From positions 1 through 28,606 of IMG/VR virus record IMGVR_UViG_3300027784_000023: DNA of 28,606 nucleotides. One strand, written 5' to 3'. The stretch comes from a virus. The position numbers and the translations under genes were made by a program. Shown here piece after piece: positions 1 through 28,606 of this stretch. The notes beneath the pieces are model-generated. The model was not told the DNA's origin. It ran no database searches and worked only from the letters and a program-made list of their open reading frames with translations. Numbering within the stretch: the stretch's first letter is position 1; every line of letters starts with the position of its first letter.

Positions 1-87
1 CTGTTTCAACCGATCCGCAAATTCTCTTTGCGTTATGCCTAATTTTCTAAGCTGGCGAACGCTTGGGCGGTTGTGGTAGTGGGCCAT
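1..87 (-). CDS. HTH (XRE/Cro-like) protein, N-terminal fragment cut by window edge
   Basis: Only the first 29 codons are inside the window, read leftward from the ATG at 87. The peptide begins MAHYHNRPSVRQLRKLG and continues with TQREFADRL, the pattern of the first two helices of a Cro/XRE-type helix-turn-helix (Q-x-x-F/L-A-x-x-L). The ATG shares one base with the TGA of the upstream yopX-like gene (TGATG) and is preceded by GGAAAGGAGTGGTGA, a good ribosome binding site, so it is translationally coupled to the replication operon. A DNA-binding regulatory role is inferred. Family assignment is tentative because three quarters or more of the protein is missing. Confidence 0.6.
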   Translation of the reverse strand, partial: MAHYHNRPSVRQLRKLGITQREFADRLKQ

Positions 88-458
88 CACTCACCACTCC
101 TTTCCAACAGTTCCGGGTTTTCGTAGATGTTTCCGATAACCTCTGTATTTTCAAGACGCGGCTTACCTATACCTAATCCCTGTAAACATTCCTGGCCTTT
201 ATGGGTTGTCGATACGAGAAACGAAGATATTTCTGGAATATACTCTACCAATCCAACCCTTCCATCATTTACAACATCACCCTTATATATCTCTCTACCT
301 TTGCAATCATAAAGTCCCGTGAATAATAATATTTCAATATTCGGGTTATGATCGTCAATGCTTTGCTGGAAATGCCATCCTTCTTGACTTATATATACGT
401 CGTTAACCCAAACTTCTTTTTCTTTGTCCCATGCTCGGAATTTGTGATTTTGCATCAC
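87..458 (-). CDS. YopX family phage protein
   Basis: A 123-residue protein with the typical YopX start (KFRAWDKEKEVWV) and the family hallmark LLFTGLYDCKGREIYKGDVV near residues 44-64, a small beta-barrel-like fold found in many Firmicutes phages. The biochemical role of YopX proteins is unknown; they are usually encoded in early operons beside replication genes, as here. The start follows GGGAGTGGTGAGTG. It lies 44 bases downstream of the polymerase stop and overlaps the next gene by one base, so it is probably the penultimate visible gene of the leftward replication operon. Confidence 0.85.
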   Translation of the reverse strand: MMQNHKFRAWDKEKEVWVNDVYISQEGWHFQQSIDDHNPNIEILLFTGLYDCKGREIYKGDVVNDGRVGLVEYIPEISSFLVSTTHKGQECLQGLGIGKPRLENTEVIGNIYENPELLERSGE

Positions 459-501
459 TCACCACTCCCTTCTCAATTTTTTAACCCCCGTCCTGTCCTT
501 T

Positions 502-2844
502 CTAAATTATTTTCTTTCCTTCTCCCCATCTTTTACCTACTTCAACCTCAATAGGGAAAGGCACTCTCGGTTCTTCTCCTCCTATAAGCGGAGACTCCAT
601 AACTTTCTGCATGATGCCAGCTATTTCCTCGTAATTATCCATCGGACACTCGACCACAAGGGAGTCGTGAACCATTGCTACTATATTAGTTTCCGGCATA
701 TGACTGAATTCTTCTGTTAGTCTTGTCAAGCTATACAAAGTTAAGTCAGAAGCTCCGCTTTGGACAGGGAAATTAACTCCCTCCCTGTGGAGATTATCAA
801 TATTGTCTGTGGTTACTAAAGGAAATCTACGTCTTCTACCAAAAGGAGATTCGATGTATCTATCTTCACGTATCCTTCTTTTAACGTCTCTGATGAATTC
901 TTGAACGTCAGGCATTAAGTCTTTATAGTTCTTAACAAACTCTATAGCTTCTTTAGGCGGTAGTCCTGTTGAATTAGCGAGCTTCCTATCGCCCATCAGG
1001 TATAGAAGACCAAAAGAAACTACCTTAGCTGCTTGCCTCATACCCTTTGTTACCTGACTGATAGGAACTCTGTAAGCCTCTGAAGCCATTAAAGTATGGA
1101 AGTCAGTTCCCTCGTCTTGAAGTCTATTTATCAACTGAATCAGTTTCTTGTCGTCTACCATATGAGCAACCATCCGCATTTCTATCTGCTCATAGTCAGC
1201 TTGCAACAACACCTTGCCGTCAGGTGCAGAGAATATTCCTCTGATTGACGACTCCTTAGGTATCTGATGTATAGCAGGATTTGTAGTAGAAAGTCTTCCT
1301 GTTTCTGTTCTATCCATATGATAACTACATCTTACTCTGCCGTCAGGCTCTACATATGTGCCGAGATTTTTAAGGTATCTACTAAACATTGTCTGAGCTG
1401 TTTGGTATCCGTCGTAAGCCTGTATAAACGGATGGTGCGGATACTCTTTCAGTAGAAATTCTCTTGTGTTCTTATCAACAGAACGAGGTCTACGACCATA
1501 AATGTTAGGCTCGCCTAACTCCAACTTGTCCCATAGGTATTCTTGAACCTGTTTAGGTGAGTTAGGATTAAACTTCTCATTGCCAGTTATACCCTGTAAA
1601 ACGTATTTGAGAGTTTCCATACGGTCTGCATAGTCTTCCTTGACTTCCTCTAACCTGATTACGTCTACCCACAGCCCAGCGTTCTGCATTTTGGTTACTG
1701 CCTCAGTAGCAGGGGCAAGAAAATCTTCGTAAACTTTATCTAACTTAGGGTCTTCGTTATGTAGTTCTTCGGATATTACACTCTCTAATCTGAGTGTCCA
1801 GTCTGCGTCCTTGCCGGCATACTCATAAACTACTTCGTGAGGTATCACCTCCAACATTTCTGACTTGTTTTTACATTCATACTTAGCCATCATTTCCGAC
1901 TCATAAGAAGGAGCATCTAAATAGTTGCCCGTCAAGTTTTCTAAACTTCTCTGCTGTGGTCTTTCATCTAATAAATAGTGAAGCAGCATAGCGTCTCTGT
2001 TTATGGGGACGTTTAGCCCGTGCCGGTAGTTCCACGCAGTATCAAACATAATTGAGTTGTAACCCACAAGTTGATTCCTTTTCAGTACTTGAGTTAGCTG
2101 AACGCTAAACTTTTCTACTAAATCTACAGGAATAACCACAGCAGTTCCCGGTTTCCAAGACAGAGAGACACAGAATCCTTGACCCCACAAGGGGGAAGTT
2201 CCGTAAGTCTCCCAGTCCATCGCTATCTTGCTTGGTGTTATCTTCTCTAATGTGCTAAGTAGTATAGCCATGTCAGCGTCGTTATCAACTACCTTAGTTT
2301 TCGTATCGGGGAACCCCAGCTCAGGGTGTGCTTTCTCTCCTCTTGCTATCCTCAACGCTTTCTTTATGTCTTGCAGGATGAAAGGAAATATAGCTTCGCC
2401 ACCCTTGTAAAGAGTAGCAGCAGGGTGGAACGTAGGAACACATATTAATCCATCCTCGGTATATTTCAGTTTTCCTCTGTCTTCCTGCATTTTACTGCCG
2501 GGCAACAAAGTTTTGGTAGGAACAGCCCCGAGAGTAACTATAACTTTGGGGGTGTGGTTATCAATTTCTTCGTCCAGCATAGGTCGGCAACACCTTATCT
2601 CGTGAGCTGACGGATTCCTATTCTCCGGCGGTCTACACTTAACTGTATTAGTAATGTAATAGTCATCCATATCCAGATAACCTATAACTGAACGTAAGAT
2701 TTGTCCTGCCTTACCAATAAAAGGTGCTCCTTCTTCTACTTCATGGTATCCGGGGGCCTCACCTATAAACAATATCTCAGGCACATACGAGCCTGTTCCC
2801 AATACTTTATTACCGTCGAGTGAGCAGTTCAAACAGTCTGTCAT
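502..2844 (-). CDS. polA: Uracil-DNA glycosylase / family A DNA polymerase fusion
   Basis: Replicative polymerase of the phage, 780 residues, with a glycosylase fused in front. Residues 1-170 are a family 4/5 uracil-DNA glycosylase: GEAPG at 28-32, NTVKCRPPENRNP at 66-78, HPAA at 140-143, and four cysteines (C4, C7, C70, C86) spaced as in the Fe-S cluster of that family. Residues 205-350 are a 3'-5' exonuclease with all acidic residues present (D210, E212, D268, D346). Residues 375-780 are the PolA palm and fingers: DRTETGRLS 511-519, motif A DYEQIE 550-555, O-helix R603/K607/F611/Y615, and MVHDSLVVE with D727. There is no 5'-3' exonuclease domain. F611 is the residue equivalent to E. coli F762. 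The glycine normally following the O-helix tyrosine is L616, which is unusual. The gene overlaps the primase-helicase stop by ATGA, so the two are co-translated. SPO1-type polymerases also carry a glycosylase domain. Confidence 0.95.
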   Translation of the reverse strand: MTDCLNCSLDGNKVLGTGSYVPEILFIGEAPGYHEVEEGAPFIGKAGQILRSVIGYLDMDDYYITNTVKCRPPENRNPSAHEIRCCRPMLDEEIDNHTPKVIVTLGAVPTKTLLPGSKMQEDRGKLKYTEDGLICVPTFHPAATLYKGGEAIFPFILQDIKKALRIARGEKAHPELGFPDTKTKVVDNDADMAILLSTLEKITPSKIAMDWETYGTSPLWGQGFCVSLSWKPGTAVVIPVDLVEKFSVQLTQVLKRNQLVGYNSIMFDTAWNYRHGLNVPINRDAMLLHYLLDERPQQRSLENLTGNYLDAPSYESEMMAKYECKNKSEMLEVIPHEVVYEYAGKDADWTLRLESVISEELHNEDPKLDKVYEDFLAPATEAVTKMQNAGLWVDVIRLEEVKEDYADRMETLKYVLQGITGNEKFNPNSPKQVQEYLWDKLELGEPNIYGRRPRSVDKNTREFLLKEYPHHPFIQAYDGYQTAQTMFSRYLKNLGTYVEPDGRVRCSYHMDRTETGRLSTTNPAIHQIPKESSIRGIFSAPDGKVLLQADYEQIEMRMVAHMVDDKKLIQLINRLQDEGTDFHTLMASEAYRVPISQVTKGMRQAAKVVSFGLLYLMGDRKLANSTGLPPKEAIEFVKNYKDLMPDVQEFIRDVKRRIREDRYIESPFGRRRRFPLVTTDNIDNLHREGVNFPVQSGASDLTLYSLTRLTEEFSHMPETNIVAMVHDSLVVECPMDNYEEIAGIMQKVMESPLIGGEEPRVPFPIEVEVGKRWGEGKKII

Positions 2845-4799
2845 AGACTAATTTCACCCCCTTTATCTATGTCTTTCTCAATTAATTTAGTAGGAATTAT
2901 AGTGCATTTACCGCCTTTACCAGCGTAATTAGTAATCACTTTTCCTTCTTCTTCTAACTTCTTAACGTAGTTGGTAACAGTCTTTGTCGATACGTCCATC
3001 TGTTCTGCTAACTGCTGCCTTCCTATTTCTTCTCCTCTACCTACAGTCTTCAAGAAATCTACAATAGCTTGGTAAGTATTGGTAGGTGCTCCTTCCGGCG
3101 TTCTTTCAGTTACGTTTACAATGTAATCATCTGTTAAATCCTCGAACTCTACTGCTATTGCTGTGTCACTGGAAGCGTCTTTAATGTCTTTCTCTATAAC
3201 TACTGAGCTTGGTTCTCCCTCTCTGCTTACAAGTAAACTGTTTTCACTCCAAGCATACATAGCCATAGAACCATAGATACGTTCCTTGCTGTCTCCGTTG
3301 CCTTTCTTGTAATGGTGAACTACTGATATAGCACATCCGTATCTGTCCCTTATACTCTTTAATGCGTGTAACATAGGTGTTACTTCACTCGCTTTAAACT
3401 CGTCGACACCTGCACTCATCATAAACATCGGGTCAAGGATAACCATTTTAGGTCTCTGTCTGTCGATAGCTCTCTCCAAAGCATCCATTTTAGTCTCGTC
3501 TCCAAGGTTGAATCCTCCGCTTACTGACATATAGAGAGGTATCTTCTGTTTCTTCAGTTCCATAACCCAACTGGTGTCGTCAGCCATGATGTTGATACCA
3601 CTTATTCCCTTCTTGTGGGCCATCATCTGTATCCTGTGAGCTACCCTCCACAGGGGGTCTTCCTCTTGAACCATCAGGACAGGCCCCGGCTCAATAACTT
3701 GGTATTTTCCAAGAAAAGGAGACCCTGTAGATACGGACAGAGCTAAATCTAATGAGATAAAAGACTTAAACGACTTACCTACGCCAGCTATCCAACCGAC
3801 GTTCTTCTCCATCCATACGTCTTGGACGAGCCAGCTTGGTTTTTCGGCATGAATCATTACATCATCTAAAGTTACCCAAGGAAGTTCTTCTGCTTCTTCG
3901 TCTTCCACAGGGGCTTTATCTTCTGTAGCCTTTAATACCTCAGCCCATAGGTGTTCTTCCGGTCTCTTATCTCTTGCATACTTATTCCAAGGACTGTTCT
4001 TTGCCAGAACAAATATGTCCTCGGGAGGTAAACCAGCCTCAGCCAATAGTCTTTCTAACTTCCATAAAGTATCAGACCATTCGGAACTTCCTGTCGGTTC
4101 TGTATTAATTATCCTCCAAGCTAATGAAGGAATTCTACTACCGTTCCTTAATAATACGTCTGAAATTTCTGGAAGTTTCTTAGGCATTGGCTTTTTATGT
4201 TCGGACATTTCAGCCAAAACTTCTGAAAACGATTCGCTTATCTCAAAATCTTTCTTGTGGTAGGTCGGGCCGTCTTCCCATAGAATCCTGCCCCTACCGG
4301 GAGGGGAATACTTATAGTTGATGCTCTCAGGAAGTCGTATAACTTTACCTATATACCATCCTCCCTTATCAGACTTAGTTTGGTAGGTTAATCTTCTGTT
4401 TATCTCCTCCGCTTCTAAAGGGTTTAATAGTTCTGTTACTAACCATACAGCTTGATACCTGCCCTCGGAAGTTTGCCAGCAAATTGTAGGCTTAGGCTGT
4501 AAGTCCTCTACGCTACCGCTATCTTTATCAGCCCACAAAGCCCATGTTGAGGCAGCGTATTGTTTAGTTCTTTCTCTGGATGAAACAAATAAATGAGGGC
4601 AAAAATATATGTCAGCCCATTCGTTAAGCTGTTCTAAATCATTTAATAGTTCGTCGAATTCTTTAGGGTATAAGTAAGCCTTTTGTTTGAACTCCCCTGT
4701 GGCTCCTCCCTTGTATGCTATAAAAGCCCATAAATCCTTCTCCGGCTCCCCCCAGAGAAGGTTTAGAAAATGTCTCCACTTCTCCTTGAACTTAGACAT
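2841..4799 (-). CDS. Primase-helicase: AEP-like primase, RepA-type AAA ATPase, C-terminal winged helix
   Basis: A 652-residue replication protein. The N-terminal part resembles archaeo-eukaryotic-type (AEP/RepB) primases: hhhDhD motif WADKD at 89-93, SEGRYQAVW at 111-119 and VIRLPESINYK at 153-163. In many relatives the third motif has His where this protein has Q116, so catalytic activity is not certain. Residues 325-540 are a RecA-like ATPase of the RepA/AAA_25 type, with Walker A GVGKSFKS (339-346), Walker B MVILDP (452-457) and a VHHYKK segment (494-499). Residues 574-622 form a winged helix (LAEQMDVSTKTVTNYVKKL). It presumably primes and unwinds for the polymerase encoded immediately downstream. 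The only usable in-frame start is the ATG at 4799; an in-frame TAA lies three codons upstream. Its SD is separated from it by a hairpin (see 4799-4843). Confidence 0.85.
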   Translation of the reverse strand: MSKFKEKWRHFLNLLWGEPEKDLWAFIAYKGGATGEFKQKAYLYPKEFDELLNDLEQLNEWADIYFCPHLFVSSRERTKQYAASTWALWADKDSGSVEDLQPKPTICWQTSEGRYQAVWLVTELLNPLEAEEINRRLTYQTKSDKGGWYIGKVIRLPESINYKYSPPGRGRILWEDGPTYHKKDFEISESFSEVLAEMSEHKKPMPKKLPEISDVLLRNGSRIPSLAWRIINTEPTGSSEWSDTLWKLERLLAEAGLPPEDIFVLAKNSPWNKYARDKRPEEHLWAEVLKATEDKAPVEDEEAEELPWVTLDDVMIHAEKPSWLVQDVWMEKNVGWIAGVGKSFKSFISLDLALSVSTGSPFLGKYQVIEPGPVLMVQEEDPLWRVAHRIQMMAHKKGISGINIMADDTSWVMELKKQKIPLYMSVSGGFNLGDETKMDALERAIDRQRPKMVILDPMFMMSAGVDEFKASEVTPMLHALKSIRDRYGCAISVVHHYKKGNGDSKERIYGSMAMYAWSENSLLVSREGEPSSVVIEKDIKDASSDTAIAVEFEDLTDDYIVNVTERTPEGAPTNTYQAIVDFLKTVGRGEEIGRQQLAEQMDVSTKTVTNYVKKLEEEGKVITNYAGKGGKCTIIPTKLIEKDIDKGGEISL

Positions 4800-4843
4800 G
4801 GGAAGTTAGGCGGTCTGAAAACCAGACCGCCTTTCCACCTCCT
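4799..4843 (-). promoter_or_regulatory. Structured ribosome binding site: SD and start codon separated by a 10-bp hairpin
   Basis: Reading leftward, AGGAGGTG (4843-4836) is an eight-base match to the 16S anti-SD and overlaps the stop codon of the SSB-like gene. It is followed by a perfect hairpin, AGGCGGTCTG - GTTTT - CAGACCGCCT (4832-4808), then eight bases and the ATG at 4799. In linear sequence 36 bases separate SD and ATG, too far for normal initiation. If the 25-base hairpin is looped out the distance becomes about 11 bases. The hairpin has no T-tract after it, so it is not an intrinsic terminator. Structured SD-to-start spacers of this kind are known from T4 genes such as 25 and 38. Confidence 0.7.
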
Positions 4844-5381
4844 ACCACGGAAACTCATTGTCTTTTTTACTTTCAGAAGGGGAGCTGTTTGCTGCGGGAG
4901 GAGCATCAGTAACCTGCTCGATACGAGCAACACCGATACCCGAGGAAGTTCTATCATTTTTAGTTACAACTGCTATACACTTAGCTCCTTCAACTTTCCT
5001 TTCTTCCCCATTGACAGTAGCTCCTACTATCTTCATTCTTCCGTTATCATCTTTCTCCCCAAAGCTAAAGGCAAACCGTAAATCACCGTCTTCTCCTCTA
5101 TCTCCGTCTTGAATAACATTCAAGTTTCTCATTAGACGGAATAGAATTGCCTTACTTCTCTCGTCTCCCGGCTTGATAGCGTGGAAGTGTCGTATGTTTT
5201 CTCCGGTAAATTTCTTGTTTGGACACTTAGTAATTTCCATATCCATATCCAAAACGAAATTACCAGTCTCCTCCTTCTTCCTCATCCACACCTCTGATAC
5301 CTTCACTTCATACCTGCCGGGGTCAATCACCGTATACCCCTCGTCAGAAACATTCGAAAAATCAAATTCAAATTCTTTCAT
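4842..5381 (-). CDS. DUF669-family single-stranded-DNA-binding-like protein
   Basis: A 179-residue protein with the DUF669 pattern: FDFSNVSDEGYTVIDPGRYEVKV at the N-terminus, then FVLDMDMEITKCPNKKFTGENIRHFH and a glycine-rich stretch. DUF669 members are phage recombination-cassette proteins thought to act as ssDNA-binding proteins. Supporting this, the low-complexity C-terminus (PPAANSSPSESKKDNEFPW) ends in an acidic-hydrophobic tip like the DDIPF tail of bacterial SSB, which recruits partner proteins. It lies between the Sak4-type ATPase and the primase-helicase, the usual company of a phage SSB. The start follows AGAAAGGAGAGTATTAAC. The DNA-binding function is inferred from family and context. 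Confidence 0.8.
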   Translation of the reverse strand: MKEFEFDFSNVSDEGYTVIDPGRYEVKVSEVWMRKKEETGNFVLDMDMEITKCPNKKFTGENIRHFHAIKPGDERSKAILFRLMRNLNVIQDGDRGEDGDLRFAFSFGEKDDNGRMKIVGATVNGEERKVEGAKCIAVVTKNDRTSSGIGVARIEQVTDAPPAANSSPSESKKDNEFPW

Positions 5382-5408
5382 GTTAATACTCTCCTTTCTA
5401 AGATATAT

Positions 5409-6170
5409 TTAGCTATTGCTCAAATCAATTAAGTAGTCAGACAAGTTAGGTGCTTCTCTGTAAGCGTCATCAAATATCCCCGGTCTGTCTTTTGCAAGGA
5501 TACCTCTTACCTCAGAGAACAGCATACTCCTTGTCTTGTCAGGATTACCGTCATCGTCTTCCCCACCGTTTGGTGCTATATAAGATATAGTTGAGAACAA
5601 GGCAGGAAAACTTTGGTTCATTTTCTCCGACCCGAACATTGGACGGATGTTGAAGGGTGCGTCCTCAGATTCTTTCACCCTCTCGTCAAGCGTAGTTAAT
5701 ATTACATGAACCCTCCTTTCTTGTGGTTCTATCTGAGTTAAGTTTACTATCCTTCTGAGCAAGTCCTTATACCTGTTCGTTATCTTCTTGTATGCTTGGA
5801 TAGGAAGATTGTCAGGGTCTTTAGCCCCGTGGTATTCCACAAAGTATCTTCCCATTTCCTCTGTAAACAAGTCATAGATAAAAGAAACACCGTCAAGTAT
5901 CAGAGTCGATACTTTACCTGCATAATGCCCTTGTTCGAATCTCTCCAACACATCAAAAATATCTCTTGTTTCCTTTACCAACTTTCCGGGAATAGAAAAT
6001 GGTATAGCCTTATGTCCTGTTGGGTCAGGCGATACAATATAAGGTTTAGGAGCTGTAGCTGCTCTATAAGTCTTACCTGCACCTGACCTTCCGTAAATAA
6101 CCATGTCTACCCCGAGACCGTCCTCAATAGTTCCCGAACCTAACATCTGGTCGAATAATTCTTCAGTCAT
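5409..6170 (-). CDS. Sak4-like RecA-fold ATPase (single-strand annealing/recombination protein)
   Basis: A 253-residue P-loop NTPase of the AAA_24/Sak4 type: VIYGRSGAGKT (Walker A, 24-34), VSPDPTGHKA (46-55), STLILDGVS (Walker B, D93). Later comes VHVILTTLDERVKE, and then a C-terminal region with acidic GGEDDDGNPDKT. Sak4 proteins are small relatives of RecA core domains that promote strand annealing or exchange together with a phage SSB; the SSB-like gene is the next one downstream, 27 bases away. The ATG at 6170 overlaps the preceding stop (TAATG), with GGAGGGTAAATA as ribosome binding site. The family call is firm for the ATPase core; the annealing role is inferred from context. Confidence 0.85.
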   Translation of the reverse strand: MTEELFDQMLGSGTIEDGLGVDMVIYGRSGAGKTYRAATAPKPYIVSPDPTGHKAIPFSIPGKLVKETRDIFDVLERFEQGHYAGKVSTLILDGVSFIYDLFTEEMGRYFVEYHGAKDPDNLPIQAYKKITNRYKDLLRRIVNLTQIEPQERRVHVILTTLDERVKESEDAPFNIRPMFGSEKMNQSFPALFSTISYIAPNGGEDDDGNPDKTRSMLFSEVRGILAKDRPGIFDDAYREAPNLSDYLIDLSNS

Positions 6171-6733
6171 TATTTACCCTCCTTTGTAATAATTTCTAAA
6201 AATTGTGGCAACTGTTCTAACCACTCTATAAAAGTTTCCCATTCTTCTAACCTGTGGGTTTTTCTCTGGAAATAGATAGTCTTCAACTGTAGATAGTTAG
6301 TAACTATGTTCTTCTTCAACATTAACCCCATAGGAACATTAGACATTACTGCGTCGTAACTTACTTTCCCGTCGTTGTAATCAGCTATAACTTCTTGAAG
6401 TAAGTCAAGTATATCGTCTCTTACTAACTCGCTTGACTGCTCGACCAAGGACATTTCTGTAATCTTGTGCATCTTACTTTGACTGCTAACAATATCGAAG
6501 AAGCTGTATCGCATCATCTGTAGCCACCAATACTGCGGTGCAGTAATATCTGTTTGAACTACTATCCCCTTCAGACAACAATCATGTCCAGACCCTACAG
6601 GGGCAGAACCGAGAGTCTTAACTCTGTTCCAAGATTTACTTTTAGTAGCCGAGCTGTGTGGTGTCATCTTAGGATACCCCGAAGCTCTTAAAGTTTCCTC
6701 TACCCCATAAACCTGAGTGTTCTCAATAATCAT
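6170..6733 (-). CDS. Conserved phage early protein with possible ThyX-like core
   Basis: A 187-residue protein of a type common in Firmicutes phage recombination cassettes, usually annotated as hypothetical. It begins MIIENTQVYGVEETLRASGYP. A central segment (about residues 48-92) reads GH, then LQMMRYSFFDIVSSQSKMH. This lines up loosely with the ThyX (flavin-dependent thymidylate synthase) signature, where a conserved H is followed by Q-x-x-R-H-R-x-x-S and S-x-R-Y. The match is partial: the RHR triplet reads RYS, so FAD/dUMP catalysis should not be assumed. It is coupled to the Sak4-like gene. Proximity to a uracil-DNA glycosylase fused to the polymerase makes a role in the dUMP/dTMP balance tempting but unproven. 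Confidence 0.6.
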   Translation of the reverse strand: MIIENTQVYGVEETLRASGYPKMTPHSSATKSKSWNRVKTLGSAPVGSGHDCCLKGIVVQTDITAPQYWWLQMMRYSFFDIVSSQSKMHKITEMSLVEQSSELVRDDILDLLQEVIADYNDGKVSYDAVMSNVPMGLMLKKNIVTNYLQLKTIYFQRKTHRLEEWETFIEWLEQLPQFLEIITKEGK

Positions 6734-6754
6734 TTTACTTCTTACTTCCTCCTT

Positions 6755-7711
6755 TTAACTTGAAGATTCTTCTTCCAAGACCTCAATAATTGTCTTCTCT
6801 CTGTCTTTAAAATTGCTCTCCAATAGGAATACCCAATCCTCTCCTTTGTTGAGGTTCTCACACAAGTTCCTAAAAGGACAACCCCATGAGCAAAAGCCCA
6901 TCATTTGCGGGTTGTAAAGCGGTTGTCTTTCCTTATTGGACACCTCCTTCATTTGTCTTATTACCTGACTGATATAGTCCTCTAAGATGTCCAGTTCTTT
7001 TAGAGTTCTTAATACATAATGTCTTCCAAAGATAGGATTTTTAACTCTTGAGCTTGGAGCTTGTTTACGAGCCAGATTATAGATAGCTGCTCGGGCATGT
7101 CCTTCGCTGCCTATCCTCTTGCCTAATATATACAACTGAATACCCATCTGTAAATCCAAAGGCAAGTTACCGGGGTCTCCTACATTAGTGCTTTTGCTAA
7201 ACGCCTTGTGTTCAAGCACCAGATATTCCTGCCCGTCAAACACTACTCCGTCCAGCTTGGCTGCCAGATAAGTATTGTTGCCGAAGGGGACTAACATTCT
7301 TTCTTCCACAGAGGTTACGTTCAGAGGAGCTTGTTGTCTGTCCCACTCTACATAGTGAGCCAACATCTTGTAACCTAAGTCCTGTTCTTCCTGTAGCTCC
7401 TTACTAATATCAGGGTCATACATTCCATCGCCTATATTCTTGTGGAGTTCTTCTTTTTCTTCTTCTACTCCTTCAAGAAAACCGTTCCAAGCCTCCTCAA
7501 AAGTTTTGTTGCCTTCGTAGTATCTTTCGAGGGCTTTATGCCAGCAGATACCAAACCGTAGCTTGTTGTTTCTAACTAAAGGCTCTTTGTTCATACCGTT
7601 GTGGGAGGCAAAAAACCAATACCTCTCACAGTTCAAAAACTGTTGAAGTTCCGTATGCCTAACTATAAAAGCATCCTCAGGAACTTCATAACCAAAAACA
7701 TCTTTTATCAT
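6755..7711 (-). CDS. Cas4/RecB-like PD-(D/E)XK nuclease with Fe-S cysteines
   Basis: A 318-residue exonuclease of the PF12705/Cas4-like group. Visible motifs: C28 near the N-terminus (FLNCERYW), H58 (GICWHKALE), the nuclease core D154 with E167-x-K169 (LVLEHKAF), the QxxxY-type motif near Q192/Y194, and a C-terminal Cys cluster C274, C278, C284 (FCSWGCPFRNLCE). C28 plus this cluster would form the 4Fe-4S site typical of AddB/Cas4 enzymes. It probably resects DNA ends to feed the Sak4/SSB recombination pair. Two ATGs are possible; the one at 7717 sits only one base after AGGAG, so the second at 7711, seven bases after it, is preferred. The ORF overlaps or abuts the helicase stop. Confidence 0.9.
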   Translation of the reverse strand: MIKDVFGYEVPEDAFIVRHTELQQFLNCERYWFFASHNGMNKEPLVRNNKLRFGICWHKALERYYEGNKTFEEAWNGFLEGVEEEKEELHKNIGDGMYDPDISKELQEEQDLGYKMLAHYVEWDRQQAPLNVTSVEERMLVPFGNNTYLAAKLDGVVFDGQEYLVLEHKAFSKSTNVGDPGNLPLDLQMGIQLYILGKRIGSEGHARAAIYNLARKQAPSSRVKNPIFGRHYVLRTLKELDILEDYISQVIRQMKEVSNKERQPLYNPQMMGFCSWGCPFRNLCENLNKGEDWVFLLESNFKDREKTIIEVLEEESSS

Positions 7712-7713
7712 CT

Positions 7714-9435
7714 TCATTCTCCTTTCCTGTTTACCATTCTCCTAACTGTCTCAGCCTGTCCTGTCGTGGTGTTAAAAGACCTTTCCTTTAGCCTACATAC
7801 TGACCTTATATCATCTTCTATAGTTCCGGGGTGATATATTCTAATGATGTTAGGGCTTTCTTTTATTTCTCCTCTATGTATCCTGTCTTCTGCTTGTATG
7901 TTGTTGTAAGGAACCCAATCAACGTCTGTAAATATAGCAGTCGAGGCTTTCTGTAAGTTCATACCTTCTCCGCCGCTCTGAGCTGTGGCTATAACTACTT
8001 GAACCTCCCCACTATTAAGAGATTGCTCGACTTCATCCCGTTGCTGAGAAGTTTGACCTCCAAGAATACATCCATACGATATTCCTTTGTCCTCAACTAA
8101 CTCTTTTATAGCTTCGGCAAACTCTCTGAAGTAGGTAAAAATTATAACCTGATTGCCTTCAAAGCAAACGTCATCAAGTATCTCGTCAAGAAAATCTAAT
8201 TTAGCAGAGGCATCATTAGAACCGAGTAGTCTTGAACTTAAACATATCTGTCTGAGTCTTATCATCTGCGACACCACATTCTCTGCTCTTATTATCTCCT
8301 CTATTTCCTTACCGTCGTCTAACTCTTTCTCAATCACAAGCATTAACTCTTTTTCCATACTGTCATAGTCTTTCTTCTGCTGTTCCGATAAAGGTATCGG
8401 ATACTCAGTAATAATTTTATCTGGTAGCGAAGGCATCACATCTTTCTTAGTTACTCTGAACATATAAGTTGCTAACATGTGACTAAATTCGTTCTCGTCT
8501 TTCGGCCCTATTATCTCAATACCACCGAAAGGATGTTCAACATAGTCTAAGTAGAAGTTTACAAAGTTCCAGTATCCTGAGAATCTAACAGGGTCGCACA
8601 TATTGAGCAAGCTGTATATATCGTCATAACTATTGCGAAACACAGTTCCCGTGCATAACCACAGAAACCTTGCAGAAGGAACTATGGACGATATTTCCTG
8701 TGTCCTTCTTGCCTTTCGGTTCTTTAACCTATGAGCCTCGTCTGATATAACTGCATCTATATCGAATTGCTTTAGTGTGTCTGAGTGTATCCTTGCTTGT
8801 TCATAATTCATAACAAGTATAACTTCCCTGTTCTTAAACAATAACTTTTCTATCTCCTCCCCTCTGAAATCTTTAGTGCCTGATATTACACCGTTCTCAG
8901 CTTTGTCCTTACCCTTCTTAGGCTCTACTACATAAATATCTTCTCTACCTGCCCACTCCTTAATGTGGTTTACCCAGCTCCACTTGACAGCGTTAGGGCA
9001 TATAACAATTACCTTGGCTAAGGTTAAGTAGTCAATAGCTGAAGCAGCTATAGGAGTTTTACCCGTTCCCATTTCGTGCCCGAGTATTCCCTTGCCTACT
9101 TCATTCAAGAATCTTACACTCGCTCTTTGGAAATCCCACAGGGAGCTATCGTCAAGAGGTGCATCATTTTCTGTGGCTCTTAATACTCTACGCTGTTTGT
9201 CAGCTAAGTCGTCTAAATATTTTTTCAAGTTATCGCCTATCTCTACGTCAGGTATCTGTTCCTTAATATGCTTGACAATTAGAGGTTCTACAGGGTAAGT
9301 CCATGCTTTATCTTTCTTGCTGAACCTTCCTGTTCCTCTGCCTGCCTCCTGAGCAAGCCACTTGTAATCATAGGGGCAGTAAAACACAAGTCTCTTAGGT
9401 CTATGGTCTTTTGTAAGCGATAAGTCTAACCGCAT
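7714..9435 (-). CDS. SNF2-family DNA helicase/translocase
   Basis: A 573-residue superfamily 2 ATPase. The first 65 residues (RLVFYCPYDYKWLAQEAG, then KDKAWTYPVE) resemble the short N-terminal module that precedes SNF2 cores in SMARCAL1/HARP-like proteins. The motor follows: LWDFQRASVRFL (Q motif region), Walker A GHEMGTGKT (119-127), DEAH box (232-235), and C-terminal motifs V-VI (QVVIATAQSGGEGMNLQ, AEDRIHRGEI). Phage members are thought to remodel replication forks or anneal strands. It is four bases downstream of the RuvC-like gene with GTGGAGGAATAACT as ribosome binding site. Length and motif order are complete. Confidence 0.92.
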   Translation of the reverse strand: MRLDLSLTKDHRPKRLVFYCPYDYKWLAQEAGRGTGRFSKKDKAWTYPVEPLIVKHIKEQIPDVEIGDNLKKYLDDLADKQRRVLRATENDAPLDDSSLWDFQRASVRFLNEVGKGILGHEMGTGKTPIAASAIDYLTLAKVIVICPNAVKWSWVNHIKEWAGREDIYVVEPKKGKDKAENGVISGTKDFRGEEIEKLLFKNREVILVMNYEQARIHSDTLKQFDIDAVISDEAHRLKNRKARRTQEISSIVPSARFLWLCTGTVFRNSYDDIYSLLNMCDPVRFSGYWNFVNFYLDYVEHPFGGIEIIGPKDENEFSHMLATYMFRVTKKDVMPSLPDKIITEYPIPLSEQQKKDYDSMEKELMLVIEKELDDGKEIEEIIRAENVVSQMIRLRQICLSSRLLGSNDASAKLDFLDEILDDVCFEGNQVIIFTYFREFAEAIKELVEDKGISYGCILGGQTSQQRDEVEQSLNSGEVQVVIATAQSGGEGMNLQKASTAIFTDVDWVPYNNIQAEDRIHRGEIKESPNIIRIYHPGTIEDDIRSVCRLKERSFNTTTGQAETVRRMVNRKGE

Positions 9436-9437
9436 AG

Positions 9438-9881
9438 TTATTCCTCCACTACTTCGTAGTCTTCTGCTCCTCCAATGTGAGACAATATGAGCCTATAAGC
9501 GTCCCTAACATGGTCGCCTTTTAACTGTGTCGGTATCTCTCCGACTGCTCTTTTGTTTATACTTGGCTGTATTTCTTTTAATGAGCCTCCTGTCTGTAGT
9601 ATAGCAAGCGAGGCTCTGTCGTAGGATAGTATCTGGTTATACTTGTCATTAGACAAGTGTCCAGACTTGACTACTCCCTCAATCAGACCTATAATGGGAG
9701 TTCTTCTTGGTGCAAACTTGGAGAACCACGACCTAAATTCTCCGTAATGTTCAAGAGCATTTTCTTTGTCATCCATTGTTACCTCCCCGTGGGATATAAC
9801 ATAAATAGTCTTACTTGCTGGCTTATAGGCAGCTATTACTACACCTGATGTTGTTCCTGGGTCTACTGATATTATCCTCAT
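9438..9881 (-). CDS. RuvC-like Holliday junction resolvase / RNase H-fold nuclease
   Basis: A 147-residue protein with the RuvC-type RNase H fold: an acidic residue on the first strand (ISVDPGTTSG, D7), a second one in IIGLIEG (E68), and a C-terminal helix with DHVRDAYRL (H124/D127) matching the HxxDA motif that completes the metal site. It is likely to cleave four-way or branched DNA made during replication and packaging. The position between recombination genes (Sak4, Cas4-like, SNF2) agrees. The ATG follows GAGAGGAGGAAGTAA, and the stop lies two bases before the helicase start. Confidence 0.85.
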   Translation of the reverse strand: MRIISVDPGTTSGVVIAAYKPASKTIYVISHGEVTMDDKENALEHYGEFRSWFSKFAPRRTPIIGLIEGVVKSGHLSNDKYNQILSYDRASLAILQTGGSLKEIQPSINKRAVGEIPTQLKGDHVRDAYRLILSHIGGAEDYEVVEE

Positions 9882-9894
9882 TTACTTCCTCCTC

Positions 9895-10077
9895 TCATAA
9901 ATCTTTTAAATCTTCTCTACAATGCTGACACAAAGGTTTGCCTTTAAAACTATTCACGGTCAACGCACCGCAGAAAAGGCAAACCTGCTCATAAGGCGTG
10001 ATGAAAATTCTGCCGTCAACCACTTCAATCCTTACCGTTGTCGGTAGCTCACTTGTTATTGTTGACGGCAGTTTCAT
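9895..10077 (-). CDS. Small zinc-ribbon protein resembling the AbrB/SpoVT C-terminal region
   Basis: About 60 residues from the ATG at 10077 (MKLPSTITSELPTT). The middle (VRIEVVDGRIFITPYEQVCLFCG) and end (GKPLCQHCREDL) match the C-terminal part of clostridial AbrB-family regulators, with two CxxC pairs (CLFC and CQHC) able to bind zinc. The N-terminal swapped-hairpin DNA-binding half is reduced or absent. An earlier in-frame ATG at 10128 would add 17 residues inside the upstream gene. The shorter start is preferred because the added residues look out of frame with the family. A regulatory role is inferred. The start overlaps the end of the RHH gene by 29 bases. Confidence 0.6.
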   Translation of the reverse strand: MKLPSTITSELPTTVRIEVVDGRIFITPYEQVCLFCGALTVNSFKGKPLCQHCREDLKDL

Positions 10078-10261
10078 CTTCAGGGAATAACGGGACACGG
10101 ACACCGAGCTTATAAAGTGAAATCGCATCTTGTTCTGCCCCCCAATTCAACAATTCTTCAACTAACTGGTGAAGGGGCAAGCTCCTATCCTTTGCTAATT
10201 CTTTTAATTTTTTGTGTTTTCCTTCTTTTATCTTTGTGGTAATATTAATTGTAACCTCCAT
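10049..10261 (-). CDS. Small ribbon-helix-helix-like protein, first gene of the replication operon
   Basis: 70 residues: a short beta strand (VTINITTKIKEG), helix KHKKLKELAKDRS, a turn at LPLHQ, and helix LVEELLNWGAEQ, then a loose tail. This is the size and secondary-structure order of Arc/MetJ-type ribbon-helix-helix repressors. As the first gene behind the promoter at 10301-10329 it could autoregulate the replication operon. The start follows GTAAAGGAGGGTAGAG, an excellent ribosome binding site. No sequence motif proves DNA binding, so the family call is moderate. Confidence 0.65.
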   Translation of the reverse strand: MEVTINITTKIKEGKHKKLKELAKDRSLPLHQLVEELLNWGAEQDAISLYKLGVRVPLFPEDETAVNNNK

Positions 10262-10300
10262 CTCTACCCTCCTTTACCTTGTTTAGTAAATCCACTTCTA

Positions 10301-10329
10301 ATATTACTACAAATATATTCCCATGTCAA
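10301..10329 (-). promoter_or_regulatory. Sigma-A-type promoter of the leftward replication operon
   Basis: On the minus strand TTGACA (10329-10324, perfect -35) is followed after exactly 17 bases by TAATAT (10306-10301, 4 of 6 matches to the -10). Transcription would start near 10294, giving a leader of about 33 bases before the RHH gene. It lies in the only gap between the two large leftward operons. Confidence 0.75.
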
Positions 10330-10335
10330 GGGGGT

Positions 10336-10572
10336 TTAATGATTTTCTTCTCCCTCGACAAAACTTATTAAATGTTCTACGAAAGTGTTCGCTAACATTA
10401 GCAGAGCTAAGCAAACCACAGTAGGCTTATGAGGGTCGTCCTCAGCGTCTACTGCTAAAGTATCTAACAACTTCTTGGATAATCGTTTTGCTTCTTCTAC
10501 GTCCTCCTCATTATCGGCAGCCTTAGCTGCGAGACCCCACGCTTCTACTAATTTAGTGTTCTCCATCTTCAT
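10336..10572 (-). CDS. Hypothetical small protein, last gene of the amidoligase operon
   Basis: 78 residues (MKMENTKLVEAWGLAAKAADNEEDVEEAKRL and so on), mostly helical and acidic, with a C-terminal hydrophobic stretch (TVVCLALLMLANTFVEHLISFVEG) that could be one membrane-associated or coiled helix. No family recognised. Several in-frame starts exist. The ATG at 10572 has AAGGGAG seven bases upstream, whereas the ATG at 10578 is too close to it and the farther starts lie deep inside the preceding peptidase gene, so 10572 is chosen. It overlaps the metallopeptidase stop, suggesting coupled translation. Confidence 0.6.
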   Translation of the reverse strand: MKMENTKLVEAWGLAAKAADNEEDVEEAKRLSKKLLDTLAVDAEDDPHKPTVVCLALLMLANTFVEHLISFVEGEENH

Positions 10573-10867
10573 TTTCATTCTCCCTTCTGTAAAGTTTAGT
10601 AATTTTATCTCGAAGTCTGTCCGACTCCTGAGAATGTTCTCTATTATGTTGCGTAGAATACACAGTAACATGAGCAAGTTCGTGAGCCAACGAAGATATT
10701 AATTCTTCTATACTCTTGTTCATGTTCAAGTTTAATGCTACGTCTGCTTTTTCTTCGTTGAATTCAATAGCTGCTCTCAATCCCTCCAATTTAGTTGACC
10801 CGTAAATATTTACTTCAATGCCTGTTACCTGCTGTGATATTTGCTTGAGTCTTTTCCACTTTATCAT
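10553..10867 (-). CDS. Small zinc metallopeptidase-like protein (HExxH)
   Basis: 104 residues with a clear gluzincin-type signature, SSLAHELAHV (H62, E63, H66), on a predicted helix. It is followed by HNREHSQESDRL, which offers His and Glu/Asp candidates for the third zinc ligand. Size and helix arrangement recall the minimal SprT/ImmA-like metallopeptidase core rather than a secreted protease; there is no signal peptide. It sits directly downstream of the glutamine amidotransferase and amidoligase genes, so a substrate-processing role in that pathway is possible. The start follows ATAGGAGGCGATAACTA. Confidence 0.75.
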   Translation of the reverse strand: MIKWKRLKQISQQVTGIEVNIYGSTKLEGLRAAIEFNEEKADVALNLNMNKSIEELISSLAHELAHVTVYSTQHNREHSQESDRLRDKITKLYRRENENEDGEH

Positions 10868-10897
10868 TAGTTATCGCCTCCTATCTGTAATACTTTC

Positions 10898-11749
10898 TTA
10901 AAAACTTTCAATAACTTCGTAAACACACCTCCCAAATTGAAAACAATACTGAGGGTTTACACAATCTATACAATCATCTATACCGTTATCACCTCCTTTT
11001 CCGTTGTGGGTGTCTTTTCCCCTTATCTTCTTACGAGTCCAAGTTCCTGCTGTGCCGTCCCATGCCCAATATTCGTCATCTTTTAGTCCTTGGCTGGAAG
11101 GTTTAGCTGTCCGGGGACGAGTATCTCTACGCCCCCAACCATAGTTTACACCGCTTCGATAATAAGTAGTTGTTTTAACGTCTTCGTAGTCTCTATTCGA
11201 GAAGTAAATACCATCTTGCTCAGTAAATGCCCCCATGTTATATACTGTTATATACCCTTCCGAAGACATATGCACAAACTTACTTGTGGTATCTAACAAA
11301 GGCAACACATTCTTACCCAAGAATCTTACTGCCAGAGCTAACATACGAGTATCCGACCACTCACCATCAGGCACTTCAATACCTTTCTGCAAGCACACCT
11401 CCAACAATGTGCTTTTCCATTGAGCTGTTACTCCGTTTTGAAATATTAGAGGTTTCTTACCCTCGAAGGTGGTATCAGTAGAGGCAACGTCATCCACAAG
11501 GTAAGGGTGAGTTAGCTCAGGTATCTCACTTCCGCTTGTGCCTGTTCGGAAATGTGCTACATGCGGAAAAGTTTTGACGTAAGTATTGTAATACTTCCAA
11601 GCCTCCTCTACTTCCATAAATCCTTTACGATACTTATTCACTGTACCGTTGTTCCATGCTACACCGAACCCGTCGCTATGCGACTTGAAACAATTCTTAA
11701 ACTCCTTTTCAGTCATCTTCCTCTCTTTACAAATAGCAACGATACACAT
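10898..11749 (-). CDS. Class II glutamine amidotransferase-like Ntn hydrolase
   Basis: 283 residues. Starting at the ATG at 11749 puts Cys at position 2 (MCIVAICKERK), the catalytic nucleophile of class II amidotransferases after Met removal. The ribosome binding site agrees: AAAGGAG is seven bases from this ATG but only one base from the alternative at 11755. Further family features are SHSDGFGVAW (24-32), AHFRTGTSG (65-73) and IFQNG (102-106), the equivalents of the substrate-binding R-T-x-G and N-G oxyanion elements. The last 90 residues are a hydrophilic region ending in four cysteines (CIDCVNPQYCFQFGRCV), perhaps a metal knuckle. It would release ammonia from glutamine. The amidoligase encoded just upstream is the obvious acceptor partner. 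Confidence 0.85.
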   Translation of the reverse strand: MCIVAICKERKMTEKEFKNCFKSHSDGFGVAWNNGTVNKYRKGFMEVEEAWKYYNTYVKTFPHVAHFRTGTSGSEIPELTHPYLVDDVASTDTTFEGKKPLIFQNGVTAQWKSTLLEVCLQKGIEVPDGEWSDTRMLALAVRFLGKNVLPLLDTTSKFVHMSSEGYITVYNMGAFTEQDGIYFSNRDYEDVKTTTYYRSGVNYGWGRRDTRPRTAKPSSQGLKDDEYWAWDGTAGTWTRKKIRGKDTHNGKGGDNGIDDCIDCVNPQYCFQFGRCVYEVIESF

Positions 11750-11816
11750 AATCATTCTCCTTTCATTTTAGTTTTATTTAACTTGTGTAAGCAAACCGCC
11801 TTAACTGGCTTCTTGT

Positions 11817-14117
11817 TTATTCGTAATGCATAGCTGAAACATTTCCATTGGTGTTAGCGTTATGTGTTTCGTTTTCTCTACCGTTCAAGTATCTTAACTG
11901 ACTGCCTGTTACAAAGTAATTAGGCCCATCATCGGATAGACTAATAACGTAAGGACAATCAAAAGCCGTTCTACGATTGACATCCTCAAGTCGTGCTATA
12001 TGAGGTCTAACTAAACCTAAGTTAGTTGGCCTTATACCGTTTTCCTCACTTACAACTACCGCACCATCTATTAAAACTACTTCGTCTTCTCTTACAAGCC
12101 CAACATCTGCGTCTTGGTATTCCCGAGTGTTTATCTCAGGCAAGCGTTCTCCTAACGCTGCAAGAGATGTGTTCTGATTATTTATACCGTTATAACTATA
12201 AACTACAGTAACTCCGGCACTACGAGAAGACTCTACCATTTGCGAAGGTTCAGCGTGGTGTATAAGCTCGTTATAATCTTGCTTTACTTTATCAGGCTCT
12301 TTCTTAAACTCCTTTAAGAATTTCTTAACAGCCTCTACAACTTCTTTGTTTTTATCCTCGAATACATCTTCATCTGTTCTGAATGTAAACGGCAGCCCTA
12401 TTGCTATACGATAACCTCCGAATCTGTTACTATACACCACTGCTTTAGGCAAGTTATATTCTTGACTCCACCCATCCACAGGGATAGAGCTTACCAAGCC
12501 ACGCTCTTGCTTTAGCCCGTAAAACTCTATCGTTGGGCACTCATTATCCTCCTTCTTCTTATATAACTCACGCAACATCTTCAATACTTGAGTCTCAAAG
12601 TCTCTTTTTATGATGTTTGCCCAATCATCTGAGAATCTTACCTTACCTAACAAGCGAGGAGGTTCCTTAACTTTAGGAGCCCAAAATGCTACCAAGCTTT
12701 CCCCGAAGTCTGTATCCCACTCTTTTATGAAGTTCCAGAAGTAATCGTATTCTTCATCGCTTAGCCCTGCTATCCTCTTGTAATCCTCCCTTCGAGGAGT
12801 AGGTGAATTATACTCAATCGTTCTTCGGTTTATAAACGATTCGGTTAAATTCTTTGCTATCTTCATGCTGATATAAGCCATTCGAGGCTTTGCAAATATT
12901 GTAGCCGAAGGAGTTCTATATTCAAAACCCCAAAGCTTACTTCGAGCATCAGAAAGAAATCCATAACTCCTATCGAGTCTACCGTGCCCTGTTAGCTCGT
13001 TGGTATGCCTACCTAAGAAGTCATCTAACATCTTCTTTAAATTCTCAGGAGGATGCCACGACTGCCCTACTCCTATATGTATGTGTCCTCCAAGTGGATA
13101 CTTGTCTCCTCGCACCGATAATATAAACTCGCTGTGTTTACTCTGAAACTCTCCCATGATGTTGCGAATATCAGCCACAACACTACGAGGTTTATTACTT
13201 GCTGTGGGCCTAATTTCTGCTTGGTCTCCTTCTCCGTCTACACCGAGCCTGTCCGTCCTATCTGATATAATACTATTTGCCGGAACAGGTTCAGATTCAT
13301 CTTTACGGCACACTTCATACTCAGGGTCAGCACCTACCGTTACTCTTATAGGCTTCCTAACAACGTCATCTTCTCTAATGTCTTTGAGCAAGTCTTCATC
13401 GTCGCCGTGAAACGATAACAGCTTTACTTCAGTCCAGTCAAACACAGGTTCTTCTAATGGTTCTAACCCTATTATCTCCATCAGTTGTTGCCATTTGTAA
13501 CCTAACCACAGCTCGGCAGCCCCTGATCCTGTGGAAGGCAGATATAGTATCTGCTTGTTGGTAAAGAAAGCTCCTAAAACCATAGGCTCTCCCTCGTTGG
13601 GATACGTTTTTATCATTCTTACTTCTTCTTCCTCCTCTGCCTTCCCCTTCGGAACACGCAGTGCACCATGAGTTAGGTTAGATATGCCTTGTAGTAGAGT
13701 TCTTTCTTTAAGAGACCCTATTAAGGGCTGTATGACAATGCTGCTAGATAGTTTACTGCTTCTCACTCTTTCTTCTTCGCCAGGGACTACTATATCTGCC
13801 CCCTTATAAACATGAACTCCTGAAAATACTGATGTTTTGGGAGACTGCATGAAAAGAGTCCTGCTGCAAGTATCTCTATTCAATGAATAGCAGCGTCCTT
13901 CATTAAATAATAAGCGGGAGAAGTATTTCTCTACTCCCGCATACTTCAAGCAAGCCAACAAATTCTCAGGTGCTGACCCAAACAGTCCCGTTGTTTCGTC
14001 ATGGAACGAGACGGAGAATTGTCCAGCATTTCTCGTTTCTGAAGCACACATCTTACTTCTATACCCCTCATTCGTCAGGTTCAGGTTTCTGTTTAGCCCG
14101 TTAATTCTGGTTATCAT
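11817..14117 (-). CDS. Phage amidoligase (COOH-NH2 ligase type 2, PF14395-like)
   Basis: 766 residues. The central domain carries the glutamine-synthetase/glutamate-cysteine-ligase-fold motifs of phage COOH-NH2 ligases: VGADPEYE (261-268), GVDGEGDQAEIRP (292-304), GGHIHIG (343-349) and FEYRTPSA (398-405). These provide the acidic and His metal/ATP ligands for ATP-dependent amide-bond formation. About 250 residues precede this core and about 350 follow it; neither part is recognised. They may position a peptide or protein substrate. The upstream gene overlaps the start; of the ATGs at 14123 and 14117 the second is better spaced from GGAGGAGG. It is co-transcribed with the class II amidotransferase, the partner predicted for such ligases in the comparative genomics of Iyer and colleagues. 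The substrate is unknown. Confidence 0.85.
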   Translation of the reverse strand: MITRINGLNRNLNLTNEGYRSKMCASETRNAGQFSVSFHDETTGLFGSAPENLLACLKYAGVEKYFSRLLFNEGRCYSLNRDTCSRTLFMQSPKTSVFSGVHVYKGADIVVPGEEERVRSSKLSSSIVIQPLIGSLKERTLLQGISNLTHGALRVPKGKAEEEEEVRMIKTYPNEGEPMVLGAFFTNKQILYLPSTGSGAAELWLGYKWQQLMEIIGLEPLEEPVFDWTEVKLLSFHGDDEDLLKDIREDDVVRKPIRVTVGADPEYEVCRKDESEPVPANSIISDRTDRLGVDGEGDQAEIRPTASNKPRSVVADIRNIMGEFQSKHSEFILSVRGDKYPLGGHIHIGVGQSWHPPENLKKMLDDFLGRHTNELTGHGRLDRSYGFLSDARSKLWGFEYRTPSATIFAKPRMAYISMKIAKNLTESFINRRTIEYNSPTPRREDYKRIAGLSDEEYDYFWNFIKEWDTDFGESLVAFWAPKVKEPPRLLGKVRFSDDWANIIKRDFETQVLKMLRELYKKKEDNECPTIEFYGLKQERGLVSSIPVDGWSQEYNLPKAVVYSNRFGGYRIAIGLPFTFRTDEDVFEDKNKEVVEAVKKFLKEFKKEPDKVKQDYNELIHHAEPSQMVESSRSAGVTVVYSYNGINNQNTSLAALGERLPEINTREYQDADVGLVREDEVVLIDGAVVVSEENGIRPTNLGLVRPHIARLEDVNRRTAFDCPYVISLSDDGPNYFVTGSQLRYLNGRENETHNANTNGNVSAMHYE

Positions 14118-14421
14118 AACCATCCTCCTCCCCTTTATTTAAAAATTGCTTACTCATTCTGAAATCGCTGATGTTTTTCACTCCTTCTAATATAGCTTCG
14201 GCAGCTTTCTCCCTTTCAAATCCTGCATCTTCCATTACATCTAACACTGCGTCCATTGATGTTATAGCTAACGCTCCTACTTCCTCAGCCCCGGCATCAT
14301 TACCGGAAATCAATATTGTGCTGTAACATTCTTTCTTCTTATCTTTGTAAGATACGCATACCGAGCTTGCCAAACACTCGTGAACTTTACCATCTTCGGT
14401 TAATATTGTTATATGATTCAT
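14101..14421 (-). CDS. Hypothetical protein upstream of the amidoligase
   Basis: 106 residues from the ATG at 14421 (MNHITILTEDGKVHECLASS), chosen because GGAAAGGAGGAG ends four bases before it. The first half is predicted beta-rich with three cysteines (HECLASSVCVSYKDKKKEC); the second half is helical (SMDAVLDVMEDAGFEREKAAEAILEG), and the tail is polar. No family recognised. It starts one base after the preceding stop and overlaps the amidoligase by 17 bases, so tight translational coupling to that enzyme is likely. An accessory or substrate role cannot be excluded. Confidence 0.7.
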   Translation of the reverse strand: MNHITILTEDGKVHECLASSVCVSYKDKKKECYSTILISGNDAGAEEVGALAITSMDAVLDVMEDAGFEREKAAEAILEGVKNISDFRMSKQFLNKGEEDGYDNQN

Positions 14422-14422
14422 T

Positions 14423-14818
14423 TTACTCCTCCTTTCCGCAATCGTCATTCTTGCACAGACTATCTAACATACCTTTTCCATCTATGTTGTTGTAGTTTTC
14501 TTTCGTCATTGTTGCTATAAACTGCCCACAGATGGGGCAGTAAGCATCGACTAAGCCTTCTCCTTCTCCTTCTCCTTCTCCGCTTCCGCTTCTGTCTTTA
14601 TTCTTGCTAATCTTGTATCCTCGTGCCTCTGATATTTCTTCTTCGTCGATATCGAGGTAGTCGCAAAGAGCCGACACCACAAGCCACGACTTGCTACATT
14701 CTTCTTCTACGGCTCTATGGCTCAGCTCTTTATCCACAAGCTCCGGAAGCCACAAGCTCCTCTGAACAGCCCAATGACCTCCCGTCTTTCTTCTTGTGCC
14801 TTTTTTCTTCTTAGTCAT
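14423..14818 (-). CDS. RHH-like protein joined by a Gly-Glu repeat linker to a zinc ribbon
   Basis: 131 residues in three parts. Residues 1-70 are basic at the start (TKKKKGTRRKTGG), then show a strand-helix-helix pattern (QRSLWLPELVDKEL, SHRAVEEECSKSWLVVSAL) like ribbon-helix-helix DNA-binding proteins. Residues 76-88 are a flexible acidic linker, SGSGEGEGEGEG, encoded by a GGAGAA repeat. Residues 92-131 contain CPICG, then C and NDDCG, a possible zinc-binding ribbon. It might regulate this operon or bind nucleic acid. The ATG at 14818 overlaps the preceding gene by eight bases and follows AAGGAGGTGTAATGG. Confidence 0.65.
   Translation of the reverse strand: MTKKKKGTRRKTGGHWAVQRSLWLPELVDKELSHRAVEEECSKSWLVVSALCDYLDIDEEEISEARGYKISKNKDRSGSGEGEGEGEGLVDAYCPICGQFIATMTKENYNNIDGKGMLDSLCKNDDCGKEE
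14563..14583. repeat. Short tandem repeat encoding the Gly-Glu linker
   Basis: On the plus strand CCTTCT occurs about four times in tandem; on the coding strand this is GGAGAA repeated and reads Gly-Glu pairs between the RHH-like and zinc-ribbon parts of the protein at 14423-14818. Slippage here would change linker length in steps of two residues without breaking frame. Confidence 0.7.
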
Positions 14819-15134
14819 CCATTACACCTCCTTCATCTGTTAATAATCTCCTAATGTCGTTGTAATTGTATTGCCCTTCCCAAACTACATGCTCCTCTGC
14901 ATATCCATCATCGCCGTCAGTTGTTACAAACCTTGATAAAATCCTCACACTTACCGTATCTACTTCAAAGTTTTTTGCTATATCTTCTACCACGCCATCT
15001 ATATCGTCGATAGTTGTCTCGCTTTTGAATACTCCCCGACTCCTAAGAGGCACACACTCCTTAATCTTTCTCAAATGAGCCGTGCCTGTTATGACGTATC
15101 CCTCAAAAACTACCTTCTTCATTTTCAAACTCAT
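14811..15134 (-). CDS. Hypothetical protein, first gene of the amidoligase operon
   Basis: 107 residues (MSLKMKKVVFEGYVITGTAHLRKI and so on), predicted alpha/beta, acidic toward the C-terminus. No recognised domain. The start at 15134 is supported by GGGAGGTG five bases upstream; an internal ATG at 15122 lacks its own site. The extended -10 promoter at 15158-15186 lies about 20 bases upstream of the ribosome binding site, so this gene opens the leftward unit that includes the amidoligase, amidotransferase and metallopeptidase. Confidence 0.7.
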   Translation of the reverse strand: MSLKMKKVVFEGYVITGTAHLRKIKECVPLRSRGVFKSETTIDDIDGVVEDIAKNFEVDTVSVRILSRFVTTDGDDGYAEEHVVWEGQYNYNDIRRLLTDEGGVMDD

Positions 15135-15157
15135 CTATTCACCTCCCTTCGTATACT

Positions 15158-15186
15158 ATTATACCACACTACTAAAGTTTTGGTAA
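15158..15186 (-). promoter_or_regulatory. Extended -10 promoter of the amidoligase operon
   Basis: Minus-strand TTACCA (15186-15181), a 17-base spacer ending in TGG, and a perfect TATAAT (15163-15158). The TGn element makes this an extended -10 promoter. It is oriented toward the gene starting at 15134 and lies next to the first TTTAGGGAA repeat cluster, which could hold its operator. Confidence 0.75.
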
Positions 15187-15203
15187 AACCCCTTCCCAAA
15201 ACA

Positions 15204-15269
15204 CTTCCCTAAACCGAAAATTCCCCGCCACAGAAGGATTTTTTCGGTTCAAGAAACTATTTAGGGAAG
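15204..15269. repeat. Interrupted inverted repeat carrying two TTTAGGGAAG boxes (cluster A)
   Basis: Left arm CTTCCCTAAA-CCGAAAA at 15204-15220; right arm TTTTCGG at 15241-15247 and TTTAGGGAAG at 15260-15269. The outer boxes are exact inverted copies of each other and the inner CCGAAAA/TTTTCGG pair is also exact, with a 12-base insert in the right arm. A third box (15306-15315) lies just beyond. It is about 20 bases upstream of the -35 of the amidoligase-operon promoter. Confidence 0.75.
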
Positions 15270-15291
15270 ATCTACTAAAGTTGTCCTTAAA

Positions 15292-15332
15292 GATAGGGGG
15301 GAGTTCTTCCCTAAATAACTCCTCCCCCTATC
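15292..15332. repeat. Hairpin presenting a TTTAGGGAAG box in its loop
   Basis: GATAGGGGGGAGTT (15292-15305) pairs with AACTCCTCCCCCTATC (15317-15332) apart from a two-base bulge. The 11-base loop is CTTCCCTAAAT, a complete copy of the repeat box. No T-tract follows on either strand, so terminator function is unlikely. Confidence 0.7.
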
Positions 15333-15446
15333 CCGCCCCTCACCTTCCGGTGCTACCTATGTAGCCGGTGCTCCTTCGCTCCCTCGGGGTCGCTACGGTC
15401 GCACCTTTACCTCAAGGTTCGGGCTTTTTGTTTTTTGTTGTTGTTT

Positions 15447-15710
15447 TTACCATAGATAGGTCAGTTTGTCTTCTTGAAGGAACTCGGATATAGGCCCCGA
15501 CCATATTAGTATATCTCCGTGGCCGGTAGAGCCTTCTCCTACTGTTATACTGACCCAAACATCTTCACTTTCATCGTTCTCGTTTACTGGTGTTAGGCTG
15601 ACTTGAATCGACCCGTGCCAGCTCTGGGCTGACACGCTAATACCGCTGTACCCGGTTCTGGTAGCTGGACTCTTATTTAATGATAATACCTGCCCGTAAA
15701 ATTTAGCCAT
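15447..15710 (-). CDS. Hypothetical small beta-rich protein
   Basis: 87 residues, MAKFYGQVLSLNKSPATRTG followed by alternating strands (ISVSAQSW, SIQVSLTPV, DVWVSITVG, GDILIWSGP), suggesting a small beta-barrel or sandwich. No cysteines, no signal peptide, no recognised family. The ATG at 15710 overlaps the stop of the small zinc-ribbon gene upstream and follows AAGGGAGGTGTAGCC. It is the last gene of the short unit that lies between the two repeat clusters. Confidence 0.7.
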   Translation of the reverse strand: MAKFYGQVLSLNKSPATRTGYSGISVSAQSWHGSIQVSLTPVNENDESEDVWVSITVGEGSTGHGDILIWSGPISEFLQEDKLTYLW

Positions 15711-15873
15711 TGGCTACACCTCCCTTGTGGTCGTGCTTTAATCCTGCAATACACGCTGTGCACAGTTTTGCACCGCACTTGTAGCACTCTGCTACTCTAA
15801 GCGGCGGGATGACATACGTTCCCAGTTCTTCTCCGCACTCGCATATTACTTCTACTTCCATTTGTTTTAGCAT
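15703..15873 (-). CDS. 56-residue zinc-ribbon protein
   Basis: A small gene, MLKQMEVEVICECGEEL and so on, with cysteines in CxC (C11, C13), CYKC (C30, C33) and CTAC (C38, C41), followed by KHDH, a treble-clef or double-knuckle zinc-binding pattern. A full GAGAGGAGGAGGAG site precedes the ATG at 15873, and the stop overlaps the next start (AATGGCTAA), so translation is well supported. Function unknown; such mini zinc proteins in phages often bind host proteins or nucleic acid. It is the first gene after repeat cluster B. Confidence 0.75.
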   Translation of the reverse strand: MLKQMEVEVICECGEELGTYVIPPLRVAECYKCGAKLCTACIAGLKHDHKGGVANG

Positions 15874-15892
15874 ACGACTCCTCCTCCTCTCA

Positions 15893-15991
15893 TTTAGGGA
15901 AATTATGGCTTCCCTTTTTCCCCAAATGTTTCCCTAAATAAATGCCCATTTGTCGGGCTTTGTAGACACATTTGGGGAAGGTTTAGGGAAG
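15893..15991. repeat. TTTAGGGAA repeat cluster B with nested inverted repeat
   Basis: Three full boxes: TTTAGGGAAA at 15893-15902 (plus), TTTCCCTAAA at 15929-15938 (minus) and TTTAGGGAAG at 15982-15991 (plus), plus variant boxes with four G (TTCCCCAAA 15918-15926, TTTGGGGAAG 15971-15980). The variants form a 12-base inverted repeat, TTCCCCAAATGT / ACATTTGGGGAA, enclosing GCCC/GGGC. The cluster occupies the whole gap between the genes at 16007-16111 and 15703-15873, so it would lie in the leader of the latter. Confidence 0.75.
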
Positions 15992-16006
15992 CGAAAAATT
16001 GTTAGG

Positions 16007-16111
16007 TTAGCCTAATTTTATCTCTTTTCCGCAAATGCATATCAAGGATTTTGCTTTGTCGTTTACTTCGTATGTTTTGTTACACTTTGGGCATACTATT
16101 TCTATTAACAT
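16007..16111 (-). CDS. 34-residue zinc-knuckle protein
   Basis: MLIEIVCPKCNKTYEVNDKA followed by KSLICICGKEIKLG: a CPKC pair and a CIC pair, the minimal zinc-ribbon arrangement seen in many phage mini-proteins. The ATG at 16111 follows GGGGGTGAATCA. An in-frame ATG six codons earlier overlaps that site and is disfavoured. Although very short, it has the same style as the neighbouring 56-residue zinc protein. Function unknown. Confidence 0.6.
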   Translation of the reverse strand: MLIEIVCPKCNKTYEVNDKAKSLICICGKEIKLG

Positions 16112-16227
16112 TGATTCACCCCCAATCATATATTTGTTGGGCTTTGGGCATTCTCCTGCTTTATATTAAGGGATACACTACTCCCTTGTTTCCAAGGTTA
16201 GATTCGTTCTTTTCTGTGGGACATACT

Positions 16228-16236
16228 TATATATCA
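16228..16236 (-). promoter_or_regulatory. Possible extended -10 element for the zinc-protein unit
   Basis: Minus-strand TGA-TATATA fits a TGn-extended -10, but no -35 is seen at 16-18 bases. It is proposed mainly because the unit 16111-15447 lies behind a strong terminator and needs its own promoter. Confidence 0.3.
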
Positions 16237-16301
16237 ATCGGCTGTAAGCCGTTAGTTTAGAAAGTTAGCGGCAGTCCAATACGATTTATAGACTACCGCC
16301 T

Positions 16302-16332
16302 AAAAAAGTAGGGAGAGGAGAGTCCTCTCCCT
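16302..16332 (-). terminator. Intrinsic terminator of the winged-helix gene
   Basis: In leftward RNA the perfect 10-bp stem AGGGAGAGGA - CTC - TCCTCTCCCT (16332-16310) is followed by ACTTTTTT (16309-16302). It begins eight bases after the stop of the gene at 16340-16633. Confidence 0.88.
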
Positions 16333-16339
16333 GTTAGGT

Positions 16340-16633
16340 TTACCCTGTGATAGCTTTGAGCTTTTCTTGTTTCTTTTGTTCGTTCATTCCTGTAGATTTC
16401 TGTGGTGCGTCTTCCTGGAGGTAAATAATCGCCCCTCCCTTTTTGGGAACGATAACCAATTTTCCTTCTTGTTGTAATTTCTGTGTGGCTGCGACTGGAT
16501 CTTCCCCGTTGTAATACTCCCTGAACAGTTCGTTGAATCCACTGTAAACAGAATGGATACCTTTATACCCATCCTGACGCAACGCCATAATAGCGTTGCG
16601 TACAAACTGTTCTCTGGATAACTTCTTGCTCAT
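16340..16633 (-). CDS. Winged-helix DNA-binding-like protein, single-gene unit
   Basis: 97 residues: helices FVRNAIMALRQDG, then YKGIHSVYSGFNELFREYY, DPVAATQKLQQEG and a beta wing KLVIVPKKGGAIIYLQ, the helix-helix-helix-wing order of a winged helix-turn-helix. The motif GIHSVYSGFN plus GG-x-I-x-Y recurs in small proteins of Clostridia and archaea as far as I recall; no function is known. It has its own terminator, and the tandem repeats with a promoter and dyads lie directly upstream, which suggests an autoregulated transcription factor. The start follows AAATAAGGAGTGATAAC. The C-terminal 20 residues are polar and probably disordered. Confidence 0.75.
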   Translation of the reverse strand: MSKKLSREQFVRNAIMALRQDGYKGIHSVYSGFNELFREYYNGEDPVAATQKLQQEGKLVIVPKKGGAIIYLQEDAPQKSTGMNEQKKQEKLKAITG

Positions 16634-16652
16634 GTTATCACTCCTTATTTAG

Positions 16653-16810
16653 TTTTTGTTGAAAGGAAAAATCCTTTCGTTAACTATACGTGCAGAAAAA
16701 CTTTTTTGTAACATACTTTTTTAAAAAAGTTTTTTTGTTGGAAGGAAAAATCCTTCCATTACCTTTACGATTTCAAAAGCTATTTTGTAACATACTTTTT
16801 TAAAAAGTTT
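16653..16810. repeat. Two tandem 79-bp repeats, each with a covarying dyad
   Basis: Unit 1 is 16653-16731 and unit 2 is 16732-16810; corresponding positions are offset by exactly 79. Each has a dyad: GAAAGGA-AAAA-TCCTTTC (16661-16678) and GGAAGGA-AAAA-TCCTTCC (16740-16757). The second and second-last positions change together (A-T to G-C), so symmetry is conserved. Each also has TGTAACATACTTTTTT followed by A-run and AGT, a near-perfect AT palindrome. Confidence 0.85.
16683..16712 (-). promoter_or_regulatory. Promoter with operator-like dyad for the winged-helix gene
   Basis: Minus-strand GTTACA (16712-16707), 18-base spacer, TATAGT (16688-16683, 5 of 6). An A/T-tract palindrome lies upstream like an UP element. 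The predicted start site falls inside the dyad 16661-16678, the classic place for a repressor operator. The equivalent -10 in repeat unit 2 is TAAAGG, much weaker. Confidence 0.55.
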
Positions 16811-16868
16811 TAGAAGAACATATTTAGGCGTGTGTCGTCTTTTTGATATTGTCCGACCTGTACCCCTC

Positions 16869-16909
16869 AAAAAAGAAAAAAAGAGACACAAAAGCGTTTT
16901 TGTGCCTCT
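16869..16909 (-). terminator. Intrinsic terminator of the sigma-factor gene
   Basis: Leftward RNA: AGAGGCACAAAA - ACGC - TTTTGTGTCTCT (16909-16882, 12 bp with one G-U pair) followed by a T-rich tract, TTTTTTTCTTTTTT minus the overlapping bases. It lies 28 bases after the sigma gene stop. Confidence 0.88.
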
Positions 16910-16936
16910 GAGAGGTGTTTATATTTATGGGGAGGA

Positions 16937-17491
16937 CTACTTCATCTGGTGGATTGCTCCTTGCTTTATCCTTGCCACGTGAACACGTGATAAGTTAAAC
17001 AACTCTGCAACTTCCGCTTGTGTGTAGCCGTCTATAAGATGGCGGACGATACCATAATCCCTACTTGTTAGTCTCGTGGCAAAATCTTCCATATATTCAG
17101 CGAGCGAATATTCTTCTTCGGTGTATCCCGTATATGTTCCATCTTCATAATCATCTCCCAATATACTTGTCAGTGCTTGCTCCTTGCTTGTCCTTCTCAT
17201 ATAGTCAGTATATCGATGGCGTGCATACCGTGCTATGTACGCATACTCTGGTACTGTGTTTTCTCTTTTGTGACCTTTTTTGGTCTGGTCGGTGAATATT
17301 TCTTCGATGTTCTGGTATAGATACAAAATGCTTTCCTGAATTGCATCTTCTGCTATTTCCTCTCTAAAATGGAAACCATTTCCTTCAACGTTCTTACGAA
17401 TGCTCCATTTTACCTTGCTTTCCAACCATCCCCTTGTTTCCTCTGTCAGTCCCTCCATTAACAATTCTTGCAATTCTTCTTTCCTCATCAT
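16937..17491 (-). CDS. Phage-encoded sigma factor (ECF-like)
   Basis: 184 residues with two sigma-70-family blocks. Region 2 is at about 44-105 (EIAEDAIQESILYLYQNI, then YAYIARYARHRYTDYMRR), matching the D-x-x-Q-E-x-x-L core that binds RNA polymerase and the -10. Region 4 is at about 140-182 (LTSRDYGIVRHLIDGYTQAEVAELFNLSRVHVARIKQGA), a helix-turn-helix for the -35. Region 3 is absent, as in ECF sigma factors. It may redirect host RNA polymerase to later genes, but the promoters seen in this window look sigma-A-like, so its targets are not obvious. It forms its own unit with a terminator behind it and a possible leader peptide in front. The start (ATG ATG) follows AAAGGAGAATGA. Confidence 0.8.
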   Translation of the reverse strand: MMRKEELQELLMEGLTEETRGWLESKVKWSIRKNVEGNGFHFREEIAEDAIQESILYLYQNIEEIFTDQTKKGHKRENTVPEYAYIARYARHRYTDYMRRTSKEQALTSILGDDYEDGTYTGYTEEEYSLAEYMEDFATRLTSRDYGIVRHLIDGYTQAEVAELFNLSRVHVARIKQGAIHQMK

Positions 17492-17534
17492 TCATTCTCC
17501 TTTCCTTTTGTGGTGTGTGGTGTTTTCCTACCTT

Positions 17535-17576
17535 CTACACGTTCTCCCTTACCTGTCTAATTTCCTCTTTCATCAT
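17535..17576 (-). CDS. Possible 13-codon leader peptide of the sigma gene
   Basis: ORF MMKEEIRQVRENV then TAG. It is preceded by AAAAGGAAAGGAGA-ATGATG, almost identical to the AAAAGGAAAGGAGA-ATGAATGATG at the sigma-factor start 85 bases downstream, and its first residues resemble the sigma start (MMRKEELQEL). It could be a regulatory leader ORF or the remnant of a small duplication. Size alone gives no proof that it is translated. Confidence 0.4.
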   Translation of the reverse strand: MMKEEIRQVRENV

Positions 17577-17691
17577 TCTCCTTTCCTTTTTATTTGATTT
17601 ATATTTGATTTTAATTGTAAGTATAGTATTCTCCAGACCTTCCCGATTTCCTCCCCCATTTTAAAATTTTTTATCGTAAAATTATTACAAA

Positions 17692-17730
17692 GTTCGACAC
17701 GGTTCGACAGTAAGGACGAGTTGGTCGACA
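17692..17730. repeat. Three short direct repeats GTTCGACA in helical phase
   Basis: GTTCGACA at 17692 and 17702, and GGTCGACA at 17723, all in the same orientation and 10 and 21 bases apart, so on one face of the helix. They lie between AT-rich DNA and the G-rich block and upstream of the sigma-factor gene. Candidate operator or iterons. Confidence 0.55.
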
Positions 17731-17771
17731 AGTTATGCAATTCACAAGGGGAGGGGTATGGAAGGGGGACA

Positions 17772-17801
17772 CCCCGAGCCCCAAGACCCCCGCCTCGCCC
17801 C
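17772..17801 (-). other. Potential four-tetrad G-quadruplex motif
   Basis: On the minus strand four runs of at least four G are separated by loops of 6, 4 and 3 bases (GGGG-cgaggc-GGGGG-tctt-GGGG-ctc-GGGG). This meets the standard G4 rule with four tetrads. The neighbouring plus strand (17748-17768) has three more G runs that could instead pair with these C runs as a hairpin around GGGGACACCCC. Confidence 0.6.
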
Positions 17802-17868
17802 TATAAAAAGCCCTCCCTATATTTTTTAGCAAGTTCTAAGTCCTTCCATTTTCTTCCAGCTCAACCCC

Positions 17869-17904
17869 AAAAAATAAACCCGCCTGTTATTGGCGGGCTT
17901 TTTT
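17869..17904 (-). terminator. Bidirectional intrinsic terminator after the small Cys-rich gene
   Basis: Stem CCCGCC / GGCGGG (17879-17884, 17892-17897) with a seven-base loop. Leftward it is followed by TTTATTTTTT, rightward by CTTTTTT. The stop codon of the gene at 17887-18030 lies in the loop, so it ends the phosphoesterase unit. Confidence 0.85.
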
Positions 17905-18030
17905 GTCTTCTCGGTAGGCAAAGCAAGCTGTGTTCGTCCATGCTCCTTGTGGGTTTCCCAAAACACGGCATTGATTGTCTTTGGTGATGTTACGGCAACC
18001 CTTCTCAACGCATTTTTCCGGGACTTCCAT
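17887..18030 (-). CDS. 47-residue Cys-rich small protein
   Basis: MEVPEKCVEKGCRNITKDNQ, then CRVLGNPQGAWTN, TACFAYREDKKARQ and stop. Four cysteines (C7, C12, C21, C35) could bind one zinc ion. The ATG at 18030 has GGGGGT eight bases upstream and begins 16 bases after the phosphoesterase stop; the ORF ends exactly in the terminator loop, which fits a real last gene of that unit. A longer ORF in another minus frame (17826-18008) has no ribosome binding site and runs through the terminator. No family recognised. Confidence 0.6.
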   Translation of the reverse strand: MEVPEKCVEKGCRNITKDNQCRVLGNPQGAWTNTACFAYREDKKARQ

Positions 18031-18046
18031 AGGCAAGACCCCCTTG

Positions 18047-18847
18047 TTAGTAGATGGTTACTTGAGCAGCTTTATCCTCACCACTCAAGGTTATAACTGG
18101 ACTGCCCAAAGTTACAGGATTGTAGCCCTTCCTTTGAGCATAGCCTCCCCATTTCAGAAACGCTCCCGAAGACACAAATTTCTGATTTTTGCAAACTAAA
18201 GTTCTGCTTGCTGTATCGGGGACTGTTCGTGGTTCAGGAAACATTAATTGCTGGTGAGTATGGCCTACTATATAAATGTCTGCTTCAACGGTTCCAGCCA
18301 TATCTTGGAGTTGTTTAGCTTTTCCTCCGATTTGCTTGGCTCCTGAGTTGCCGTGTCGAATGTAGAGGGTGTAGACAATACGGTTTTTCTTTCCTTCTTT
18401 CCTTTTGTATCCTATGGTGGTAAACATATAAGCTCCATCCGGGCTGTATACAGACGGTATTCCCAGCATGTTGCAGATATACTCGCCTACATACTCGTCT
18501 GTCTCGTTAGACATTCTGTGCTCATGGTTGCCGTCTATGTATGCAAGTATTCTGCCCTGCTCTGCTAAGGGTCTCAAGAATTTTAAAGCCAGTTCTTTCT
18601 GCTGTTTGGGCCGTAATGCTTCGTATACGTCGCCTACGCTGTTTTTTGTAACCATCTCACAAACATCTCCGTTGATGACGCAGTAAGCATTGGGCCTGTC
18701 CAATATCCATTGACGGTATTTTAAGAATAAGTCCTCGTCGAAATTGCTACCTATATGAAGGTCTCCTAAAGGAACTATGTAAGCCTCCTCTAAATGATGC
18801 CCTAAATCGTTTTTAATGATTTTTAGTTCTGTTAATGTGTCTGTCAT
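18047..18847 (-). CDS. Calcineurin-like metallophosphoesterase
   Basis: 266 residues with the full metallophosphoesterase motif series: GDLHIGS (D29, H31), INGDVCE (D61), DGNHEHR (N107, H108), RHGNS (H165) and VGHTHQQ (H196, H198), which together bind two metal ions. Phage members may act on DNA or RNA ends or on nucleotides; the substrate here cannot be read. The start follows CGGAGGTGTTGCA. A terminator-like hairpin lies between the likely promoter (18998-19026) and this start, so expression probably needs read-through. Confidence 0.88.
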   Translation of the reverse strand: MTDTLTELKIIKNDLGHHLEEAYIVPLGDLHIGSNFDEDLFLKYRQWILDRPNAYCVINGDVCEMVTKNSVGDVYEALRPKQQKELALKFLRPLAEQGRILAYIDGNHEHRMSNETDEYVGEYICNMLGIPSVYSPDGAYMFTTIGYKRKEGKKNRIVYTLYIRHGNSGAKQIGGKAKQLQDMAGTVEADIYIVGHTHQQLMFPEPRTVPDTASRTLVCKNQKFVSSGAFLKWGGYAQRKGYNPVTLGSPVITLSGEDKAAQVTIY

Positions 18848-18870
18848 TGCAACACCTCCGAAATTTTTAC

Positions 18871-18911
18871 AAAAAAAGAGGCAGGTCTCTAATCAGAGAA
18901 CCTTGCCTCTT
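18871..18911 (-). terminator. Terminator-like hairpin in the leader of the phosphoesterase gene
   Basis: Leftward RNA: AAGAGGCA-a-GGT-t-CTCT - GATT - AGAG-ACC-TGCCTCTT, a 15-bp stem with two single-base bulges, then seven T (18877-18871). Only about 23 bases separate the T-tract from the phosphoesterase start codon, with no room for a promoter. Confidence 0.8.
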
Positions 18912-18997
18912 AAAAATGAAAGGAGTAAAGGAAAGGAGGAAGTAAGAAAAAATAGACATTGAATAAACAAGCCATATTTTCGCTTCACTTCGAGTAA

Positions 18998-19026
18998 ATT
19001 TTATCAGAAAATAATACATAATGCAA
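18998..19026 (-). promoter_or_regulatory. Extended -10 promoter upstream of the phosphoesterase leader
   Basis: Minus-strand TTGCAT (19026-19021), 17-base spacer ending TGA, TAAAAT (19003-18998, 5 of 6). The start near 18991 would give a leader of about 145 bases containing a C/T-rich stretch (complementary to SD sequences) and the hairpin at 18871-18911. Confidence 0.55.
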
Positions 19027-19061
19027 CCTCTTTCGACAAAAATTTCTAAAATTTCACATGA

Positions 19062-19262
19062 TTACCCTTGTGGGAACCCACAGGTGGGGCATCTATCCTT
19101 GTCAAGACCCCATTTTTGGAGCATTATAGCCGGTTTACCGTCTTCTGTATGCCCTAACCACATTTCTACTTCGTCTCCGGGAGTGATATGGGCTGCGTTT
19201 AACACTTCTTTGGGGATTACAAGCCTTCGCTGATGGTCTAACCCTCTAATTAAGCCTGCCAT
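19062..19262 (-). CDS. AbrB/SpoVT-type DNA-binding regulator
   Basis: 66 residues. MAGLIRGLDHQRRLVIPKEVL and ITPGDEVEMWLG match the AbrB swapped-hairpin fold (D-x-x-x-R-L-V-I-P, then GD-x-V-E). The C-terminus ends in CPTCGFPQG, one CxxC knuckle. It faces the late genes and has a good promoter of its own, so it is a candidate for controlling the divergent early/late promoters. The ATG at 19262 has AGGAGG about 12 bases upstream, slightly far but without a competing start. Confidence 0.85.
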   Translation of the reverse strand: MAGLIRGLDHQRRLVIPKEVLNAAHITPGDEVEMWLGHTEDGKPAIMLQKWGLDKDRCPTCGFPQG

Positions 19263-19309
19263 ACTGGAATTTTGCCTCCTTTTTCGATAAAATTTTACCT
19301 TCTAACCTT

Positions 19310-19338
19310 ATTTTACCACTCCAAAAAGCTCCATTCAA
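19310..19338 (-). promoter_or_regulatory. Extended -10 promoter of the AbrB-like gene
   Basis: Minus-strand TTGAAT (19338-19333), 17-base spacer ending TGG, TAAAAT (19315-19310). It faces the late promoter at 19380-19408 back to back, 41 bases apart. Confidence 0.7.
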
Positions 19339-19379
19339 GTATAAAAATAAAAATTTTGTGGAATTTTAGCAGATTTTTG

Positions 19380-19408
19380 TTGACTTAAAAGGGGAAAAAT
19401 GGTATTAT
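19380..19408 (+). promoter_or_regulatory. Extended -10 promoter of the packaging and head genes
   Basis: TTGACT (19380-19385), 17-base spacer ending TGG, TATTAT (19403-19408): 5 of 6 matches in both boxes plus the TGn element. It is the only promoter recognised for the rightward genes in the window and looks sigma-A-like. Confidence 0.8.
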
Positions 19409-19446
19409 ATAAGTGTAGGAAAGTATTTATGGGGCGGTGGTGTGTT

Positions 19447-19872
19447 ATGGAGCCTAACGAAGTAGGCGAAAAGCAGAAAGAAATATTGAAGGCAGCACAA
19501 GAATTATCTGATAAGAGGGCTACACCTAAGCTGATAGCTGACCAAGCGGGTGTATCCGTTAATTATTTAGGGCAACAGCTTCAAGACAGGACGTTTCGGA
19601 GTATGTTTAACGAGTGTTTGGTTGGAGCAGTAGCCTCGGAAACGCCTCAAATACTGCAATCTTTTATTGAACAGGCTAAACAAGGCAGTTTCAAGCATGG
19701 TAAGTTGCTGCTGGAAATCTCTGATATGTATTCAGAAAAGTCTCAACTTGAAGTAAACGCTAAGACAACTAACGATACGCCTTTTAGTAATAAGGAAGAA
19801 CGGGACGAATTCTTGAAAGCTACTCTACAGGAGTTCTTAGAGGAGCAAAAAAGTGAGGAAGGTGGGGAGTAG
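19447..19872 (+). CDS. terS: Terminase small subunit-like HTH protein
   Basis: 141 residues from the ATG at 19447 (MEPNEVGEKQKEILKAAQEL). The first 50 residues contain a helix-turn-helix (ATPKLIADQAGVSVNYLGQQL), as in phBC6A51-type small terminases. The rest is helical (TPQILQSFIEQAKQG, KLLLEISDMYS) with an acidic tail, suited to ring assembly. It directly precedes the large terminase module. Earlier ATGs exist: one at 19399 lies inside the promoter and cannot be used; one at 19429 is possible but lacks a good site. It recognises packaging DNA and stimulates TerL by family analogy. Confidence 0.75.
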   Translation: MEPNEVGEKQKEILKAAQELSDKRATPKLIADQAGVSVNYLGQQLQDRTFRSMFNECLVGAVASETPQILQSFIEQAKQGSFKHGKLLLEISDMYSEKSQLEVNAKTTNDTPFSNKEERDEFLKATLQEFLEEQKSEEGGE

Positions 19873-20132
19873 TGTTGGATGCTTTTGCTTTGGGTTTTAT
19901 TTGCGGTAGTATTATCGTGGGGATAATTTGGCTGTCGTTTGCAAGGCAGGAAGTTGTCGTCTATGTGAACGACTCGGAGAAAGGGAAAGTCGTATCAGGG
20001 GGTAGTAAGCCTTCTAAGAAGGTGAGTAAGCCTGACCCGGAGAAGGCTTTGAGGTATAGAGACCCCAGCTATATCGCTCAGAAAGAGGAGCAAATACTTA
20101 AAAGGCAGAAAACGCCACCGGAGGTTAGATAA
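19872..20132 (+). CDS. Small single-pass membrane protein in the terminase cassette
   Basis: 86 residues. One hydrophobic helix at 4-24 (AFALGFICGSIIVGIIWLSF), then a basic, Pro/Lys-rich cytoplasmic-type tail (KPSKKVSKPDPEKALRYRDP). No family recognised. Start is GTG at 19872, overlapping the terS stop by one base; TTG at 19875 is equally compatible with the GGTGGGGAG site. Its stop overlaps the terL ATG (TAATG), so the three genes are translationally coupled. A holin-like or host-membrane role is possible but not shown. Confidence 0.6.
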   Translation: MLDAFALGFICGSIIVGIIWLSFARQEVVVYVNDSEKGKVVSGGSKPSKKVSKPDPEKALRYRDPSYIAQKEEQILKRQKTPPEVR

Positions 20133-22873
20133 TGAGAGCATTTGAGGATATGCCTAAACAACAGGAAGAAGCTCTCAAAGATGCTACAAGGCAGAAGTGT
20201 TTAGATGACTTGCAGTATCTTGCCAAGCACGTATTGAATTATAACAGAGTAACAGACCATATACATAGGCAGATGGCCCAAGACATTGATACGCCACGAT
20301 ATAAATTCCGACTCCTTCTGTGGCCTCGGGGACACTTCAAATCAACTCTTGGAACAGAGGCAAGGTCTATTCAAAAGCTGTTACGCAACCCCAACGAGAG
20401 GATTCTCATAACAAACGCTAAATTAGAAAACTCAAGAAAGTTTGTCCGAACTATAGTGCATCACTTTAACGCTGGCCCTAAGTTTAGGTGGGCTTGGCGT
20501 GATTGGTGGCTCGACCAATACGCTACTTCGTATCATCGAGCTGCTATGGGTAAAAAACTTGATTGGGTTACAAGAGATACACAGGACGAATTTACTGTGT
20601 TGAGGCCGTATGAGGGCAGGGAAGCCAGCTTAACTACTGGTGCTACCGATGCTTCTTTGGTTTCTCAGCACTACTGTTTGTTTGCAGGAAGCAAAGTTCT
20701 TACTTCTAAGGGACTTGTGCCTGTGGAAGAAATCAGACGAGGGCACAGAGTTCTGACTAAAGAAGGCGTTTTTAAATCAGTTGAAGCCGTGGGCAGGCAG
20801 AAAACACATGGCGTAAAGGTTAAAGTAAAGCCGTCCTACACGTCTGAAACAACGGAACTCACTTATAATCATCGGGTGTTGGTTCATAGAGATGAAGGAC
20901 TCAGGTGGGTGGATGCCGGATGTTTAACTGAGGAAGATAAGTTAGTTATTCCCAAGATGCGAGGTAAAAGCGGTTCACCAAGTAAAACAAATGATAGACT
21001 AAACCGCTTGTATAGAACCCCCGATATATGGAGGCTGCTTGGGTATTGGGTTGGCGATGGTTGTAGAACCCCAGACGGAGCTCAAATCAGGATCGTACAG
21101 GGAACCCACGAGCCCAAGAATGTGGAAGATATTGTAGATATAGTGGAAAATCACTTGGGTTGTAACGTAACTGTAAGAGAAACTGACTCTTCGACCTATA
21201 TGATTTGCTTCTCAGACGAGGACTTCAAAGAACTGACTAAAAGTTTCGGGGACTACGCTTACAACAAAAAACTACCTGTGTGGGTTTTAAGTAACTATAA
21301 TAGCAAACAGATAGAGTTTCTTAAAGGGTATTTCAGGGCAGATGGTTGTCTGTCAGGAAATAGTGTTAGTTTCTCAAGTACTTCTCTTGATTTACTAACA
21401 GGAATACAGTTGTTGCTTGCTCAGTTTGATATACCTGCTGGAATATGCAAGGGAACTAACGGAGGCGAAATGCAGATTTTAGATTACGCCAGTAATACGA
21501 TAGAAGACTGGGCATTACGTTCTACGCACCCTATGCTAAAGTTGTTGTTAGAGGAAGAACCTGGAAAGTTTCCTACTAAACCGTTTAAGTCTTTCTTTAC
21601 AGACGAACATTGGGTTACAGGTATAGATAAAATAGAAAAAGAAGAGTTTGAAAACGAAATAGTCTATGACATCCAGGTGGCTGGAGATGAAAGTTTCTAT
21701 TGCCCAGGGATGATTGTTCATAACAGCACCATTATAGCTGACGACTTGGTAAACCGTGACTACGTTAGAACGCAGGAAATGGTGGAAAAGTCGATACTTT
21801 ATTTTAAGGACTTGCTTGACTTGTTAGACCCTGACGGAGAGTTAGAGATAATTGGAACGCGTTGGTCCCACATGGACTTATATCAATGGATTATTGAAGA
21901 ATTCGGTCATAAAGCGAGTATGAGAGTTCCTGAGCATTTTGCTGAGAGACAGTCTATGAAAGAAACTATTCAGGCTTCTCGGGAAACTCCTGAGGAAGAA
22001 AAAGACTGGATGGTATCTATATATCCTTGTTATAACGAGCAGGGCAAACCGATATTTCCCGAGGAGTTTACGTCGCAGGTGTTGGCTGACTTGGAGAAAG
22101 CTAAAGGGCCTTACGAGTTTGGTTCTCAGTATTTGTTAGACCCGACTCCTGAGGAACACCAGAAGTTCAAGGCCGAATGGATTAACAGGCTGGATATAAT
22201 GCCTGACCCCTCGGAGCTTACAGGGTGCATAACGGTAGACCCGGCTATATCTAAAGAGGACGAGGCTTGCCGGATGGCTCTTACAGTATGCGGTTATGAC
22301 AGGGAAAACAGGATGTATTTCTTGGACGGGCTTAATGAACGTATAAGTGAGGAACAATTCGCAGAAGCGGTATTTCAGTATGTAGTTTACTGGAAGAACA
22401 AATTTAGACATTTTCTCCCTGTGGGGTTTGAGTCAATCGGATTTCAACAGGTTTACGTCTACAACATGCGTAGAATGATGATGGAGAGAAATGAGTTTTT
22501 TGCTATAGAGGAAATAAAAAGAAGGAATCAGAGTAAAGATGAAAGAATATTGCGACTGGTTCCAAGAATTAGGAACGAGTTTTACGCTCCTAAGAAGCTG
22601 ATGAAAACGCCTTGGGAGGGTAAAGGAGAGCCTTACGACTTGATAAACCGGCTGATTTGGGAGCTAACTAAGTTTCCTTATGCTGGTTACAAGGACTTGG
22701 CTGACGCTTTAGCAGACCAGTTGGATATAGTCAAGGCTAATAAGATTCCTGTTCGTAAGGGCGGGGAATCTGAAGATACAAAGGTAAGAGAGTTTACCCA
22801 TCCTTCTATTGTAGAGGACAAAAAGAAGTCAAGAAGGAGTAGAGTTTCTAAAGATTTTGATGCGGTGAGGTGA
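20132..22873 (+). CDS. terL: Terminase large subunit interrupted by an intein
   Basis: 913 residues including a 350-residue intein (182-531); the spliced protein would be 563 residues, normal for TerL. The N-terminal extein has the ATPase Walker A-like PRGHFKS (65-71). The C-terminal extein starts with Ser and carries Walker B IIADD (533-538 with D537, D538), then the RNase H-fold nuclease: TVDPAISKEDEA with its first Asp, FESIGFQQ, and DLADALADQ near the end. It drives genome packaging and cuts DNA into headful or unit lengths. Insertion falls next to the ATPase active site, so unspliced protein should be inactive. Coupled by one-base overlap to the membrane-protein gene; portal starts five bases after the stop. 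Confidence 0.95.
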   Translation: MRAFEDMPKQQEEALKDATRQKCLDDLQYLAKHVLNYNRVTDHIHRQMAQDIDTPRYKFRLLLWPRGHFKSTLGTEARSIQKLLRNPNERILITNAKLENSRKFVRTIVHHFNAGPKFRWAWRDWWLDQYATSYHRAAMGKKLDWVTRDTQDEFTVLRPYEGREASLTTGATDASLVSQHYCLFAGSKVLTSKGLVPVEEIRRGHRVLTKEGVFKSVEAVGRQKTHGVKVKVKPSYTSETTELTYNHRVLVHRDEGLRWVDAGCLTEEDKLVIPKMRGKSGSPSKTNDRLNRLYRTPDIWRLLGYWVGDGCRTPDGAQIRIVQGTHEPKNVEDIVDIVENHLGCNVTVRETDSSTYMICFSDEDFKELTKSFGDYAYNKKLPVWVLSNYNSKQIEFLKGYFRADGCLSGNSVSFSSTSLDLLTGIQLLLAQFDIPAGICKGTNGGEMQILDYASNTIEDWALRSTHPMLKLLLEEEPGKFPTKPFKSFFTDEHWVTGIDKIEKEEFENEIVYDIQVAGDESFYCPGMIVHNSTIIADDLVNRDYVRTQEMVEKSILYFKDLLDLLDPDGELEIIGTRWSHMDLYQWIIEEFGHKASMRVPEHFAERQSMKETIQASRETPEEEKDWMVSIYPCYNEQGKPIFPEEFTSQVLADLEKAKGPYEFGSQYLLDPTPEEHQKFKAEWINRLDIMPDPSELTGCITVDPAISKEDEACRMALTVCGYDRENRMYFLDGLNERISEEQFAEAVFQYVVYWKNKFRHFLPVGFESIGFQQVYVYNMRRMMMERNEFFAIEEIKRRNQSKDERILRLVPRIRNEFYAPKKLMKTPWEGKGEPYDLINRLIWELTKFPYAGYKDLADALADQLDIVKANKIPVRKGGESEDTKVREFTHPSIVEDKKKSRRSRVSKDFDAVR
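20675..21724 (+). mobile_element. Intein with LAGLIDADG (DOD) homing endonuclease inside terL
   Basis: In-frame insertion of 350 codons, from Cys182 (CLFAGSKVLTSKGLVPVEEI, block A) to HN (530-531), followed by Ser532. Block B TxxH is T244-x-x-H247. The endonuclease motifs are LLGYWVGDG (302-310) and FLKGYFRADG (396-405), both with the catalytic Asp, so the element may still be mobile. Block F reads YDIQVAGDESFYCPG with Glu520 where many inteins have His. Splice residues Cys+1, His-Asn and Ser are all present, so splicing is expected. Confidence 0.93.
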
Positions 22874-22877
22874 TTAA

Positions 22878-24749
22878 ATGCCCGTAAATTGGGTTAAAGA
22901 AAAAATGGGGTCAGTTAAACACTCGGGAACCCGTAAACAAAACACGGAGGAAGAAAACAAATTACTCGACCAAGCGTTTGAAAGGTTCGAGAACGCCAGA
23001 GCAAACAAGACTGACCCTGAGGGACAATCTCTAAACAAGAAATGGAGACGTTTCGACCAGTTATATCGTAACAAACAATGGGGTCACGACGTTCCAAGGG
23101 ACAGGTCTCAGCCTGTTTTGAATTTCACTTTTGCTATGATTCACTCAGTTTTGAATAGAATGACTGAGAACAGGCCAGAGGCAGTTCTTAAACCTAAACG
23201 CAGCGAGAAAGATAACGAGTTAGCCGACCAACTTATGGGAGTTTTAGACCATCTGTGGTATAACAACCGTATGCAAGAGGAAAAATTGGAAGAATTTATT
23301 CTACCAGCTCTGAAATACGGAACTTCCATAATGAAAACTATTTGGGAACCTGATATGTTCGATGATTTGGGGGATGTGAAGTATGCAATAGTTCATCCTG
23401 CAAACTTTTATCCTGACCCAAGGGCTTACAACGTAGAAACTATGGATTACTGCTTTGTAAGAACACCGAAGAACATAGAGTATTTCCTACGGAGGTGGCC
23501 TGAGAAGGGCAAATACGTAGTTCCTGACGAAGACTGGCGGGAAGACGAAGCGTTGGAAGGGCGAGACCAAGTTAGTCCAGAGAAGACTGCAACGCTGACA
23601 GAATATTGGTTCAGAGACGAAGAAGGAAACGTCTGTGTGATGTATTACGCAGGTCATGTTGTTTTGCAGGTGCTTGGTGGAGAATATGACGAGCTTCTGC
23701 CCGGCGAGCCTGTTTACAAACATAACAGATTTCCATTTTCTCGCCTTGTGGACTACCCTGCTGAGAAAGAGTTTTGGGGTATAGGCGAGATAGAAATGAT
23801 AGAGCTTCTACAAAAACTGATTAACTCGTTTGAAGCTCAGATTATTGATAACACAAGGCTTATGGCTAACGCTCAATGGGTTGTAAGCAAGGTGCAGTCA
23901 GGACTTACAGAAGAAGATTCATGGATGTTCGACAATCATCCGGGCAATATCCTGTGGACTCACGAAGACGGGGTAAGGAGAGAACCCGGACAACCAATAC
24001 CTGCTCATATACCACAGCACCTTAACGAGCTTATCCAATGGGTTGAGCAGATTTTAGGTATCCATGATGTTATGCAAGGTCGTAGGCCCGAGGGAGTTAG
24101 AGCTGCCTCAGCTATTATAGCATTACAGGAAGCAGCCAGCGTAAGGATTAGGCAGAAGTCTAAGCACTTGTCAGCATCCATTCGGGACATGACAGAGCAA
24201 GCTATGTATCTGGTTATGGAACATTACGAAGAACCTCGAATGTTACGAATCGGAGGGGATACTCAGCCTGCAACAGTAGATGTTAGGGAAGCTCTTTTTG
24301 GACGTATGTTAGAAATGGCTGAAGAAGCTGGGGCTACCCAAGATATTATAGACCAAGCTACAGAGGAAGAAAGATTGCCTGATGACCCTGACGTTCCTAT
24401 AGGTAGAGAAGAATTACAGCAAGGCATAGAGCCTGTGGTAATGGATCAGATTGCTTATCCTCCTTTTGATGTGGAGGTTCATGTAGGGCCAAGCGTTCCC
24501 TACTCACAAGCTCTACTTTATGAGCAAGCTAAAGAGTTTTACCAGCTCGGTATTATTGATAGGAAAGCAGTATTGGAGACAACCCAATTTCCTAACCGAG
24601 AGGAGATTATACAGCGTATGGAAGCTGGGGAAATGGCTATGGGAGCAGGAGGAGAGGAGGCCGATGCTGCTGCTCCGGGAGTTACGCCAGCTTCTCCAAC
24701 AGGGCCTCCACCCGCCGCCGGCGGTGAAGCTATAGGAGAAATGACGTAA
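22878..24749 (+). CDS. Portal protein
   Basis: 623 residues. The position directly after terL, the length, and portal-like segments (RFDQLYRNKQWGHDVPRD, VHPANFYPDPRA, LIDNTRL-type helix, and GIHDVMQGRRPEGVRAASAI) identify the portal subunit of the head vertex. The ending (from about 600) is Ala/Gly/Pro-rich and encoded by unusually GC-rich DNA. It would form a dodecameric ring contacting TerL. The start follows GAGGTGATTAA, overlapping the terL stop region. Confidence 0.85.
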   Translation: MPVNWVKEKMGSVKHSGTRKQNTEEENKLLDQAFERFENARANKTDPEGQSLNKKWRRFDQLYRNKQWGHDVPRDRSQPVLNFTFAMIHSVLNRMTENRPEAVLKPKRSEKDNELADQLMGVLDHLWYNNRMQEEKLEEFILPALKYGTSIMKTIWEPDMFDDLGDVKYAIVHPANFYPDPRAYNVETMDYCFVRTPKNIEYFLRRWPEKGKYVVPDEDWREDEALEGRDQVSPEKTATLTEYWFRDEEGNVCVMYYAGHVVLQVLGGEYDELLPGEPVYKHNRFPFSRLVDYPAEKEFWGIGEIEMIELLQKLINSFEAQIIDNTRLMANAQWVVSKVQSGLTEEDSWMFDNHPGNILWTHEDGVRREPGQPIPAHIPQHLNELIQWVEQILGIHDVMQGRRPEGVRAASAIIALQEAASVRIRQKSKHLSASIRDMTEQAMYLVMEHYEEPRMLRIGGDTQPATVDVREALFGRMLEMAEEAGATQDIIDQATEEERLPDDPDVPIGREELQQGIEPVVMDQIAYPPFDVEVHVGPSVPYSQALLYEQAKEFYQLGIIDRKAVLETTQFPNREEIIQRMEAGEMAMGAGGEEADAAAPGVTPASPTGPPPAAGGEAIGEMT

Positions 24750-24762
24750 AGGGGGTGAATTT

Positions 24763-24972
24763 ATGGCTCGAAAAAATTGGCCGACACAAAGTAAAGGGAT
24801 ATTTTATCCCGGCTACGGAGCTGCTAAAAATCCCGGCCCTTCTGCCGGAGAGAGAAGTAATCAGATAACCTCCTTACCGCAGGGTCAAAGGCGGGATACA
24901 GCAGAAAGTAGAATGAGATACGCAGCTAAGCAGAAGCACACGGCTGAAAGTATGCGTAAGCCTCATAGATAA
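24763..24972 (+). CDS. Small basic protein between portal and scaffold
   Basis: 69 residues, strongly basic and polar (MARKNWPTQSKGIFYPGYGAAKNPGPSAGERS and so on), without hydrophobic segments. No family recognised; genes of this kind in head modules can be minor head proteins. It has an excellent ribosome binding site (AAAGGGGGTGAATTT) 13 bases after the portal stop, so it is translated. It is followed by the two 27-base repeats. Confidence 0.65.
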   Translation: MARKNWPTQSKGIFYPGYGAAKNPGPSAGERSNQITSLPQGQRRDTAESRMRYAAKQKHTAESMRKPHR

Positions 24973-24980
24973 TTCATAAA

Positions 24981-25034
24981 TACAGCCGACGGGCTATAAA
25001 CGGAAACTACAGCCGACGGGCTTAAAACGGGAGG
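24981..25034. repeat. Two tandem 27-base repeats before the scaffold gene
   Basis: TACAGCCGACGGGCT begins at 24981 and again at 25008, each followed by a similar TAAACGG-type tail. Each copy can form AGCC-GACG-GGCT. The second copy runs into the scaffold ribosome binding site (GGGAGGAG). Confidence 0.8.
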
Positions 25035-25041
25035 AGAATCA

Positions 25042-25806
25042 ATGTTAAAGGAAAAGTGGGACTTACAGTTATTTGCGGAAGATGAAGAAGGGGAAGCAGT
25101 CGGAGAGGAGCCGGAAGAAGTAGAAGAAGTCGAAGACGACGAACCAGAACAGACAGACGGCTTATCTCAAAGGAAGGTCGACGAAATTGTAAAAAACAGA
25201 CTAAGTAGATTTGAGAGGAAATGGGCGAAAGAAATGGGAGCAAACGACATGAACGAGGCTGTTGAATTAGCTAAAGCAGGGAGAACCGTATCGGAAAAGG
25301 CCGGTCTCAAACCAAGAGACGTTGTAGGCCGATTAAACCGTCAGGTTCAGAACCAGCCCACACAGTCAGGTAATAGCCAGCAAGGTATTCCACAGGAAAT
25401 GAAGGAAGAAATGGAAGAAATTAAGGCTATGCTTGCAAGTGAAAGAGAAGAAAAAATTAGAACGCAAGAAGAAAAGACAGCACGAACTGAGTTTGGTAAT
25501 AAACTGTTTGAAGAACATCAGACTGATATAGAAGATTTGGCAGAGGATAAAGGGCTGACCCTGCAAGAAGCAGCAGCTATAGTTCTTCAGCCGAAACTAA
25601 AAGAACAGTTTAAGGAACAGACGGAGAAGAAGAAGCAGGTTAAACGAAAGCGTTCAGTAGATAGCTCGGAGGATAAGGCAGCAGACACTCAAACGACTGA
25701 TTATGAGTCAGCATTAACTCCGGCTATGAAAAGAGGTGCTCGTAAGATGGGAATGTCCTACCAGAAGTATTACGAGCAAGCCAAACAAACAGGGCTACTA
25801 TCTTAA
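25042..25806 (+). CDS. Capsid scaffolding protein (DUF4355-like)
   Basis: 254 residues, highly charged and almost wholly helical: an acidic start (AEDEEGEAVGEEPEEVEEVEDDE), a RFERKWAKEMG segment typical of DUF4355 scaffolds, a long Glu/Lys coiled coil (MKEEMEEIKAMLASEREEKI) and a basic C-terminal part. It sits between portal and capsid genes, the normal place for the scaffold that templates prohead assembly. The start follows GGGAGGAGAATCA. Confidence 0.82.
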   Translation: MLKEKWDLQLFAEDEEGEAVGEEPEEVEEVEDDEPEQTDGLSQRKVDEIVKNRLSRFERKWAKEMGANDMNEAVELAKAGRTVSEKAGLKPRDVVGRLNRQVQNQPTQSGNSQQGIPQEMKEEMEEIKAMLASEREEKIRTQEEKTARTEFGNKLFEEHQTDIEDLAEDKGLTLQEAAAIVLQPKLKEQFKEQTEKKKQVKRKRSVDSSEDKAADTQTTDYESALTPAMKRGARKMGMSYQKYYEQAKQTGLLS

Positions 25807-25821
25807 AGAGAGGTGACGACA

Positions 25822-26256
25822 ATGTTTAGATTTGTTCAAAACTTAATCGGTGGGGCTGTGGATGTAGCTCCCCCGAAGGATGTCCTCAAAGCTGAGGTAG
25901 GCGAGGACTTAGAAGCAGGTCAAGTATGTAAGTTTGATTCAAACGGCAAGTTAGTGTCTGTGGACGACGATGATTCGGATGCTACAGTCATAACTTTAGA
26001 CGCAGGTAAAGATGCCGATGATGACGAGGTTCGTTACGCCTATATACTACCCGGTATGGTCTATGCAGCCGACGTAGATGGGGATGTAGACGACCTCGAA
26101 GTAGGTATGATTGGAGTTCAGTTAGCAGACGACGGTAAAAAAGTTAATGCTAACGAGACTTCCGGTGGGCCTCTTACTATTTTGAGAACCTACCAAGACA
26201 GAAACGAAAACGATTATGCGTTGGTTTGTTTTAACCAATGTGCATTAGCACAGTAA
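25822..26256 (+). CDS. Head decoration/stabilisation-like protein
   Basis: 144 residues, Gly/Asp-rich beta protein (DLEAGQVCKFDSNGKLVSVDD, RYAYILPGMVYAADVDG, EVGMIGVQLADDGKKV), the pattern of lambda gpD/DUF2190-like capsid cement proteins, located between scaffold and major capsid. The ATG at 25822 (MFRFVQNL) has AGAGGTG six bases upstream; a GTG at 25813 inside that site is rejected. The very acidic loop DDDDSDATV might bind cations. Role by position and composition. Confidence 0.7.
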   Translation: MFRFVQNLIGGAVDVAPPKDVLKAEVGEDLEAGQVCKFDSNGKLVSVDDDDSDATVITLDAGKDADDDEVRYAYILPGMVYAADVDGDVDDLEVGMIGVQLADDGKKVNANETSGGPLTILRTYQDRNENDYALVCFNQCALAQ

Positions 26257-26270
26257 CGGAGGTGGATTAA

Positions 26271-27188
26271 ATGACTACAGCAAGGTATGAACATTTTGGT
26301 AAACTTTTAGAACCCGGTCTTAGGGAAATATTCTATGAACAATTCAATCAAATTCCGAGTATGATAGGTGAGCTGTATAACCAGACAACTACTGATAATC
26401 CATACGAGGAAGACGTAAGTATCGGAACTCTTGGGGAATTCCCTGAGTTCACAGGAACCGTGCCGTATGACCGCATGTATGAACAATACAGCAAGATATA
26501 TGCTTTCCCCGAGTTCGCTAAAGGATTTAAAATTGAGCGTAAGCTCTACGACGATGAACGCTATAATGTAATTAATAAGCGTCCTCAGGCGTTAGCTATT
26601 GAGGCATCTCGTAGGCGTGAAACTGACGCAGCTAAGCTGTTCAATAACGCTTTCGACAGCGATTACGAAGGCCCTGACGGTAAGCCTCTTTGTGCTTCCG
26701 ACCATCCTACGAAGTCTCCTGATGGCCCGTCTGAGAGGTCTAACGCAGGAACTCGTTCTCTGAACCATGAAAATCTTCAGAAAACTAAGAACGAAATGCG
26801 TGACACTCGGGACGATAGAGGTGGGCTAATTTCAGTAGTTCCTGATACTCTGCTTGTCCCTGTGGAGCTTGAAGAAATCGCATGGGAGCTTATCGAGTCC
26901 GAGAAGAAAGTGGAAACTGCTGATAATAACCCTAACATTCACTACGGTAAATTCAAGTTGGTTGTATGGGATTACCTCGATTCCGGCTCTGATAAAGCGG
27001 AGAACTGTCCTTGGTTCCTAATCGACAGCAACTATATGAATATGTTCCTGATGTGGTTTGACCGTATACCCTTAGAGTTTGCTATGGAAGAAGAATTCGA
27101 TACTCTCGTAGCTAAGTTTAGGGCTTACATGCGTTACAACTACGGATGGAGCGATTGGCCTTGGATTTACGGTAATGACCCGAGCTAA
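26271..27188 (+). CDS. Major capsid protein (Mu gpT-like)
   Basis: 305 residues. Features of the Mu gpT-type HK97-fold capsid family: an N-terminal ring region (FYEQFNQIPSMIGELYNQ), PYDRMYEQYSK and FAKGFKIERKLYDDERYNVI, then the DGKPLCASDHP turn followed by SNAGTRSLNHENL, and the C-terminal VPDTLLVPVELEEIAWELIES. It would form the icosahedral shell. The gene follows GGAGGTGGATTAA, 15 bases after the decoration gene. No long delta domain or protease cleavage signal is evident. Confidence 0.85.
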   Translation: MTTARYEHFGKLLEPGLREIFYEQFNQIPSMIGELYNQTTTDNPYEEDVSIGTLGEFPEFTGTVPYDRMYEQYSKIYAFPEFAKGFKIERKLYDDERYNVINKRPQALAIEASRRRETDAAKLFNNAFDSDYEGPDGKPLCASDHPTKSPDGPSERSNAGTRSLNHENLQKTKNEMRDTRDDRGGLISVVPDTLLVPVELEEIAWELIESEKKVETADNNPNIHYGKFKLVVWDYLDSGSDKAENCPWFLIDSNYMNMFLMWFDRIPLEFAMEEEFDTLVAKFRAYMRYNYGWSDWPWIYGNDPS

Positions 27189-27203
27189 GAACATAACTTA
27201 AAA

Positions 27204-27232
27204 GGGGGAGTAGATTGAACGTCTGCTCCCTC
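27204..27232 (+). other. Hairpin after the major capsid gene
   Basis: GGGAGTAGA - TTGAACG - TCTGCTCCC, about 11 bp with G-U pairs, 16 bases after the capsid stop. No T-tract follows (TCAAATTT), so it may stabilise or help process the capsid mRNA rather than end it. Confidence 0.5.
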
Positions 27233-27256
27233 AAATTTAAAACAGGAGGGTTTAAT

Positions 27257-27448
27257 ATGCTTTTAAGAGGAACTGGATATACCAGATTTGAAGGTGTGGT
27301 AGCTACAACCAACGGTATTGGTTTAAAGAAAATAGACGAGCCTGATACTCCCGAAGAAGATTGTGTTGTTATCTATTACGACGGTAGCGATATAAAAGCA
27401 AAAGACAGCGATGGAGATACAGCTACATTGAACGGAACTTTTGAATAA
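27257..27448 (+). CDS. Hypothetical small virion-module protein
   Basis: 63 residues: MLLRGTGYTRFEGVVATTN, then EEDCVVIYYDGSDIKAKDSDGDTATLNGTFE, an acidic beta-rich peptide. No family recognised. AGGAGGGTTTAAT directly precedes the ATG at 27257; an upstream TTG start at 27215 would lie in the hairpin and has no site. Possibly a head or fibre accessory by position. Confidence 0.6.
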   Translation: MLLRGTGYTRFEGVVATTNGIGLKKIDEPDTPEEDCVVIYYDGSDIKAKDSDGDTATLNGTFE

Positions 27449-27468
27449 TCGGTTTGGGGGTGTAGGGT

Positions 27469-27666
27469 GTGTTTAAATTAACGCCGGAAACAGAAAGAAC
27501 TGTAGAACTATTATCAAGAATAACTGGAAATGTGTTATTTCCAATACTTGTGGCAATGTATGTTTTGGTTAGAATGGAACCAGCTATAGACCAGCTCACC
27601 CAAACCGTGCAGAAACTTACGATTGTTGTAGCTCAGTTGAACGGAGTTGACGTTCATATAGACTGA
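27469..27666 (+). CDS. YvrJ family membrane protein
   Basis: 65 residues. ISRITGNVLFPILVAMYVLVRMEP forms one membrane helix at about 15-36, followed by the amphipathic helix IDQLTQTVQKLTIVVAQL, the exact layout and motif (PI-x-VA-x-Y-x-LVR-x-EP) of the YvrJ family. YvrJ/BhlA-like small proteins are suspected holin or membrane-associated factors; the function is not settled. The start is GTG with GGGGGTGTAGGGT upstream. Confidence 0.75.
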   Translation: MFKLTPETERTVELLSRITGNVLFPILVAMYVLVRMEPAIDQLTQTVQKLTIVVAQLNGVDVHID

Positions 27667-27679
27667 AAGGAGGCAAAAA

Positions 27680-27889
27680 ATGGCTAAGAAGGATAACTTA
27701 GGAGTTAAAAAACCTTTTTATAAGTGTGAGGAATTTTGGGGTTCTGTAGTTGCAGTTGCAATCCCTATGTCTAATTCTTTTTTTGATTTGGGGCTGTCTG
27801 TGGAAGAAGTAACCTCTTTAATGGTTCCTCCTTTACTTTTTGTAATTAATGAGATAGTTGTAAATAAGGAAGAATCCAAGAAGGATTGA
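27680..27889 (+). CDS. Small holin-like membrane protein
   Basis: 69 residues with charged ends and two hydrophobic segments (SVVAVAIPMSNSFFDLGL and LMVPPLLFVINEIVV) separated by a short acidic turn, the general architecture of a small two-pass holin. No sequence family is recognised, and no endolysin gene is visible in the window. It follows the YvrJ gene by 13 bases (GAAAGGAGGCAAAA site), making a pair of membrane proteins inside the virion gene series. Confidence 0.5.
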   Translation: MAKKDNLGVKKPFYKCEEFWGSVVAVAIPMSNSFFDLGLSVEEVTSLMVPPLLFVINEIVVNKEESKKD

Positions 27890-27899
27890 GGTGAGGTAT

Positions 27900-28307
27900 A
27901 TGAGTAGGGCTATCCTAACAAAAATTTCCACAGGGTTTGACTGGCTATATTCTACTGTAAATGTGGCAAACGGTAAGGTTGCTCTGATGGTGGATACTCA
28001 GTGTATTGAGTCTACCTATACAGAGGAATTCGACGAAGACCAGACAGAGGAAAAGATTATAACTCCTTCGGATGGCAACAAGTTAGTTATAAAGGATGTA
28101 GGTATACACACTAAAGCAAACTCTGGAACTGTGTCTCTTGACTTAGGAGATAAAAAGGTAGCAAGACTTTATTCAAGTGCTAATAATAGGTTTCAACCTA
28201 CAGTATCGACTATAGAAGGCGATGTAGATGAAAGTTTAGAACTTACTACAACTACGGGAAGTGATGAAGTTTTTATTATTGTGAACTACATTGAGGTTGA
28301 AGGCTAA
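27900..28307 (+). CDS. Hypothetical virion-associated protein
   Basis: 135 residues, beta-rich and acidic: ILTKISTGFDWLYSTVNVANGKVALMV, then KLVIKDVGIHTKANSGTVSLDLGDKKVARLY and SDEVFIIVNYIEVEG. No family recognised, but strand pattern and place after the capsid genes fit a small structural or fibre-related protein. The ATG at 27900 is six bases after GAGGTG; the GTG at 27891 lies in that site and is rejected. Confidence 0.65.
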   Translation: MSRAILTKISTGFDWLYSTVNVANGKVALMVDTQCIESTYTEEFDEDQTEEKIITPSDGNKLVIKDVGIHTKANSGTVSLDLGDKKVARLYSSANNRFQPTVSTIEGDVDESLELTTTTGSDEVFIIVNYIEVEG

Positions 28308-28324
28308 ACAAAGGAGGGCTGTAA

Positions 28325-28606
28325 ATGGCAGCTAACCAAGTTAATGTATATTTGTATAATCGGATGCCGAAATCTGCCTTTAAAAAAGGATTCGATTTTG
28401 AAAATGACGATATAAGGCTGATGTTGTTAAGCGATGATTACACGCCAGACCAAGAAAATCACGTAACTCTGGAAGATGTGGAAGCCTACGAGATAAGTGG
28501 CGACGGGTATTCTTCGGGAGGGGCTGAACTAAGTAACGCCTCTATAGATTATAACGAGGAAGACGACAATGTATATTTTAGTGCAGATAATGTGTCATGG
28601 GGTTCT
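28325..28606 (+). CDS. Phage structural protein of unknown role, cut by the window end
   Basis: 94 codons are present and the frame stays open to the last base. The start (AAAGGAGGGCTGTAA, ATG at 28325) is clear. The pattern VYLYNRMPKSAF, then DIRLMLLSDDYTPDQENH, YEISGDGYSSGGAELSN and NVYFSADNVSW matches a widespread family of tailed-phage virion-module proteins whose role is not known to me. The C-terminal part is missing. Confidence 0.65.
   Translation, partial: MAANQVNVYLYNRMPKSAFKKGFDFENDDIRLMLLSDDYTPDQENHVTLEDVEAYEISGDGYSSGGAELSNASIDYNEEDDNVYFSADNVSWGS

Follow-up and report, generated by a model that had tools for sequence, protein, structure and literature searches.

A recurrent trio of genes for a large COOH-NH2 ligase, a class II amidotransferase and a small HExxH peptidase in phage contigs

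In the virus record IMGVR_UViG_3300027784_000023 of IMG/VR (28,606 nt, the whole of which is referred to here as the window), a gene for a large COOH-NH2 ligase is followed by genes for a class II amidotransferase (GAT-II) and a small HExxH peptidase, and we report here as a new observation that nine other IMG/VR phage contigs have the same order. At the level of sequence there are three intact sets of catalytic motifs, a single leftward cluster and a trio order that is repeated from virus to virus, and it is very probable that the three genes make up one functional module. The pairing of a phage amidoligase with a class II amidotransferase is itself already known from phiEco32/LUZ24-type clusters.

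Leftward genes of an early/replication region (DNA polymerase A, primase-helicase, SSB, Sak4, exonuclease and SNF2 helicase) fill the left part of the record, and rightward structural genes (terminase, portal, scaffold, decoration and major head protein) its right part. The trio belongs to a group of seven genes at 10336-15134, which shares the leftward orientation of the replication genes and lies upstream of them (Table 1). The initial annotation described the group as seven genes read leftward from an extended -10 promoter, and both elements were recovered: all seven ORFs are present between 15134 and 10336, tightly packed and with good ribosome sites, adjacent genes either overlapping by no more than 26 nt or lying no more than 67 nt apart. 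Shine-Dalgarno spacing favours internal starts for the ligase (the second ATG), for the small gene that begins at 14421 and for the amidotransferase, whose ORF extends to 11755 but whose better-placed ATG at 11749 gives a protein beginning MCIV with the cysteine at position 2. We found no terminator-like site between the seven genes and the leftward replication genes, and the second promoter-like site in Table 1 may serve the latter separately. An Rfam scan gave no match, and a PADLOC scan gave no more than weak matches to the HExxH protein.

Table 1. Features of the leftward gene group and its surroundings, in order of transcription
Feature	Position	Strand	Basis
Extended -10 promoter-like site ahead of the group of seven	15158..15187	-	TGgTATAAT, -10 at 15163-15158, 10/12 matches
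Small gene, first of the unit, 107 aa, no family	14811..15134	-	ORF
Possible small DNA-binding protein, then Cys-rich CPIC...CKNDDC, 131 aa	14423..14818	-	Sequence
Small gene, 106 aa, no family	14101..14421	-	ORF
Large PF14395-type COOH-NH2 ligase, 768 aa ORF (766 aa from better-placed second ATG, 14117)	11817..14123	-	Pfam, motifs, model
Class II glutamine amidotransferase/glutaminase-like Ntn enzyme, 283 aa, Met-Cys start	10898..11749	-	Motifs, profile, model
SprT-like mini metallopeptidase, 104 aa, HELAH-x7-H	10553..10867	-	PF10263, homologues in same slot
Small helical protein, 80 aa, last of the seven genes	10336..10578	-	Resemblance by eye
Second promoter-like site, TTGACA-17-TAATAT, ahead of downstream replication genes	10301..10329 (10329-10301)	-	Sequence search

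The three central genes had been read as a 766-residue ligase with all core motifs, a Cys2 class II amidotransferase and a 104-residue HExxH protein, and each of these identifications held, with motifs intact. The ligase matches PF14395 (COOH-NH2 ligase, phiEco32 type 2) clearly above the cut-off (5.1e-15, 55.8 bits, cut-off 25), and again in a further scan of the record (6.1e-18); control genomes were negative for this family. The motifs GxDPE, E(I/L)RP, GGHxH and EYR that mark the family are present as GADPE (264-268), EIRP (303-306), GGHIHIG (345-351) and FEYR (400-403) and are kept across 16-17 relatives. Loss of these residues in relatives had been named as an argument against catalysis; in the alignment they are intact in all trio members, bar a few substitutions. 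The catalytic core (~260-470), which AlphaFold modelled at pLDDT ~70-95, finds its best PDB matches (Foldseek) in YbdK/GCS2, glutamine synthetase and Dop/PafA, and the modelled core is thus of the glutamine synthetase/GCS fold. Outside the core the model is poor, with 433 of 768 residues below pLDDT 50, and the low whole-chain TM of the ligase arises because most of the chain was modelled without confidence. The N-terminal ~250 aa and the last ~130 aa are lineage-specific, and a conserved C-terminal segment (~494-582), which makes up part of the unmatched C-terminal region, is common to the large-ligase family. The unmatched C-terminal part had been taken as a sign of a specific partner; since this segment is a family feature, it is part of the enzyme and not by itself evidence for a special partner. 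The protein is a predicted ATP-dependent amide-bond former.

For the amidotransferase, Pfam alone is weak because the sequence is too diverged: as a single sequence it scores below the cut-off for GATase_4 (0.057, 12.8 bits, cut-off 23). A profile built from it and its relatives, however, matches the glutaminase domains of GlmS (1.9e-16), PurF and EgtC, and the core of the AlphaFold model resembles PurF (Foldseek 2.7e-6), GlmS and EgtC. Alignment of the phage relatives shows conservation of Cys2, Arg68, Asn105, Gly106 and Asp133, so that the Ntn cysteine, the glutamine-holding Arg and Asp and the Asn-Gly oxyanion pair are all kept. The window protein is 37-41% identical to its counterparts in L025, L073, L074 and L078.

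The third protein falls marginally above the cut-off for PF10263, SprT-like (6.6e-6, 26.4 bits, cut-off 25.6), while its L025 homologue scores below it. Both the HExxH motif and the third zinc ligand (HExxH-x7-H) are conserved in all seven SprT-like members aligned. It shares with SprT/WLM-type mini metallopeptidases the small HExxH domain and the third His, and differs from them in being a stand-alone protein of 104 aa that is tied to a ligase operon and has no zinc ribbon.

Relatives of the ligase and amidotransferase were recovered by alignment-based scans, single-sequence searches being ineffective: with the ligase these returned nothing from annotated phages or viral contigs, and with the amidotransferase nothing from viral contigs and two weak matches from annotated phages. 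Alignments of either protein against genome contigs gave no bacterial relatives. Two alignment-based scans of viral contigs yielded 30 and 46 partly overlapping loci, whose genes were mapped with locally built profiles.

Among the ten best relatives of the ligase (L073, L074, L025 and L075-L081), eight have the amidotransferase gene immediately followed by an HExxH gene, which supports the view that the peptidase belongs with the other two enzymes. In six contigs (L025, L074, L075, L077, L078 and L080) this gene is SprT-like and homologous to that of the window. In L076 and L079, and in the more distant locus L032, the same slot is occupied by a different zincin that is hardly recognised by a profile made from the SprT-like set. 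The initial annotation had held that relatives keeping the ligase and amidotransferase without the peptidase would speak against a unit. The nearest relatives do not generally follow that pattern, although two close ones (L073 and L081) have no adjacent peptidase, whereas more distant loci do: the peptidase is absent from most large-ligase loci and present in 7 of the 27 counted, plus L025 and the window. Across the loci, an HExxH gene lies within two genes after GAT-II in 8/74 cases, as against 15/1162 elsewhere (Fisher p 2.7e-5, a guide only, as the loci are not strictly independent lineages), which makes such a gene just after the amidotransferase about nine times commoner by odds.

The surroundings of the trio are far less constant than the trio. 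Of the 66 locus pairs, 5 have flanking genes in common, the matches being confined to the related group L073/L074/L080 and to single or weak cases (L074-L078 and L077-window), whereas the genes of the unit match in 65 of 66. Distances between ligases correlate with those between amidotransferases (r 0.53, p 0.01, n=11), and the latter with those between SprT-like proteins (r 0.62, p 0.025, n=6); ligase and SprT distances show no correlation (r about 0, n=6). Its recurrence in viruses that are otherwise unrelated makes it probable that the trio works as a single system.

The phage's own relatives (L004, L012, L013 and L015; helicase 42-48% identity) mostly end just upstream of the replication operon, and only L004 reaches the region of the trio. 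There, beside a collinear replication module, L004 has no PF14395 and other genes in the corresponding region.

The small genes of the group behave differently from the trio. The initial annotation was right about the unit; where it went wrong, as far as these data go, is in proposing the two small genes at 14101-14421 and 14811-15134 as substrates or carriers of the ligase. Neither has a family match in database scans (including Pfam/NCBIfam), and neither these two nor the gene between them, at 14423-14818, has a counterpart in the trio loci. As the three upstream genes do not travel with the trio, we reject them, for the window, as ligase carriers or substrates. The gene at 14423-14818 instead has a homologue in L004 (15862-16131, blastp 1e-8), beside the DNA polymerase of that PF14395-free contig. 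At the other end, the gene at 10336-10578 is probably part of the replication region and not of the trio, since genes that resemble it by eye precede the same RHH gene in the related phages L012 and L013; BLAST gave no match to them at E<=0.05.

Comparison with known clusters sets the window apart as a member of a distinct group. GAT-II was present in 25 of the 30 PF14395 records of the first scan, and loci with an amidotransferase were split into small-ligase and large-ligase groups. The 26 small-ligase loci contain PF12224 (21), ATP-grasp (24), C26 (14) and GGCT (9) genes, whereas PF12224, C26 and GGCT occur in none of the 27 large-ligase loci and ATP-grasp occurs in 17. The gene caller missed the L025 amidotransferase because of an overlap, and fragmentation of the ligase genes of L080 led to its being tallied as small-ligase; the number of large-ligase loci with a peptidase is therefore slightly underestimated. 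The small-ligase arrangement recalls UFV-P2, Alcaligenes phage QDWS535, EP335 and Proteus 3H10_20, which combine PF14395 with a second amidoligase, a class II amidotransferase and usually an ATP-grasp enzyme, sometimes with an added C26 peptidase or GGCT. The window, which belongs to the large-ligase group, resembles phiEco32/LUZ24/Privateer-type clusters in that its PF14395 ligase has a class II amidotransferase close by and lies near replication genes. It differs from them in the length of the ligase (768 aa versus ~260-310), in the SprT-like peptidase after the amidotransferase and in having no PF12224, C26, GGCT or, in this fragment, ATP-grasp. Amidoligase_2 (PF12224) had no match among the ten proteins of the region in a Pfam scan, and ATP-grasp had none anywhere in the 28.6 kb record, an absence limited to the fragment; the second amidoligase plus ATP-grasp that characterise phiEco32/LUZ24-type clusters were accordingly not found in it. 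An ATP-grasp enzyme lies next to the ligase locus in L025 and near it in L073, L074 and L080.

We found in the literature no demonstrated substrate for phage amidoligase/amidotransferase pairs. The reading to which we give about an even chance is that the trio is a compact variant of phage COOH-NH2 ligase systems, in which glutamine-fuelled, ATP-dependent amidation of a macromolecule would be combined with a dedicated zinc peptidase. The three enzymes would act together: the ligase, with its glutamine synthetase/gamma-glutamylcysteine synthetase fold, would use ATP to activate a carboxylate as an acyl phosphate, the glutaminase would provide nitrogen as ammonia from glutamine, a protein, peptide or wall component would end up carrying the amide, and the zinc peptidase would trim or release the same target before or after ligation. 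Like the initial annotation, we infer that an amide-linked tag may be formed and trimmed. The presence of a peptidase in the module favours a polypeptide substrate over free metabolites, and the position on the replication side of the genome suggests that the module probably acts early in infection, altering a host or phage macromolecule.

The GAT-II might act not as an ammonia donor but as a gamma-glutamyl hydrolase resembling EgtC. The EgtA/EgtC pair of ergothioneine synthesis joins a GCS-fold ligase to a class II Ntn enzyme, and both the model and the profile of the window amidotransferase match EgtC, among others. By analogy the phage ligase would attach a gamma-glutamyl group in amide linkage to a small amine or amino acid, and its class II partner would take that group off again, the genes then yielding a small metabolite or serving nitrogen metabolism as auxiliary metabolic genes. 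Classic relatives do carry the gamma-glutamyl enzymes C26 peptidase and GGCT, and help with nitrogen metabolism has been proposed for a Planctomycetes phage that encodes amidoligase, amidotransferase, glutathione synthase and GGCT (PMC10945688). We nevertheless consider this reading unlikely for the window, given that C26 and GGCT are missing from every large-ligase locus and that an SprT-like peptidase points to a polypeptide, not a small metabolite. Compared with the EgtA/EgtC system, no other ergothioneine genes were recognised, the ligase comes from another family and a zinc peptidase is present.

It is also unlikely, and slightly more so, that the trio is a self-contained protein-tagging system, in which the ligase would add a small amine or peptide to target proteins, the glutaminase would feed or edit the donor, and the zincin would mature the substrate or remove the tag. 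PafA/Dop offers the concept of isopeptide formation on proteins and shares superfamily and fold with the window ligase (Foldseek). Unlike that system, however, the window has a class II amidotransferase in place of Dop, and Pfam/NCBIfam scans of the region revealed neither a Pup-like tag nor sequence-level membership of the PafA family. In L026, four small proteins with an identical N-terminal peptide, FTQIIFP, are all encoded inside the ligase cluster, and under a tagging scheme these would be candidate substrates.

Amidation of peptidoglycan or an envelope polymer by the ligase and glutaminase, which would block superinfection or tune lysis, is less likely again. A cell-wall change against superinfection has been proposed for the phiEco32 amidoligase and amidotransferase, as cited in PMC10580990. 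Pfam detected no wall-binding, membrane or export domain in the three trio proteins of the window. SprT-like enzymes are not known to be wall hydrolases. The MurT/GatD system likewise couples a ligase to a glutamine amidotransferase for glutamine-dependent amidation of peptidoglycan, but MurT is Mur-ligase-like and GatD is class I, with folds unrelated to those of the window enzymes.

It seems very unlikely that nucleic acid bases are modified with amide-linked groups while the SprT-like enzyme acts on a DNA-bound protein: the trio genes do lie in line with replication genes and SprT/Spartan enzymes act on DNA-protein crosslinks, but the window proteins scanned included no member of a base hydroxylase, deaminase or transglycosylase family, and L004 has the collinear replication module without PF14395. 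That the three enzymes are mere chance neighbours, as the mosaic nature of phage early regions and the cases of L073 and L081 might suggest, is highly improbable and largely refuted by the recurrence of one order in about nine genomic contexts with two zincin types in a single slot.

Pairs of phage amidoligase and amidotransferase have long been annotated, and the comparison presents one class of them as a portable three-gene module whose dedicated zinc-peptidase slot is filled by either of two zincin types. The trio speaks for a polypeptide as the target and against the metabolism of free amino acids, and as a small, expressible gene set it makes the old question of the substrate directly testable.

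Among the relatives of the window phage, only one (L004) covers the region in which the window carries its ligase, amidotransferase and HExxH peptidase genes, and other genes occupy their place there, one of them a possible peptidase whose M42/M20-like identity is suggested by a weak match. The contigs of three further relatives (L012, L013 and L015) stop ~1.3-1.6 kb upstream of the helicase, and these ends coincide with the expected start of the ligase group; the region may be hypervariable and thereby disrupt assembly.

In the window itself, the noncoding stretch preceding the seven leftward genes contains inverted repeats (TTTAGGGAAG...CTTCCCTAAA) and had no match in an Rfam search. The terminase large subunit is also split by an intein-like stretch.

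The phrog_6721 protein had no match among the related phages. It does resemble one encoded by the L025 phage, which also carries the trio, and apart from the trio this is the only close connection of the window phage to that genome. Near the trio and an RtcB-like gene, L025 also has an array of small paralogues.

Four small proteins of L026, a relative with a ligase cluster, share an identical FTQIIFP N-terminus and differ in their bodies. A DNA pattern scan of the whole 74 kb record found these four coding sites only, all within the ligase/amidotransferase/ATP-grasp cluster. These proteins are possible ligase substrates, or FTQIIFP is possibly a common sorting peptide.

Features in the window, other phages and Paenibacillus (L010)
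Feature	Location	Strand	Remarks
Terminase large subunit, intein-like stretch	window 20132-22873	+	insertion ~residues 174-534
Noncoding stretch, inverted repeats	window 15180-15440		300 bp, upstream of extended -10 promoter
phrog_6721 protein, function unknown	window 6170-6733	-	41% identity to L067 (L025 phage) 17311-17901
Small paralogous gene array, ~10 genes	L025 6391-9752	+	MKIYRFKTEEE...EFG..WR...LGQRIP
Small FTQIIFP proteins	L026 2048-2470, 2476-2766, 2771-3085, 5942-6202	+	common N-terminal peptide
Genes at the trio's place	L004 1973-5378	+	506 aa zinc-ribbon protein; possible M42/M20-like peptidase; 163 aa protein
PF14395-like protein	L010 9548-10771	+	adjoins cotE, mutS, mutL

Finally, a PF14395-like gene lies beside cotE, mutS and mutL in Paenibacillus, hinting at a bacterial branch of these proteins that is perhaps spore-linked.
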